Below are positions 1-64,000 of a DNA stretch of 64,000 nt, in pieces. The first letter of the stretch is position 1. Each line of letters begins with the position of its first letter. The stretch lies in NCBI GenBank assembly GCA_030681895.1, contig JAUXRI010000078.1:1-64000 (forward strand). Direction: 5' to 3'. The notes under the pieces were generated by a model. That model worked only from the letters and a program-made list of their open reading frames with translations, was not told the origin of the DNA and made no database searches. The position numbers and the translations under genes are program-made. Source of the DNA: Myxococcales bacterium. Its GTDB lineage: Bacteria > Myxococcota > Myxococcia > Myxococcales > Myxococcaceae.

Positions 1-1260
1 GTGCTGTCGCGCCGCCTCTCGAAGGACGCGGCCTCACTCTCGATGCTCGCTGAAGCCAGGCACTCGGGCATGCCGGTCGAAGGCCTCGTCATCGCCGTCA
101 ACAAGGGCGGCCTCGAGGTCGCGGTCGGCGACGTTCGCGCCTTCTGCCCCTCGTCGCAGGTCGACATCCGCCCGGGCAAGCTCGAGGAGTTCGTCGGGCA
201 GCGCTTCACCTTCCGCGTCACCGAGGTGAAGGAGCGCAACGTCGTGTTGTCGCGCCGCGCCCTCATCGAGGAAGAGCACAAGGCGAAGGGCGCCGAGCTG
301 CGCAAGTCGCTCGAGGTCGGCAAGATCGTCAAGGGCACCGTCGTCTCGGTTCAGAACTTCGGCGCGTTCGTCGATCTCGGCGGGCTCGAGGGCCTGGTGC
401 CCGTGAGCGAGATGTCGCACGTGCGCATCGGTCACCCGAGCGAGGTCGTGAAGATCGGCGACGAGCTCGAGGTCGAGATCATCCGTATGGAGGCCGCCGA
501 GCCGAACTCGCCCGACAAGTCCAAGCGCAAGGAGCGCCTGACGATGTCGCTGCGCAAGCTCCTGGACGATCCGTTCAAGAAGGCGCTCGAGACCTTCAAG
601 GAAGGCATGACGGTCAAGGGCAAGATCGCGCGACTCACCCAGTTCGGTGCGTTCGTCGAGCTGATGCCCGGCGTCGACGGCCTCATCCACGTCTCGGCTC
701 TCTCGGAGCGCCGCATCGCGCACCCCCGTGACGCCGTTCGTGTCGGCGACGAGGTCGAGGTCAAGATCGAGAAGGTCGACCCCGACGAGAAGCGCATGGG
801 CCTTCGCCTCGTGAAGAATGGCGTTCCCGTGGGCGAGGGTGTCGCCGCGTCGGCAGCGCCTGCTCCCGCCTCCACCACTCCGACCGAGACGGACGCCGCG
901 CCCAAGAAGCCGGCCATCAAGCTGCGCCGTGGCTCGGTCGTCATGGGCAAAGTCGTGCGCATCGAGACCTTCGGCGTCTTCATCGAGTTCGAAGGCGGCA
1001 CGGGTCTCATCCCGGCCAGCGAGACGGGCACCGAGCGCGGAACGGACCTCAAGCGCGTCTTCCCCATGGGCAAAGAGCTCAAGGCCGAGGTGATCGAGAT
1101 GGAGGGCTCCAAGGTGAAGCTGTCGGTCACCGCGGCCCAGCGCAGCGAAGAGCGCGCCGATCTCGACGCCTGGAAGGCCACCCAGAAGCCCGCGCAGGGC
1201 GGCGGCAAGGCCGGCTTCGGCACGCTGGCCGACAAGTTCAAGAGCCTGAAGCTGGGCTGA
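1..1260 (+). CDS. S1 RNA-binding domain protein (ribosomal protein S1-like), 5' end outside window
   Basis: At least four S1 (OB-fold) domains are visible, at about residues 24-87, 106-185, 203-272 and 310-378, each with the NFGAFVDL/QFGAFVEL/TFGVFIEF-type core. S1 proteins bind single-stranded RNA; rpsA helps mRNA reach the 30S subunit. The first residues (LSRR) match the end of an S1 domain, as at residues 83-86, so the reading frame almost certainly begins upstream and the GTG at base 1 is internal. Domain 4 is separated by an Ala/Pro/Thr linker (about 280-305). It may be an accessory S1 protein rather than RpsA; the missing N-terminus prevents a decision. Confidence 0.85.
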   Translation: MLSRRLSKDAASLSMLAEARHSGMPVEGLVIAVNKGGLEVAVGDVRAFCPSSQVDIRPGKLEEFVGQRFTFRVTEVKERNVVLSRRALIEEEHKAKGAELRKSLEVGKIVKGTVVSVQNFGAFVDLGGLEGLVPVSEMSHVRIGHPSEVVKIGDELEVEIIRMEAAEPNSPDKSKRKERLTMSLRKLLDDPFKKALETFKEGMTVKGKIARLTQFGAFVELMPGVDGLIHVSALSERRIAHPRDAVRVGDEVEVKIEKVDPDEKRMGLRLVKNGVPVGEGVAASAAPAPASTTPTETDAAPKKPAIKLRRGSVVMGKVVRIETFGVFIEFEGGTGLIPASETGTERGTDLKRVFPMGKELKAEVIEMEGSKVKLSVTAAQRSEERADLDAWKATQKPAQGGGKAGFGTLADKFKSLKLG

Positions 1261-1426
1261 GCCGGTCGATTTGACAGACGCCCTGATCGGTTGACCCCGC
1301 TCGGAGCATCCAAACGCCAGGGCGAACTGCAGACCTCCCGCTCGAAAATGGGAAGGCGCAGGTCGCACCTGGCGTTGAACTTTGCTAGCTCAGCGCTCGT
1401 CGGTGGCCCTGGAGGCGTTGGACAAC

Positions 1427-2791
1427 ATGGCGAAGCTCTTCCACAAGTCGATGATTTCTCTCTTGGTGGTCGTCTCGAGTGTCGCGTTCGCGGCGCCGGC
1501 GGTGCCTTCGGCTGCGGCCAAGGCGGCGTTCGAGCGCGGTGAAAAGGCGCTCGAGGGCGGCACTTACGACGCTGCCGTCAAAGCCTACGAAGACGCCCTC
1601 AAGGCGACGCCTGGCTACGCGGCGGCGATGAACGGCATGGGCAGCGCGCTCTTCAAGCTGAACAAGCGCGAAGAGGCGATCGCTCAGTTCAAGGCGGCGA
1701 CCGAGGCGGACCCGGGCCTCAAGCTCGCGTGGTTCAACCTCGGCTTCTCGTCGCGCAAGACGCAGGACTTCGCGACGGCGGCGAAGGCCTACGAGAAGTA
1801 CACCGCGCTCGACGCGACCGACCCCGACGGCTTCTACGGCCTCGCGGAGTCGTACAAGCAGTCGAGCCAGCCCGAGAAGGCCATCTCTGCCTACGAGACG
1901 TACATCAAGAAGGAGACGCGCCCGACCGAGCAGAAGTACGTCGACCGCGCGAAGGAGTCGATCGCCCAGCTGAAGGCCGCCGCTGCGAAGCCGGCCGAGA
2001 CCGCGAAGACGACCCCGACGACGACGACGACGACCACCACCACGCCCCCTCCGGCCGCGAAGCCCGACCTGCCGAGCCAGCCGCTGCCGTCGTTGTCCGC
2101 CCGCAAGATGAAGGAGGGCGAGGACTTCATGGCCGAGAAGAAGTACCGCGAGGCCTCGTTCTCGTTCCAGGACGCGGTCAACGCCGACCCGAACAACGTC
2201 GAGGCGCTCTTCAAGCTCGGCAACAGCTACGCGGTGCTCGGCTACTACAGCCAGGCGATCGAGAAGTGGAACCAGGTCAGCAGCCTCACCCAGGATCCCA
2301 GCGTCAAGAAGAGCGCCCAGGACAACATCTCGCGCGCGCAGCAGAAGCTGGCGTCGTCGGGCGGCGGCTCGCCTCAGGAAGCCGGCAAGCAGCCCGGCAC
2401 CGGGCCCATCGCAGACACCACCCGCCAGCAGGCTCGCCAGTACTACGAGCAGGCCGTGCAGCTGATCAACCAGCGCAAGTTCGGCGAGGCGCTCTCGTCG
2501 CTCAACGACTGCCTCAAGCTCGAGCCCGCGCTGTCGGTCGGCTACATCGCCCGCGGCAGCACGCTCATCGGGCTGCGCCGCTTCGCCGAAGCCGCCATCG
2601 ACTACCAGTACGCGCTCAAGCTCGACTCGAACCTTTCCTCGCCGCTCTACGGGCTGGCCGAGGCCTACCGCGGCATGAACCGGGTCGACGACGCGCGCAC
2701 CTACTACCAGCGCTACGTCTCGTCAGCGGCCACCGACGTGCGGCCCGAGCTGCAGAGCGACGCGCGCTCCAAGCTCGATCAGCTGCGCTGA
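1427..2791 (+). CDS. Secreted/periplasmic tetratricopeptide-repeat protein
   Basis: 454 residues. I chose the ATG at 1427 because GGAGG lies 11 bases upstream and the product then starts with a Sec signal peptide (MAKLFHKSMISLLVVV..., likely cleavage after AFA). An in-frame TTG at 1382 is less likely. TPR-like helices occupy about residues 25-180 and 225-450 (for example AAMNGMGSALFKLNKREEAI and YIARGSTLIGLRRFAEAAID). The two blocks are joined by a Thr/Pro-rich linker encoded by an ACG run. It lies 13 bases before the moxR-like gene and is probably co-transcribed with it, so a scaffold role at the envelope with the MoxR/DUF58 pair is inferred. No enzymatic domain is seen. Confidence 0.85.
   Translation: MAKLFHKSMISLLVVVSSVAFAAPAVPSAAAKAAFERGEKALEGGTYDAAVKAYEDALKATPGYAAAMNGMGSALFKLNKREEAIAQFKAATEADPGLKLAWFNLGFSSRKTQDFATAAKAYEKYTALDATDPDGFYGLAESYKQSSQPEKAISAYETYIKKETRPTEQKYVDRAKESIAQLKAAAAKPAETAKTTPTTTTTTTTTPPPAAKPDLPSQPLPSLSARKMKEGEDFMAEKKYREASFSFQDAVNADPNNVEALFKLGNSYAVLGYYSQAIEKWNQVSSLTQDPSVKKSAQDNISRAQQKLASSGGGSPQEAGKQPGTGPIADTTRQQARQYYEQAVQLINQRKFGEALSSLNDCLKLEPALSVGYIARGSTLIGLRRFAEAAIDYQYALKLDSNLSSPLYGLAEAYRGMNRVDDARTYYQRYVSSAATDVRPELQSDARSKLDQLR
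2017..2044 (+). repeat. ACG/ACC trinucleotide tract encoding a Thr run
   Basis: A run of ACG then ACC codons inside the TPR protein gene encodes about ten consecutive Thr residues followed by Pro. It is a low-complexity linker between the two TPR blocks and, being trinucleotide, changes length without breaking the frame. Confidence 0.8.
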
Positions 2792-2804
2792 CGAAAGCTG
2801 CACC

Positions 2805-3794
<990 letters not shown>

Positions 3795-3810
3795 GCGCCA
3801 AGGAGCCGCC

Positions 3811-4692
3811 ATGCTCCCCAAGGAGCTGATCAAGCGCATTCGCAAGCTGGAGATCTCGACCCGCAAGGCGGTCACCAGCGTGCTCGGCGGTCAGTACCAC
3901 TCGGTCTTCAAGGGCCGGGGCATGGCGTTCTCCGAGGTGCGGCAGTACCAGCCCGGCGACGAGGTGCGCACCATCGACTGGAACGTCACGGCGCGCATGA
4001 ACGACGCGTACGTGAAGGTCTTCACCGAAGAGCGCGAGCTGACGGTGATGCTGATCGTCGACGTCTCGGCCTCGGAGTCGTTCGGCTCGAAGGAGCGCAG
4101 CAAGGCCGAGATCGCCGCCGAGGTCGCCGCGCAGATCGCCTTCTCCGCCATCGCCAATAACGATCGGGTCGGCCTCATCCTCTTCTCCGATCGCGTCGAG
4201 AAGGTGGTGCCGCCACGCAAGGGCCGCTCGCACGTGCTGCGGATGATCAGCGACATCCTCTCGTTCAAGCCGCAGGGCAAAGGCACCGATCTCGCCGTCG
4301 CGCTGACGTACATGACGCACGTCGCGAAGCGGAAGTCGGTCGCCTTCCTCGTGTCCGACTTCCTCACCGAGGACTACGAGAAGCCGCTGCGCATCGTCGC
4401 CCGGAAGCACGATCTCGTGCCGTGCGTGATCGTCGACCCGCTCGAGCAGGTGTTCCCCAACCTCGGCCTCGCCGATCTGGAGGACCCCGAGACCGGGGCG
4501 CGCTTCCTCATCGACACCAGCGACCCCCGGGTGCGCGGCCGCTTCAAGCGGTTCATGGAGGAGCGCAAGGTGAAGCGCGACACGCTCTTCAAGAAGTTGC
4601 AGCTCGACGCGGTGGAGCTGTCAGCCGGCGCCGACTACTCGCGCTCGCTCCAGAAGTTCTTCCGCATGCGGGCCCGCCGGGCTGCCGGGTAG
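3811..4692 (+). CDS. DUF58 domain protein, MoxR partner with VWA-like fold
   Basis: 293 residues. The DUF58 signature VRQYQPGDEVRTIDWNVTAR spans residues 43-62, and a VWA-type metal-site motif DVSAS is at 84-88. AAGGAG lies six bases before the ATG. No membrane segment is obvious, so this is the short soluble DUF58 type normally encoded next to moxR, as here. The MoxR-DUF58-TPR set resembles Bacteroides-type aerotolerance/envelope-stress operons, but the substrate in this organism is unknown. Confidence 0.9.
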   Translation: MLPKELIKRIRKLEISTRKAVTSVLGGQYHSVFKGRGMAFSEVRQYQPGDEVRTIDWNVTARMNDAYVKVFTEERELTVMLIVDVSASESFGSKERSKAEIAAEVAAQIAFSAIANNDRVGLILFSDRVEKVVPPRKGRSHVLRMISDILSFKPQGKGTDLAVALTYMTHVAKRKSVAFLVSDFLTEDYEKPLRIVARKHDLVPCVIVDPLEQVFPNLGLADLEDPETGARFLIDTSDPRVRGRFKRFMEERKVKRDTLFKKLQLDAVELSAGADYSRSLQKFFRMRARRAAG

Positions 4693-4773
4693 CCCAATGG
4701 TGGTCAACGTGCTTCGGCAGAGGCAGACTCGCGGGCTGATGCACCCGTCACCCAGCCAGCGGAGCGCCCGCCG

Positions 4774-5643
4774 ATGAGCGACGGCAAGAAGCCTGGCGAC
4801 GAGACGATGAAGGTGCCTCCGGGCCTCGTGGCGAAGAAGCCAACCACCAGCACGTCGACGCCGGCCGTCAAAGGCGTGCCCATCGATGCGCCGCCGACCG
4901 ACTCTTTCGTCGGCCGCATGAAGCTGCCGTCGAGCTCGCACCCGCAGTTGAATGAGGTGCCAACCGGCCCGCAGAAGATCATCACGGGAGAGACCGCTCC
5001 GGAGGTCTCGCAGGGCAAGTGGCGCGATCGTGTCTTCACGCCGCGCGCGGTGTTGTCGAACGACGAGATCCTCAAAGGGCTCGAGGCCTCGCTGCGCGTC
5101 GTGCTCAAAGACGCCAATCACGTGCGCGTCGCCTTCGAAGAGCTGCGGCGGGGGTGGCTGCCGACAATTCGCCAGGCGCTCGAGCAGGCGGGTGGAGACG
5201 GCCTCGACGCGTGGATCAGCTCGCTCCTCAAGCCGACCGGCCGGTCGGGCATGGACCCGCTCTTCCCCTCGCTGGTGGCCGACTTTGCCCGGCTCCGCGC
5301 CGCGAAGGAGCTCGCGGCCTTCGAAGAGGAAGCGCACAAGGTGATCGCCACCGTGCAGCGCGTGCTGAGCTTCGAGAAGCCCCGCAAGCTGTCCTTCAAG
5401 GTGCTGGAGAAGGATCTCGAAGGCCGGCTGGAGGTCGACGAGCTGTTCCTGATCTCGGTGAGCGACGACGGCGAGCTGACCCGCCGGCTCAAGGAGATCG
5501 GCTCGACGATGGAGAGCCTGCGCGACCAGATTCGCCAGCTCCCCGGGAAGCAGCCGAGCGGCATGTTCAACAACTTCGTGCGCCTGAAGGTCGAGCTGAA
5601 GGTGCTCGACGCCGAGCTTCGACGCCGGAGCCCCGCGCCCTGA
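4774..5643 (+). CDS. Protein of unknown function, probably cytoplasmic
   Basis: 289 residues, unrecognised. The first ~80 residues are Pro/Thr/Ser/Lys-rich and look disordered; the rest is predicted helical with many charged residues (for example LEASLRVVLKDANHVRVAFE and LRDQIRQLPGKQPSG near the C-terminus). No signal peptide or membrane segment is seen. It lies 81 bases after the DUF58 gene and ahead of the HDOD gene on the same strand, so it may be part of the same transcript. Codon use matches that of its neighbours, which supports real coding. Confidence 0.7.
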   Translation: MSDGKKPGDETMKVPPGLVAKKPTTSTSTPAVKGVPIDAPPTDSFVGRMKLPSSSHPQLNEVPTGPQKIITGETAPEVSQGKWRDRVFTPRAVLSNDEILKGLEASLRVVLKDANHVRVAFEELRRGWLPTIRQALEQAGGDGLDAWISSLLKPTGRSGMDPLFPSLVADFARLRAAKELAAFEEEAHKVIATVQRVLSFEKPRKLSFKVLEKDLEGRLEVDELFLISVSDDGELTRRLKEIGSTMESLRDQIRQLPGKQPSGMFNNFVRLKVELKVLDAELRRRSPAP

Positions 5644-5744
5644 CGGCTGGGGTCACCCGCGCCCCTCCCGTCATCGTTGACCCGCTCCAGACTGACGGAT
5701 CCTCGCTGGTTTGCGTGGGCACACCGGCTGCTCAACCGACGCTG

Positions 5745-6920
5745 GTGCGACACGTGGTGGTACTCAGCGGAGACGCTCAGGTCCTCGAGGGCCTGCGCCG
5801 CTCGCTGCGCGTGTTTCAGAACGCCTGGGCCACCCACTTCGTCGACACCACTACCGAGGCGCTGGGCGCGTTGGCGCTCCACCCCGTCGAGGCGCTGATC
5901 TGCGACTCGAAGGTGAACGGGCTCGAGCTCGAGGCGTTCCTGGCGCTGGTTCGCGAGAAGTGGCCGACGGTCGTGCGGGCGGTGCTGTGCGGCACCGACG
6001 TGAAGCCCGAGCAGGCGCTCCGGCTCGCGCGCACGGCCCACCAGGTGCTCAAGAAACCGCTGATTCCCGGGCAGATGTTCGATCTCGTCGAGCGGGCTTC
6101 GATGGTGCTGGGCCTCGTTCGAAGCGACCGGGTCAAGCTGGTGCTCGCGAAGCTCGGCTCGTTGCCTGCGCTCCCGGTGACGTACGAGAAGCTCAGCGAG
6201 CTGACGTCGAACCCCGACGTGTCCCTCGACGAGGTGGCGACCGTCGTGGAGCGCGATCCTGCCGTCACTGCCAACGTGCTGAAGATCATCAACTCGGCGT
6301 ACTTCGGGTTGCCGCGGCGGGTGTCGAGCGTGCGTGAGACCGTGAAGTACCTGGGCATTCAGCCGCTGAAGAACATCGTGCTGACGGTCGAGGTCTTCGA
6401 GGGCATGGCGAGTGGGCCGACCGCGAAGGATCTGCAGATGAGCGCGTTGGCGCGGGCCTGCGCGATGAGGGAGCTGCTTGGACGAACGCCGATGGGCGAA
6501 GCCGCCTTCGCGGCGGGAATTCTCGCGGACATCGGCCAGCTCTTGATCGCGACGAGGCTACCCATCGACATGGCAGCCATTCGCCGAGACATGGCGACCC
6601 AGTCGCAAGAGGACGCGGAGCGAGCGCGCCTGGGCTCGTCCCACGCCGAGCTGGGCGGGGCGTTGCTGAGCCTGTGGAATCTGCCCTCGTCGCTCGTCGA
6701 GGCCGTCACGCTGCACCACACGCCGCCGGCTGCTGCTGCGAGCGTCAACGTGGCGACCGCCCTCGCGCTGGTGTGCGCGATGGAAGAGGAGCTGCACGCC
6801 GAGGGTGCGCGGAAAGCCGAGCTGAGCGCGACGATCTTGAAGTTGGCCGAGGTCTTCCCCACGGTGAACCTGCAGGCCGTGCGTCGGCAGCTGGCGCCGA
6901 GGGAGCAAGCCGTCGCCTGA
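5745..6920 (+). CDS. Receiver-like plus HDOD domain signalling protein
   Basis: About 391 residues from GTG 5745; GTG 5715 is an alternative start, and neither has a good ribosome-binding site. The N-terminal ~120 residues look like a response-regulator receiver (HVVVLSGDAQVLEG, ALICDSKVNGLE with a candidate phospho-Asp, and the conserved Lys in VLKKPL). An HDOD domain follows (LGSLPALPVTYEKL, VVERDPAVTANVLKIINSAY, VKYLGIQPLKNIVL). HDOD proteins are degenerate HD-type modules used in regulation of motility, virulence or stress. The frame stays open for over 700 bases upstream only because it shadows the preceding gene. Confidence 0.82.
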   Translation: MRHVVVLSGDAQVLEGLRRSLRVFQNAWATHFVDTTTEALGALALHPVEALICDSKVNGLELEAFLALVREKWPTVVRAVLCGTDVKPEQALRLARTAHQVLKKPLIPGQMFDLVERASMVLGLVRSDRVKLVLAKLGSLPALPVTYEKLSELTSNPDVSLDEVATVVERDPAVTANVLKIINSAYFGLPRRVSSVRETVKYLGIQPLKNIVLTVEVFEGMASGPTAKDLQMSALARACAMRELLGRTPMGEAAFAAGILADIGQLLIATRLPIDMAAIRRDMATQSQEDAERARLGSSHAELGGALLSLWNLPSSLVEAVTLHHTPPAAAASVNVATALALVCAMEEELHAEGARKAELSATILKLAEVFPTVNLQAVRRQLAPREQAVA

Positions 6921-6922
6921 CG

Positions 6923-7315
6923 TCACAGGTGGCGAAGCGAGAGCGCAGCAGCTCCGACGACCAGCGCACCGAGGCTGAGGAAGCGCCGGGGGCCGAAGGC
7001 TCCGACGAGGCTCGCGAGCAGGCCCACGCCGAGCAGCCCGTCCTTTAGCGTGAAGAGCAACAGCCACTGGCCCTGCGTCTGCTCGTCGAGGTGATGCGTC
7101 CCGCAGTGAGGGCACCCGATGTTCTGCGCCTTCGCCACGGCGAGCAGGCAGAGACCAAGGCCAACGGCGATGGACCCCAGCCAGTGTGGGCTCCACCACC
7201 CGTCGACTGCGGACTCGCCGCTCCCGAGCGTTCGCGCAGGCCCGGCGCCGTCGATCAGGTTGGCTGTCCGCCGGGACCTCGAGTGGGTCGGGTGCTTCGA
7301 GCCTTCAGTCGTCAC
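6923..7315 (-). CDS. Small membrane protein with CPHC motif, unknown function
   Basis: 130 residues from a GTG start. There is a polar N-terminus of about 45 residues, then hydrophobic segments at about 48-63, 90-105 and 110-128. Between the first two lies a Cys-Pro-His-Cys-x-x-His-His motif that could bind metal or be redox active. The stop is two bases from the convergent HDOD stop. No family recognised. Codon use supports coding but the start is uncertain. Confidence 0.5.
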   Translation of the reverse strand: MTTEGSKHPTHSRSRRTANLIDGAGPARTLGSGESAVDGWWSPHWLGSIAVGLGLCLLAVAKAQNIGCPHCGTHHLDEQTQGQWLLLFTLKDGLLGVGLLASLVGAFGPRRFLSLGALVVGAAALSLRHL

Positions 7316-7380
7316 CGTGCGTGTGTAACGACGACCTGGGCCGGCCGTGTCGAATCCGTCACCCGGCTCGGCCGAACTCC

Positions 7381-8364
7381 TCAGGCGCTCGAGGAACGAT
7401 CGCAGGAGGTCGGCTGTGTCCTCGTTCCAGCCGTCGCCGCGAGTGCGTCACGCAGGCCGTCGACATCGCCGCAGCCCATCACCGTCACCTTCCGGTGCTG
7501 CTCGAGCCAGCCCAACGCGCGATCAGTCGCGACGACGGGAATGCTCGCAGCCGCCGCGGCGCCGGTCTCGGCGGCGAAGGACTCGACCCACGCCGGCGCG
7601 ATCACCGCCCGCACCGCAGGCGGCTCGTGCTCGAAGAGGCGAAGGCGAGGGTGACGCAGCATCGACTCACTCGAGCCGGGCCCCCGCCGCGCGCAAAGGA
7701 CGATGCCCGGCAGCTGGTCGATCGCCGCGAGTGCGATCTCGAGGCCGAAGCGAGACGCCGTCGTACCGGCCAGGAGGACGTGTGGGCTCGTCGGCTCGTA
7801 CTGCACCTGCCCAGGTCGCGCTGGCATGGGGAGCACGCCCAGTCGCTCCGACGCCACGCCGCGTTTGCGGAGTCGTTGACGCGTCAGTCGGCTCGTCACC
7901 AGCACCCGACTCGCCAGCACGAGTTCCTCTTCCTGCCGAACGACGAACGAGGCCTTCGCCCGGTAGTTCTGGAGAAACGGAGCCGTTGGAACCGCGAGCG
8001 CCGCTGCGTCGAGATCGGCGTGCAGGTATCGCAGCAGGGGCAGATCGAGGAGGAGCACTCGCTCGACGTGCCGGGCCTTCGCGAACACCCGCAGCGCCGA
8101 GAGCGACGGTGCGAAGACGTGAGTCACGTGGCCGAACGTCTTCGTCGAGACGATCGCGTCGAAGGCGCGACGGAGCTCCAGTGACAGCGCGAGATCGGCC
8201 CCACTCCCGACGGCGGCCGCCGTTCGCCTCGAGAGGCCGCGCGCCACCCGCCACGCCCGAGGAGACTCACGCCATGGCGCGATGACGATGGTCTCGCCGC
8301 GAGGCAGCGACTCGATCAGCGGCTCGACCCACGCTGCGGGCTCGGGAGCGATCACCAGCCTCAC
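7381..8364 (-). CDS. Probable GT-B type glycosyltransferase
   Basis: 327 residues. The GTG at 8364 overlaps the upstream VanW-family stop as GTGA, so the two are translationally coupled; the longer frame to 8406 would run inside that gene. The sequence has the outline of a two-domain glycosyltransferase: an N-terminal Rossmann-like part (VRLVIAPEPAAWVEPLI), ASRVLVTSRLTRQRLRKRGV in the middle, then a C-terminal nucleotide-sugar half (PHVLLAGTTASRFGLEIALA, and FAAETGAAAAASIPVVATD resembling the E-x7-E region). The acceptor is unknown. Pairing with VanW suggests envelope polysaccharide or peptidoglycan work. Confidence 0.65.
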   Translation of the reverse strand: MRLVIAPEPAAWVEPLIESLPRGETIVIAPWRESPRAWRVARGLSRRTAAAVGSGADLALSLELRRAFDAIVSTKTFGHVTHVFAPSLSALRVFAKARHVERVLLLDLPLLRYLHADLDAAALAVPTAPFLQNYRAKASFVVRQEEELVLASRVLVTSRLTRQRLRKRGVASERLGVLPMPARPGQVQYEPTSPHVLLAGTTASRFGLEIALAAIDQLPGIVLCARRGPGSSESMLRHPRLRLFEHEPPAVRAVIAPAWVESFAAETGAAAAASIPVVATDRALGWLEQHRKVTVMGCGDVDGLRDALAATAGTRTQPTSCDRSSSA

Positions 8365-9242
8365 GCCGGCACCACGACGCGGGCGTGACACGTCGTCTCT
8401 CCACACGTCAGGCAGCTGCGCTGCTGTTTCTCGGGCGTCAGCATCCGTGTGCGGTTGATGGCGAGGGTCTCGGAGCGGCGTTCTCCGCCCGCGCCGATGG
8501 CGTGCCGCACGATTCGGTTGTGTCGAATTCGACCGTCACCTTCCTGCGTCTCCCGCTCGTCGACGGCCTCGACCTCGAAGCGCTCCGTCAGTGGCGCGGA
8601 GCCGGTGATCGTCACCAGCAGCGCCTCGTCGCGCACGCTCACGCCGAGCCGCACCAGCCGATCGATCGGCGCGAATCGCAGATCGACGTACGGCCACAGC
8701 ACCGTCGCGTCGATGCCCCAGGGAATACCTGGCGGCGGCTCCACCGCCTGCATCGAGTGACCGTGGCGCTCGATGATGCGCTGACCAGTGAAGACCGCGG
8801 CCTGGAACAACGCGCGCGCGAGCAGACAGAGCCCACCGCCGATCGCCGGCACGATGCAGCCGCCCGCGAGCTCCATGCCGTGACGAAACCCACGCGCCTC
8901 GGTCACCCGGCCCAGCGTGCGCCAGAACGAGAACGGCCGCCCCGGCTCGATCAGCAGCCCATCGAAGCTCGGCGCCGCGAGGGCGAGGTTGTGCTTCTTG
9001 CCGGCCTCGAACACCGGGTGCGCGTCGGCCCGATGGAGGGGGATGCGGGTCGAGAACAAAACGTGCGCCAGCGGCCGCGACGCGACGATCGGAGCAGGGA
9101 AGTGCTCGGTGCGTGTCTGCCAGGCCACGAGGCGCCTGGCTGAAAGGACAGCCATCTTCGTCCGCCGCGTCCACAGGGCCACGGGTGAGGCGTCTTTGAG
9201 ACTCGGTTCGCGGTGCATGAGGTGTGGAAAAGCAAGCCGCAC
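8361..9242 (-). CDS. VanW family protein
   Basis: 293 residues. The VanW core is clear: GKKHNLALAAPSFDGLLI followed by PGRPFSFWRTLGRVT, GCIVPAIGGGLC and a terminal TCGETTCHA Cys motif. VanW proteins take their name from VanB-type vancomycin-resistance clusters but are widespread, with no settled biochemical role. The GTG at 9242 is the likely start (ATG 9218 also possible). It is divergent from dnaE and coupled to the downstream glycosyltransferase. No van ligase genes are nearby, so drug resistance should not be inferred. Confidence 0.82.
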   Translation of the reverse strand: MRLAFPHLMHREPSLKDASPVALWTRRTKMAVLSARRLVAWQTRTEHFPAPIVASRPLAHVLFSTRIPLHRADAHPVFEAGKKHNLALAAPSFDGLLIEPGRPFSFWRTLGRVTEARGFRHGMELAGGCIVPAIGGGLCLLARALFQAAVFTGQRIIERHGHSMQAVEPPPGIPWGIDATVLWPYVDLRFAPIDRLVRLGVSVRDEALLVTITGSAPLTERFEVEAVDERETQEGDGRIRHNRIVRHAIGAGGERRSETLAINRTRMLTPEKQQRSCLTCGETTCHARVVVPA

Positions 9243-9271
9243 ACCAGCCTCTTCGGCGCTTTTTCGAACGA

Positions 9272-9298
9272 TTGACGCGAGACCCGGACCAGTAGTCT
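9272..9298 (+). promoter_or_regulatory. dnaE: Possible sigma70-type promoter of dnaE
   Basis: TTGACG (9272-9277) and TAGTCT (9293-9298) are separated by 15 bases in the divergent gap before dnaE. The -35 is good, but the -10 is a weak match and the spacing is short. Confidence 0.25.
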
Positions 9299-9328
9299 AC
9301 GGACCCTTCAGCCGGGAGGGCCGACCGC

Positions 9329-12931
<3,603 letters not shown>

Positions 12932-13017
12932 CCTGAAACCGCGGCTGATGTCGGGAAGACGAACGAATTCCCCTTCACCGGGTACACTGCATCAGACGGT
13001 ACCGACGGGGGAGCCCC

Positions 13018-14190
13018 ATGGTCTTGCGGGATGCGATGGTTCTGGTGGTGCTGGCGGTGTCCTCGGCGGCCTTCGCTGAAGACGATGCCCAACGCCGCGC
13101 GCGAGAGGAGCTCGAGAAGCAGCTCACCCAGATGGTGGGCACCGCGCCCTCTCGCGTTCGTATCGAGTTCGAGCCCATCGACGACCCCAACTTCCGCGTC
13201 GAGGAGTTCGAGCTGTCGGTCGATGGCAAGGTCATCAAGTCACCGACGCCAGCGGCCATCTCGACCTGGATTCAGGAAGGCCCGATGGCGATGGGCGTCG
13301 TCGATGTGACGCCGGGCCGACACAAGGTCAACGCGCGCGTCACGTACCACAACACTGCAAGCGCGATGGTGAGCGAGGAAGGCGATCACCGGTGGAAGGT
13401 CGCGGGCGACGTCGGCTTCGACGTGAACGCCGGCATCGAGGTGAAGGTGATCATCACCGCCGTGCGCGACCCCAAGCAGGCCGACATGAGCAAGCGCATC
13501 AAGCTCACGTTCCCGAGCAAGCCGTCGATGATCTCCAAGCTCGACGACGGCACGATGCCGGAGCCCTCGAAGCTGAAGCCGACTCCGATCGACGCCGGGC
13601 CGACGAAGGAACAGCTCGCAGCGGCGACGAAGGCTGCCGAGGCCGATGCCGCTGCGGAGGCGAAGCGTCTGGCGGCTGAAGAGAAGAAGCGGAAGGCAGA
13701 GGAGGCGGCCGCGGAGAAGCAGCGCAAGGCCGACGAGGCAAAGCTCGCGAAGGCGGCCGCCGCGGAAGAAAGGCAGCGCAAAGTCGAGGAAGCAAAGCTC
13801 GCGAAGGTGCAAGCCGCCGAGGAGAAGAAGCGAAAGGCTGAAGAGGCGAAGCTCGCGATCGTGCAGGCGGCGGAAGAGAAGAAGCGCCTGGCGGAAGAAG
13901 CGCGACTCGCGGCGCTGAAGCCGGCGGTTCCGGTCGAGCCCGCGGTCGTGGATGCTGGCGCGGCCGTCGCCGAGGTCCCCGTCGAGGTCGATGCCGGCGC
14001 CGTCGCGGTTGCCGAGGTGAAGCCCGCCGAGCCCATCGACGCTGGAGTGGCGGTCGTCGCGAAGCCGCCTCCGACGCCCGAAGAGGATGAGACGCCGTGG
14101 CTGCTGATCGGCGGAGGACTGCTGGTCGCGCTGGTCGCCGTGGTCCTGGTTCTGAAGCGTTCAGGTCGGGTGCCTGAGATCAAAGACTGA
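13018..14190 (+). CDS. Exported TolA-like coiled-coil protein with C-terminal membrane anchor
   Basis: 390 residues, with GGGGGAG just upstream of the ATG. Signal peptide 1-20 (cleavage near AFA-ED). A beta-rich domain of about 150 residues follows. An Ala/Glu/Lys coiled coil spans about 200-300, built from repeated AEEKKRKAEEAKLA-type units. Next is an Ala/Val/Asp/Pro linker and a single helix (WLLIGGGLLVALVAVVLVL) before a short basic tail. The coiled coil resembles TolA or MxaS-type stalks spanning the periplasm, but no TolA C-terminal domain is present. Function unknown. Confidence 0.75.
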   Translation: MVLRDAMVLVVLAVSSAAFAEDDAQRRAREELEKQLTQMVGTAPSRVRIEFEPIDDPNFRVEEFELSVDGKVIKSPTPAAISTWIQEGPMAMGVVDVTPGRHKVNARVTYHNTASAMVSEEGDHRWKVAGDVGFDVNAGIEVKVIITAVRDPKQADMSKRIKLTFPSKPSMISKLDDGTMPEPSKLKPTPIDAGPTKEQLAAATKAAEADAAAEAKRLAAEEKKRKAEEAAAEKQRKADEAKLAKAAAAEERQRKVEEAKLAKVQAAEEKKRKAEEAKLAIVQAAEEKKRLAEEARLAALKPAVPVEPAVVDAGAAVAEVPVEVDAGAVAVAEVKPAEPIDAGVAVVAKPPPTPEEDETPWLLIGGGLLVALVAVVLVLKRSGRVPEIKD

Positions 14191-14215
14191 GTGACTCGCG
14201 AGGCGCTGCCTCACT

Positions 14216-14539
14216 TCAGGCCAGGGGCCGCGCGAGCAGGCTGCGTGCCGTCCGGTGCCCGCGCTTCGCCGCGAACTCGAGGTGCGCGCGAGCCGAAGGC
14301 CCTGCCAACAACTGACCGAGTGAAAAGTGGGCGCGCACGTCTCCGCTCTTCGCCGCTCGTTGGTGCCACTGGATCGCTGCGCGCCGATTGGGCCGAGCGC
14401 CGATGCCGTTGAGCAGGTGAAGGCCAACGCAACCTGCCAGCTCCTCGAGGGCCTCGCCGATAAGCGCTCGAAAGGTGTGGCGGCCGGTCGCGGCGCAAAC
14501 TCCTGGGCGCTCGAAGCGTCTCTCTGGTGCATCGATCAC
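14216..14539 (-). CDS. Small Sel1-repeat-like protein
   Basis: 107 residues from GTG 14539. Residues about 30-105 look like Sel1 repeats: LEELAGCVGLHLLNGIGARP, then AAIQWHQRAAKSGDVRAHFS with the typical W-x3-AA-x2-G-x2-A pattern, then AHLEFAAKRGHRTA. Sel1 repeats are TPR-like protein-binding helices. The gene is convergent with the coiled-coil gene and divergent from the Cys-rich gene. Overlapping frames on both strands exist, so the start and even the gene are moderately uncertain. Confidence 0.5.
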   Translation of the reverse strand: MIDAPERRFERPGVCAATGRHTFRALIGEALEELAGCVGLHLLNGIGARPNRRAAIQWHQRAAKSGDVRAHFSLGQLLAGPSARAHLEFAAKRGHRTARSLLARPLA

Positions 14540-14579
14540 GCTTCACACCGTCACGCCCGTGTTCTCTCATCGGCCCTCC

Positions 14580-17500
14580 ATGACCTCTCAGGCTCGCGTC
14601 CTCGTCTGTGTGTCACTCGTTTTCGCGGGCGGGCTGTCGTGCTCGCCGCCAGTCTCCGCGCCCATCTGCAGCAGCGCGAACTGCCTGGGCTGCTGTGACG
14701 CCCAGGGCGTCTGCCAGAGCGGCCTCGAGGGCTCTGCGTGCGGTGTCAGCGGTTCCCGGTGCCTCGTGTGTTCGCGGTGCTTGAGCGGAGTCTGCGGCAT
14801 CGACAACTTCGGTGGCGGCGTCACCGGCCCGGGAGGCGGACAGTCGGGTGGAGGAGACGCAGGAGGCACTGCAGCAGGCGGAGGCGCTGCGGGCGGGCTG
14901 TCCTCGGGTGGCGGCGTCGCGGGAGGCGCGGCTGGCGGAACGAACACGGCCGGCGGGAGCAGCTCGGCGGGTGGCAGTGCCGGAGGGAACACGGCAGGAG
15001 GAAGCACTCCAGGTGGAGGGACCGCCGGCGGCATGGGCGGCGGCGCGACCGCTGGCGGAAGCGCCACCTGCGGACTTGGCCTCACCTCCTGCACCAGCGG
15101 CTGCGCCGACCTCACCACTGACGAGCGCAACTGCGGCCAGTGCGCGCGGCAGTGCGGCTCGGGCCTCGTCTGCTCCGCCAGCCAGTGCGTCTCGCTCCCG
15201 TCCGATTGTCGCCAGGGCGCGCCGTGTCCCTCGGGCTTCTTCTGCGACACGGCGAACGGGCGTTGTGAAGAGGGCTGCAACGCCAACACCCAGTGCCCGT
15301 CGATGGACTGCGATCTGTCGACGCACCTCTGTCGCTGTGGCGCAGGGCAACACCGCTGCGCGAGCCAGTGCGCCGTCGATCTCGACGTCGCGAGCTGCGG
15401 CACGCGCTGCCTGGCGTGCCCGGGCGCCGCCAATGGGACCGCCACCTGCGACGGCACCAGCTGCGGCGTGCGATGCAACGCGGGCTTCGAGAGCTGCGGC
15501 GGCCAATGCGCCGCGTGCCCGACGATGGGCGTCACGCAGACCGGCTGTGCTGGTGGCTCCTGCGTGGCCGTCGCGTGCGCCAGCGGCTTCCACCTCTGCA
15601 GCGGGCAGTGCGTTTCGAACACCTCGGTGTCATCGTGTGGAGCGAGCTGCACTCCATGCGCGACCGACCCGAGCGGAATCGCCGTCTGCAATGGCTCGAC
15701 GTGCGGGGTCCAGTGCAACTCCGGGTTCCGTGACTGTCAGGGCGCCTGTCGTCAATGCCCGACCGATCCCAACGGAACGGCGACGGCCTGCTCGGGCACG
15801 GCGTGCGTGCTCGCGGCGTGCGCGGCCGGCTTCCATCTCTGCAACGGAGCGTGCGTTCCCAACAACCTGACGGCGACGTGTGGGAGCGCGTGCGCCCCAT
15901 GCCCCACCGACCCGAATGGAACGCCGACCTGTGACGGCTTCTCGTGCGGCCTGTCGTGCAACGCGAACTTCCGCCCGTGTCAGGGGGCCTGCGCCTCATG
16001 TCCCTCGGACCCGAACGCGACCGGCACCACGTGCTCCGGCGCTCAGTGCCTTCAGGTCTGCAACGCGGGCTTCCATCGCTGCAACGGCGTCTGCGTCTCG
16101 AACAGCGCGACGGCGACCTGCGGGAGTGCGTGCTCGCCATGTCCCACTGATCCGAACGGCGTCGCCGGCTGCAACGGCTCGTCGTGCACGATGAGCTGCG
16201 GAGCCGGGTACCACGCGTGCGGCTCGACCTGCGCGCTCAACGCCTCGGTCTCGACCTGCGGCAGCCGCTGCTCTCCGTGCGCGACTGATCCGAACGGCGT
16301 CACGGCCTGTGACGGCACCAACTGCTCGCTGACCTGCAGCTCGGGCTTCACGAGCTGCAGCGGTTCGTGTGCCGCCTGCCCGACGGGGCCCGGGGTTGCC
16401 GGAACGACGTGTCAGGGCTTCCAGTGTGTCGCCACGGCCTGCAACACGGGCTACCGGCGGTGCGCCGCGGGGTGTTGCCCCTGGCAGATCGAGGTGATCG
16501 AGCAGGTCGGCCGCGCGTTCTACGCGAACGCGACCTCGTACTTCCTCCTCCCGGCGCCCAGCCTCGCGCTGGTGAACGGCAACCCTGTCGTCGCGTACGG
16601 CAGTGTCTCGAGCGGGCAGGCCAACTCGATCGGGTCGGGCTCGAAGATCCGCTATGGCGTGCGCTCCACGAGCGGCACGTGGACCCTCTCGGACGTCTAC
16701 GGCACCACCAGCACCTGCGTCGCCGGCACCGAACACCTCGGAGACACCAACGATCGCCCGTGGCTCGTCACCACCTCGACCGAGGCGTTCATCGCCTTCG
16801 ACAAGCGCGACAACGAGACGACCGGCGCCTCGCAGCTCTACCTCGCGCGTGGGCCCATCGCTGGCGGCGCCTTCACGGTCGAGCAGGCGTACGCCGCGAA
16901 CTGGATCACCCAGGCCTCGCTCTTTCTCAACGGCACGACGCCCGAGATCGCGTTCTCGTATCGAATCGGCACGACCGACAACCGCCTCGCCTGGGTCGCG
17001 AAGAGTTTCGGCTCGTGGGCGACGCCCGAGAACGTCTTCACCTACGGCCTCAACGGCGGGCTTCCGTACTGGCGGCCCATCGCCGGCCGGAGCGGCTCGA
17101 GCCCCGAGATCATGTACACGCACTACGGCGAGCTGCTGCGCGCCAGCAAGAGCGGGTCGACGTGGTCGTCCACGGTGATCCAGGGCTCGCCGTGCACCTC
17201 GTCGACCGGCTGCGGCGGCGCTAACGTCTCGACGACCTCGAACGGCTTGTGGATGTCGACGGCGCGCTTCACGAACATCAACGGCACCGAAGTGCTCGTG
17301 AAGCGGGTCGACAACGGAGCGTCGTTCCCCACCGTGTGGCGTACGAGTTCGAACGGGCCCATCGTGTCGGCAGCTGACCCCACGAACTTCAGCAACCCGC
17401 TTCAGGCCGCGTATATCGAAGCCGGCGCGCTCAAGGTCGTGAAGGCCAACGGCGCGGGAGTGTGGGAGGCGAGCACGATCGCCACTGGCCTCGACCCACG

Positions 17501-17591
17501 CGGTGGGCTCGACATCGCGGTCGACTCGAGCGGCAACCCGCACGTCGTGTACTACTCGTCGGGCGACTACCGGTTGCGCTACGCCCACTGA
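14580..17591 (+). CDS. Large Cys-rich surface protein, probable lipoprotein
   Basis: 1003 residues. The ATG at 14580 gives a signal peptide ending near GGLSC, a non-ideal lipobox; the longer frame from 14475 would precede it with unlikely sequence. After the N-terminal NC-x-GCC Cys cluster comes a Gly/Ser/Thr/Ala-rich linker (about 78-195). About ten Cys modules follow (about 200-640), with repeating units such as CNAGFHRCNGVCVSN and CSPCPTDPNGV. The last ~360 residues lack Cys clustering and resemble a secreted beta-propeller (WTLSDVYGTT, GNPHVVYYSSGDYRLRYAH). It shares its N-terminal Cys motif with the lipoprotein at 29718. A surface or extracellular adhesive role is plausible but inferred. 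Confidence 0.8.
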   Translation: MTSQARVLVCVSLVFAGGLSCSPPVSAPICSSANCLGCCDAQGVCQSGLEGSACGVSGSRCLVCSRCLSGVCGIDNFGGGVTGPGGGQSGGGDAGGTAAGGGAAGGLSSGGGVAGGAAGGTNTAGGSSSAGGSAGGNTAGGSTPGGGTAGGMGGGATAGGSATCGLGLTSCTSGCADLTTDERNCGQCARQCGSGLVCSASQCVSLPSDCRQGAPCPSGFFCDTANGRCEEGCNANTQCPSMDCDLSTHLCRCGAGQHRCASQCAVDLDVASCGTRCLACPGAANGTATCDGTSCGVRCNAGFESCGGQCAACPTMGVTQTGCAGGSCVAVACASGFHLCSGQCVSNTSVSSCGASCTPCATDPSGIAVCNGSTCGVQCNSGFRDCQGACRQCPTDPNGTATACSGTACVLAACAAGFHLCNGACVPNNLTATCGSACAPCPTDPNGTPTCDGFSCGLSCNANFRPCQGACASCPSDPNATGTTCSGAQCLQVCNAGFHRCNGVCVSNSATATCGSACSPCPTDPNGVAGCNGSSCTMSCGAGYHACGSTCALNASVSTCGSRCSPCATDPNGVTACDGTNCSLTCSSGFTSCSGSCAACPTGPGVAGTTCQGFQCVATACNTGYRRCAAGCCPWQIEVIEQVGRAFYANATSYFLLPAPSLALVNGNPVVAYGSVSSGQANSIGSGSKIRYGVRSTSGTWTLSDVYGTTSTCVAGTEHLGDTNDRPWLVTTSTEAFIAFDKRDNETTGASQLYLARGPIAGGAFTVEQAYAANWITQASLFLNGTTPEIAFSYRIGTTDNRLAWVAKSFGSWATPENVFTYGLNGGLPYWRPIAGRSGSSPEIMYTHYGELLRASKSGSTWSSTVIQGSPCTSSTGCGGANVSTTSNGLWMSTARFTNINGTEVLVKRVDNGASFPTVWRTSSNGPIVSAADPTNFSNPLQAAYIEAGALKVVKANGAGVWEASTIATGLDPRGGLDIAVDSSGNPHVVYYSSGDYRLRYAH

Positions 17592-20004
17592 CGTTCACCA
17601 CAGCGAACGAGGTCGCCGCCTGCACGGTGGGTCGCGGCCCGAACGTCTCGACCGTCACGTCACGCCCGTCGCTGCGGAATGTCACCGCGCCGTCTCGATC
17701 GGTCCGGTAGCAGCGCGCGCCGGCCTGCTGCCATCGCGCCACCACGTCTTCGCGTGGGAAGCTGAAGCGGTTGTTCCGACCCACGCAGAACACCACGTAC
17801 TTCGCCCGCGTGCCCTGCACGAAGCCCGGCGTCGATGAGGTGTCGGAGCCGTGATGCGGCGCCTTCACCACCGTCACCTCGCCGGTCGGGCCCAACAGAT
17901 CCTCACCGACCTCTTCGATGTCGCCGGTGAGCAGGAACGACACCTTGCCGTGCGTGAGCTTCAACACAATCGACCGATCGTTCTCGTCGTCGATCGGCGC
18001 CCGGTCCACCGGCGGCCCGAGCACGTCCACCTGCACCTCTCCGAAGGAGATCCCCTCGTGGCTCCGATCGACGATCTCGATCTCCGCGCCATCCACTGCG
18101 GCCATCAGATCGGTCGTCAGCGGGCCAGCTGGAGACGGCGACAACCACAATCGCCGGGCCGGCACCTGTTCCAGTGTCGAAATCAACCCGAGCGCGTGAT
18201 CGGGGTGCGCGTGACTCAACACCGCAAGGTCGAGCGACCGAATGCGCTTCTCACGCAGGAACGGGATCACGAACCGGGCGCCCGTGTCAGCGCCGCCCGG
18301 CACGCCGCCGCCGTCGATCAACAGGTGATGCCCGCGATGACTCACCACCGTCGCGTCGCCGTGGCCCACGGCCAGGAACGTCACCTCGAGCCCCTCTGCC
18401 TTCTGCGGAGGCACCGTGAGATGAACGAGCGCGGCGATCGGCGTCGCGAGCGCAAGCCACCGCCAGCGGCTCTTCAGCAACACGAAGCACGCGAGCCCCG
18501 CCCACCACACCAGCGCGAGCACGATCGGTGGCGAGGGGATCTCCCAGGTCGCGAAGGGCAGGGCGGCGAACTTCTCCGCGATCAGCAGCAGCACCGAAGC
18601 GAGCCGGGTCCCGATCCACAGCACTGGCGTGGCCAGCCCGGGCGCGATGACGAAGAGCGCAGCTGACGAGGCAGCGAGCAGGGTCAGCGCTCCTGAGATC
18701 GGCATCGCCACCACGTTCGACACCAGGCCCGCGACGCCGAGCCGCTGAAACGTCATCGCCACGATCGGCGCCGAGACCACCGTCACCGCGAGGCTGGCGA
18801 GCCCCGTCGTCAGCGCCGCTTCGTTCCACTTCCACAGGCGCAGCCGCCAGCCCTGCGCGACCGCGGGCGAAGGAACCGGGACCGGCACCAGGCTCCGCAG
18901 CGTTGGCGTGAGCAGCACCAGCGCGAGCACGGCCGAGAACGACAGCTGCAACGAGAGATCGAACACCGACGCCGGCTCGAGCACGAGCATCGCTGCTGCC
19001 GCGAGGGCCAGCGCGTTGAGCCCGTCCGATCGACGCCGCAGTGTGTGAGACAGCAGGAGCACCGAGCACATCACCGCCGAACGAACTGCGGGCGCCTGCA
19101 GGCCCGTGAAGACGACGTAGCCCCACGTCAACGGCAGCGAGAGCGGCGCGGCCACTCGACGAGGCTCCACGCGGCGAAAGAACCGGCCCGGCGCGCGAAT
19201 CGCGAGCCATCGAATGAGGCCGAACAGCGCGAAGGCCAACACCGCGACGTGCAGGCCGCTGACCGACAACACGTGCGCGAGTCCGCTCCGGGCGAAGTCG
19301 TCTTCCACCTGCTCGTTGAGCGTCGCGCGGAGCCCGGCCGACAGCGTGAGGAACAGCGACGCCGACGCCGCGTCAGGAGCCGCTGCCCGGGTCGCGGTCT
19401 CGAGCTCCGCGTGCGTGCGCCTCAGCCATCGTCGCCACGCCGGCGCGGCGTCCACCGTCACCAGGCGAACTCCTTCGAAGCTCCCGGTGTACGGCTGGCC
19501 ACGGCCGAGCGCGCGCCGCCACCCGTTCCATTCGCCTGGATTCGAGGTGGGGACGATCGGCTTGAGCTTCGCCTCGACCGCGATTCGAGCTCCCACCTCG
19601 GTCGGCGGAGCCGCTGCGCCAAACAGCTGCGCCCGAAACCTCGCTGTCGAGCCCGAGACGCGCGCCACCTGGAGTCCCAATTGCACGCCGCCTTCGACGA
19701 CCTTGACGGACTCGACCTCGCCTTCGAGCACGAGCCGGCTGCCAGGCACGACGTCGGGGCCCTCAATCGCCGCGTGGAGCGACGCGAGACCGCCGCCAAG
19801 CCCCAGACTGGCCAGGAGCATCAGCACACGCCCCAGGGGCTTTCCCTGCCGCCAGAACGCGAGCCCAGCGCCGATGACGAACGCGCTCAGGAACCACCAT
19901 GGCGGCGGGTGGGTTTGTGCTGCGAGTGCAGCTCCTAACACCAACGCCGTCACAGGAAACACCGCCGGGCGATTGCCCAGCGCCCACCACGTCCACCCGC
20001 CCAT
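17431..20004 (-). CDS. comEC: ComEC/Rec2 family DNA-uptake channel protein
   Basis: 857 residues. N-terminal membrane helices, an OB-like extracytoplasmic domain (about 85-190), then the ComEC competence core with SGLAHVLSVSGLHVAVLAFA and many helices. The C-terminal metallo-beta-lactamase-like domain has SHAHPDHALGL. ComEC transports one DNA strand across the inner membrane during transformation. The last ~53 codons overlap the convergent Cys-rich gene and read as Arg/Ser-rich sequence after the normal end of the domain. This suggests loss of the original stop. Start ATG 20004. Confidence 0.92.
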   Translation of the reverse strand: MGGWTWWALGNRPAVFPVTALVLGAALAAQTHPPPWWFLSAFVIGAGLAFWRQGKPLGRVLMLLASLGLGGGLASLHAAIEGPDVVPGSRLVLEGEVESVKVVEGGVQLGLQVARVSGSTARFRAQLFGAAAPPTEVGARIAVEAKLKPIVPTSNPGEWNGWRRALGRGQPYTGSFEGVRLVTVDAAPAWRRWLRRTHAELETATRAAAPDAASASLFLTLSAGLRATLNEQVEDDFARSGLAHVLSVSGLHVAVLAFALFGLIRWLAIRAPGRFFRRVEPRRVAAPLSLPLTWGYVVFTGLQAPAVRSAVMCSVLLLSHTLRRRSDGLNALALAAAAMLVLEPASVFDLSLQLSFSAVLALVLLTPTLRSLVPVPVPSPAVAQGWRLRLWKWNEAALTTGLASLAVTVVSAPIVAMTFQRLGVAGLVSNVVAMPISGALTLLAASSAALFVIAPGLATPVLWIGTRLASVLLLIAEKFAALPFATWEIPSPPIVLALVWWAGLACFVLLKSRWRWLALATPIAALVHLTVPPQKAEGLEVTFLAVGHGDATVVSHRGHHLLIDGGGVPGGADTGARFVIPFLREKRIRSLDLAVLSHAHPDHALGLISTLEQVPARRLWLSPSPAGPLTTDLMAAVDGAEIEIVDRSHEGISFGEVQVDVLGPPVDRAPIDDENDRSIVLKLTHGKVSFLLTGDIEEVGEDLLGPTGEVTVVKAPHHGSDTSSTPGFVQGTRAKYVVFCVGRNNRFSFPREDVVARWQQAGARCYRTDRDGAVTFRSDGRDVTVETFGPRPTVQAATSFAVVNVSGRSATGSRPTSSTRRAGCRSSRPRCRAHRVGRGQWRSCSPPTLPRRWPSRP

Positions 20005-20093
20005 GTGCCACCCCCGCCCAACCCCAGACGCCGTCGTTACGGTAGGGGATGTGTGGGTTTGTAGTCAACGCGGTTTCATGGTAAGAATGCTTC

Positions 20094-20107
20094 ATTCCGA
20101 CCGGAAT
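20094..20107. promoter_or_regulatory. Inverted repeat upstream of cdnL
   Basis: A perfect palindrome with six-base arms (ATTCCG/CGGAAT) and a two-base spacer ends 36 bases before the cdnL start, in the divergent gap with comEC. It could be an operator or part of the 5' leader; nothing ties it to a known regulator. Confidence 0.35.
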
Positions 20108-20143
20108 CGGCGGAAATAAAGCAGCAAAACCAAGGAGTTGCGA

Positions 20144-20632
20144 GTGTTCAAGCCAGGTGACAAGGCGGTCTACCCCGGGCACGGCGTCGGGGAAGTGGTG
20201 GGAATCGAGCACACGGAGGTCGCCGGTCAACGGCAGAGCTTCTACGTGCTCAAGATGCTCGAGAAGAACGGCGGGCGGTTTCTCATTCCCATCAACAAGA
20301 TCGGCCAGGTCGGCCTCCGCGAGATCATCAGCGAAGACGACGTGAAGCAGGTCTACGCAATCCTCAAAGAGAAGGACATCTCGGTCGACTCCACGACCTG
20401 GAACCGGCGCTACCGGGAGTACATGGAGAAGATCAAGACGGGCTCGGTCTTCGAGATCGCCGAAGTGCTCCGCGACCTGTACCTGCTCAAGGGCGACAAG
20501 GATCTCTCGTTCGGTGAGCGCAAGATGCTCGACACCGCGCGCTCGCTGCTCATCAAGGAGCTCGCGTTCGCCAAGGGCGTCACCGAGCAGGACATCGAGA
20601 ACGATCTGAAGAAGATCTTCAACATGGCCTGA
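20144..20632 (+). CDS. cdnL: CarD-family transcription factor CdnL
   Basis: 162 residues. The N-terminal RNA-polymerase-interacting domain opens FKPGDKAVYPGHGVGEV; the helical C-terminal domain includes STTWNRRYREYMEKIKTGS and DLSFGERKMLDTARSLLIKE, nearly as I recall Myxococcus CdnL. CdnL binds RNAP beta and stabilises open complexes at housekeeping promoters such as rRNA promoters. Start choice: GGAG ends at 20137, so GTG 20144 has ideal six-base spacing, while TTG 20138 would touch it. A strong terminator follows directly. Confidence 0.95.
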   Translation: MFKPGDKAVYPGHGVGEVVGIEHTEVAGQRQSFYVLKMLEKNGGRFLIPINKIGQVGLREIISEDDVKQVYAILKEKDISVDSTTWNRRYREYMEKIKTGSVFEIAEVLRDLYLLKGDKDLSFGERKMLDTARSLLIKELAFAKGVTEQDIENDLKKIFNMA

Positions 20633-20650
20633 GTCGGTTTTCCGACTCGA

Positions 20651-20685
20651 AACCCCGGACTGCCACGTGCACTCCGGGGTTTTTT
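20651..20685 (+). terminator. Rho-independent terminator after cdnL
   Basis: An 8-bp perfect stem (ACCCCGGA 20652-20659 with TCCGGGGT 20673-20680), extended by one A-T pair, is followed by a run of six T. It lies 18 bases after the cdnL stop and just before the next gene's ribosome-binding site. Confidence 0.9.
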
Positions 20686-20702
20686 CATGTTCAGAGGAGC
20701 CC

Positions 20703-21398
20703 GTGAGCGAGAACGACGACTCCGAGATCCAACCTGGCCCGCCGCCGCCTGAGCCCTCTGCCATCGAGGAGCGCCGCGAGGACCAGGGGAAGCGCATCGC
20801 CGAGCTCGAGGCGAAGCTGGCGCGGCCCAGCAACGTCGGCGTCACGCCGCTGGTGGCTGCGGTGGCGCTGGTGTTCATCGGCTATCTTCTCTGGGGGCAG
20901 CGCGCCGATCTCGAGTACCAGTTCACCGCTCCGAAAGAGGCGATCGATCTCGGCACCGAAGGCGCGTATCGCTTCGATCTCGCGCAGTCGAACCGGTACG
21001 TGCAGATCCACGGCTCGCCGTCGCCGCGAGGCTGGTACTGGGTCGAGCGCAACACGACGGTGGTGGCCGTTGGCATCCTCGAGACGCCGATCATCCTGCG
21101 CCGCCCTACGCTGCCCAACGAAGCGTGGAACCCGGGCGAGCCGCCGCCACGACCCGATGCGCGACCGTTCACGGTAAAGGGCCGCCTGCTGTCGCGAGCC
21201 GAGGCACCTGCGAAGTACGCCGACGCCTTCACGGGCTACGAGAGCTGGTCCGGCGCTCCCGCGAAGTGGATCCTGCTGCAGGAAGACAAGCCCGGCGGCG
21301 ATGTCGGAGGCCAGGCGTGGGTCGTGCTGCTCGCGGCGTTCTGGATGTTCAACCTGTGGTTGCTGGTTCGCGGGACACTTCGCCTCGTTCGCCGCTGA
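20703..21398 (+). CDS. Two-helix membrane protein with periplasmic domain, unknown function
   Basis: 231 residues from GTG 20703, preceded by AGAGGAG; the longer frame from 20667 would run through the cdnL terminator. An N-terminal acidic/Pro segment and short coiled coil (EERREDQGKRIAELEAKL) precede TM1 (about 45-62, LVAAVALVFIGYLLWG). A soluble domain of about 140 residues follows, then TM2 near the C-terminus (AWVVLLAAFWMFNLWLLVRG). The soluble part should face the periplasm. No family recognised. The cdnL terminator means it likely has its own promoter or depends on read-through. Confidence 0.75.
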   Translation: MSENDDSEIQPGPPPPEPSAIEERREDQGKRIAELEAKLARPSNVGVTPLVAAVALVFIGYLLWGQRADLEYQFTAPKEAIDLGTEGAYRFDLAQSNRYVQIHGSPSPRGWYWVERNTTVVAVGILETPIILRRPTLPNEAWNPGEPPPRPDARPFTVKGRLLSRAEAPAKYADAFTGYESWSGAPAKWILLQEDKPGGDVGGQAWVVLLAAFWMFNLWLLVRGTLRLVRR

Positions 21399-21418
21399 GG
21401 AGCCTCAGAAACGACGAA

Positions 21419-21445
21419 GGGACGACCCGGTGTTGGCGTCGTCCC
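21419..21445. terminator. Possible hairpin between convergent genes
   Basis: GGGACGAC (21419-21426) pairs with GTCGTCCC (21438-21445) over an 11-base loop, between the convergent membrane-protein and FHA genes. Neither strand has a long T tract, though the minus strand continues with TTCGTCGTTT. It may act as a weak bidirectional terminator. Confidence 0.45.
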
Positions 21446-21473
21446 CGTTCGCTGCGGCACTTCGTTCGGCCGC

Positions 21474-23042
21474 TTAGTCGCCGAACGCGTCGTCGATGCT
21501 CGTCTTGCTCGGAGCCTTCTTCGGCGCCGGCTTCGGCGTGGCGGCCGGAGCCTCTTCATCGCCGGCGCTCTCGCCCTTGAGGCTCGCGAGCGCTGCCTTG
21601 GCCCGCTGGTTCGCCGGATCGTTCTTCACCGACGCGCCGTACGCCGCCTTCGCCTTCTCGTCGTCACCGTTCGACTCGTACTGCTTGCCGACGAGGAAGT
21701 AGAGGTTGCCGAGGTGCTTGCGAATCTCGCTGCCGTACTTGCCCCAGCCGCTCGAGAGCTGCTCGTCGAGGGCGAGCGCCTTGGTGAACTCCTTGATCGC
21801 CACGGTGCCATTGTTCGAGATGAGCGCTTCCTGGCCCGCGTCGTACGCCGAGATGAACTTCAGCAGCTTGTCCGAGAGCTCTTTGTCTCCCGCCGACTTG
21901 GCGAGCTCGAGGGAGCCTTCCGCGTTGCCTCGCTCGTAGGGGGCGAGCACCTGGGAGCGCTTGCCGCCAGCCTTCGGGTCGCTGTCTTCGTCGTCGGTCG
22001 ACGCAGCGGCGGCGCCCTTGGCAGCGCGCCTGGCGGCGAGCGCGACCCGGTTGACTGCAGGTGCGGCGCGCGCCGGAGCGACGGACGGGGCGGCACCTGG
22101 CACCGACTTCACCGTCGTCGGCCCATCGTCGATCGAAGGCTCTTCAGCGACAGGCGCTTCCTCGACGACTTCGCGCTTCGCCGGAGCGACGACGATCTTT
22201 CCAACCGCCTGCTTGCGCTTGAGCGCCTCGGAGATGGCGTCGGTGGGGGCCTCGGCCGACGCGACGATGGCCTTCGTGTTCTTCTCAGGAGCCGCAGCGG
22301 TGGACGTCCCCGTCGCCATGCGGATGAGCGCGAAGGCGAGCACCGCCGCGAGACCAAAGCCAACGGCGCCAGCAAACACCGCGATCTTCACCATGCGGTT
22401 GGAGCTGACGGGGCGAACCTGGCTGCTGGTGCTGCTGTGCGCGGCCGGGCGCGCGACCACGGCGGTCGGCACGCGGGCCTTGCCAGTCGACGACGCAGCA
22501 GGCTTCTCGCCCTTCTGCATGGGGCCGCGCAGGCGGAGGAGCGCGTTGCCGAGGGCGAGCGTGTCGCCGATCTTCACCTCGACCTCGCTCGCGATGCGGG
22601 TCTTGTTCACGAACGACCCATTCTGCGAGCCGAGATCTTTCACGAAGAACTGGTCGCCGATGCGGCGAATCTGCGCGTGCCGGCGGGAGATCGACGGGTG
22701 CTGGAGCCTCAGGTCAGAGACCGAGGCGCGACCGACGACGACCGTGCCCTGCTTGCACTCGAGCAGCTGGCCTGCGCCCGGGCCGCGCTCCACGTAGAGG
22801 AAGGCCGGCTTGTATTGCTGTTCGCCCATGCCGTAGTGCGCCTGCATTTCCTGGTCTGACTTCTCGGTATCGTAGATGGCCGTTGGAATCGCTTCTTCTG
22901 CCTTCTTCAAGGGCCGCCTCGCTCCGGTGGTGCTGCTGGGGTACTGGGGAACCCGCTGCGGGCGGGGATCGTCGGCTCGAAGAATGTTCTCCTCGGAGAT
23001 CGGAAAGTCGTCTCCGTCAGAACGTTTGGGGTGCGGCGGCAT
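21474..23042 (-). CDS. FHA-domain membrane protein with C-terminal helical repeats
   Basis: 522 residues. The FHA domain (about 80-172) keeps the phospho-Thr-binding pattern: GRASVSDL, SISRRHAQI and GSQNGSFVN. One membrane helix lies at about 219-241, then an Ala/Pro/Glu-rich linker. A TPR-like region follows (about 375-490), and the protein ends in SIDDAFGD. FHA domains read Ser/Thr-kinase phosphorylation, which is abundant in myxobacteria, and the helix puts the FHA part in the cytoplasm with repeats outside. Partner kinase unknown. Start ATG 23042; divergent from cysS. Confidence 0.87.
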   Translation of the reverse strand: MPPHPKRSDGDDFPISEENILRADDPRPQRVPQYPSSTTGARRPLKKAEEAIPTAIYDTEKSDQEMQAHYGMGEQQYKPAFLYVERGPGAGQLLECKQGTVVVGRASVSDLRLQHPSISRRHAQIRRIGDQFFVKDLGSQNGSFVNKTRIASEVEVKIGDTLALGNALLRLRGPMQKGEKPAASSTGKARVPTAVVARPAAHSSTSSQVRPVSSNRMVKIAVFAGAVGFGLAAVLAFALIRMATGTSTAAAPEKNTKAIVASAEAPTDAISEALKRKQAVGKIVVAPAKREVVEEAPVAEEPSIDDGPTTVKSVPGAAPSVAPARAAPAVNRVALAARRAAKGAAAASTDDEDSDPKAGGKRSQVLAPYERGNAEGSLELAKSAGDKELSDKLLKFISAYDAGQEALISNNGTVAIKEFTKALALDEQLSSGWGKYGSEIRKHLGNLYFLVGKQYESNGDDEKAKAAYGASVKNDPANQRAKAALASLKGESAGDEEAPAATPKPAPKKAPSKTSIDDAFGD

Positions 23043-23126
23043 GTGAACTCCAGAAGACAGTGTTCAGGCTGACGAGGTATCGCACATCTGACACCATGAG
23101 TTTCCTCCAGGTAAAGTCCCCACCCC

Positions 23127-24614
23127 ATGGCGCCTCCAGACATCCGCATTTTCAACACGATGCAGCAGACGAAGGTTCCGCTGGCCCCGCTCAACCCCGG
23201 GAAAATCGGCATCTACGTCTGCGGCCCGACCGTCTACTCCTTCGTTCACATCGGCAACGCCCGCACCTTCACCTCCTTCGACACCATCGTGCGGTACCTG
23301 CGCTTTCGCGGCTTCGAGGTCCGCTATGTGCGCAACTACACGGACGTCGACGACAAGATCATCAAGGCGGCGCACGAGTCGGGTGAAGACCCGATCGCGC
23401 TGGCGGCGCGCTTCATTCGCGAGTTCGAGATCGACGCGAAGGCGTTGCACCTGCTCCAGCCCGACGTGTCGCCGAAGGTGTCCGAGACGATTCCCGAGAT
23501 CGTCACGATCATCGAGAAGCTGATCGCGCGCGGCGCCGCCTACGCCGCCGGTGGAGACGTCTACTTCGAGGTGCGCAAGTACCCCGGCTACCTGAAGCTC
23601 TCGAAGAAGAACCTCGACGATCTCGTGTCAGGCGCCGGCGAGCGCGAGCTGGTGCTCGACTCGAAGAAGGACCCGATGGACTTCGCGCTGTGGAAGGCCG
23701 CGAAGCCTGGAGAGCCGTCGTGGGACTCTCCGTGGGGCAAGGGCCGGCCGGGCTGGCACATCGAGTGCTCGGCGATGAGCGAGAAGTACCTCGGAGAGAC
23801 CTTCGATCTGCACGGCGGCGGGCTCGATCTGATCTTCCCGCACCACGAGAACGAGATCGCCCAGTCGGAAGCGGCGAGCGGCAAGACGCTCTGCAATTGC
23901 TGGATGCACGGCGGCTTCCTCGATCTCGAGGGCGCGAAGATGTCGAAGTCGCTCGGCAACGTGGTGCGGCTGCGTGACGCGCTCCAGCAGGTCGACCCCG
24001 AGGCGTTGCGGTTCTTCTTCCTCACCACGCACTACCGGCAGGCGCTCTCGTTCTCGGACAAGCAGCTCGCCGACGCCGAGACGCGCATGGAGTACTTCTA
24101 CGAGACGCTCAAGAAGGTCGACGAACGCGTCGACGGGAAGGACTTCGGCCAGGGCGCGCTCCACGGAGAGCCCGACCGCTTCCTGCGCGAGCTCGACGAG
24201 GCGATGGCCGACGACTTCAACTTCCCCGGCGCCATCGGCGCGCTGTCGGGCCTCTTCAACGAGCTCAACCAGCTCACCGACAAGCCGCCCGTGAAGGACA
24301 AGGCGATGGTGGGGCGCACGCTGCTCGCGCTTCGTGAGGTGGCGAAGAAGGCCTCGCTCGCGCTGGGGCTCTTCGAAGACACGCCGTCAGAGTGGCTGCT
24401 CCGCCGCCGCGATCGGCAGGTCGTTCGGTTTGGCATCGACGTCGCGAAGATCGACGCGGCGATCGGCGCGCGTCACGACGCCCGCGCGAAGAAGACGCCT
24501 GAGGGCTTCAAGGAAGCCGATCAGATCCGCGCCGACTTGAAGGCGATGCGCGTCGAGATCATGGACACGCCGGCAGGCACCAGCTGGAAGGTGCTCAACC
24601 TCGGCGCCGACTGA
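23127..24614 (+). CDS. cysS: Cysteinyl-tRNA synthetase
   Basis: 495 residues, slightly longer than the usual ~460. Class I signature HIGNA (41-45) and KMSKS (271-275) are intact. Zinc ligands fit Cys32 (VCGPTVY), Cys214 (HIECSAM) and His239 with Glu243 (FPHHENE). It charges tRNA-Cys using ATP. The C-terminal ~100 residues form the anticodon-binding part. The stop is 12 bases from the convergent protease gene, with no visible terminator. Confidence 0.97.
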   Translation: MAPPDIRIFNTMQQTKVPLAPLNPGKIGIYVCGPTVYSFVHIGNARTFTSFDTIVRYLRFRGFEVRYVRNYTDVDDKIIKAAHESGEDPIALAARFIREFEIDAKALHLLQPDVSPKVSETIPEIVTIIEKLIARGAAYAAGGDVYFEVRKYPGYLKLSKKNLDDLVSGAGERELVLDSKKDPMDFALWKAAKPGEPSWDSPWGKGRPGWHIECSAMSEKYLGETFDLHGGGLDLIFPHHENEIAQSEAASGKTLCNCWMHGGFLDLEGAKMSKSLGNVVRLRDALQQVDPEALRFFFLTTHYRQALSFSDKQLADAETRMEYFYETLKKVDERVDGKDFGQGALHGEPDRFLRELDEAMADDFNFPGAIGALSGLFNELNQLTDKPPVKDKAMVGRTLLALREVAKKASLALGLFEDTPSEWLLRRRDRQVVRFGIDVAKIDAAIGARHDARAKKTPEGFKEADQIRADLKAMRVEIMDTPAGTSWKVLNLGAD

Positions 24615-24626
24615 AGCAACGCCGGC

Positions 24627-26072
24627 TCAGCGAACCGAGCGGCGTCGCAGGCTCAACAGCCCGAGGAGCGAGATCAGCGAGAGGCCACCGAGGCTGCTGC
24701 AGCCGGTCTGCGCGACAGGTCCGGCGATCGACGCCTTCGGGAGCAGGATCTGCGGCTTGGGCGGCTCCTGGCAGAAGCGGAATCCGTTCCACCCGTTGGC
24801 GCACGCGTAGTTCGCCGGGCAGTCGCCCATGTTGCGGCAGGTGAGCTGGCAGATCGAGTCGCCTTCGGTCGCGCCGGTGCACACCGTGTCCATGCCGCAG
24901 TAGTTCTGGCCGATGCGGCAGAACGCTCCGGCGCCGAGCACCGGCAACTGCTTCTTGATGCAGAAGCCGCCCGTGCACTCGAAGCCCGTCGCGCAGTCGG
25001 TGGGCGCCGTGCAGGCCCGCGTGCAGTACGGCTGCAGGTTCTGTGGATCGTTGCGGCACTCGCGGTTGATGCACTGGGTCGCCATGGTGCAGGCCTGGCC
25101 CTCGGTGATGCAGTCAGGGTCGGGGTCGCCGCAGGTCGTCGTCGCGCACAGGCCGTTGGGGCCGCAGTCGGGACAGTCGGGGTCGACGCCGCCCTGGAGC
25201 ATCAGGCACACCGAGCTGCAGATGTTGTCCTTCGCGCAGACGCAGTCGAAGTCGGGCATCGCGCAGTTGGTGGCGCAGCGGCCGTCGCGATCGCACGACG
25301 GCGCTTCGTACATCGACAGGTACATCTGCACGAACGAGGTGAACGCGTCGACGCGGGTGTCAGCGCCGTAGGTGCAGGTCTGTGAGGTGGTGAAGCTGTG
25401 CACGCCGACCTGCCGCTCGACGCCATCGGGGAACGTGTAGAAGGTCGGGCCGCCGGAGTCGCCCTGGCAGATGCCCTTCGACTGGTTGTCGCCCATGAAG
25501 ATGAGCTGGGAGGTGAGCTGCGCGACCGTCAGCGCGACCTGCCGCCGGGTGCCGCTGCCGTTCCCCGGAGTCGTATTCCCATAGCCGAGCGCCCGGAGCG
25601 GCCTGCCCTGCGTGCCCTGCATGGTCTGGTTGTTCCACGGCTTGGGGTTCACGTTCGTGGGCGCGCGCTCGAGGAGAATGATCGCGATGTCGTTGCGCAA
25701 GTCCTGACCGTTGGGGTTCCAGCCCGGGTGCGTGTTCCAGCGCAGCGCGCGGTAGGTGTTCGTGCCGAACTGAATCTGCGAGTCGACCGGGGCGTTGTGG
25801 GCCAACACGGAGCGGGCGCTGTCGACGCAGTGGGCCGCCGTGAGGAGCGTGCGCGAGCCGATGAGCGTGGCGCTGCAGATGCCCATCTGGCCGCTCGTCT
25901 CGGTCATGATCAGCTGAAAGACGTTGTTGTCCGTCGTGGGCGCGACGGTGCCACCGACGATGGCCCCGCGCTGCGAGTCGACGGGAGCACCTTCTGAGGA
26001 GGCCCCGTCTTCGAGCCCGCAACCGAGCAGGGCACCGACGACGAAGAGTGAAACGGAGAGACGAAGGTTCAT
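24627..26072 (-). CDS. Secreted trypsin-like serine protease with Cys-rich region and MYXO-CTERM-like tail
   Basis: 481 residues. The ATG at 26072 overlaps the upstream protease stop as ATGA. Lipobox-like GALLGC at 15-20. The peptidase S1 domain starts after an IVGGT activation site, with triad residues in LLTAAHC, NDIAIILL and GDSGGP. A Cys-rich region follows (spaced C-x-C pairs such as CDRDGRCATNC). The end is GCSSLGG, a hydrophobic helix and RRR, matching the MYXO-CTERM sorting pattern processed in myxobacteria. A surface-attached or released predatory or developmental protease is likely. It forms an operon with its paralogue upstream. Confidence 0.92.
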   Translation of the reverse strand: MNLRLSVSLFVVGALLGCGLEDGASSEGAPVDSQRGAIVGGTVAPTTDNNVFQLIMTETSGQMGICSATLIGSRTLLTAAHCVDSARSVLAHNAPVDSQIQFGTNTYRALRWNTHPGWNPNGQDLRNDIAIILLERAPTNVNPKPWNNQTMQGTQGRPLRALGYGNTTPGNGSGTRRQVALTVAQLTSQLIFMGDNQSKGICQGDSGGPTFYTFPDGVERQVGVHSFTTSQTCTYGADTRVDAFTSFVQMYLSMYEAPSCDRDGRCATNCAMPDFDCVCAKDNICSSVCLMLQGGVDPDCPDCGPNGLCATTTCGDPDPDCITEGQACTMATQCINRECRNDPQNLQPYCTRACTAPTDCATGFECTGGFCIKKQLPVLGAGAFCRIGQNYCGMDTVCTGATEGDSICQLTCRNMGDCPANYACANGWNGFRFCQEPPKPQILLPKASIAGPVAQTGCSSLGGLSLISLLGLLSLRRRSVR

Positions 26073-27511
26073 GGAGAGACCCGGCGACGACGGAACACCG
26101 GGACCATCAGCACGAGCGCCGCCAACAGTCCACCGGGTGCTGACGAGCAGCCCTTCGCGACCACGCCGAGACTGGGCTGCACGCCGGTCAGAATCTTCGG
26201 CTTGAAGTCGATGTTGAAGGGCCGGCAATACCGCCCGCCCATCGTGCCGCCTTCACACGCGGAGCCGTCGCCGCAGTCGGCCGTCACGCTGCACGGAGTC
26301 ACACAGCGCGTGATGCCGTTCTGCGGGCCGTTGCAGGTGCTGGTGACGCAGAAGTCGAGCAGGGCGGTGCACGAGTCGAGGAGACGGCGCTCCGGGCGCA
26401 GGGGAATGCGGCACGCGCCGTCGTTGCACTCCATCGACGCGGGGCAATCGGTCTTCTGCGCGCACGGGCGGCTGCAGTACGTGTCGGTGTTCTGCGAGTC
26501 GTTCACGCACGTGCGGCCCCGGCACTGGGTCGCGGCCGAGCAGAGCCCGCCTTCGTTGACGCAGTCGGGGTCCGGGCGAGGGCACTCGTTGATGGAGCAG
26601 ATCGCGTTGGTGCCGCAGTCCTTCGGGCAGTCGGTGTCGGTCGAGAGATCGATGCACTCGGCGGTGCACTGGCCATCGGTCGCGCAGGCACAGTCCTGAT
26701 CGACGACCGCGCAGCCCGGCTTGCACAACCCGTCGAGCTCGCAGGTCGGCTCTTCCCATCGGCCCATCGTCTGGCGAATCCACGGGAGCTGGGTATCGAC
26801 GCGCATGTCGACGCCGAACTGCTGGCAGCCCTGATCGCCGTAGCTCACGACGCCGATGAGCCGCTCCGAGGTCTCTCCCGGGAACACCATGAAGCCTGGC
26901 CCTCCGGAGTCGCCCTGGCACGTCTGCTTGCCCATGCCGCCGGACTCGAAGCTGGTGGACATGATGCGGCGGAGCGGGGTGCTGACCTCTCGTTTGGTGC
27001 CGCCGCCGCTCTGGGTCGTGCCGTCCGTCACGCCGAAGCCCGAGTGACGGACCTGAATACCAAGGAGCGAGCTCACCATCGGCGAGTCGTTCAAGCGGAG
27101 GACCGGGACCGTGGTGACGGCGCGCTCGAGCTGCAGCAGGCCGAAGTCGTTGCTCTGACCCGAGTACATCGGGTGGCGCGTCTGGCCCACCACCCGGACG
27201 ACCGAGGTCGGGCTCGCCGCGTAGGTACCGAACGCGACGGAGTAGGGCGCGTTCTGCCCCTGGGCGTAGATGCAGTGGGCCGCCGTCAGCACGGTCTTGG
27301 GCCCGATGAGGGAGCCGGTGCAATAGCTCGAGTAGCGGCCGCCGAAGCCGACCACGAGCGCGACGACCGCCGGGTCGCCCGTCGCCACGGTGCCGCCGAT
27401 GATCTGCTGGGATTGTTGCTCGGCGGCTTCAGCGCCTGAGAGGTCGACCTGGCCGCATGCACTCCCGAAGACGGCGCCGGCCAACACCGTGGAGAGGACT
27501 CGAGCCTTCAT
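26069..27511 (-). CDS. Secreted trypsin-like serine protease with MYXO-CTERM-like tail (first of pair)
   Basis: 480 residues, start ATG 27511. N-terminal export signal ending FGSAC, possibly lipidated. Activation site QIIGGTV, triad residues in LTAAHC, NDFGLLQL and QGDSGGP. The Cys-rich middle is closely paralogous to the downstream protein (CELDGLCKPGCAVVDQDCAC here). The tail is KGCSSAPGG, a hydrophobic helix and RRRR. Both genes share the same order of modules, so this is a tandem duplication. Proteolysis of prey, matrix or propeptides is inferred from the family and from its myxobacterial setting. Confidence 0.92.
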   Translation of the reverse strand: MKARVLSTVLAGAVFGSACGQVDLSGAEAAEQQSQQIIGGTVATGDPAVVALVVGFGGRYSSYCTGSLIGPKTVLTAAHCIYAQGQNAPYSVAFGTYAASPTSVVRVVGQTRHPMYSGQSNDFGLLQLERAVTTVPVLRLNDSPMVSSLLGIQVRHSGFGVTDGTTQSGGGTKREVSTPLRRIMSTSFESGGMGKQTCQGDSGGPGFMVFPGETSERLIGVVSYGDQGCQQFGVDMRVDTQLPWIRQTMGRWEEPTCELDGLCKPGCAVVDQDCACATDGQCTAECIDLSTDTDCPKDCGTNAICSINECPRPDPDCVNEGGLCSAATQCRGRTCVNDSQNTDTYCSRPCAQKTDCPASMECNDGACRIPLRPERRLLDSCTALLDFCVTSTCNGPQNGITRCVTPCSVTADCGDGSACEGGTMGGRYCRPFNIDFKPKILTGVQPSLGVVAKGCSSAPGGLLAALVLMVPVFRRRRVSP

Positions 27512-27744
27512 GTCGACTGCTCCCTTTGCTGCAACTCACTGCGTGTGCGTACTGGTGCGCGCCCTGAGCAAGGTGTGTGCCCGGGTATTTTGTTTCAAAG
27601 TCCGGCAGGTTGCGCGGGGTGACTGACGAGGGTTCCGACACCATCGTCCTGATCTGACTGGGATCGCGACAGTCCTTGCTCCAGCCCCCGAGGGCTCAAC
27701 TGTCAGATGTCCTGACGGTTCTTTTGGCGGGGCCTCGCGCAGTT

Positions 27745-27754
27745 CTAGCGCTAG
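27745..27754. promoter_or_regulatory. Perfect palindrome CTAGCGCTAG before the ssnA-like gene
   Basis: A 10-base perfect palindrome ends 13 bases before the GTG start at 27768, in a place where a ribosome-binding site is missing. A short GTCAG/CTGAC inverted repeat lies at 27702-27716. Either may be regulatory; both are short enough to occur by chance. Confidence 0.25.
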
Positions 27755-27767
27755 CCTCGCGCGCCCT

Positions 27768-29036
27768 GTGACGACCCTCCTCAAAGGCGCCACGCTGATC
27801 GAGATCGAGCCGCCGTCGGTCGAGCGTGCTGACCTTCGCATCGACAAAGGCAAAATCGTCGCGCGCGGCGCATCGCTCGAGCCCCTTCCCTCCGAAGAGG
27901 TGACCGAGCTGAACGGTCGCCTGGTGATGCCGGGCCTGGTGAGCGCCCATCACCACCTTCATGCGGGGCTCGCGCGCGGCCTGCCGCGCGGCGTGGGGTT
28001 CACCGAGGGCCTGGCGTTGCTCGAGCAGATCGAAGGCGCGCTCAGCCTCGACGACGTGCAGGCGGCGGCCGCGGTTGGCGGGCTCGAAGGCCTGTGCGCG
28101 GGAACGACGACCGTGTTCGCGCTGCATGCGTCTCCGAAGGTGGTGCCGGGCTCGATGGGCCGGCTGGCGCACGGACTCAACGACACGGGCATCCGCGGTG
28201 TGCTCGCCTATGAGATCTCCGATCGCGCGGGGATCGTGAGCCGGGAAGAAGCGCTCGAAGAAGTCACGGGCTTCATCAGTCGGGCGCGCGGCCGGTTCCG
28301 TGGCGCCGTCGGGCTCGCACACCTCGGCCACACCTCCGACGAGGCGCTCGCTGCGGTGAAGGCGGTCGCGACCGGCAGCGGCGCGCTGAGTCTGATCAAC
28401 GTCGCCGAAGACCCGCGCGAAGAGACCCAGAGCCTCGAGCGCTTCGGTGCTGCTCCGCTCGAGCGGTTGTTCGCCAAGGAGCTCATTGGAGAGAAGACGG
28501 TCATCTCGCAGGCGGTGCACTTCTCGTGGCCGCAGCTGTCCGAGCTCCTGACACGAGGCGCGTGGGTGGTGCACGCGGGCCGAAGCAACATGAACGGGCA
28601 GACGGGCCTGGCGACGCCGTCGAAGTTCGGAGTCCGGGCGTGCCTCGGCACCGACGTGATGAGCCTCGACACGCTCGCCGAGGCGCAGGTGGCGTCGCTG
28701 CGAACCCGCGACGCTGGTCAGCCCATCGACATCCTCCGCTTCATCGCCAACGGCCATCGCCTCGCGTCGGCCGCCTTCGGCCAGACGATCGGTCCGCTGC
28801 GGGAAGACGCCGTCGCCGATCTCGTGGTGCTCGACTACCAGCCGCCGACGCCGCTCACCTCGGAGTCGCTGTCGTCGCACCTGCTCCACGGCATGGCCTC
28901 GCAGCACGTCGAGTCGGTGATGGTCGACGGCATGTGGCGGTTGTGGAAGCGCAAGCCGCTGTCGGTCGACGTCGCCGAGCTCGCGCGCACCAGCCGCGAA
29001 GCCGCCGCTGCGGTCTGGGCTCGCCTGCCTCGCTGA
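27768..29036 (+). CDS. ssnA: SsnA-like amidohydrolase (putative selenium-metabolism aminohydrolase)
   Basis: 422 residues. It reads as an amidohydrolase of the SsnA type: HHH metal motif at 61-63, HASPKVVPGS (120-129), EISDRAGI, GRSNMNG (271-277), LGTD (293-296), RDAG, and DYQPPTPL (356-363), an order and wording like my recollection of Escherichia coli SsnA. SsnA genes are linked to selenium-dependent enzymes, but the reaction is unknown. Two metal-binding His of the family appear replaced (Asn211 in LINVAED, Gln248 in VISQAVHFS). The stop is 45 bases before a candidate selenoprotein gene. No ribosome-binding site is visible at the GTG start. Confidence 0.75.
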   Translation: MTTLLKGATLIEIEPPSVERADLRIDKGKIVARGASLEPLPSEEVTELNGRLVMPGLVSAHHHLHAGLARGLPRGVGFTEGLALLEQIEGALSLDDVQAAAAVGGLEGLCAGTTTVFALHASPKVVPGSMGRLAHGLNDTGIRGVLAYEISDRAGIVSREEALEEVTGFISRARGRFRGAVGLAHLGHTSDEALAAVKAVATGSGALSLINVAEDPREETQSLERFGAAPLERLFAKELIGEKTVISQAVHFSWPQLSELLTRGAWVVHAGRSNMNGQTGLATPSKFGVRACLGTDVMSLDTLAEAQVASLRTRDAGQPIDILRFIANGHRLASAAFGQTIGPLREDAVADLVVLDYQPPTPLTSESLSSHLLHGMASQHVESVMVDGMWRLWKRKPLSVDVAELARTSREAAAAVWARLPR

Positions 29037-29081
29037 CACTGCGAGTGGCGTTGTGTGGCGGCTCCGGTTAGCTCACCACCC

Positions 29082-29603
29082 ATGTTGACCGTCGCGCTCC
29101 TCGTGCTCGCTGCGTCGCCCGTCGTCGGAGACGTGGCGCCTGACTTCACCGTCAAGGACGTCAACGGGCGCGAGCTGACGCTCTCGAAGCTGGTGGAGCG
29201 CGGCCCCGTGGTGGTGGCCTTCTTCCCCAAAGCGTTCACCCCTGGCTGAACCCGCGAGTTCACCGCGTACCGGGACCGGTATGCCGACATCGAGAAGAAC
29301 AACGGAACGGTGATCGCGGTGTCAGGCGATGACGGCGCCAACTCGATCAAGTTCAAGGAGAGCCTCAAGGCGCCGTTCCCCTTCGTGAGCGACCCCGACG
29401 GAGCGCTCATGAAGGCCTTCGACGTGAAGTACCCGCTCGTCACCATCGCCAAGCGGGTCTCGTTCGTGATCGGTGCGGGCCGGAAAGTGCTGGCGATTCA
29501 GGAGGGCAGCGACGCGATCGATCCCTCCGCCGCGGTGACGTCGTGCAGTCTCGAGAAGCCCCGAGGGCTCCAGTTCCTGGTGGGCTCGAAGGACGGCGGC
29601 TGA
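29082..29603 (+). CDS. Candidate selenocysteine-containing peroxiredoxin (Bcp/AhpC-TSA family), exported
   Basis: 173 residues if the in-frame TGA at 29247-29249 is read as selenocysteine (codon 56). Thioredoxin-fold peroxiredoxin: VAPDFTVKDVNGRELTLSKL, then FFPKAFTPG-U-TREF, where the stop sits exactly at the peroxidatic Cys of the PKxxTPGCT motif. The frame stays open and peroxiredoxin-like to 29603 (VIAVSGDD, PFPFVSDPDG, Cys155 as possible resolving Cys). A hydrophobic N-terminus (1-16) suggests export. It would reduce peroxides. Without Sec insertion the product would be a useless 55-residue peptide. A point mutation or sequencing error (TGC to TGA) is the main alternative. Confidence 0.82.
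29247..29249 (+). other. In-frame TGA, candidate selenocysteine codon
   Basis: This TGA occupies the position of the catalytic Cys codon of the peroxiredoxin, between Gly (GGC) and Thr (ACC). Codons on both sides are in one open frame coding for a complete peroxiredoxin. Confidence 0.82.
29250..29284 (+). promoter_or_regulatory. Candidate bacterial SECIS hairpin
   Basis: Right after the TGA, bases 29265-29272 pair with 29277-29284 in an uninterrupted 8-bp stem (one G-U) closed by a four-base loop GGAC (29273-29276). Twenty-three bases lie between the TGA and the loop, and the loop starts with GG. Both match what is known of bacterial SECIS elements (loop about 16-37 bases after the UGA, a G in the first loop positions), which recruit SelB with Sec-tRNA. 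Confidence 0.75.
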
Positions 29604-29717
29604 ATCGATCGCTGCCGCGGTCCGTCAGTCGCGTCGCTTGACGCGTGCATCAGTGTGGGTTTGGGTGCGCGCGCTTCACGCCCGGGCCGGACCGGTCGTG
29701 CTCATCTGGAGTTCCTC

Positions 29718-30818
29718 ATGAACGTGAAGGCGATTTCTCTCGGGGCCTTGATTGGCTTCATCCTGGCGACGGTCCCCTCGTGTGGAACTCCCGCCGGCAA
29801 CTGCGGCCCGAACAACTGCACGGGCTGCTGCAACGCTGGCACGTGTGTCGCGCCTGACAAGCTGACGGACGCGGCCTGCGGCAGCTCGGGCAACGCGTGT
29901 ACGAACTGTTCGGCGGCGAGCCAGACCTGCAACATGGGTACGAAGTCGTGCATCGGCTCGGTCGCCACGGGCGGCGGCACGTCGGGCACTGGCGGAGGCA
30001 CGTCGGGCACGGGCGGTGGCACGTCGAGCACGGGCGGCGGCACGTCGAGCACGGGCGGCGGGACTGCCGGTGGAACGATGGGCACCGGCGGCGGCGGCAT
30101 GTCGAGCCTGATGCCGTGCGACTACCTCGCGCCCAACTGCCCCGCTGGCACCGAGTGTGTGCTCAACGACATCAACGGCACCGCAGGCAGCTGCGTGCCG
30201 GGCGCGTGCAGCCTGATCAACCAGGACTGCATGACCGCCAACACCAAGTGCATCGTCGGGCCGCTCGCCGATGCCGGCATCGCCCGTCAGTGCACGCCGT
30301 TCGTGCTCGGCGATGGCGGCACGGTGGAAGGTGGCGCGTGCGTGCAGGCCATTTCAGACCCGTGCCAGAAGGGTTCGCAGTGCGTCGGCGTGAACGGTGG
30401 CGCGGCGACGTGCCGCCGATTCTGCAACCTGGTCTCGGGCTGCGGCCCCGGCTCCGAGTGCAACCTCGGCATTTCGTTCTCGGTCGTTCAGGGTGGCCAG
30501 TCTGAACTGCACCCGGTGTGCTCGGCCATCACGGCCTGCGACCCGTACACGCAGATGCCGTGCGCAGCGATGGAGGCCTGCCAGCTCTACCGTTCGGGCG
30601 CTCCGGCTGGCTGTCTGCCCTCGGGCACCGTCATGGGCGGCGGCCAGTGCAGTGCGATGAGCCTCTGCGCGCGTGGCTTCCAGTGCGTCGTCAGTGGCGC
30701 CGGCGGGGCGATGGGCAACTGCCGCGCCTTCTGCAACCTCGACGGTGGCGCTCCGGCCTGCACGGCGGGCATGTGCCAGAACCTGATGAACTCGGGGACC
30801 GGCGCCTGCTCGATGTGA
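29718..30818 (+). CDS. Cys-rich lipoprotein with Gly/Thr/Ser repeat linker
   Basis: 366 residues from ATG 29718, with GGAG six bases upstream. Lipobox-like ATVPSC around residue 22. Next is the Cys cluster NCGPNNCTGCCNAGTC, then four tandem GGGTS(G/S)T heptads (residues 85-112) as a flexible linker, then a Cys-rich domain of about 230 residues with spaced Cys pairs (CPAGTECVLND, CRRFCNLVSGCGPGSEC). The N-terminal cluster matches that of the 1003-residue protein at 14580, so the two share an envelope module. A 10-bp terminator follows. Role unknown. Confidence 0.82.
   Translation: MNVKAISLGALIGFILATVPSCGTPAGNCGPNNCTGCCNAGTCVAPDKLTDAACGSSGNACTNCSAASQTCNMGTKSCIGSVATGGGTSGTGGGTSGTGGGTSSTGGGTSSTGGGTAGGTMGTGGGGMSSLMPCDYLAPNCPAGTECVLNDINGTAGSCVPGACSLINQDCMTANTKCIVGPLADAGIARQCTPFVLGDGGTVEGGACVQAISDPCQKGSQCVGVNGGAATCRRFCNLVSGCGPGSECNLGISFSVVQGGQSELHPVCSAITACDPYTQMPCAAMEACQLYRSGAPAGCLPSGTVMGGGQCSAMSLCARGFQCVVSGAGGAMGNCRAFCNLDGGAPACTAGMCQNLMNSGTGACSM
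29970..30053 (+). repeat. Four tandem 21-bp coding repeats
   Basis: In-frame 21-base units encode GGGTSGT twice and GGGTSST twice, with a degenerate fifth copy after them. They form the linker of the Cys-rich lipoprotein and could expand or contract without frameshift. Confidence 0.85.
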
Positions 30819-30844
30819 TCGCAGTGCCTGCCTGAAGTCGATCG

Positions 30845-30880
30845 CGCCCGCTCCGGGAAACTGGAGCGGGCGTTTTCTTT
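30845..30880 (+). terminator. Rho-independent terminator after the Cys-rich lipoprotein gene
   Basis: A perfect 10-bp stem (CGCCCGCTCC 30845-30854 with GGAGCGGGCG 30863-30872), an 8-base loop and a TTTTCTTT tract, 26 bases after the stop at 30818. Confidence 0.93.
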
Positions 30881-31170
30881 GGCGCGGGACCGCTCGCTGT
30901 CGAGAGCGTCGAGCCCGCGTGACGCGCTCTCGAGCGATGAGGTCCTTCCGATCGCGGTGGTCGCGGAAGCGGCGAAGAGCCCGATCTCGAGCAGCGAACG
31001 ACATCCAATGTGCTTCTTTTCGGACTCGACGCGCCGGTGCGGTCGAAGCACAGCGAACTCCGCCGCGGCCAGCAGCGCGAGTCGGCGCCCACGGCCTCAG
31101 GCGAACCCGGTCATCGGGCCTTGTCGACCGGGCGTGTGAAAGCCCCTCGCGCTGCCACGGCAGTTGCGGC
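30881..31170. other. Intergenic stretch with no supported gene
   Basis: Between the terminator and the desaturase stop. Open frames exist on both strands but have no recognisable protein pattern or ribosome-binding site; I see nothing else in it. Confidence 0.5.
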
Positions 31171-32151
31171 TCAGCGTTTGATCATCACCTGCGCCATGCC
31201 CATGCCCAACGCGGGGAGTTCATCGGGCGTGACGCTCGGCTTGCGCTGCGGGGGCGTGCGCCAGGCGTTGAACTTCGCCTCGGCCTTGAGCTGCGCGCGC
31301 TGCGCGTCGGTGTATTTCAGGTAGCACAGCTTCGTCTGCTCGCTCGGCAGGCGCAGATCGCTCACCACGCCGAACCACGACAGCACCTTCAGCGCGTAGA
31401 ACGTGAAGTCGATCTCCCACCAGAACCAGCCCTGGTTGGCGGTGTTCTGGTGGAAGTGGTGGTTGTTGTGCCAGCCCTCACCGCACGTGATCAGCGCGAG
31501 GATGAAGCTGTTCCGGCTGTTGTCGGTGGTGAGGTAGCGGCGGCTGCCGAAGATGTGCGTCAGGGAGTTGATGCTGAAGGTCCCGTGCCACACCAGCACG
31601 GTCGAGACGACGCCGGCGTAGAACGCCCACGGCAGCCCACCGATGGCGTAGACGACGGCGAGGCCCACCAGCGGCGGCACCAGGAAGTACTTGTTGAGCC
31701 ACACGAGCTCTGGGTACTTCGCGAAGTCCTTGATGGCCGAGAAGTTGGTCTCCTCGTAGTCCTTCACGAGGATCCAGGCCATGTGGCTCCACCAGAAGCC
31801 CTTGCGCGCCGGAGAGTGAATGTCGTTCTCCATGTCGCTGTAGCGGTGGTGGTGCCGGTGATTCGCAGCCCACCAGAGTACGCCCTTCTGGACGCCCATC
31901 TGCGCGAGGAACGCGAGGACGAACTGGAACACGCGGTTCGTCTTGAACGCGCGGTGCGAGAAGTAGCGGTGGTACCCGGCGGTGATGCCGAACATGCGCA
32001 GGTAGTAGGTGACGAAGACGACCGCGACGTACTCCCACTTGAACGGGAAGAGCACCGCGAGGGGCAGCAGGAAGTGCCAGCCGATGAAGGGAATCGAGGC
32101 CACCAGGTTCCACTGGTGCGGAGGCGCGGGCTTGGTCGTGGTCGAGGTCAT
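31171..32151 (-). CDS. Acyl-CoA delta-9 fatty acid desaturase
   Basis: 326 residues from ATG 32151 (ATG 32199 in frame is the alternative; neither has a good ribosome-binding site). The three His boxes of membrane desaturases are intact: HRYFSH (61-66), HRHHH (98-102) and HNNHH (228-232). Hydrophobic segments flank them (about 16-55 and 155-190). The enzyme uses a di-iron centre, O2 and electrons to introduce a cis double bond into acyl chains, adjusting membrane fluidity. It stands alone between the lipoprotein and M50 genes. Confidence 0.93.
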   Translation of the reverse strand: MTSTTTKPAPPHQWNLVASIPFIGWHFLLPLAVLFPFKWEYVAVVFVTYYLRMFGITAGYHRYFSHRAFKTNRVFQFVLAFLAQMGVQKGVLWWAANHRHHHRYSDMENDIHSPARKGFWWSHMAWILVKDYEETNFSAIKDFAKYPELVWLNKYFLVPPLVGLAVVYAIGGLPWAFYAGVVSTVLVWHGTFSINSLTHIFGSRRYLTTDNSRNSFILALITCGEGWHNNHHFHQNTANQGWFWWEIDFTFYALKVLSWFGVVSDLRLPSEQTKLCYLKYTDAQRAQLKAEAKFNAWRTPPQRKPSVTPDELPALGMGMAQVMIKR

Positions 32152-32258
32152 GTGGGGGCCGTTCGGTGCTTCGACCCGATCAACACCCACCGCCGTCATC
32201 CGATCGTCAGCGCGCCCGACATTCCTGGTCGATCGGGAACTTCAGTGTCACCGCTCCG

Positions 32259-33743
32259 TCATTTCGATGGGCCAGGGAGCCCCGCGAGCCACGCCTCGAA
32301 CTCCGGCGTGCTGCGGAGCGAGGCGAGATCGGAGTCCGTTCGTGCGGCTGCTGCGTCGCGGTAGCCGTGCTGCGAGGCGAGCGTGAGGCAGCGGAGCGCG
32401 TTGGCAGGCTCCTTCGCGCGAGCCCAGTCGCAGGCGGCCGTGTAGGCGTGCGTCGCTGACGACTCGGCCTCGAAGGCGGCCTCGGCCATCTGCGCGGCGC
32501 GGGCATAGTGATCGCGCAGGTAGAGCACGCGCTCGGCCGCGAGATAGCCGTGCGCGAGTCGAAGTCCCGGGAGCGCGCGTGCGTCGCTCTCTCTTCCGAG
32601 GCGGAGCAGGGTGCCGGCGTACTCGGCGCGAAGGTTGGGGTCGTCGGACACCCGCGCGGCCTCGGCCCACAGCGGCAGCGCGGTCTCGTCGTCGCCCACC
32701 AGCGAGTGCGCCGCGGCGAGCGCATGTGGAGGAATGGGAAGGTCGCCCACGTTGCGGAAGTGACGGAGCGCCTCGAGGCCATCGGACGACTTCACGGCGA
32801 CGAGGCCGAGCATGCGGTGGGCGTGCGCCTTCGCGGCGGAAGGCACGTCGATGCTGCGCAGCACCGCCTCACCCGCAGCCCGGGCCTCCACGAGCTGCCC
32901 GGCGTCGAGCTTCCGGCCGAGGTCGGCCAGCGTCTCCATCATCGGGTCGGCGACGGCGCTCGCTGGCAGCTCGCCACGCAGGTACGCCTGAATCACCGAG
33001 ACCGCGCGGAAACCCCACAACCCGAAGAGCAGCCCCAGCACCGCGGCCTTCATGAACAGCGCGAGGCCGAGACCCGCCGCCGCGAACAGGAGCGTGACGA
33101 GCTGCGCGTAGAGGAAGCCCTTCTTCCCGAACAGGTGCATCAGGACGGCGCGGGCGATGTGGCCTCCGTCGAGCGGCGTGACCGGCACCAGGTTGACCAG
33201 CGCCCAGAAGAGGTTGGCCATGAAGGTGGCCTTGAGCACGTACGCCGCGACGGCGTGGGTCGGCCCAACCGCTTCCAATCCGAGGAGCGCGCCGCCTGCC
33301 AGGACGCCGAGCAGCAGGCCCGCGAACGGACCGGCCAGCGTCAACAACACCTCTCGGTGCCAGGGGATCTCTCCCGGCGCGTTGGGCATCGTTCGCCCGC
33401 CGAGGCCGAGGAGCTGAACCGACGGTGAGTAGCCGAAGGCCCGCGCGCTGAAGGCGTGCCCCAGCTCGTGCACCAGGACCGAGATCGAGATGATGAGGCC
33501 CCAGATGAGCATCACCACGGCCATCGTCTTCGCGCGTTGGGGGTTGTCCGCGTCGATGAGGATGGTGCCCGGCCACTCGGCGCCGTTGCGCTCACTCTGC
33601 GCGAAGCTCCACGCGAGGAGGGTCGAGATCAGCAGGTGGCTGACATGCACCTGCACGGGAATTCCGCCGAGCCGGAACTGGAACACCCGCCAACTCGTAC
33701 CACGCGAACCGTCAGTTGCGGTCACTCGCGCCTGTCCGTTCAC
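32259..33743 (-). CDS. M50 family membrane metalloprotease with C-terminal repeats
   Basis: 494 residues from GTG 33743. Zinc site HELGH (92-96) and third ligand region NLVPVTPLDGG (184-194), both within membrane helices as in site-2 protease and SpoIVFB-type enzymes. These cleave substrates inside the membrane to release regulators. The C-terminal ~230 residues after about 265 are soluble TPR/HEAT-like helices (AKAHAHRMLGLVAVKSSDG and AACDWARAKEPANALRCLTL), an addition that may select substrates. No PDZ or CBS domain seen. It is divergent from the dihydrouridine synthase gene. Confidence 0.88.
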   Translation of the reverse strand: MNGQARVTATDGSRGTSWRVFQFRLGGIPVQVHVSHLLISTLLAWSFAQSERNGAEWPGTILIDADNPQRAKTMAVVMLIWGLIISISVLVHELGHAFSARAFGYSPSVQLLGLGGRTMPNAPGEIPWHREVLLTLAGPFAGLLLGVLAGGALLGLEAVGPTHAVAAYVLKATFMANLFWALVNLVPVTPLDGGHIARAVLMHLFGKKGFLYAQLVTLLFAAAGLGLALFMKAAVLGLLFGLWGFRAVSVIQAYLRGELPASAVADPMMETLADLGRKLDAGQLVEARAAGEAVLRSIDVPSAAKAHAHRMLGLVAVKSSDGLEALRHFRNVGDLPIPPHALAAAHSLVGDDETALPLWAEAARVSDDPNLRAEYAGTLLRLGRESDARALPGLRLAHGYLAAERVLYLRDHYARAAQMAEAAFEAESSATHAYTAACDWARAKEPANALRCLTLASQHGYRDAAAARTDSDLASLRSTPEFEAWLAGLPGPSK

Positions 33744-33796
33744 CCACGCCGTTCACGCGACTCCACGGCGCCGAGCCTGCTAGGGGAGCCCTCACC

Positions 33797-34864
33797 ATGT
33801 TGCCCATTGGTCCGTACACCCTGAAGAACCGCTTCATCCTCGCGCCGATGGCGGGGGTGTCGGAGATGCCGTTCCGGACCATCGCCTTCGAGCAGGGCGC
33901 CGCGCTGTGCCCGACCGAGTTGGTGAGTGCACAGGGCTTGTTCCGCATCAACAACCGCACGCTCCGGTACCTGCGCTTCAACCCCGAGATCGAGCGGCCG
34001 TACTCGCTGCAGATCTTCGGTGGCGAGCCAGAGGTGATGGCGCAGGCCGCGGTGATCGGGAAGCAGCACGGCGCGCAGATCATCGACATCAACATGGGCT
34101 GCCCGGTGAAGAAGGTGACCAAGTCGGGCGCCGGTTCTGCGTTGTTGTGCGATCCGCCTCGCGCGGGGCAGCTCGTGAAGTTGATTCGCGACGCGACGGG
34201 GCTGCCGGTGACCGCGAAGATCCGCAGCGGGTGGGACGCGAACAGCCGCAACTTCCGCGAGATGGCCGACTCGCTGGGCGCCGCCGGAGTCGCTGCGCTC
34301 GCCGTTCACCCGCGCACCCGCGCGCAGGGGTATTCCGGCAAGGCCGACTGGGCCGTCATCGGCGACCTCAAGAAGCACGTCGGCAACGGTTTTCCGATCA
34401 TCGGCAACGGTGACGTGAAGACCGTCGACGACGCCGCGCGCATGCTCGAGACGACCGGCTGCGACTACGTGATGATCGGCCGCGGCGCGCTCGGGAATCC
34501 ATGGCTGTTCCGGGAACTCCTCGGTGGGCCGAAGCCGACACGTGAAGAGCGCGCGACCCTCGTGCTCCGTCACTTCCGCGAGCACCTGCACTTCGTCTCG
34601 CACGAGCGCGTGTCGCGCGAGAAGCTCACGCCCGAAGAAGAGGCTGTGCGGGCCGAGAAGGCGGCGGTGCACAACTTCCGCAAACACCTCGCGTGGTACG
34701 CGCACGGGCTGGCCGGCGCTTCTCACTTCCGCAATCTGGTGAACCGGCTCGAGACGAAGCGCGAGGTCGAGAGCTCGGTGGAGCAGTTCTTCCTCGGCGC
34801 CGAACACGACGCCTCCGCTCCCGAAGAGGAATACGACGTCGACTACCGGACGGCGCTGGGCTGA
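33797..34864 (+). CDS. tRNA-dihydrouridine synthase (DusB-like)
   Basis: 355 residues; ATG 33797 follows GGGGAG. FMN-binding TIM barrel with LAPMAGVSEMPFR near the start and the catalytic Cys102 in NMGCPVKKV. FMN/tRNA contacts include KIRSGW, HPRTRAQGY, IIGNGDV and IGRGALGNPW. It reduces uridines in the tRNA D-loop using NADPH. A C-terminal helical domain (about 250-340) fits Dus enzymes. The ends are close to a divergent M50 gene. Confidence 0.93.
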   Translation: MLPIGPYTLKNRFILAPMAGVSEMPFRTIAFEQGAALCPTELVSAQGLFRINNRTLRYLRFNPEIERPYSLQIFGGEPEVMAQAAVIGKQHGAQIIDINMGCPVKKVTKSGAGSALLCDPPRAGQLVKLIRDATGLPVTAKIRSGWDANSRNFREMADSLGAAGVAALAVHPRTRAQGYSGKADWAVIGDLKKHVGNGFPIIGNGDVKTVDDAARMLETTGCDYVMIGRGALGNPWLFRELLGGPKPTREERATLVLRHFREHLHFVSHERVSREKLTPEEEAVRAEKAAVHNFRKHLAWYAHGLAGASHFRNLVNRLETKREVESSVEQFFLGAEHDASAPEEEYDVDYRTALG

Positions 34865-34900
34865 GAAACCGGTGTGGCGGGTGGTGCGTAGAGGTGCACC

Positions 34901-35581
34901 ATGAGCCTGCAGCCAGTTCCCCGCACTCCGCGTCCCCGCCTCGGTGAAGTCCTGGTGAAGCTCGGCCATCTCAACGAGGGCCAGCTCGGACAGCTCATCG
35001 CGCGGCAGCAACAGGCTGGCGGCTCACTGGGCCGGGCTGCGGTCGCGGCGGGGCTCTGCTCGGAAGAGGCGTTGTTCTCGGCGCTCGCGGTGCAGGCTGA
35101 GCTGCCGAGCGTCGAGCTCGATCGACTGAGCCAGGAGCCGGAAGCGATCGGCGTGTTGCCCGAGAAGTTCTCGCGCGAGCACCGCGTCGTCGCGCTGAGC
35201 CTCAAGGAGCGGGTGTTGACGGTCGCGATGACGGCGCCTGCGTCTCTCGCATCTCAAGACGCGGTTCGAGCGGTCAGCGGCCGATCGCGCGTGCGCGTGG
35301 TGCTCGCGACCGACTCCGCGATGCAGCGGGCGCTGACTCGATTTCACGCTCGCGCTCCGACGCCCGACGCGACGCCCACGCCGGTTCGACCGCCCCGCGC
35401 ACCGACGGCGGTTGCACCACTGCCTCGCCCAGAGCTCTTCGACTCCATCGGCCTCTCGGCGCGCGCAGGTGAGCTGGTTCGCCAGGTCGCGATCTCGAAC
35501 GGGCTGTCGAGCCGCGAGGTGTTGCAGCGGGTGATCGAGACGTGGGCCGAGAACACGTTGAGCCGCAAGCCGACGCAGTGA
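34901..35581 (+). CDS. Stand-alone MshEN (GspE N-terminal-type) protein, probable c-di-GMP binder
   Basis: 226 residues. Residues 14-110 match the N-terminal domain of type II secretion/type IV pilus ATPases: RLGEVLVKLGHLNEGQLGQL then SLGRAAVAAGLCSEEALFSA, the two repeated motifs that bind c-di-GMP in MshE. There is no ATPase domain. A Pro/Ala/Thr linker (about 150-180) leads to a C-terminal helix-rich piece (RAGELVRQVAISNGLSSREV). Several myxobacterial gliding/pili regulators have this layout. It lies 36 bases after the dus gene on the same strand. Confidence 0.75.
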   Translation: MSLQPVPRTPRPRLGEVLVKLGHLNEGQLGQLIARQQQAGGSLGRAAVAAGLCSEEALFSALAVQAELPSVELDRLSQEPEAIGVLPEKFSREHRVVALSLKERVLTVAMTAPASLASQDAVRAVSGRSRVRVVLATDSAMQRALTRFHARAPTPDATPTPVRPPRAPTAVAPLPRPELFDSIGLSARAGELVRQVAISNGLSSREVLQRVIETWAENTLSRKPTQ

Positions 35582-35584
35582 GTC

Positions 35585-35815
35585 TTACGGGAGCAACAGC
35601 CGCACCGTGAGTCGGGCTGACACGAAGGGATGCCGCAAGGCGCGCAGAACGTGACGCCTGTTCGTCGCCTCTGCCTTCCCTGCGGGCGAGCAGTCTTCTT
35701 TGGTGAGAGACGGAGTGGCGCAGACCCTCGTCCAGAACACGAGCGGCTCGAGCGCGACGAGCGCGAAGCACGCCGTCAGAACTCCGAGGACTGCGATCGC
35801 CCGAACGATGGCCAC
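35585..35815 (-). CDS. Possible small membrane protein
   Basis: About 76 residues from GTG 35815, with one hydrophobic segment near the N-terminus (AIVRAIAVLGVLTACFALVA) and a basic tail. It follows the next small exported protein's stop by 37 bases on the same strand. No family recognised; the frame is open further upstream, so the start is a guess. Confidence 0.35.
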   Translation of the reverse strand: MAIVRAIAVLGVLTACFALVALEPLVFWTRVCATPSLTKEDCSPAGKAEATNRRHVLRALRHPFVSARLTVRLLLP

Positions 35816-35852
35816 GGTGCGTAAGACGACCCGCCGCAGCTCGTGGTTCCCG

Positions 35853-36164
35853 CTACTCCCCGAACTCGACGTCGACGCGGCCGTCTTCACAGACGTTGAT
35901 GAAGGTCGTGCCACCCTTCGCGCGAGGCACCTGCCACCGCAGCATCCAGCAGCGGCCCGTCGTCTTCGGAGCCGCGCTCATCGGGTTGAACTCGGCCGAT
36001 TGCAGGTACTGGCGCGAGAGCTCGACCTTCTTTTCTTTTGCGTGGTCCTTCGCCTTCGCGACGGCCTGCTCGAGCGTGAGCAGGGGAGCGTCTCCTGCCC
36101 CACCGGCGCCAGCGAACGCGAGGGAGCAGACCAGACACACCAACGGCATCGCGCGAGTGAACAT
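35853..36164 (-). CDS. Small exported protein, PepSY/cystatin-like outline
   Basis: 103 residues from ATG 36164. Signal peptide (MFTRAMPLVCLVCSLAFAGA). The mature part has a helix (LTLEQAVAKAKDHAKEKKVE) followed by strands (WMLRWQVP, TTFINVCEDGRVDVEFG), the helix-then-sheet outline of small PepSY-like periplasmic proteins. Two Cys may form a disulphide. Function unknown. Confidence 0.6.
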   Translation of the reverse strand: MFTRAMPLVCLVCSLAFAGAGGAGDAPLLTLEQAVAKAKDHAKEKKVELSRQYLQSAEFNPMSAAPKTTGRCWMLRWQVPRAKGGTTFINVCEDGRVDVEFGE

Positions 36165-36210
36165 GGTCGCAATCAGACGCTGGCGCGCGCGAGCCGTCAA
36201 ATGACGCGCT

Positions 36211-36441
36211 TCATCCGCCGCCGCCCTTGAGCGTCCAGATCTCTCGACCCGTCTTCAGCACCTTCTTGTCGATGGTCACCGACGCGTTCTCGGCATCGGC
36301 CATCTGCTTGAGTTCGGCGATGTCGGCAGCGCTGCCGTCACAGAAGCCCATCGGGCGCGTCGACTCGGCGGTCATCAGCTGCACCTTGAACTCGCCCTTG
36401 TCCCAGCGGGTCTGCGTCGCATTGTTGTACGGGTGGATCAT
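36211..36441 (-). CDS. Small protein of unknown function
   Basis: 76 residues from ATG 36441, ending in a Gly run. No signal peptide; the middle is helical and acidic (DIAELKQMADAENASVTI). It begins 36 bases after the ligase stop on the same strand and so may be the third gene of that transcript. No family recognised. Confidence 0.5.
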   Translation of the reverse strand: MIHPYNNATQTRWDKGEFKVQLMTAESTRPMGFCDGSAADIAELKQMADAENASVTIDKKVLKTGREIWTLKGGGG

Positions 36442-36477
36442 GGCGCCTTCATGCCTCGTTCGCGCCTCAGATGCCCG

Positions 36478-37755
36478 TCAGTCGTAGCGCTCCGAGAGCG
36501 CCTTCAACGACTGCGAACGAACGGCGTGGACGCGAAGGCGTGAGCGGTTGCGGCCTGCGAATCGTCGGGTGAGCGGGTCGAGCTCACAGACCTGTCGGGC
36601 GACCTCGGCTTCGAGCTCGGCAGCGCGACGACGGTACACGTCAGGGTCGAAGCGCACCTCGAAGCGGAGCACCGCACGGCCATCCTCTTCGGCGATCGCC
36701 CAGCGCGGCGGCCCCACGTCGATGCTCTTCACGTGCCCCAGCCGCGTCATCGGGTGCAGCGTCTTCTCGGTCTCGGTGAAGCGCTCCAGCACATCGCGCA
36801 CGTCGACGGCGTTGAGGACGAAGGCGCCGTCGAGCTCGAGCCCGTGACGCCGCCTGCCGAGCACCTTGAGGCCCGACTGCCCGGTCGCCTTGCACACCGG
36901 CCCGGCGATCGCGATGTCGCCCGTCTCGTACCGAATGAGCGGCATCGTCGTGACCCACGGCACCAGCGAGGTGAAGACGAGCCTGCCCGCGCCGCGCTTC
37001 GCTGGCGTGTCGGAATCCAGCGAGAGCAGCTCCACCACCATCGGCGGCTGCCCCGCATGGAGCCACCCACAGGCTTCGCACGTCGTGAAGGGCGTGGGGA
37101 ATTCGGACAACGAGTAGTTGTCGAAGACCTTCGCGCCGAAGCGCTCCTCGACGATCGCCGTCCACGTCGACGAGAGCCGGTACGAGAACGTGCCGATGAG
37201 CTCGATGCCGAACGTCTTCGGATCGACGCGGCGCTCGGCCAGGTACGAGGTGAAGACCTTGATGGGTCCCGAGCCCATCACCATCGCCGTCACCCGGCGC
37301 CCATCAGGTTGTGGAGCCCGCAGCGTCGTCTCGAGCATCGCCAGCGCGTTGGCGTCGTGGAGCCACGGCAGCATGATCTCGTTCTTGCCCTCGAGGCGCT
37401 TCGGCAGGCCGTGATGCACGGAGACGACCGAGAGCGTCCACCCCCGCTCGTCGAGAGGAACGCTCGCGCTCGAGGCCGCCGCCGACAACTCCGCAGCGGT
37501 TCGCGGCACGTTGAGCGGATCGGTGTACTGCTCTCCACGCGTAGTGCCGGACGAGACGACTCCAACGCCAGCCGGTCGCACCCCGACGATCAGCGCCGCC
37601 TGGTGCTTCGAGGCGGTGGGCTTGTCGATCGACGGCAGACGCGCGAGCTGCTCGACGCCCGTGATGCTCCGCCAGCGATCGCGCCAGAGCTGCCGGTAGA
37701 ACGGGGCGCGCGCAGCGTGAGCGAGGGTCTCGACGAGGAGCGAGTCGAGCGTCAC
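36478..37755 (-). CDS. PaaK-like AMP-dependent (adenylate-forming) ligase
   Basis: 425 residues from GTG 37755, one base after the stop of a repeat-peptide gene. Adenylation motifs are present: VSSGTTRGE (67-75, phosphate loop), FDNYSLSEF (211-219), RYETGD (275-280). The family includes phenylacetate-CoA ligase and LuxE-type acyl-protein synthetases, which activate carboxylates with ATP. A Cys pair (CEACG, 226-230) could bind metal. No CoA-transfer or paa genes lie nearby, so the substrate is open. The coupling to a small Thr/Glu-rich peptide suggests the peptide, or an acid attached to it, may be the target. Confidence 0.78.
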   Translation of the reverse strand: MTLDSLLVETLAHAARAPFYRQLWRDRWRSITGVEQLARLPSIDKPTASKHQAALIVGVRPAGVGVVSSGTTRGEQYTDPLNVPRTAAELSAAASSASVPLDERGWTLSVVSVHHGLPKRLEGKNEIMLPWLHDANALAMLETTLRAPQPDGRRVTAMVMGSGPIKVFTSYLAERRVDPKTFGIELIGTFSYRLSSTWTAIVEERFGAKVFDNYSLSEFPTPFTTCEACGWLHAGQPPMVVELLSLDSDTPAKRGAGRLVFTSLVPWVTTMPLIRYETGDIAIAGPVCKATGQSGLKVLGRRRHGLELDGAFVLNAVDVRDVLERFTETEKTLHPMTRLGHVKSIDVGPPRWAIAEEDGRAVLRFEVRFDPDVYRRRAAELEAEVARQVCELDPLTRRFAGRNRSRLRVHAVRSQSLKALSERYD

Positions 37756-37756
37756 G

Positions 37757-37978
37757 TCACACGTCGAAGCCGCTGAGGTTCTGGTGCGCGGCGAGGGCCC
37801 CGGCTTCGGTCGACGCGACGCGTGCACCGGTTTCGGTCGTCGACACGGCGGCCGCGCCAACCTCGGTGGTCGCGACGCGTGCGCCAGTCTCGGTGGTGGC
37901 GACCGCGCCCGTCTCAGTGGAAGCGGCGCGGGAAAGGGCAGGCAGGCTGACTCGGGACGACAAGGACTTGATGGACAT
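37757..37978 (-). CDS. Repeat-containing small peptide, possible modified-peptide precursor
   Basis: 73 residues from ATG 37978 (the frame extends to 38104). An N-terminal 19-residue segment is rich in Ser/Leu/Arg. Five units of the form (S/T)TE(T/V/A)GA follow at positions 20-61, spaced 8-10 residues, and the C-terminus is HQNLSGFDV. No signal peptide, Cys or membrane segment. The stop is one base before the ligase start. Repeated Thr/Glu cores with a short leader are typical of multi-core RiPP precursors, but no ATP-grasp or other known maturation gene is adjacent; this is inference. A structural peptide is the alternative. Confidence 0.5.
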   Translation of the reverse strand: MSIKSLSSRVSLPALSRAASTETGAVATTETGARVATTEVGAAAVSTTETGARVASTEAGALAAHQNLSGFDV

Positions 37979-38082
37979 GGGGGCGTGCTTTGCGAGGCCG
38001 ATGCCGGAAATCAGGGGCGCGATTCCGGTGGGTTGAGAGGCGCTCGTGTAACTCGGGCCGTTACTCGCTGTGAAGCCCGGGG

Positions 38083-40218
38083 CTACGCCTTTTCCACGCG
38101 GCACAGGCCAGATCGAAACGCCGGGAAGCCACTGATGGGGTCGCGTTTGTCGGGGCTGATGAGCCGGTTGGGGTTGGCGTCAGGAAAGCCCGCCGCCATC
38201 ACGGCGCACTCGCGCTGCACGTCGTTGGTCACCACGGCGGTCAGCTGAATGCTCCCATACGGAGACGTCACCTTCACGCGGGTGCCCGTCGCGATGCCGA
38301 GCGGCTGCGCCACGTCGGTGTGGATGATCACCTCGGCCGTGCGCATGCGCGCGTTCACGCTCGGCACCTCGTGAAACTGCGAGTTGATGTACGCGCGCGG
38401 CCGTGGCCCCGTGACGAGCCGGAGCGGGAACTCTGGCGTTGGTAGCTCCGTCGGCGGCGTCCACACCGGCAGGCCGGGGTGGCCTTCACGCTCGAGCAGC
38501 TGGCTCTTGAACTCGGCGCGGCCCGAGAGCGTCGCGAACTTCGGTTGTTCGACGGTGAGCGAGGGCTTCGGCTGTTGTTGCGGATCGCTCATCCACCGCA
38601 CGTGCTTCTGCTTCGAGGCCTCGAGCATCGTCGCCCATGGGAAATACTCTCCGAGGCCAAGCTTCTTCGAGAGCTCGACGAGCACCTTCCAGTCGGGCCA
38701 CGCCTCGTGCTGCGGCGTGACGAGGCTCTGCGCGGCGACGGTGTCAGCGTCGTCGACGTCGGGAGACTCGGCGAAGGTGGTCGCGGGCAACACGACGTCT
38801 GACCTGCGCGCTGACTCCGTGAAGAAGGGGTCGATGGTGACGAGCAGGTCGAGCTTCTCCGCCGCCTCCTCGAGCCGTTGCGTGCCCTGCGACGTCACCA
38901 GCGCGTTGCTCGCGAGCAGAATGACGGCCCGAATCGGGTAGGGCGTGTCGCGCAACACCGCGTCGGCGAGCAATTGTCCCTGCGCCTCGCGGTTGTACAT
39001 CTCGTACAGCGGGTAGATGTCCCGGCCGAGCGCGCGGGCCTTCACGGGCGGCGGGACGGGCTCCGGCGTGGCGAGATCGTAGAACGCCGGGAGCATCTCG
39101 TCCTTGAAGCGCGCGCCTGGCGGCGTGAGCACCGAGCGGGGCTCCTGAGTGCCGTCGAAGCGGCCGATCAACACCTCGAGCGAGCTGATCGCGCGGAGCG
39201 TCTGCACGCCGTTCTCGTGATGTTCGACGCCCAGGCCAGCCCAGACACCGGTCGGCCCTTCCTGCGCCATCAGCCGTGCGATGCGCTCCACGTCGAGCGC
39301 GGGGACGCCGGTGATCCGTTCGACCTCGGGCGGCGTGTACGTGCTCGCGAGCGCGCGCAGCTCCTCGAGGCCCAGCGTGTTCGCCTCCATGAAGGTGCGG
39401 TCGAACCAGCCGTTCTCGATCACCACCCGAATGAGGCCGAGCGCGAGCGCGCCGTCGGTGCCGGGCCGAACGGGGACCCACATCGTCGCTTCGCGCGCGA
39501 GCCCCGTCTTCACCGGGTCGATGACGATCAGGTTGCCGCCGTCGGCCTTCTTCGCGACGACGTGGAGGAACGGTGGCGCCGTCACGCCCGGGTTCGAGCC
39601 CCACAGCACCATCGTCTTCGCGCGGCGAATGTCCGACGAGTACTTGCTGCCGACCGTGAGCGCCTGCCCCATGCGCAGCGAGGCTTCACAGAGGCTGGCG
39701 ACGCTCGAGACGTTGGGAGAGCCGAACGCGCGGGCGAAGCGATGCAGCCAGTTCACCAGCGGGTGCCGCACCATCGGCCAGCCGGTCTGAATGAGGAGCG
39801 CCTCGGGCCCGTGCTTCGCCTTCACTGCCTGCAGCCGCGTCGCGATCTCGGTGAGCGCCTCGTCCCACGAGACCTCGTGAAACGCGTCGCCCTTGCGCAC
39901 CATCGGGTGCTTCAGCCGCGCGCCGCTGTGCACCATCTCTCGCAGCGCGAAGCCGTGCTCGCAGAGGAAGCCCTTGGTGCGTGAGGTGAGATCGCCTTCG
40001 ACCTTCTCGAGCCGCGCGCCGCGCGTGTGCCCGATGATCCCGCAGTGCATGAGGCAGAAGCGACAGGTGCCCTTCGTGCTCGCGAGCGCTTCCGTCGACA
40101 GGCCTCCCGCGACGAGCACGCCCGCTCCAGCGAGCGCGGCGCCGATCGGAGCAGCCTTCATCACATCGCGCCGGGTGAACTTCTTCCGAACGACGGTGTT
40201 GAGGGGCGGGCGACTCAT
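38083..40218 (-). CDS. Tat-exported molybdopterin oxidoreductase catalytic subunit
   Basis: 711 residues from ATG 40218, overlapping the upstream ferredoxin stop as ATGA. Twin-arginine signal (FTRRDVMK, RR 16-17) with hydrophobic core. An N-terminal [4Fe-4S] site uses Cys52, 55, 59 and 86; the Mo ligand is Cys177 in SLCEAS. The bis-MGD folds follow (VLWGSNPGV, VIDPVKTGLA, and C-terminal TGPRPRAYINSQ). CISM-family periplasmic reductases or dehydrogenases share this layout. I cannot tell nitrate, polysulfide, arsenate or other substrate from sequence alone. It works with the two subunits encoded upstream. Confidence 0.9.
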   Translation of the reverse strand: MSRPPLNTVVRKKFTRRDVMKAAPIGAALAGAGVLVAGGLSTEALASTKGTCRFCLMHCGIIGHTRGARLEKVEGDLTSRTKGFLCEHGFALREMVHSGARLKHPMVRKGDAFHEVSWDEALTEIATRLQAVKAKHGPEALLIQTGWPMVRHPLVNWLHRFARAFGSPNVSSVASLCEASLRMGQALTVGSKYSSDIRRAKTMVLWGSNPGVTAPPFLHVVAKKADGGNLIVIDPVKTGLAREATMWVPVRPGTDGALALGLIRVVIENGWFDRTFMEANTLGLEELRALASTYTPPEVERITGVPALDVERIARLMAQEGPTGVWAGLGVEHHENGVQTLRAISSLEVLIGRFDGTQEPRSVLTPPGARFKDEMLPAFYDLATPEPVPPPVKARALGRDIYPLYEMYNREAQGQLLADAVLRDTPYPIRAVILLASNALVTSQGTQRLEEAAEKLDLLVTIDPFFTESARRSDVVLPATTFAESPDVDDADTVAAQSLVTPQHEAWPDWKVLVELSKKLGLGEYFPWATMLEASKQKHVRWMSDPQQQPKPSLTVEQPKFATLSGRAEFKSQLLEREGHPGLPVWTPPTELPTPEFPLRLVTGPRPRAYINSQFHEVPSVNARMRTAEVIIHTDVAQPLGIATGTRVKVTSPYGSIQLTAVVTNDVQRECAVMAAGFPDANPNRLISPDKRDPISGFPAFRSGLCRVEKA

Positions 40219-40829
40219 GCCGGGCCCCGGCGCATCGGGCCGCGGCGAATCGGCTCGGGTTTGGGAAGCTCGGTGCCGAGCGGCTCGATGATGATCGCCT
40301 GCGCGCCGTCGGGGCACGCCTCTTCACACAGCCCGCAGCCGACGCAGGCCTCGAGCACGAAGAGCGGCGCCTTCTGTGGGCCGACCAGCACCACCGCTTT
40401 GTCCGGGTACGGGCACACCTGGTAGCAGAGCCGGCACACGCCCGTGCCGTTCCACGGCAGGCACTTCGAGCGCGTCAGCACCGGCACGCCCATGCGGACT
40501 TCTTTCGCGATCACCTCCGCGTCGGCGGCGATGGGGAGCAACGCATCGGTCGGACAGACCTGCGTGCACTTCATGCAGAGCACGCAGGCGCGATCGGTCA
40601 GCTCCAGGTGCGGCGTCGCCTGCTCGAGCGAGAACGTCGACGGGAAGCGGATGCACGCGGTCGGGCACACCTCGGCGCAGCGGAAACAGCCGATGCACGC
40701 CTGCTCGAAGGCGCCGGGCGCGAGCGCTCCAGGCGGGCGGATCTTCTTCGGGTTCGCGCGCGCGCGTTTGGGCACCACGGCGAGCGACACCGCGGCGGCG
40801 ATCGCTCCAATGAGGCCGCGGCGGTTCAT
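40215..40829 (-). CDS. Tat-exported four-cluster ferredoxin, NapG-like
   Basis: 204 residues from ATG 40829; its start overlaps the NapH-like stop and its own stop overlaps the next start, both as ATGA. A basic N-terminus with an RR pair and a hydrophobic stretch suggests export. CxxCxxCxxxC(P) clusters occur at 45-55 and 82-92, then a Cys-rich third region (CRLCYQVCPYP) and CVGCGLCEEACP, so about four [4Fe-4S] centres. NapG passes electrons between the membrane NapH and a periplasmic enzyme; the same role is inferred here. Confidence 0.88.
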   Translation of the reverse strand: MNRRGLIGAIAAAVSLAVVPKRARANPKKIRPPGALAPGAFEQACIGCFRCAEVCPTACIRFPSTFSLEQATPHLELTDRACVLCMKCTQVCPTDALLPIAADAEVIAKEVRMGVPVLTRSKCLPWNGTGVCRLCYQVCPYPDKAVVLVGPQKAPLFVLEACVGCGLCEEACPDGAQAIIIEPLGTELPKPEPIRRGPMRRGPA

Positions 40830-41764
40830 GTGCCTGGCTTCTCCTCGGGCTTGCGGAGCACCGACGGCGTTCCCAGCTTCCACGTCAGCGCTTTCGTCGG
40901 GCACGAGGCGATGCAGCGCCCGCAGCGCTCACAGCCTCCGTCGAGCTTGTCGGTCATCGGCAGCTGGCCCAGGTTGCAGACCACGTCGCAGATGGTGCAG
41001 TCGGTACACCTGGGAATGTCGCGGTGAATGCGCACGGGAGACAGCGCTCCCAGGGTCGAGAACATCGCGCCGCCGGGACACAACGAGCGACAGAAGCCCG
41101 CGCGCGAGACGAAGGTGTCGAAGAGGAACGCGCCCAGCACGACGAAGGCGCCAGCGCCGAGCGAGCCGAAGAAGAGCGCGCGGAAGACCTCTCGGCCGAT
41201 GATGGCGGGCGGGTAGATGAGCGGGAGCAGCTGCGTGCCCAACAACGCGCTCGCGAGCAACACGCCCACCATCGCGACCCGCGCCGTGACGCGCGGCACC
41301 TTCACGTCCTTGATGGGCACGCCCAGCCTCGAGAGGAACCAGCGCGCCGCGTTGCTCGCCGCGAGGATCGGCAGGTACGGGCAGGCCCACCCACAGAAGA
41401 ACCGGCCCAGGAGCACCACCAGCAGCAATCCGGGGAGGAGTGTCCACACCATGCCCCACGAGACGCCGCGGTGAAGCGTCACGCCCAGCCACTCGAGCGG
41501 ATCGACGAGCTCGATGCCGAAGAGGACGATCGAGGTCGGCGCTCCAACGAAGGGAACCTCGACGACGGGCAGCCAACGAATGAGCCGCGCCCAGGGGGAA
41601 TCGTCAGCGAGTCCCGCGCCTTCCACCGAGACCGCGCGCAGGTGGAGCAGGGGCAGGCCGAAGGTGAGGGCCACCGAGAAGGCCAGGAACAGCCGACGCG
41701 TGAGTTGGTAGCCACGGCCGTAGCGCAAGGTGATGTCGAGCGGCTGCAGGGGTCGACGCGCCAT
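40826..41764 (-). CDS. Membrane ferredoxin, NapH-like quinol-to-periplasm electron donor
   Basis: 312 residues from ATG 41764. Several membrane helices; the Cys-Pro motifs GRFFCGWACP and CRSLCPGG on the loops are the NapH/CcoG-type signatures. The cytoplasmic C-terminal ferredoxin has CTDCTICDVVC and CERCGRCIASCP. It is the first gene of a three-gene coupled operon with the NapG-like and molybdenum proteins. It probably oxidises quinol to feed the periplasmic enzyme. A long inverted repeat lies upstream. Confidence 0.87.
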   Translation of the reverse strand: MARRPLQPLDITLRYGRGYQLTRRLFLAFSVALTFGLPLLHLRAVSVEGAGLADDSPWARLIRWLPVVEVPFVGAPTSIVLFGIELVDPLEWLGVTLHRGVSWGMVWTLLPGLLLVVLLGRFFCGWACPYLPILAASNAARWFLSRLGVPIKDVKVPRVTARVAMVGVLLASALLGTQLLPLIYPPAIIGREVFRALFFGSLGAGAFVVLGAFLFDTFVSRAGFCRSLCPGGAMFSTLGALSPVRIHRDIPRCTDCTICDVVCNLGQLPMTDKLDGGCERCGRCIASCPTKALTWKLGTPSVLRKPEEKPGT

Positions 41765-41828
41765 CGGCCGGCAGTCTCGGTGCGAAGCAGGGGCCACGCC
41801 ACCTGCCCATCACTCAACCTCCCGGTCT

Positions 41829-41879
41829 GCAGGATTTTCGTGGAGGCGCGTGATCGGGCTCAAGCGACGAAAACCCTGC
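41829..41879. promoter_or_regulatory. Long inverted repeat between napH-like operon and recJ
   Basis: A 13-base arm GCAGGATTTTCGT (41829-41841) is repeated in reverse complement at 41867-41879 with one mismatch, 25 bases apart. It lies in the divergent gap 65 bases from the napH-like start and 70 from recJ. Being far from both start codons, it is better placed for an operator or promoter element than a terminator; function unproven. Confidence 0.55.
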
Positions 41880-41949
41880 GTGTGGGCAACAGTTGAGAAT
41901 CGTTCGGTTGGGAGCGGTCGTGTCAGGGGCCTGTGCTACTCGATGCCTC

Positions 41950-43692
41950 GTGAGGGACCTCGCCAAACCGCTGAAGTGGGTCTGGCCGGCTGCCGACGTC
42001 GACGGTGACGTGGCGGCGCGGCTGTCGAAGGAACTGGGCCTTCACCCGCTGACTGCCCGCGTGCTGGCGAACCGGGGCTACCAGACGCCCGAGGCGGCGC
42101 AGGGCTTTCTCTCTGACGCGCTCACCGGGCTCCCCGATCCATTCCTGATGAAGGGCCTGCCCGCCGCCGTGGAGCGGATTCTTCGCGCCATCGATCGCCA
42201 GGAGCAGGTGACGCTCTGGGGCGACTACGACGTCGATGGCGTGTGCTCGACGGCGTTGCTGACGACGTTCCTCCGCGACGTGGGCCTCACGCCCCGCACG
42301 TACATTCCGCACCGGCTCGGCGAGGGCTACGGGCTCAACTCCACTGCCATCGAGAAGCTCGCCCAGGAGGGCACGCAGCTGTTGGTGACGCTCGACTGTG
42401 GCATCACCTCGCACTCAGAGATCGCGAAGGCGAACGCGCTGGGTCTCGAGGTGATCGTCGTCGATCACCACGCCGTGCCAGAGACGATGCCGCCCGCGGT
42501 CGCGGTGTTGAACCCGCTGCAGCCGGGGTGTGAGTACCCGACGAAGTGGCTGTGCGCGGGTGGGGTGACGTTCAACCTGTGCATGGCGCTGCGGAAGTCG
42601 TTGCGGGAGCGCGGACACTTCTCGACCCGGCCCGAGCCGAACCTGAAACAGCTGCTCGATCTGGTGGCGCTCGCGACGGTCGCCGACGTGGTGCCGCTGA
42701 CGGGCGCGAACCGAATTCTGGTGCGGCACGGGCTCGAGATCCTCACGGCTGCGGCGCGGCCCGGGGTGCGGGCGTTGAAAGAGGTGTCGCAGCTCTCGGG
42801 TGCCCGGATGACCGCGGGGCACGTCGGGGTCCGCCTCGGGCCCCGCATCAACGCGGCGGGCCGGCTCGATGACGCCTCCGTCGGGCTGCAGCTGCTGCTC
42901 TGTCGCGACCTCGAGACGGCGCGGCCGCTGGCCCAGAAGCTCGACGCCGCGAACGCGGAGCGGCAGCAGATCGAGCGCAACATGCTCCAGGGCGCGATCG
43001 ACCAGGCACAGGGCTTCGTCGATCGTGGCGCGAAGGGGCTCGTGCTGGCCCAAGAGGGGTGGCACCCCGGCGTGGTGGGCATCGTCGCCTCTCGCGTCGT
43101 CGAGCGCTTCCACCGGCCCACCGTGCTGATCGGCTCGCACGACGGCACCTGGCGAGGCTCCGCGCGCAGCATCGAAGGCTTTCACCTCTATGACGCGCTG
43201 AAGACGTGTGAGGGCTTCCTCACGAAGTTCGGCGGCCACAAGGCGGCAGCGGGGCTCTCCATCGATCCCTCGAGGCTCGATGACTTCCGCGCGGCGTTCG
43301 AGAACGTCACCGGCGAGCGTCTGACCGACGAGCAGCTGGTGCCGAGGCAGCGGGTCGACGCGGTGGTCTTGCCACGCGAGCTGGACGTAAAAGCCGTCGA
43401 GGCGCTGCAGACGCTCGCGCCGTTCGGCATGGGCAACCCTGAGCCGGTGCTGGCCGTTCGCCGGGCCGTCACCTCGCCGCGCGTGCTCGAGAACAAGACG
43501 CCCGGCTTGCCGGGTCACCTGAAGTTGTCGTTGGAGGCGGCGCCGCAGCTCGACTGCATCGGCTTCGGCTTTGCGGAGCTTGCGCCATTGACCGAAGCGC
43601 CCGTCGACCTCGCGTTCCAGGTGGCGGTCGACGAGTACCTCGGCCGCGAGCGGGTGGGCCTGAAGCTGAAAGCGCTCCAGGCGACACCGTAG
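41950..43692 (+). CDS. recJ: Single-stranded-DNA-specific exonuclease RecJ
   Basis: 580 residues from GTG 41950; the frame is open to 41893 but the extra residues are atypical. The DHH-family metal site includes DYDVDG (92-97), LDCGIT (148-153) and VDHHAVP (171-177). The DHHA1 part has GWHPGVVGIVASR and GGHKAAAGL, and an OB fold follows. It degrades single-stranded DNA 5' to 3' in recombination, mismatch and base-excision repair. It is divergent from the molybdoenzyme operon. Confidence 0.95.
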   Translation: MRDLAKPLKWVWPAADVDGDVAARLSKELGLHPLTARVLANRGYQTPEAAQGFLSDALTGLPDPFLMKGLPAAVERILRAIDRQEQVTLWGDYDVDGVCSTALLTTFLRDVGLTPRTYIPHRLGEGYGLNSTAIEKLAQEGTQLLVTLDCGITSHSEIAKANALGLEVIVVDHHAVPETMPPAVAVLNPLQPGCEYPTKWLCAGGVTFNLCMALRKSLRERGHFSTRPEPNLKQLLDLVALATVADVVPLTGANRILVRHGLEILTAAARPGVRALKEVSQLSGARMTAGHVGVRLGPRINAAGRLDDASVGLQLLLCRDLETARPLAQKLDAANAERQQIERNMLQGAIDQAQGFVDRGAKGLVLAQEGWHPGVVGIVASRVVERFHRPTVLIGSHDGTWRGSARSIEGFHLYDALKTCEGFLTKFGGHKAAAGLSIDPSRLDDFRAAFENVTGERLTDEQLVPRQRVDAVVLPRELDVKAVEALQTLAPFGMGNPEPVLAVRRAVTSPRVLENKTPGLPGHLKLSLEAAPQLDCIGFGFAELAPLTEAPVDLAFQVAVDEYLGRERVGLKLKALQATP

Positions 43693-43759
43693 GATCTCGA
43701 TTCGGTCGTCCCGGTGCCAGGCGATGGGCTGCGAGGCTCCGTCTGACTCGGGACGTCCC

Positions 43760-46700
43760 TCAGCGATTCAGAGCGAGCTGGAAGTAGTACGCAGTGTTGG
43801 GAACGAGCGAAGGTGAGTCGAGGTTGATGATGCTCGCCGCCGGGCCGATGTCGATCCACGTGGTGGCCTCTCCGCCCAGCGCGAGCGAGCCACCAGTGAG
43901 CGCGCCGTACCGGTACTCGACGTCTCCGTTTGCGTAGAGCACGAGCTGGACGTTCACGGATCCGGGTGCGAGGAAAAAGCCCCAGTTCTCCCAGCTGATG
44001 TACACGTCGCCGTTGGCCTCCTGACGGAACCAGGCAGTCCCGCCACCGTTTGACGAGCCGTCGAGGTCATCCCAGAACGGAGCGATGACGAACGTCGGCG
44101 CGTCCGATGATGGCGCGTCTTTGTTGAAGTACGTCACCGAAGTCGCGGCATACGGCAGCACGGCGCCGTTCGCGCCAATGGTCAGCGTTCTGACGTCCAC
44201 TCCGAAAACCTTGATGGGGGTGCTCAGCTGCACCACTGAGATTCCCTCATCACGATTGGACGAGCCAAAGCTCCGAAAGTCGAGAGGTGTACCGTTGCCA
44301 GACATCGACTGAAACTGGCGGCTCGTCGGCACGGGCGCCTCGTAGGGGAAACACGATTGGTTCAGGCTGCCCGGCGTCCCTCGTTGGCCATTGCTGCCGT
44401 AGCCAGGTCGAACGCTCCCGCAGATGAACCGAATGGTGGGGGTCGAATACGTCACCCAGGGCGAGCGGATGTCCTCGAGCGCGTACGACTGACCGGGTGT
44501 GATCGTGTTCGGAAGCGTCGAAGTGGAGCTGGGGAAGCGGGTGTACACATTGCCGCCGATGCCGATCTGCACCACCGCGTCCGCGGCAGGGGGAACGAAG
44601 GTCGAGGGGAACAGCGCATCAGCGGCTCGTCGACGCTCGACACCGCCATCCTGCAGCTCGAAACCACCGTCGCCCGGGTCTCCGAGATCGACAGCCTGCG
44701 CCAACAGCAACTTGCCGAAGGGCGGCAGGATCGTGCCCATGGGGACCTGAAACGTCTGCACGCCGCCGTAGTCGATGTCCCACCCGCCGAGATCGACGCC
44801 GGCGTCGGAGTTGCTCCCGATCTCGATCCACACGCCGTTGGTGACCGCAGGGGCCGGGCGGTAGTTCACCTCTGAGACGAAGAACTGGTTGAGCGGGTAG
44901 TTCGCTGCGCCTTCAGCTTCCATCGGCTCTCCGTTGACGAGCGCGAAGCCGGCGTAGGGCGTGGCTTCGATCCTCAGCGGCGCCGGAACCGGCTGCGGCG
45001 CGAAGAACCGGTACACATCACCGGCAGCCACCGGCATCGTCGGGGTGACTTCGTCAGACTCGCTGCCATTGACGACGCCGACCGTGCCACCGCCGGGCAC
45101 CTTGAAGAAGTCGCGGTACGCAAAGACGACCTTGCCGTTCGAGTACAGCTGGGCCTGGAAGGTGAGGCGCGAGTCGAGCGGGCCCTTCGAGGGGCGAACG
45201 TCAGTCCACTGCACGATGAGGCGGCGAGCGTCACTGACGCCGTCGATTCGCCAATGCACCTGCCCGGTCGCGGACGCCAGATCGGCCCAATAGGGCGCCA
45301 GCGCCAGAGGCTCGAGGGCGGCGCCGATGACCCGGTCGTTCTCGGGCCGGGCAGAGATCGCGGTCGTCAGGGTGCTGAGGTGGAACCACCCGTACCGCGA
45401 GACGTTGAGCCGCGTGCGGCTGAGGCGGGTGCCGAAGAGCGTGGCCTCGAACGCGGCAGGCAGGAGGACGTTGCCGGCGTTGGCTGAGCTGAAGGGCACC
45501 ACCGTGCCGGTGCGGCGGATATCGATGAACGCCTCACCCGCGGGGTTCTTCTCGACGTTCCTGAAGCCGGCGACCTGCGTCGTCGTGCCGACCGTCGTGC
45601 CAGTCACCGTGTTGGGCGCACGGAGCGGCAGCTGCCGCGAGAACGTGAAGGCCGCGCCCGCGCCGACATCGACGTTGATGGTGTGGACGATGGGTGGCGC
45701 TCCCGTGCCGTTGTCGGCCTCGAGGCGGTAGGTCACCCGGCTCAACCCGGGACGCGCGTTGGGCAGCACCACGAGCGAGCCCGAGTCCACGGTGCCGACG
45801 AACTGGCGATAGAAGCCGGCGCCGGTGTTGGTGGTGATGCGTACGCCGCGTGCGTTGGTGATGCTCCAGCTCAACGTGACGGCTTCACCGGCCGTGGCGA
45901 TCGTCGTCTTGTCGGCGCGGAAGAAATTGTACGAGATCGGGCCGACACCCTCGACCGTGCGCTGCTCGCGAGCCTCGGCGCCGCGGCTGTTGCGCACGAT
46001 GAACTCGATGCGCGTGCTCTGCGTCGGCGCGCTCAGCGTGTAGCTGCCGTTCGCGACCTCGGCCCGGCTCTGCGCCAGGTACGCCCGCCGGCCGTCGACG
46101 ATCAGCTCCGCCGACTCGCCGCCCACCGTCGCCCAGGTGATGGCGAACGTGCTGCCGCTGAGCGCGTAGGAGGGGGCGTTGAAGGTGTTGATGCGCACGC
46201 CACCGCCGACCGGCACCTCGAGCGCCTTCGACGAAGTCGTCGTCCCGTCGCTTGCCTCGAGCACGTACGAGAGCACGGCGTCAGGGGGCAGGCTCGCGGG
46301 CACGGTGTCGGTGAAGCTGCCCGCGGTCACCTGACCTGCGGCGACGGGAAGCGGGGTGGCCAGGCCCACGCGGCGGAGCGTCACGCTCGTCGCCGAGACG
46401 GTCGTCCAGCTGAGCACCACGGGCTCACCAGCCGACGGCACGCTCGAACCGGCCGAGAAGGTGACGACGGTCGGCGCCACGGTGACCTGCGTGGTGGCGA
46501 CGGAGTCGTCGGCTTGCAGCCGGTAGGTCGTGCTGCGGGTCGGGGTGACACGGACCGAGCCGGACTCGAGCTGCACGCCGATGTCGAGCGCCGCGCCGCC
46601 GACCTCTTCGAGTCTCACCGACTTCGCGCCCGGCGCATTCCACACGAGCGTCGTCGCCGCGCCAGCCTCGACGGTCGAGGGCACGGCGCTGAACAGCACC

Positions 46701-47065
46701 GAGCGAGCCTTGCGCTGCACCGTCACCGACGACGCTCTGATGTCCGTGCCGCCAGCGCCCTGCGCCGTGATGAGGAACACCGTGTCTTCATCGACGACGA
46801 TCGACAGGCGCCCGCCCGCCTTCTGGTCGCCGAGATCGAGCGGGCCCTTGCCGACCTGCTCGATGGTGACGTCGAGGGCGTTGCTCGTGCCCCATTCGAG
46901 CACGATGGAGTCACCCGGCGACGAGACGATTCTGGGCTCGGCACTGAAGAGAGTGACCGACGCGGGCGCCGGCGCGGGCAGGGGCGCCTGTGGCCGGTTG
47001 GGGCAGCCGGTCGCGAGCGTGACCGCGGAAGCGGCGAGGACGAGAGAGAGGAGTCGGTTGATCAT
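43760..47065 (-). CDS. Giant lipoprotein of lamin-tail/nidogen-like family (third of trio)
   Basis: 1101 residues from ATG 47065, 21 bases after its upstream paralogue. Lipobox LATGC (about 17-21). About four Ig-like beta repeats occupy the first ~480 residues (units opening FSAxPxxVxxGxxxxLxW). A nidogen-like segment with ALAPYWADL follows. A lamin-tail domain comes next (FFVSEVNYRPAPAVTNGVWI, WDIDYGGVQTFQVPMGTILP), ending in the GTPGSLNQSC Cys pair, then a second nidogen-like segment (VIAPFWDDL). Probably an outer-surface protein. Function unknown. Confidence 0.85.
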   Translation of the reverse strand: MINRLLSLVLAASAVTLATGCPNRPQAPLPAPAPASVTLFSAEPRIVSSPGDSIVLEWGTSNALDVTIEQVGKGPLDLGDQKAGGRLSIVVDEDTVFLITAQGAGGTDIRASSVTVQRKARSVLFSAVPSTVEAGAATTLVWNAPGAKSVRLEEVGGAALDIGVQLESGSVRVTPTRSTTYRLQADDSVATTQVTVAPTVVTFSAGSSVPSAGEPVVLSWTTVSATSVTLRRVGLATPLPVAAGQVTAGSFTDTVPASLPPDAVLSYVLEASDGTTTSSKALEVPVGGGVRINTFNAPSYALSGSTFAITWATVGGESAELIVDGRRAYLAQSRAEVANGSYTLSAPTQSTRIEFIVRNSRGAEAREQRTVEGVGPISYNFFRADKTTIATAGEAVTLSWSITNARGVRITTNTGAGFYRQFVGTVDSGSLVVLPNARPGLSRVTYRLEADNGTGAPPIVHTINVDVGAGAAFTFSRQLPLRAPNTVTGTTVGTTTQVAGFRNVEKNPAGEAFIDIRRTGTVVPFSSANAGNVLLPAAFEATLFGTRLSRTRLNVSRYGWFHLSTLTTAISARPENDRVIGAALEPLALAPYWADLASATGQVHWRIDGVSDARRLIVQWTDVRPSKGPLDSRLTFQAQLYSNGKVVFAYRDFFKVPGGGTVGVVNGSESDEVTPTMPVAAGDVYRFFAPQPVPAPLRIEATPYAGFALVNGEPMEAEGAANYPLNQFFVSEVNYRPAPAVTNGVWIEIGSNSDAGVDLGGWDIDYGGVQTFQVPMGTILPPFGKLLLAQAVDLGDPGDGGFELQDGGVERRRAADALFPSTFVPPAADAVVQIGIGGNVYTRFPSSTSTLPNTITPGQSYALEDIRSPWVTYSTPTIRFICGSVRPGYGSNGQRGTPGSLNQSCFPYEAPVPTSRQFQSMSGNGTPLDFRSFGSSNRDEGISVVQLSTPIKVFGVDVRTLTIGANGAVLPYAATSVTYFNKDAPSSDAPTFVIAPFWDDLDGSSNGGGTAWFRQEANGDVYISWENWGFFLAPGSVNVQLVLYANGDVEYRYGALTGGSLALGGEATTWIDIGPAASIINLDSPSLVPNTAYYFQLALNR

Positions 47066-47086
47066 GGGGGCGTCCTTGTCGACGAC

Positions 47087-50000
47087 TCAGGGGACCCGCG
47101 TGAAGCGGAGCGCCATGTTGGAGGTGATCGTGGGGCGATTGACGCTGAAGACCAGCGCGCGTGCCGGCGCAGCACCATCGGCCTCGAGCCAGATCGTCGC
47201 GCTGTTCCCGGTCCCACGGTTGTCGGTCGAGCCGCTGAGCATCGTCTGGTAGTGAAACTCGATGTCGCCCGAGTCGAACAGCTTGACCTGGAACGTCAGA
47301 TCGTCGGCGCCGGCGAAGTGCTCGACCTTGTTCCACTGAATGATCCAGTGGGCACGAGGCTCCAGCGGGTCGCCACCGGCGGCAAAGCGCTGTGACAGCA
47401 CCGCGGAGCCGGGCCTCGTCGAGAGTGCACGCAGGTCGTCCCAGAACGGCGCGATGAGCCCGCCCACATCGGGGTCGTCGCCGTCGGGAGAGACCTTGTT
47501 CTCGAACACAGAGTCCCGTGTGAAGGTGCTCGGCAGCAGCCAACCATTCGACGACACACTCAGCGTGGTGACTGAACGACCGTAGAGCTGAACTGGGGCT
47601 GAGGTGAGGTTCACCTGTCCGATGCCCTCATCGCCCGCTTCCCAGATGTCGGTGGGCGCCAGCGGCACGACGATGCCCGTGGCGGCAATGTCTTTGAAGC
47701 TCGGTGCGATGGTCTGCATCGTGTACCCGATGCAGGCTCCGTCGCCGCTCGCGCCAGGCGTGCCGCGCTGGCTGGGCGAGAGGTTGCCGTACGTCTGGCT
47801 CGATCTCGCGGCGCAGAGCCCCGAGCTGAACGGAGCCGTTGCGCTCGCCAGTCGATTCACGAAGGGTCCACGGTCGACCGACCACGAGACGCCTTGCGTG
47901 CCAGCGGGGTAGGTGAGGGTGTTCAAGAAGCCCTGGGGGTTCGAGATGCGCACGAGGCTGCCGGCCGAGGCGAGGCTCAGCCCGGGCGCGGCCACCGTCG
48001 TCGACGGCAACCCATCGTTGAGCAGCGGGTCTGCGCTGGGCGCGACGACCAGGAAACCACGGGGGGCCAGCGACGCGCCCGCGCCGAGCGTCGCCTGCAC
48101 GCCGCCGTCTGCTCCGCCGATCTGCCAGCCCGTCAGGTCGACGATGGCGTTCGAGAAGTTCGCGATCTCGAGCCACTGGCCCTGCGGAATGGCCGGGTTC
48201 GGCCGGTTCATCACTTCGCTGACGAAGATGTCGGTGGGCTTCACGATCTGATCGTAGGTGAGGCGGATGGCGCCGGTGCCGATGCGCACGAGGCCTGCGC
48301 CAGGAGCCGCGAGCGTCGAGACGATGGCGGGTGACGTCGACGCGCCTGCGAAGGTGAGACTCGAGGCGGCCGCTGGGGTGCCGGGCTGCAGGCCTCCATC
48401 GGCGCCGGGCGTCGCGAACGAGTGTGCGTAGCCGACTCCGATGGGGCCCTGGTAGCCGATGGACGACGTGACCGCAGTGGCGGTGGTGAACGTCTGGTAC
48501 TCGAAGCTCACCGCTCCGGCCTGGTGCAGGCGGGCCTGGAAAGTGAGGCGCGACGAGGGCTGGCTCCGCACCTTCACCTGGTTCCACTGCACGACGAGCT
48601 CGCGGTTGGGCGCGGTGCCGACGATCTCCCAGAAGATGCCGCCGCCGCCGACCTCGAGGTCTGCCCAGAAGGGCGCGACGAAGTTCTCAGGCACCGTGGT
48701 GGAGGTCGTCGAGGGAATCGCGGCAGGGGTCGGCAGGGCGTTGGTGACTGGAGCGGTCGAGAACTGGAGGAAGCCGTTCGTCGACACCCACACGGTGTTC
48801 TCGACCCGGCGGCCACCCAGGAACGTCTCGAAGTCGGTCGGCACGAACGACAGGACGTTGTCGTTGGCGTTCAGGAGAAAGGGGATCGCAGTGCCGGTCA
48901 TCGAGATGTCGGTGAAGCCTGTCGACGCGTTGCGGACGCGGGCCGAGGGCGTGCCGAAGCCGATGATCTCCGACGCCGCGCCACCGACCGTCCACGCCAG
49001 CTGGGCCGAGCCCTGCGACTGGTAGACCGTGCCGCCATCAGCTGACGTCAGGGTGACCGGCGCGGTGACGGTCACCGAGGCCGCGGCGCTGACCTGCGGC
49101 TCGAGGGTGTTGGTCGCGCGCAGCTCGTACGAGGTGGTGCTGGCGTTCGGGTAGACCGTGGCCGTGCCCATGGCCGCCGCGGTGCCTTCGATGGCCACCA
49201 CGGTCGTCTCACCGTTCTCGACGATGCGGGTGCGAATCGCGCCCGGCACGCTCCACGTCAACGTCACGGGGGTCCCACCTGACGCCACCGTGGTGGGCAT
49301 CGCGGTGAAGGTCGCCATGCCGACGTCGGTGACCGTCGTCACGCGGAAGGTCTTTGTCGCGGTCGCGCCGCTGGGTGACGAGATGGCTGCGAGCACGTAG
49401 TCGGTGGGCGTGGCCGGCGCCGGCAGCTCGACCGAGCCCGTCGCGACGTTGGCGCCGCCCGGCGTGCGGTAGACGATCTGCTGGCCGGCGCGCACCTCGA
49501 CGCGATCGGCGCCGATGGTGGTCCACGCGACCGTGAAGCGCAGGTTCTCTTTGACGTACTTCGGCGCCGTCACGGTGAGCACCTCGGGCGCGCTGCCGTA
49601 ATAGATGGTGACCACCTTGCTCAGCACCGGGCCGCGGCCTTCGACCTCGAGCACGTAGTTGACCGCCGAGCCGTCGATCTGGGCGGCCCCGGTGTCCATG
49701 AAGGAGCCCTTCGCGAGGTCGGCCGCCGTCGTCGTCTCGCGGAGCACGCCGCGCCCGGGGCTCGTCAGCTTCACCTTCGTCGCGTTCTCGGTTTTCCAGG
49801 TCAGGGTGATCGCGTCGCCCTCTTTGACCTGCGCCTTCGAACTCGAGAACTCCGTGATGCCCTGCCCTCGAACCACGTTGACGGTGCGGCTGATGCCGTC
49901 AGCGGTGAGCACGTAGGTGGTCTCGGTCGCCGTCGGGCTGACCTCGACGCTGCCCGAGGTCGTTTGCCCGCGGAGGTCGAGCGCCTGACCGCCCATCGGC

Positions 50001-50452
50001 GCGATCTGCACCTGGCGGGCGTTCGGCGCGTTCCACACCAACAGGCCAGGTTGCCCGGGCGTGATCACCGGTGGGTACGCGGTGAAGATGATGGCCGCGG
50101 CTTCGACACCCTCGACATTCACGCTTGCGACCGAGCTCACGCGCGCGCCACGGGAGTTTTTCGCCGAGATGACGAAGACCGTCGGCTGCGTGACGGGCAC
50201 CTGCACTTCGCCCGACGCCTTGTCGGCGGCGCCGGCCAGCGAACCGCGGCTGAGGTCAGCCACGTCGATGGTGACGGCGTTGCTGGTCTCCCACTTGATC
50301 GTGACGGTGTCTCCGCGCGCGACGGTGGTCGGGCTGACGGTGAACCTCACCACGCGTGGCGGTTCGGGCAGTGGATCTGGCGCAGGCGCGGTGGGGCACC
50401 CCGCGAGGCCGAGGAGGACGAAGGCACTGAACGACGAGAGACGAGCGCTCAT
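47087..50452 (-). CDS. Giant lipoprotein of lamin-tail/nidogen-like family (second of trio)
   Basis: 1121 residues from ATG 50452, which overlaps the upstream paralogue's stop as ATGA; the longer frame to 50707 is a shadow. Lipobox GLAGC. Ig-like repeats (FTVSPTTVARGDTVTIKW and similar), a nidogen-like segment with VAPFWADLEVG, a lamin-tail domain (IFVSEVMNRPNPAIPQGQWL), the QRGTPGASGDGAC Cys pair and a last nidogen-like segment with LIAPFWDDL. Same order as its two neighbours, at moderate identity, so old tandem duplicates. Confidence 0.85.
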   Translation of the reverse strand: MSARLSSFSAFVLLGLAGCPTAPAPDPLPEPPRVVRFTVSPTTVARGDTVTIKWETSNAVTIDVADLSRGSLAGAADKASGEVQVPVTQPTVFVISAKNSRGARVSSVASVNVEGVEAAAIIFTAYPPVITPGQPGLLVWNAPNARQVQIAPMGGQALDLRGQTTSGSVEVSPTATETTYVLTADGISRTVNVVRGQGITEFSSSKAQVKEGDAITLTWKTENATKVKLTSPGRGVLRETTTAADLAKGSFMDTGAAQIDGSAVNYVLEVEGRGPVLSKVVTIYYGSAPEVLTVTAPKYVKENLRFTVAWTTIGADRVEVRAGQQIVYRTPGGANVATGSVELPAPATPTDYVLAAISSPSGATATKTFRVTTVTDVGMATFTAMPTTVASGGTPVTLTWSVPGAIRTRIVENGETTVVAIEGTAAAMGTATVYPNASTTSYELRATNTLEPQVSAAASVTVTAPVTLTSADGGTVYQSQGSAQLAWTVGGAASEIIGFGTPSARVRNASTGFTDISMTGTAIPFLLNANDNVLSFVPTDFETFLGGRRVENTVWVSTNGFLQFSTAPVTNALPTPAAIPSTTSTTVPENFVAPFWADLEVGGGGIFWEIVGTAPNRELVVQWNQVKVRSQPSSRLTFQARLHQAGAVSFEYQTFTTATAVTSSIGYQGPIGVGYAHSFATPGADGGLQPGTPAAASSLTFAGASTSPAIVSTLAAPGAGLVRIGTGAIRLTYDQIVKPTDIFVSEVMNRPNPAIPQGQWLEIANFSNAIVDLTGWQIGGADGGVQATLGAGASLAPRGFLVVAPSADPLLNDGLPSTTVAAPGLSLASAGSLVRISNPQGFLNTLTYPAGTQGVSWSVDRGPFVNRLASATAPFSSGLCAARSSQTYGNLSPSQRGTPGASGDGACIGYTMQTIAPSFKDIAATGIVVPLAPTDIWEAGDEGIGQVNLTSAPVQLYGRSVTTLSVSSNGWLLPSTFTRDSVFENKVSPDGDDPDVGGLIAPFWDDLRALSTRPGSAVLSQRFAAGGDPLEPRAHWIIQWNKVEHFAGADDLTFQVKLFDSGDIEFHYQTMLSGSTDNRGTGNSATIWLEADGAAPARALVFSVNRPTITSNMALRFTRVP

Positions 50453-53400
50453 GGCGTGGTCACCAGGGATCGCGGGGTGAAGCGGAAGGCCGTGTTGGGC
50501 TGAACTGTCGGCTCGTTGACGCTGATCGGCATCGCTTGTGTGCCCTCTGGGTTCTCGATCCATCGGGTGGCGCCACCGCCGTTCGCCCAGTTCGACGAGC
50601 TGCCAGACACCATCGTCGCGTAGTGGAACTCGATGATCCCGTTGTCGAAGAGCTTGACCTCGAAGGTCATGTCGTCGCCGTCGCCGAGCTGCTCGACGCG
50701 GTACCACTCGAAGATCGTCACCCCTGGGAGTCGAGCCGCGTAGATGTTCGACGTCGGAACAGTGGGGTTGTCTGCGAGGTCATCCCAGAAGGGCGCGATC
50801 GTCCCGAAGGGCTCGGAGCTGGTCGGGATCGTCTTGTTGCTGAAAGTCGTGACGGTCGTGGGAGTCACCGACAACCACCCATTGGTCGACATGCGAATCG
50901 TGGTGAACGTCTGGCCGAAGTAGGTGAACGGCGGCACCGTCAGGTTGAAGCCGCTGTCGTCCCAGCCAGACGTCCCGGTGACGAAGCCCGTGTTTCCGGC
51001 CGTGATGTCCCGGAAGTCGACGGGGATCCGGCTCAACACGTAGGGGAAGCACTCCTCGTTCCGTGCGCCAGGTGTTCCGATCTGTGTGGGTGGCCCAAAC
51101 GGCAGTGTGCCGCAGGTGAAGGGCCTCGCCCCCGCCCTGAGAAGAATATTCTCGAGGCTCGGCTGAACGCTGACGCCGACATCGACCCCGCCATCTGGAG
51201 ACGCGCCACCGTCAGGCAGCGTCGAGTTGATGCCACCCCACGCAAGCCGGCTGACCACGAGCGTGCCGCCATCGGACAGCGGCGTTGGCAGCACGAGGCG
51301 TACCGAGTCAGGCGTCGCGAGGGGGACGCTCCCCGCGGTCCACTCGAGGCGAACGCCAGCGTCACCGTTGAGCGCGGAGTCGGTGGACTGGCCGATGACG
51401 AGGTAGCCGTCGGCCGTGATGGTCGAGTCTGCAGGCAGGATGAAGGGGCTCGCCGCGCCCGACGCCGACTCGAGCCGCAGCCCCGCGACGTCGACGTCCG
51501 CTTCGCCGGGGTTGAAGAACTCGACCCACTGGCCCGACGCGAGCGAGGCCAGCGGCGCAGGCATGGCCTCGGTGATCACCACGTCACTCGGGCCGAACGC
51601 TCGAGCCCTGCCGTAGATGGGAATGCGCTCGGTCGCGGTCTCGACCACGAACCCCAGCACCGACGGGCCACGCACGCGAACCTGCCGCGAACCGCTGAAC
51701 TCGTTCGAGCCAGTGAACCACACGCGCTCGGTGTCGATCGCGAGCTCGGCTGACGTGGCAGAGTTGTACGAGACGAGGCCCTGGTACGCATCGACTGCGT
51801 CGACCGCACCGATGGTGGCCTCGGAGCCGTCGGCACCCGGGCCGTCGAGCTTCTTCCACACGAAGATGAACTTGCCGGTCTCGAAGAGCTGGACCTGGAA
51901 GGTGAGCTCGGCACCCATGACGCCGTAGCGCTTGAGCTTGTGCCACGAGATGGTGACCCTCCGCGGCGTGGTGGTCTCGTCGACGTTCCAGAACACGCGG
52001 CCGTCGACGCCGAGCTCGAGATCGTCCCAGAACGGGGCAAGCAGCGCCGGGCCCGCGTAGGCGACGTCGCCGAGGTCCGCGTTGGTGGGCAGCGGGTCAG
52101 CCGAGCTGGCAATGGCGACGAAGCCGTTGGTCGAGACCGTCAGCTTGCTGGCCTGCTTCGTCGCGAACGGGAAGACGAAGCCGTTGGGCAAGGTGATGGT
52201 CGCGACGTCGTCATCCTTGTCGGCGAAGAAGAGCTGCCGGGCCGTGGGGGCGGTCGAGAGGTCGTCGAACGCGTTGGCGTTCACGGCGACGGCAGGAGGC
52301 GTGTTGATGAGGCCCACCACGTCGACCGGCGTCACGGTGCCGACGTCCCACGTCATGGTGGTGAGCTCGCCGCGCGCGAGGAGCTCGGGCGAGATGGTGA
52401 AGAGCACGGGCGCGCCACAGTCGATGGTGCGCTCCTCGACGGCCTTGTCGCCGGCCGCGTTGTACGCCTCGAGCACGTAGGTGCCCTTCTGCGGCACGGT
52501 GAACTGGGTCGTGCCGTTGACGACGGCGTTGACGCCGTCTTCCCGCAGGAACGCAGGCCCACCCTTGAGGCGGAGCAGCAGGAACGTCGCGTCGGCGGTC
52601 GTCCAGGTCACGGTGATGCGCATCGACGCGGTGGCGGCCGACGGCGGCGCCATGAAGTTGGTGATGCGCGGCGGCGCGACGGCCTTGACGGACTTCGTCG
52701 ACGACACCTGCAGCCCGTTGAAGTCGTAAGCCACCAGCGTGAATGTCGTGTCGGCGTTGAAGGTCCCGAGCCGGAACGAGCCGGTGGTGTTGACGCCAGC
52801 GAGCGGGCTGTAGACGGGCAGCCCGTTGGCTTGCAGCTCGATGCGGGTGGCTCCAGTGGTGCGCCACGAGAGGTCGAACGGCTTGCCCCGGGTGCCGAAG
52901 CCGGGCACCTCGAAGAAGTCGATCATGGGGCCCTGGCCCACGCGCGCGTCGACGGCCCGTTGCACCTGTTGAGCCGGCGTCGTCGTGCGCGCGGTGAGCG
53001 TGAAGCGCAGCGGGAAGCCCTCACGCACCAGCGGCACGGGAGGCGCCACAGGCGGCGCCACGGAGCCGCCGTCGGTTCCGCCATCCGACTCGCCGCCATC
53101 GCTCTCGCCACCGTCAGGCATCGAGACGGTGCCGGCGTCGAAGAAGCCTGCGTCGGCGAAGTAGGTCGGCACCACGAAGTCGACGGTGCCCATCGCGACG
53201 TTCATCGAGGTCGACACGAGCTGCCCGAAGGTCGCCTCTTCGACGACGATCTGATCGGCGCCCGCGGTCTTCCACGCGAGGGTGATCGTCTCACCCGGCT
53301 TCGCGGCAGGCGGCGTCGCGGTGAACGACTCCACCACGGGCACCACGGTGACGGTGGCGCTCTGCGACGACAAGGAGCCGTCGGCGCGTTCGCCCGACAG

Positions 53401-53925
53401 CGTGTACGTCGTCGTCGTCGTCGGGCTGTCGTTGGTCGATCCGCTCTCCAGCATCGAGAGCATCCGGGCTCCGGCGGCGAGGCGCACGTTGCGACCACCC
53501 GCGGCCGACCAGATGAGATCGACCCGCTGGCCCGGCTTGATCTGCTGCGGCACGACGACGAGGAACACCGACTGCAAACCCTCGTCGACGGCGACCTGCA
53601 CGAACGCTGAGTCGCGGCCGCCTTCACCCTCGGCGCGCAGCACGTAGAACGCCGAGCGCTCCGGGCTGGCCTTCGCGCTGCCGACGCCCGCGAGGTCGTC
53701 GTAGGTCACGGCGATGGCGCTGCCGGTCTGGTCGACGAGCTCGACCGATTGGGCGCGTTCGACGGTGAAGTTGAACGTGACCATCTGCCCGCGGCGAATG
53801 GCCTGCTGATCCACCGTGAAGGAGGTGATGGACGGCGGGTTCGGCGGGGGCTTCGGCTTCTCTGGCGCCCGGCACGCAACGACAGGAACGAGCAGGGCCA
53901 GAACGACCCCAAGACGGAGCTTCAT
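50449..53925 (-). CDS. Giant lipoprotein of lamin-tail/nidogen-like family (first of trio)
   Basis: 1158 residues from ATG 53925. Lipobox VPVVAC. Five or so Ig-like repeats to about residue 540, one interrupted by an Asp/Gly-rich GGESDGGTDGG insert. A nidogen-like segment (STNGFVAIASS, LLAPFWDDLEL, WHKLKRYGVMGAELTFQVQL) follows, then a lamin-tail domain from about 780 (VVITEAMPAPLASLASGQWV), a GTPGARNEEC pair and a second nidogen-like segment (TIAPFWDDL). It heads the operon. Confidence 0.85.
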   Translation of the reverse strand: MKLRLGVVLALLVPVVACRAPEKPKPPPNPPSITSFTVDQQAIRRGQMVTFNFTVERAQSVELVDQTGSAIAVTYDDLAGVGSAKASPERSAFYVLRAEGEGGRDSAFVQVAVDEGLQSVFLVVVPQQIKPGQRVDLIWSAAGGRNVRLAAGARMLSMLESGSTNDSPTTTTTYTLSGERADGSLSSQSATVTVVPVVESFTATPPAAKPGETITLAWKTAGADQIVVEEATFGQLVSTSMNVAMGTVDFVVPTYFADAGFFDAGTVSMPDGGESDGGESDGGTDGGSVAPPVAPPVPLVREGFPLRFTLTARTTTPAQQVQRAVDARVGQGPMIDFFEVPGFGTRGKPFDLSWRTTGATRIELQANGLPVYSPLAGVNTTGSFRLGTFNADTTFTLVAYDFNGLQVSSTKSVKAVAPPRITNFMAPPSAATASMRITVTWTTADATFLLLRLKGGPAFLREDGVNAVVNGTTQFTVPQKGTYVLEAYNAAGDKAVEERTIDCGAPVLFTISPELLARGELTTMTWDVGTVTPVDVVGLINTPPAVAVNANAFDDLSTAPTARQLFFADKDDDVATITLPNGFVFPFATKQASKLTVSTNGFVAIASSADPLPTNADLGDVAYAGPALLAPFWDDLELGVDGRVFWNVDETTTPRRVTISWHKLKRYGVMGAELTFQVQLFETGKFIFVWKKLDGPGADGSEATIGAVDAVDAYQGLVSYNSATSAELAIDTERVWFTGSNEFSGSRQVRVRGPSVLGFVVETATERIPIYGRARAFGPSDVVITEAMPAPLASLASGQWVEFFNPGEADVDVAGLRLESASGAASPFILPADSTITADGYLVIGQSTDSALNGDAGVRLEWTAGSVPLATPDSVRLVLPTPLSDGGTLVVSRLAWGGINSTLPDGGASPDGGVDVGVSVQPSLENILLRAGARPFTCGTLPFGPPTQIGTPGARNEECFPYVLSRIPVDFRDITAGNTGFVTGTSGWDDSGFNLTVPPFTYFGQTFTTIRMSTNGWLSVTPTTVTTFSNKTIPTSSEPFGTIAPFWDDLADNPTVPTSNIYAARLPGVTIFEWYRVEQLGDGDDMTFEVKLFDNGIIEFHYATMVSGSSSNWANGGGATRWIENPEGTQAMPISVNEPTVQPNTAFRFTPRSLVTTP

Positions 53926-53948
53926 GTCTCGCCTCGATGAGCAGTGAG

Positions 53949-53978
53949 CGAGGGGCCAGGTAGATCGGCAACCCCTCG
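53949..53978. promoter_or_regulatory. Inverted repeat in leader of the giant-lipoprotein operon
   Basis: CGAGGGG (53949-53955) and CCCCTCG (53972-53978) form a 7-bp hairpin with a 16-base loop, 23 bases before the ATG at 53925. It could shape translation of the first gene; chance occurrence in GC-rich DNA is possible. Confidence 0.3.
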
Positions 53979-54091
53979 TGACGAAATAGGAATCAGGTGA
54001 AATGGACCCCTGCGTCTAGCGATGGGGCCCCACACCCGTCAACCCAGATTGCGTCGTCAGGCAACCAGGTGTCAGGGAATGTAGGTGGCCG

Positions 54092-54817
54092 TCAGAAGAT
54101 CATGCCGATGCCGGCGGCGAAGACAGTGTCGTGCATATAGCCGCGCAGGTAGCGGGTGATCTCGACCCTCCAGGTGAGGCGAATCGTCTCGTCCTCGACG
54201 ATGGCGGGGCGGCCGCGAATGCCGATGCCGTACTGAAAGAGGAACCGCGCGCCCTGGAGCTGCACCTCGGTCTGATCGATGCGCACGCCGGTAAAGGCGG
54301 CGTTCACGCCGATGCCAAGCTGACCGTAGAGACCGACTATCTTCGAGATGGGCCAGACGATGGCTGGCGCGATCGTGAAGTAGTGCTGGCTGGCCCAGCT
54401 GGTGATCTGCGTCGTGCCATCGCTGGTGACGGTGAAGCGCCACTGCAGGTCGGCGAAGAACATCTCGCGCAGGTACTCATCGGAGAGGAGTCGTCCGAAC
54501 TCCCACGTGAAGCGCACGCCGAAGGTGAAGCGCGGGTCGAGGCCGCCACGGCTCGCGTCGAGCAGGTTGGCGCCGAAGACGAGCTCTCCACCGACGCCGT
54601 AGTTGGGGTCGTCGGTCGAGGCGAGGCGCTCGTCGCGCTCCTGGGCGTCTTCGTCTTCTTCGCGCAGGCGCTCCGACTTGCGGCTCTTCTTCGGCTTGAC
54701 GGGATCCTCGGTGGCGCCGTCGTCGTCGTAAGGAATCGGAGCGTCGTCGTCTTTGCTCTGCGCGAGGGCGGGCAGGGCGACGCCGAGACACAGGAGGGCC
54801 AGGAAGAGTCGGTTCAT
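54092..54817 (-). CDS. Probable outer-membrane beta-barrel protein
   Basis: 241 residues from ATG 54817. Signal peptide (LFLALLCLGVALPALAQ). A very acidic/Lys-rich linker (about 20-65) is followed by alternating amphipathic strands (ELVFGANLLDASRGG, FTFGVRFTWEFGRLLSD, AGIGMIF end with terminal Phe). The terminal Phe and strand pattern fit an outer-membrane barrel. It lies eight bases after the HExxH lipoprotein gene. The barrel is inferred, not homologous to a family I recognise. Confidence 0.7.
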   Translation of the reverse strand: MNRLFLALLCLGVALPALAQSKDDDAPIPYDDDGATEDPVKPKKSRKSERLREEDEDAQERDERLASTDDPNYGVGGELVFGANLLDASRGGLDPRFTFGVRFTWEFGRLLSDEYLREMFFADLQWRFTVTSDGTTQITSWASQHYFTIAPAIVWPISKIVGLYGQLGIGVNAAFTGVRIDQTEVQLQGARFLFQYGIGIRGRPAIVEDETIRLTWRVEITRYLRGYMHDTVFAAGIGMIF

Positions 54818-54825
54818 GGCGGCGT

Positions 54826-56121
54826 TCACGGCAGGGCCGGCAGCACCTTGCAGGTGGTTCCACGGCGGGTGGTGCCAGGACAGCTGGGCATCTTGTCGGT
54901 GCAGTCCGAGCGCATGCACTGCAGCTGCAGTCGATCCATCGCTTCGCTGCAGAACGCGCGACGCAGATCGACGTCGGCGATGTGGCTCGCGATCACCTCG
55001 CCGACGGCCTCGGGCGTAAAGGCCATCTGGCTGTTGATGTTGCGGTTGATGAGCTGGTTGAGGCCCGGGCTCTGCGCGCGCTCGTCGTTGTAGGCGGACA
55101 GGAGCGACACCTGCATCGACTTCACCTTGGTGAGGCCGCCCGTCTTCGAGCCCGCCTGGTAGAGGCTGACGGCCCAGAGGTTTCCGTAGAGGTAGAGCTC
55201 GCGCGCGCGAATCCACTGGTCGGCGGAGAACGACTTGAGCGCGGCGCGCAAGCCTTCGTCGAGGCAGGCGTCGGCGCGGCTCACGTCACGCTGCTTCGCG
55301 TACGCCTCGTCGGCGATGCTGACCGAGAGAATGTCGGGGCGGCAGCCGGCGAGCCCGCGGCAGGTGACTCCGAAGCCGTGGAAGTCGGCGAGGCCCTCGT
55401 CGAGGGACTTGAGCAGGTTGAACGGCTCGCCGCTCCAGCCGGTCGACGGGCGCAGGGTGGGGTGAATGCCCTCGTCGTTGAAGACGCGCTTGCTCCAGAC
55501 TTTGTGGGCGACCTCGTGACCGATGACGCCCAGGTTCATCGCCAGGGGAATTCGTTTCTCGTTCTGAAAGGGCGTGATGGCGAACGACTTCACGAACGAC
55601 AGGTAGAGCGCGTTGTCGGTGACGAGGGTGTCGTTGATCTTCAGCTCGGGCCAGTACATCACCCGCATGCGGTTGAGCTCGTCGGGCGTCTGCGCGGGCG
55701 TCTGCGAGGCCAGCAGGTCCTGGAAGTAGAGGTAGGCGTTCTCGAAGTTCCAGTAGGTCGTCACCATGTTCCAGGTGTGAAAGTCGGCGGGCCACAGCAC
55801 GCCTGCGCGGTCGAGGTAGTTGCCGCGCACGTCGGCGCCCTTGTCTTTGACGAGCACCTCGTAGCGCTGCTCGTCGGTGAGGTTCTCGATGCCGCCACGC
55901 TGAATGGGATCGTTCGGGTCGAGGGTGACGCGGTTGACGCCGACGAACTCGGCGACCGAGCCCTTGAGCGTCGTCAAGTTGCCGATGGTCTGCAGCTGCA
56001 CTTCTCGCGTCTCGTAGCCGCCGGTCTCGACGGGCACGATCGCCATGACGCGCACAGGAGCCGGTGGGTTGGGGCCGCATGAGAGGGCCGCGGCGCAGAC
56101 GGTGAGGAGGAACACACGCAT
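54826..56121 (-). CDS. Lipoprotein metalloprotease of gluzincin type
   Basis: 431 residues from ATG 56121. Lipobox AALSC. Zinc motif GHEVAHKVW (HEVAH 202-206) with a downstream Glu242 and Asp246 in SLDEGLADFHG, the spacing and E-x3-D pattern of gluzincins such as thermolysin relatives. The C-terminus has three Cys pairs. Co-transcribed with the beta-barrel gene eight bases downstream; the giant-lipoprotein trio lies further along on the same strand. Proteolysis at the cell surface is inferred; the substrate is unknown. Confidence 0.82.
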   Translation of the reverse strand: MRVFLLTVCAAALSCGPNPPAPVRVMAIVPVETGGYETREVQLQTIGNLTTLKGSVAEFVGVNRVTLDPNDPIQRGGIENLTDEQRYEVLVKDKGADVRGNYLDRAGVLWPADFHTWNMVTTYWNFENAYLYFQDLLASQTPAQTPDELNRMRVMYWPELKINDTLVTDNALYLSFVKSFAITPFQNEKRIPLAMNLGVIGHEVAHKVWSKRVFNDEGIHPTLRPSTGWSGEPFNLLKSLDEGLADFHGFGVTCRGLAGCRPDILSVSIADEAYAKQRDVSRADACLDEGLRAALKSFSADQWIRARELYLYGNLWAVSLYQAGSKTGGLTKVKSMQVSLLSAYNDERAQSPGLNQLINRNINSQMAFTPEAVGEVIASHIADVDLRRAFCSEAMDRLQLQCMRSDCTDKMPSCPGTTRRGTTCKVLPALP

Positions 56122-56255
56122 GCCGCGCAGCCTAGCGAATGCGCCGCCGAAGTCAGGCCCCACCCGCTCCACGACGTCGTTGATGGGGCGGGGCCGCTCC
56201 TCTACGGTGCCCGCGAAGTTTGCAGCCCACTCATCACCAGGAAGAGCCACTCCAC

Positions 56256-58214
56256 ATGTCGCATCAGTTCATCTCGAAGGTGAAGCGCACCCACTCGTGC
56301 GGAGCCCTGCGCGCCGCCGACATCGGCAAGGACGTCGTCTTGTTCGGCTGGGTGAACAACCGCCGCGATCACGGCGATCTGATCTTCATCGACCTGCGCG
56401 ACCGTGACGGGCTGACCCAGATCGTCTTCGACCCGTCGGTCTCGAAAGAGGCGCACGATCTCGCCGAGAAGCTGCGCTCCGAGTGGGTGATCGGCGTCGC
56501 CGCGAAGGTGCGCTCGCGCGGCATGCAGTGGTCGAAGAAGGAGAACAAGGAGATCCCCGCGACGAACCCGAACCTCGCGACCGGCGAGATCGAGGTCTAC
56601 GTGACCGCGATCGAGGTCTTCAACAAGTCCGAGACGCCGCCGTTCGAGATCAGCGAACACATCACCGCGAACGACGAGCTGCGCCTGCAGCACCGGTATC
56701 TCGATCTTCGAAGGCCGCCGCTGCAGAAGGCGCTCATCACGCGCGCGAAGATGAACGCCGCGACGCGCTCCTACTTCGTCGACAACGGCTTCCTCGAGCT
56801 CGAGACGCCCTTCATGGGTCGCTACACGCCGGGCGGCGCGCGGAACTTCCTCGTTCCTTCACGCCTCAACGCCGGCAAATTCTACGCGCTGGCCGAGTCG
56901 CCGCAGCTCTACAAGCAGCTGTTCATGGTCGCGGGCTTCGAGCGCTACTTCCAGATCGTGAAGTGCTTCCGCGACGAAGACCTGCGCCTCGATCGACAGC
57001 CCGAGTTCACGCAGATCGACATCGAGATGAGCTTCGTCGCGCAAGACGACGTCTTCACCGTGATCGAGGGCCTGCTCAAGAAGCTGTGGAAAGAGGTGCA
57101 CAACCTCGATTTGCCCACGCCGTTCCTCCGCATGGACTTCGACGAGTCGATGGCGAAGTACGGTAACGACAAGCCCGACCTGCGCTTCGGCATGCAGCAC
57201 ACGGTGCTCAACCCGATCATCGAGAAGTTCGGCGCCGAAGGTGGCGTCGGCCCGATGTGGGAGGCCCTGCAGGCGAAGGGACTCATCAAGGCGCTCGTCG
57301 TCTCTCCCGTCGCTCCCGGCCAGCACAACCCGAGCGTCGTGAAGGCGAAGGAAGAGGCGTTTCGCAAGGCGAACCCGAACCCGACGGCCAAGATGCCGCC
57401 GCCTCCGCACGAGCTGTCGCGCAAGGACATCGAGGAGCTCGAGAAGGACATCGTCAGCATGGGCGCCAAGGGCCTGGCGCGCGCGAAGATCGCCGAGAAC
57501 GGTGACTGGACGCAGGCGCCGCTGTTCAAGAACGCGAAGCCCGAGCTGCGGGCTGCGATCATCGAAGCGACCGGCGCGAAGCCTGGCGATCTGATCCTCT
57601 TCCAGTTCGGGCCAGAGTCGAAGGTGCAGATGGTGATGGCCAACCTGCGCGTGATGTTGGCCAAGCGCCTGTGGCTGATTCCCGAGTACGGCTCGGGCGG
57701 CGCCTGGAACTTCCTGTGGGTTGTGAACCCGCCGCTGTTCGAGTACGACGAAGAGTCGAAGACGTGGGCCGCCGCGCACCACGCCTTCACGCGCCCGCAC
57801 GACGAGCACCTCAAGTACCTGCAGCCCGAGTCGTTCGACCCGTCGAAGGTGTACTGCTACCGCTACGACGTGGTGCTCAACGGCTTCGAGATCGGCGGCG
57901 GCTCGATTCGGCTGCATGACCCGGCCACGCAGTCGCTCGTCTTCAAGGCGCTCGGCATCAGCGAAGAAGACGCGCGCTCGAAGTTCGGCTTCCTGCTCGA
58001 CGCGCTGAAGTACGGAGCGCCGCCGCACGGTGGCCTCGCGCTCGGCATGGACCGCCTGGCCTTCCTCATCACCGAGACCGAGTCGCTGCGTGACGTGATC
58101 CCGTTCCCGAAGACGCAGAAGGGCACCGACCTGATGACCGGCGCTCCGGGTGACGTGGACGAGAAGCAGCTGCGCGATTTGTACGTGAAGAGCACCCCGC
58201 CGCAGAAGGCGTGA
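56256..58214 (+). CDS. aspS: Aspartyl-tRNA synthetase
   Basis: 652 residues from ATG 56256, preceded by AGGAAGAG. The N-terminal OB fold (VVLFGWVNNRRDHGDLIFID) and the class II motifs are clear (motif 2 CFRDEDLRLDRQPEFTQI, motif 3 GLALGMDRL). The internal GAD domain carries an extra Pro/Lys-rich segment around residues 360-415, which makes it longer than the usual ~590. In bacteria lacking asparaginyl-tRNA synthetase it also charges tRNA-Asn. The stop is three bases from the convergent lysozyme gene. Confidence 0.96.
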   Translation: MSHQFISKVKRTHSCGALRAADIGKDVVLFGWVNNRRDHGDLIFIDLRDRDGLTQIVFDPSVSKEAHDLAEKLRSEWVIGVAAKVRSRGMQWSKKENKEIPATNPNLATGEIEVYVTAIEVFNKSETPPFEISEHITANDELRLQHRYLDLRRPPLQKALITRAKMNAATRSYFVDNGFLELETPFMGRYTPGGARNFLVPSRLNAGKFYALAESPQLYKQLFMVAGFERYFQIVKCFRDEDLRLDRQPEFTQIDIEMSFVAQDDVFTVIEGLLKKLWKEVHNLDLPTPFLRMDFDESMAKYGNDKPDLRFGMQHTVLNPIIEKFGAEGGVGPMWEALQAKGLIKALVVSPVAPGQHNPSVVKAKEEAFRKANPNPTAKMPPPPHELSRKDIEELEKDIVSMGAKGLARAKIAENGDWTQAPLFKNAKPELRAAIIEATGAKPGDLILFQFGPESKVQMVMANLRVMLAKRLWLIPEYGSGGAWNFLWVVNPPLFEYDEESKTWAAAHHAFTRPHDEHLKYLQPESFDPSKVYCYRYDVVLNGFEIGGGSIRLHDPATQSLVFKALGISEEDARSKFGFLLDALKYGAPPHGGLALGMDRLAFLITETESLRDVIPFPKTQKGTDLMTGAPGDVDEKQLRDLYVKSTPPQKA

Positions 58215-58217
58215 GGC

Positions 58218-58868
58218 TCAGCGAGCTGCGCCGCTCAATGTGTCGAGGGCGGCGCGGTCACCGCTGAACACGTCGAGATCGACCGGGCCCTCGATGCCCG
58301 GCACGCGGCCCGCGGGGTCGAACTGCCAGAAGGCCCACGGCCCGGTGGGCGGGCGCGCGATGGAGCGGATCCACAACTGCCGGTCGAGGCCCCCAAGGAT
58401 CTCCGCCGCGGCATCTGGGGTCGTGTAGACGACGACCGTCGAGCCCGTCGCGAGCTCGACGTCACTCAGCCATCGCTCGAGCTGTTGCCTGATGTCGGCT
58501 GGCGGTGGTGGCGTGCGGCAGTTGCCGACGAACTCGACGTCGACGGCTGGTGGGAGGCTTCGTGGCACGCCACGGATGCTCTCGAGAAAGTTCGCCGCCT
58601 GCTCGGCGCCCGGACGGCAGAAGGTGAAGAAGTGGTACGGGCCCGTCGCGAGGCCAGCCAGCTGAGCCGCAGTGGCGTTCGCGCGGAAACGCACGTCCCG
58701 CACGTCGCCGCCCTCCGTCGCCTTCACCCACGCGAAGTGCACGCCCGCGTCGGCCACGGTCGGCCAGTCGATGACGCCGTTGTGGTGTGACACGTCGACG
58801 CCGTGAACGGCGTAGCGCGCGGGGAACTCTGGGGCGCGCGAGACCGCGGGCCTGGTGCACCCGACCAC
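58218..58868 (-). CDS. GH25-type lysozyme (probable lipoprotein; true start likely upstream)
   Basis: 216 residues from GTG 58868. The GH25 fold is clear: HGVDVSHHNGVIDWPTV, AWVKATEGGDV, GPYHFFTFCRPG, LPPAVDVEFVG, with catalytic Asp and Glu in DVSHH and VDVE. It cleaves peptidoglycan. In frame upstream reads LPWVLGFVAASVVGC, a signal peptide with lipobox, but only CTG 58916 or ATT 58919 could start it. ATT would overlap the upstream stop. So a non-AUG-type start giving a lipoprotein is likely. Third gene of the PAD operon. Confidence 0.88.
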   Translation of the reverse strand: MVGCTRPAVSRAPEFPARYAVHGVDVSHHNGVIDWPTVADAGVHFAWVKATEGGDVRDVRFRANATAAQLAGLATGPYHFFTFCRPGAEQAANFLESIRGVPRSLPPAVDVEFVGNCRTPPPPADIRQQLERWLSDVELATGSTVVVYTTPDAAAEILGGLDRQLWIRSIARPPTGPWAFWQFDPAGRVPGIEGPVDLDVFSGDRAALDTLSGAAR

Positions 58869-58918
58869 GGAGGCCGCGACGAACCCCAGAACCCAGGGCA
58901 GCCGTGAGTCGTTCAGAA

Positions 58919-59800
58919 TCAGCGCGTCTTCGCCATCAACGCGTCGACCGCGGCGGGATCCTTCACGCGGACCTGTGCCAACAACACCTTCGTCTCGGGC
59001 GCGTTGACGACGAGGATCGCGTCAGACGCCTGCTGGCGAACGTTGCCTGACGCCTCGGAGAAGAGCTTCACGAGCGCTCCGGCCGCGATGGCGCGCAGCT
59101 GCGCGACTTCGGCCTTCACAGGTGCTCCGGCGGGCGTCTCGAGCGCCCACTCATTGCCGATCACCGACAACGACTTCACCAGGGCCAGCTGCTCTTTCTC
59201 GAACGTGCTCAGGCTGAGCTGCTTCGCCAGGAAGCCGGCGACCGACACGCGACGGCACGAGCCCATGCCCGCCAACACGGCCTCACGAGCCGAGCCACGA
59301 TGCGAGTCGGCCGACGCGATCAACGCTTTCGCCGCTCCATCAGTGCCGAGCCGGCCGAGGCCGTCAGCCGCCGAACGAAGCACCTCGGGCGACGACTCCA
59401 CGGCGAGCGCCGCGATCAACACCGCTTCCGTCTTCACGTCGCGCCGCGCGCCGAGGGCCTCGAGCAGGCCGCTCTGCCACGCGATGTGCGCCGACGTCGG
59501 CAGCGTCTCGTCGAGCGCGCCGTCGAAGGCAATTGCATCAGCCAGTGCCCACGTCGCGTCGGGAATCGAGTTGAGCCGCGGCGTCACCGGCGCGAAGCGG
59601 CCACGCTTGTTCGCGTCGAGAGCCGCCATCTGCGCGCGCACCTGAGCGACCGCGACGAACGCCTGCGGGTTTGCCTTCTTCGCCGCCGCGATCTCCCGCT
59701 GGAGCGTCGCCAGCTGCGCCCCCGACACCTTCACGTCGAGCGCGCCCTTCGCCAACACCACCTGCGCCACCAGCACCGTCACGAGTCCGAGCGTCTTCAC
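58919..59800 (-). CDS. Exported HEAT-repeat-like protein
   Basis: 293 residues from GTG 59800, which overlaps the upstream PAD stop as GTGA. Signal peptide (VTVLVAQVVLAKG). About residues 90-290 show helical pairs of HEAT/PBS-lyase type (RSAADGLGRLGTDGAAKAL and REAVLAGMGSCRRVSVAGFL). Such repeats bind proteins. Coupled between the PAD and lysozyme genes, it may present or retain them at the envelope; that is inference. Confidence 0.7.
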   Translation of the reverse strand: MKTLGLVTVLVAQVVLAKGALDVKVSGAQLATLQREIAAAKKANPQAFVAVAQVRAQMAALDANKRGRFAPVTPRLNSIPDATWALADAIAFDGALDETLPTSAHIAWQSGLLEALGARRDVKTEAVLIAALAVESSPEVLRSAADGLGRLGTDGAAKALIASADSHRGSAREAVLAGMGSCRRVSVAGFLAKQLSLSTFEKEQLALVKSLSVIGNEWALETPAGAPVKAEVAQLRAIAAGALVKLFSEASGNVRQQASDAILVVNAPETKVLLAQVRVKDPAAVDALMAKTR

Positions 59801-61650
59801 GGCGTCACCTCCCACCACTTCGTCGAAGGAATCGCGCGCATCGCGTTCGTCCCACAGTGAACTTCACCGGCCATGCGGTGGTACAGGTTCCAGTCGTCGA
59901 CGAACCGAATCGTGTAGCCGTACGGCGCCAGCGCGTCTTCGAGCTGCTTCTTGAACAGGTCCTTCCCGTCGATGATCGGCCCATGCGGGTCGGGCACCGC
60001 GAGCGTCTTGTCGTCGATCACGAACAGGTTCACCGTGCCCACCTGATGGGCGAGCGAGGTACCTTGAACGTCTTCGTGCAGGAACGGCACCTTGACGATC
60101 TCGGCGTCGGTGATGCCGGTCTCGCGCTTGAGGATCGCGACCTGCTCGTCGACCTTCACGGCGGCTTCGGCGCTCGCCTGCATGACGCCCGTGTTCGCGA
60201 GCAACCGGCTGATCGTCGTCTCGGCGGGCGGCTCGTTGCCCATCTCGTCGACCCAGTTCTTCCCGACGAACATTCGCGTCGCGCCGTTGCCGCGCATCAC
60301 CTCCGCCTCGAGCATCTGCTTCGCGAGGCGTGCGTCATTCGCCAGCATGATCCAGCCGCGCGGCGTGTTGGCCTTGAGGAACGTGACCGTCTCGTCGACG
60401 TGGCCCACCAACAGCCATGAGGTGTCGATGTTGACGGAGGGCTCCTGGTACTTCTGGGCCTCGGTCATCGAGACGAAGCTCTGGTCGGGCGCGAACCCTC
60501 GAACGCTCCCGCGCAGCACGCGGCCGAGCGACCACTGCTTCGTGCCCTGCGTGTACGGGGGAATCGTCTCGAAGTTGCCGAACGAGTTGAGCGACTGGGT
60601 GTCGCCGTCGGTCTGCAGATCGATCTGCTGAATGCCCGCGACGTCTTTGCCGCGGAACCGGGTGAAGACGATTCGGCCGGCAGCCCGCATCGGGAAGTTC
60701 CGATCGAACGGGTTCTCGATGTTCGCCGAGCGGAAGAACACCCGCATCACGCGCTGCGCGCCGTTGGGCCCCGGCATCGACATGTACCCGGTCTCGAAGA
60801 AGTCCTGCGTCCACTGATCTTCGACGGCCGGAGCGACGAGCGTCATGTTCGGGCTCGCGGCAGCCACCGCGGCGCGCACGTCGGTGACGAACTGCGCAGA
60901 GTCGGGGTCGCGCTGCACTGCCGAGGCGTAGGCCGTCTCGACCGGCAGCAGGTGGTGCGACGTCAGCACCGGCGCGACGCGCAGCCGCACGGTGTCGCTG
61001 TACGTGCCGGGCTTCCAGTACTTCTGCTCTGGCACCACGACCTGCAGGGTGACGTCGACGATGCCGTCCCACTTCGTGGTGTCGCGGACGATGTCCTTGG
61101 CTTCGATCGAGATCGACAGGCCAGCCTGCAGGTCGGCGAGCGCGAGGGGCAGGGCAGGGTCGAGCACGTGCCAGGCGTCTCCGGCGTGACGGAAGAGGCG
61201 CACGTTGTCGGCGATGTTCTGGTCGATCACCAGTCGGGTGACGGTCCCCGCAGGAGCCTGAGGCCACGCCTTGATGGCGAGCGGCGCGAGATCGGCGGCG
61301 TCGTCGTCGCCGTTCACGATCTCGTCGGTGCCGTCGTTGCAGTTCGGCAGGGTGAGATCGCTCAGCTGGCGGCCAGCGGAGTCGGTGCCCCGGCATCGGC
61401 CCGAGTCATCGTCGATGTTGGCGAGAAAGATCGCCCCGTGGGTCGCGTCCCAGGTGTCTTCGTTCGTGTCTTCGGCCTCGAGCTCCAGCTCGAGCGTGCC
61501 GTTGCGGTTCACGTCGGCCCGCAGATCGATGGGCGGCGTGCCCGGGAGAATCGTCACCGTCTTCGTGTCCCCCTCGAGGCGCTCCGTCGGCTTTTCGCAC
61601 GAGCAGGTGAGCACCACCGCGACCACTGCCAGCAACGTCTTTGGTGACAT
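59797..61650 (-). CDS. Secreted protein-arginine deiminase (vertebrate PAD type), lipoprotein
   Basis: 617 residues from ATG 61650. Lipobox-like VLTCSC (13-18). A Ca-binding-like DVNRNGT loop (46-52) occurs early. The C-terminal PAD domain has every catalytic residue: Asp283 in WTQDFFETGY, His417 and Asp419 in VGHVDE, Cys599 in GEVHCGTN, and SFGNFE; the ending KWWEVTP matches human PAD4 as I recall it. The enzyme converts peptidyl-Arg to citrulline with Ca2+. It is not the shorter Porphyromonas PPAD/arginine-deiminase type. It heads an operon with HEAT-like and lysozyme genes. Confidence 0.93.
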   Translation of the reverse strand: MSPKTLLAVVAVVLTCSCEKPTERLEGDTKTVTILPGTPPIDLRADVNRNGTLELELEAEDTNEDTWDATHGAIFLANIDDDSGRCRGTDSAGRQLSDLTLPNCNDGTDEIVNGDDDAADLAPLAIKAWPQAPAGTVTRLVIDQNIADNVRLFRHAGDAWHVLDPALPLALADLQAGLSISIEAKDIVRDTTKWDGIVDVTLQVVVPEQKYWKPGTYSDTVRLRVAPVLTSHHLLPVETAYASAVQRDPDSAQFVTDVRAAVAAASPNMTLVAPAVEDQWTQDFFETGYMSMPGPNGAQRVMRVFFRSANIENPFDRNFPMRAAGRIVFTRFRGKDVAGIQQIDLQTDGDTQSLNSFGNFETIPPYTQGTKQWSLGRVLRGSVRGFAPDQSFVSMTEAQKYQEPSVNIDTSWLLVGHVDETVTFLKANTPRGWIMLANDARLAKQMLEAEVMRGNGATRMFVGKNWVDEMGNEPPAETTISRLLANTGVMQASAEAAVKVDEQVAILKRETGITDAEIVKVPFLHEDVQGTSLAHQVGTVNLFVIDDKTLAVPDPHGPIIDGKDLFKKQLEDALAPYGYTIRFVDDWNLYHRMAGEVHCGTNAMRAIPSTKWWEVTP

Positions 61651-61786
61651 CGATACTCCGTGTTCGGCCGGGCCCGAAGAGGCGCACGGCGTAGCCCACA
61701 TCTCTGCTGCGCCACAAGGCGACGCCCCGACGCAGAGCATCAGGATTTCTCAGAACTCGGGAGTCGCCGCGGTTAGACCCTCCTCC

Positions 61787-63136
61787 ATGCCGACCTTCGT
61801 CCAGCGCAGTGAGATGCCGGTGTCGTCAGACGAGCTCTTCGCGTGGCACGAGCGGCCGGGCGCGTTCGAGCGCCTCAACCCACCGTTCGATCCCGTCGAG
61901 ATCGAGGAGCGCACCGGGGGGCTCGAGGTCGGCTCCCGTACGGTGATTCGCGCGAAGGTGGGCCCGGTGACGCAGCGCTGGATCGCGGAGCACACGGCCT
62001 ACGAGAAGGGCGTGCTCTTTCGCGACGAGATGCGCAGCGGGCCCTTCTCGAAGTGGGTGCACACGCACCAGTTCCAGCCGGTGACGAAGGACTCGAGCGT
62101 GCTCAACGATGAGATCGACTACGAGCTGCCGATGGGGGCGGTGGGCGCGCTGTTCGGAGGCGGCTTCGCGAAGGGCAAGCTCGACGCGGCGTTCCGGTAT
62201 CGCCACGCCATCACGAAGGCTGATCTCGAGCGGCACGCGAGGTTCGCCGCGGCGCCCAGGCTCACGATTGCGGTGACCGGAGCGAGCGGGCTGTTGGCCT
62301 CGTCGCTCATCCCCTTCCTCACCACGGGCGGGCACACCGTTCGCCCGGTGAAACGAAAAGGCGAGACGCTCGACGCGGCGGCCATCGACGGAGCCGACGT
62401 CGTCATTCACCTCGCGGGCGCAGGTGTCGCCGATGAGCGATGGACTCCGGAGCGCAAACGGCTGCTCGTCGACAGCCGGGTCGCGTACACGCGCCAGCTC
62501 ATCGACGCGATGCGGGCAGCGAAGCGGCCGCCGAAGGTGCTCATCAGCGGCTCGGCCGTCGGCATCTACGGAGATCGTGGTGACGAGGTGCTGACCGAGG
62601 CCTCGAAGGTGGGCGACCGCGGGCCCGACGGCGCGGCGTTTCTCGCGGGGCTGTGCATCGACTGGGAGACCGAGGCGCGCGCAGCCGAGGCGTTGGGAAC
62701 GCGCGTGGTGCTGGTGCGCATCGGAGTCGTGATGACGGCGAACGGCGGCGCGCTGGCGAAGCTGCTGACCCCGTTCAAGGCCGGCGCGGGTGGCCCGACC
62801 GGCCCCGGCACCCAGTGGATGTCGTGGATCTCGAGCGAGGATCTCATCGGCGTCATCCACCACGCGGCGATGACCCAATCGGTGTCAGGAGTCGTGAACG
62901 CCGTCGCGCCGAACCCGGTCACCTCGAAGGGCTTCGCGCAGGCGCTCGGCCACGTGCTCTCACGGCCGTCGATCGCGCCTCTGCCGTCATTCGCGCTCAA
63001 GGCGATGTTCGGTGAGATGGCCGAGGCGACGATCCTCGCGGGCGCGAAGGTGATGCCCGAGGCGCTCGTGCGCTCAGGCTTTCAGTTCCTGCATCCCCAG
63101 CTCGAAGACGCGTTGCGCTTCACGCTGGGCCGGTGA
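61787..63136 (+). CDS. SRPBCC-like plus TIGR01777 NAD(P)-epimerase fusion
   Basis: 449 residues from ATG 61787. The first ~150 residues resemble the START/SRPBCC domain often fused to this family (ERLNPPFDPVEIEERTGGLE and GPFSKWVHTHQFQP). The SDR-type NAD(P)-binding domain starts at GASGLLA (165-171) with HLAGAGVADERW and SGSAVGIYGDRGDE; the C-terminus is DUF1731-like (FQFLHPQLEDALRFTLG). Members (YfcH-like) are of unclear substrate. Divergent from PAD, convergent with the next gene. Confidence 0.88.
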   Translation: MPTFVQRSEMPVSSDELFAWHERPGAFERLNPPFDPVEIEERTGGLEVGSRTVIRAKVGPVTQRWIAEHTAYEKGVLFRDEMRSGPFSKWVHTHQFQPVTKDSSVLNDEIDYELPMGAVGALFGGGFAKGKLDAAFRYRHAITKADLERHARFAAAPRLTIAVTGASGLLASSLIPFLTTGGHTVRPVKRKGETLDAAAIDGADVVIHLAGAGVADERWTPERKRLLVDSRVAYTRQLIDAMRAAKRPPKVLISGSAVGIYGDRGDEVLTEASKVGDRGPDGAAFLAGLCIDWETEARAAEALGTRVVLVRIGVVMTANGGALAKLLTPFKAGAGGPTGPGTQWMSWISSEDLIGVIHHAAMTQSVSGVVNAVAPNPVTSKGFAQALGHVLSRPSIAPLPSFALKAMFGEMAEATILAGAKVMPEALVRSGFQFLHPQLEDALRFTLGR

Positions 63137-63138
63137 TG

Positions 63139-64000
63139 TCAGGGACAGCCTGCGTCGAGGGCGGGCAGGGGGCTCAAGATGACTTGCGGCCCGATGCTGC
63201 AGGTCGCCGCGCCGCGGAAGAAGAGCCGGCCCGATGAGCCACCGCCGCCGCCGCCGTTCGTGTTGTTCTCGCCGTTCGTCGGCGCCGACGTGAAGCCACC
63301 GGTGCCGCCGCTGCCGCCGAGCGGAGGGCCACCCGTGCCGCCCGGAGCGCCGGCCGCTGCGTCGGTCAGGCCATCGCTGCCCGGGTTGCCAGTGAAGAGG
63401 TCCCCACCTTCGCCCCCGCCACCTCCATTGGCAGTGATGGCGCCGCCCGAGATCGTGAGCTCGTGCGCTTCGAGCATGATGAGCCCTCCAGAGCCGCCAC
63501 CGTTGCCCGCCGCTGCGAACACTCCACCGCGGCCACCTTCGCCCGGCGCAGCGATTCGCCCATTGATGGCCATCGTTCCCGCGGCCGAGATCTGCACAGC
63601 GCCTCCACCTGGCGCCGCTCCAGCCGACTGATTGCCGCCGCGCCCACCGGAGCACCCGCCCCGCAGTGGAGACGCCGTCGAATTGGGCTCGACGGCGCCG
63701 CCAACAGCGCCGTTGGTCAAGCCGTCGCCGCCCGCGCCTCCGACGGTCGAGAACCCGGCGCCGCTCCCGCCGGAGCTCCTTGCGAACGACGTCGTGCCGT
63801 CTCGTCCGGCGCTCGAGGTGCACAGCGCTGCGCCCGACTTCGAGATCATCTGGCCCGTGATCGACACGTCTCCGAACACCGCGAAGATGACCGGCTTGTT
63901 TCCAATCAGCGTGAGGCCGGCATCCGAGCTGATCGTCAGCCCCGACATCGAGACCAACACCGCGTCGAGCCCGCCGTCCTGCTTGATGATCGACGCCTCG
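63139..64000 (-). CDS. Gly-rich surface protein, N-terminal part outside the window
   Basis: Reading frame open to the window edge (in-frame residues EASIIKQDGGLDA precede the GTG at 63960), so the 5' end lies beyond 64000. At least 286 residues. Sequence is almost half Gly/Ser/Ala with strand-turn units (GGGAVQISAAGTMAINGRIAA, SGGLIMLEAHELTIS, GGGSSGRLFFRGAATC), the outline of a beta-helix adhesin or filament protein. Ends PALDAGCP. Its stop lies two bases from the convergent epimerase gene. Confidence 0.7.
   Translation of the reverse strand, partial: EASIIKQDGGLDAVLVSMSGLTISSDAGLTLIGNKPVIFAVFGDVSITGQMISKSGAALCTSSAGRDGTTSFARSSGGSGAGFSTVGGAGGDGLTNGAVGGAVEPNSTASPLRGGCSGGRGGNQSAGAAPGGGAVQISAAGTMAINGRIAAPGEGGRGGVFAAAGNGGGSGGLIMLEAHELTISGGAITANGGGGGEGGDLFTGNPGSDGLTDAAAGAPGGTGGPPLGGSGGTGGFTSAPTNGENNTNGGGGGGSSGRLFFRGAATCSIGPQVILSPLPALDAGCP

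Follow-up and report, generated by a model that had tools for sequence, protein, structure and literature searches.

A predicted selenocysteine-containing peroxiredoxin of Myxococcales and its exchange with cysteine forms among relatives

A peroxiredoxin gene of a Myxococcales bacterium carries a TGA triplet in place of its peroxidatic cysteine codon, which raises the question of whether the gene is broken or encodes a protein with selenocysteine (Sec) at its active site. We analyzed the gene within a stretch of 64,000 nucleotides (the window; positions 1 to 64,000 of contig JAUXRI010000078.1, assembly GCA_030681895.1). The first-pass annotation had placed the stop exactly at the catalytic cysteine and had described the open frame on both sides as one complete peroxiredoxin, and both statements hold. 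Between the ATG at 29082 and the terminator at 29601, the frame contains just one stop, the TGA at 29247-29249, in the local context ...FFPKAFTPG-[TGA]-TREF... The read-through product matches the AhpC-TSA domain model PF00578 over residues 15-136 (E=1.7e-31; 109.2 bits against a cut-off of 26), and its T-x-x-U motif is T53-P-G-U56. An AlphaFold2 model of the protein has a mean pLDDT of 85.5, and the PDB list returned by Foldseek for this model was headed by the BCP-type peroxiredoxins 5epf and 3drn, which were also the nearest solved structures in a sequence search. Mechanical ORF calling split the gene into ORFs of 64 and 97 aa, the kind of breakage that had been anticipated for ordinary annotation. 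The coordinates of the locus are collected in Table 1; the hairpin, the hydrophobic leader, the second conserved cysteine and the conserved neighbor listed there go beyond the first-pass annotation.

Table 1. Features of the peroxiredoxin locus, in window coordinates.
Feature	Position	Strand	Remarks
SsnA-like amidohydrolase gene	27768..29036	+	Ends 45 bases upstream of the peroxiredoxin gene
Predicted Sec-containing peroxiredoxin gene	29082..29603	+	173 residues, one internal TGA read through
Hydrophobic leader	29082..29129	+	MLTVALLVLAASPVVG; possible export signal or anchor
Putative selenocysteine codon TGA (codon/residue 56)	29247-29249	+	Peroxidatic position in TPG-U-T; TGA, TGC or TGT in 116/116 fetched copies
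SECIS-like hairpin	29265..29284	+	GCGTACCG, loop GGAC, CGGTATGC; 8-pair stem from 15 bases past the TGA
Second conserved Cys codon (residue 155)	29544..29546	+	Candidate resolving partner of residue 56
True stop TGA (codon 174)	29601-29603	+	From the frame reading of the peroxiredoxin gene

Relatives of the gene were sought in 145 genomes of the order, with matches in 116, and 116 copies from 113 genomes were fetched; 28 rows with weaker scores (partial matches at E 1.8e-24 or worse, free of in-frame stops) were taken as Cys paralogues and left out of this set. Aligned with these myxobacterial genes, as the first-pass annotation had suggested, codon 56 was TGA in 55 copies, TGC in 57 and TGT in 4, and no other codon occurred, a restriction well past anything that chance would produce. 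Among named loci, comprising the best 80 of 143 relatives and overlapping the 116-copy set, the corresponding counts were 48, 30 and 2. The nearest relative found (G135), whose record describes it as an Archangium sp. MAG, encodes a 94% identical protein with the same TGA. Another genome of the order (G014) holds a TGA copy, and so do the isolates Archangium violaceum Cb vi76 and Pyxidicoccus fallax DSM 14698; cysteine is encoded at this position by TGC in Myxococcus xanthus AM003 and by TGT in Archangium lansinium. The source assembly is fragmented (9.8 Mb in 352 contigs, 87.85% complete, 5.6% contamination), and a pseudogene, or a sequencing or assembly error that turned TGC into TGA, might be suspected on that ground. 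This explanation is contradicted by the many copies with the same TGA, by the conserved C-terminal half of the gene and by the lack of any other in-frame stop in it. Since the TGA recurs in independent genomes, isolates among them, sequencing error is excluded, and we assign the pseudogene or error explanation as a whole a negligible probability.

Apparent extra stops in some copies (2 TGA, TAG, TAA) were judged from the translated proteins listed and taken as terminal stops that close the aligned stretch; codon 56 itself is TGA or TGC in these copies. One record, labelled Comamonas sp. KCTC 72670, holds a copy that is Myxococcus-like (L173), and either its label is probably wrong or its assembly mixed.

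A TGA can be decoded as Sec where the dedicated machinery is present, and a search of the same genome for selA, selB, selC (tRNA-Sec) and selD had been named as the check. All four were found above their cut-offs: selA at 571 bits (cut-off 268), selB at 325 bits (cut-off 242), selD at 386 bits (cut-off 125) and tRNA-Sec at 72.3 bits (gathering score 47), with the anticodon TCA assigned by ARAGORN. In 14 control genomes, the tRNA-Sec model exceeded its cut-off in 5, selA in 1, and selB and selD in 2 each; the tRNA-Sec model by itself is not fully specific. Within the order, selA exceeded its cut-off in 52/54 genomes that hold a Sec copy and 58/61 that hold a Cys copy, so that its presence does not separate the two forms there. 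One genome with a Cys copy, rated 100% complete (G077), has neither selA over the cut-off nor tRNA-Sec. The tRNA-Sec model exceeded its cut-off in 46/54 Sec genomes; three of these matches (G010, G023 and G025) score 48-50 bits and may be tRNA-Ser, and strong matches were therefore counted as 43/54. Several of the Sec genomes without a strong match are incomplete assemblies. Formate dehydrogenase was searched for a further selenoprotein, and the lone FdhA over the cut-off in the source genome has no in-frame stop. A separate relative of the formate dehydrogenase alpha subunit, at 38104-40068 on the minus strand of the window, scores 295 bits, below the model cut-off, and also lacks an in-frame stop.

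An alternative is that Cys or Trp is inserted at the UGA without selenium, through read-through or a suppressor tRNA. Sister genes encode Cys at this position, and two nearly complete genomes of family f2 (G003, 97%, and G010, 98%) combine a TGA copy and selA with no strong tRNA-Sec; in a laxer tRNA-Sec search of G003, ARAGORN called tRNA-Ser or tRNA-Arg at the two loci examined. Against decoding without selenium stand the Sec machinery of the source genome and the gene's own terminator, which is itself TGA. A set of 23 more distant genomes (22 acidobacterial and one recorded as Polyangium) gives a sharper test than the order itself and also speaks against it: selA was found in 21/21 genomes with TGA (20 over the cut-off, and G162 in two frames), whereas it exceeded the cut-off in 0/2 genomes with TGC. 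In G162, the genome of locus L213, the two frames of selA reflect either an error or a real frameshift.

The RNA that follows the TGA bears on the same choice. The hairpin in Table 1 fits the description of a bacterial SECIS element, lying directly after the UGA with a G in a small apical loop, and may serve as one. Families f1 (that of the window gene) and f3 account for 48 of the 55 Sec rows (36 distinct); in these, 97.6% of 288 stem cells are paired, and pairing falls to 14-38% when one strand is shifted by 1 to 3 columns. Among the Cys copies (53 distinct in 61 rows), many of which have a decayed stem, 61.3% of 424 cells are paired, a share that shifting brings down to 18-37%. Adding the 7 distant Sec copies, which lack this hairpin, brings the total to 55 and the pairing to 89.3%. 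A change from A-U to U-A on both strands is present in 3 distinct rows of the f1 and f3 Sec copies. The 14 Sec copies of Acidobacteriota have a different hairpin in the same place, 96.9% paired (the first being GGATATCA-GGC-TGATATCC), in which one pair divides the 12 distinct rows evenly, being C-G in 6 and U-A in the other 6. For the myxobacterial and the acidobacterial sets alike, no shuffle (0/500) reached the observed count of cells with changes on both sides, nor the observed covariation score. The number of pairs changed on both sides, one per set, was not above shuffles (169/500 for f1 and f3, 352/500 for Acidobacteriota).

Part of this pairing has a source in the protein. The peptide encoded by the stem, AYRDRYA, is palindromic, and codon usage alone would give it 6.7/8 pairs, so that a good part of the stem pairing follows from the protein. 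Among hairpins that encode AYRDRYA, all 8 pairs form in 5/7 distinct Sec sequences, which are related to one another (expected 11%), and in 2/10 distinct Cys sequences. This synonymous-codon test for selection at the RNA level is weak, again because of the palindromic peptide. A test of independent pairs for association between Sec and the hairpin (6 pairs) was not significant, a two-part hairpin considered for the distant f2-like copies found no support (238/500 shuffles), and the fold of the window's own 61-base stretch, taken as a single sequence, was ordinary (z -1.46; 16/200 shuffles as good). An Rfam scan of the whole window at gathering thresholds gave no match. The stem is nonetheless more intact in TGA than in Cys copies, which argues further against decoding without selenium, and we judge that alternative very improbable. 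The machinery, the codon in relatives and the SECIS-like hairpin together strongly support the proposal of the first-pass annotation that this is a candidate selenoprotein. As read from its sequence, the window gene very probably encodes a selenoperoxiredoxin with Sec at residue 56. The rise in peroxidase reactivity that had been predicted from the substitution is plausible on chemical grounds.

The history of codon 56 was followed on a tree of 144 rows built by a quick maximum-likelihood method. It requires at least 14 changes between Sec and Cys, of which 7 are forced by starred branches, which deserve less trust in this quick method; a count on 108 rows from f1 and f3 gave 9 changes. Such counts are blind to the direction of change, whether gain or loss of Sec. 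As reconstructed, the branch has switched repeatedly between the two residues. Among the 60 Cys copies of f1 and f3, the stem retains all 8 pairs in 6 and 7 pairs in another 6. These near-intact stems fit a recent loss of Sec, an argument weakened by the palindromic peptide. Two genomes (G045 and G048) hold both forms (L061 and L064 versus L103 and L105); in each, the Cys copy adjoins an amidohydrolase gene, and the Sec copy has no amidohydrolase in the ~500 bases upstream.

The amidohydrolase gene that precedes the window gene is a regular neighbor within its family. It lies upstream in 77/85 copies of f1 (27/32 Sec and 50/53 Cys), and one of the 8 copies without it (L107) is at a contig start. 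The best models for the product of 27768-29036 are those of SsnA, at 268 and 263 bits, far below their cut-offs; the match to TIGR03314 (SsnA) is full length at 263.2 bits and falls short of the cut-off of 455.5, so the protein is SsnA-like rather than SsnA. No amidohydrolase was found within ~500 bases upstream of the f2, f3 and f6 copies, nor did a Pfam scan of 10 selected ORFs at four loci outside f1 (A. oryzae L190, A. violaceum L162, and Bryobacterales L206 and L215) reveal a shared neighbor. Since the amidohydrolase accompanies Cys copies too, that of G077 among them, its link seems to be to the peroxiredoxin and not to selenium as such. On its other side, the peroxiredoxin gene is directly followed by a gene for a cysteine-rich protein with GGGTSGTGGG repeats (29718-30818, plus strand), for which a Pfam scan gave no match. 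Farther upstream, at 24627-27511 on the minus strand, two adjoining genes resemble secreted trypsin-like proteases with cysteine-rich tails; a Pfam scan of one of the pair (26072-27511) found PF00089. Their C-terminal end, GCSS...RRR, resembles a myxobacterial sorting signal.

Where the peroxiredoxin acts depends on the reading of its N terminus. Ahead of the domain, 112/116 copies (counted with start codons assigned by script) have a hydrophobic leader, and from this leader we consider export from the cytoplasm somewhat probable. By eye, the paralogues of the source genome (L002-L004) start at the domain without a leader, and a thioredoxin-like protein of the same genome (L005) has the same short type of leader. 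Signal-like sequences appear also in the acidobacterial relatives: an S/T-R-R motif of the Tat-like kind was seen by eye in 10/24 distant copies (a regular expression gave 11, of which L219 was dropped), including all 8/8 loci of Bryobacterales, and several further distant copies have signal-like sequences by eye. All of these observations count against an ordinary cytosolic Sec peroxiredoxin whose leader is a mere hydrophobic N-terminal stretch with no export signal. That reading draws on the absence of any Lys or Arg from 88/116 leaders, which is atypical of signal peptides, on the start codons having been chosen by script, and on two copies (L104 and L112) that lack the hydrophobic leader. 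We regard a cytosolic enzyme as possible, if rather doubtful, and favor export in what follows.

A second cysteine, Cys155, is invariant in 59 aligned rows and present in 114/116 copies, missing only from L139, at a contig end, and from L140, which is distant. The gene, the codon, the decoding machinery, the hairpin and the evolutionary exchange with Cys are observed directly here, and from them we infer Sec in the protein, peroxidase activity, the role of Cys155 and export, in the following mechanism. In the mRNA, the hairpin after the UGA at codon 56 would be recognized by SelB carrying Sec-tRNA(UCA), so that Sec would become the peroxidatic residue; translation would still terminate at the UGA of codon 174. 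As a peroxidase, the protein would attack peroxide with its selenolate to give a selenenic acid. Cys155, near the C terminus, would most likely resolve this acid to a selenylsulphide, which an external thiol-disulphide donor would then reduce. The protein would probably be active outside the cytoplasm, brought there by its hydrophobic leader.

Two exported or selenium-containing enzymes offer partial comparisons. A peroxiredoxin of the Caulobacter cell envelope, reportedly reduced through ScsB, resembles the window protein, as predicted, in being exported, and differs in being a Cys enzyme. The PrxU of Eubacterium acidaminophilum, reportedly described by Sohling in 2001, is said to contain Sec. 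PrxU (NCBIfam NF040737) is a Sec-containing peroxiredoxin, as the window protein is predicted to be, but the latter scores 33.2 bits against its cut-off of 270 and belongs to a different branch of the superfamily. The BCP/PrxQ and AhpE peroxiredoxins (PDB 5epf, 3drn and 1xxu) are among its best matches in sequence and fold; the matched domain of these structures begins at chain residue 4 to 11, and the BCP-type 5epf aligns a Cys at the active site, in contrast to the predicted Sec of the window protein. The protein also stays under the PrxQ/BCP cut-offs, with 64.9 of 140 bits for PRK09437 (NF006960) and 57.5 of 260 for PrxQ (NF053650).

The closest correspondence is with the TxxU peroxiredoxins (PF00578/COG1225), which passages of four papers treat as an established bacterial selenoprotein family (PMC1088965, PMC1794560, PMC9312934, PMC13188914); Anaeromyxobacter dehalogenans is tabled in the same literature with 3 TxxU peroxiredoxin genes. 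As described in these passages, the family shares with the window gene the AhpC/TSA domain, Sec in T-x-x-U and a small-loop hairpin with a G just after the UGA; in the window gene, we found this domain, a TGA aligned with Cys, a SECIS-like hairpin and, in its genome, Sec-decoding genes. Because it answers the TxxU description and neither the PrxU nor the PrxQ/BCP equivalogs, we assign it to the known TxxU kind. A difference is that the selenoprotein-rich organisms tabled in the cited papers are mostly anaerobes. The leader, the second C-terminal Cys and the amidohydrolase neighbor go unmentioned in the passages on the TxxU family, and the main text of the 2026 review (PMC13188914) contains none of the terms 'myxo', 'acidobacteriota', 'periplasm' or 'signal peptide'. 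Among the open-licence papers listed, as judged by titles and abstract beginnings, we found no description of the branch in Myxococcaceae, and there we met no account of its second Cys, its gene neighbor or its probable export.

We tentatively propose, as a composite picture that falls a little short of probable, an unnamed subfamily of extracytoplasmic selenoperoxiredoxins in Myxococcota and Acidobacteriota. Its members would be exported with Sec already in place (in Bryobacterales through Tat, folded) and resolved by a dedicated C-terminal Cys. In Myxococcota, the SECIS element would force the palindromic AYRDRYA, which would drift after reversion to Cys, and in the family of the window gene, an SsnA-like amidohydrolase would be the partner.

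Because ORF calling splits the gene, annotation of myxobacterial and acidobacterial genomes can miss an antioxidant enzyme that is probably functional. In this family, a single enzyme comes in Sec and Cys forms that are closely related, and cultured relatives carry some of them; with such pairs at hand, and with selA mostly kept alongside both forms, the question of why evolution keeps or drops Sec becomes directly testable. If the predicted export is true, this would be a selenium enzyme guarding the cell envelope against peroxide.
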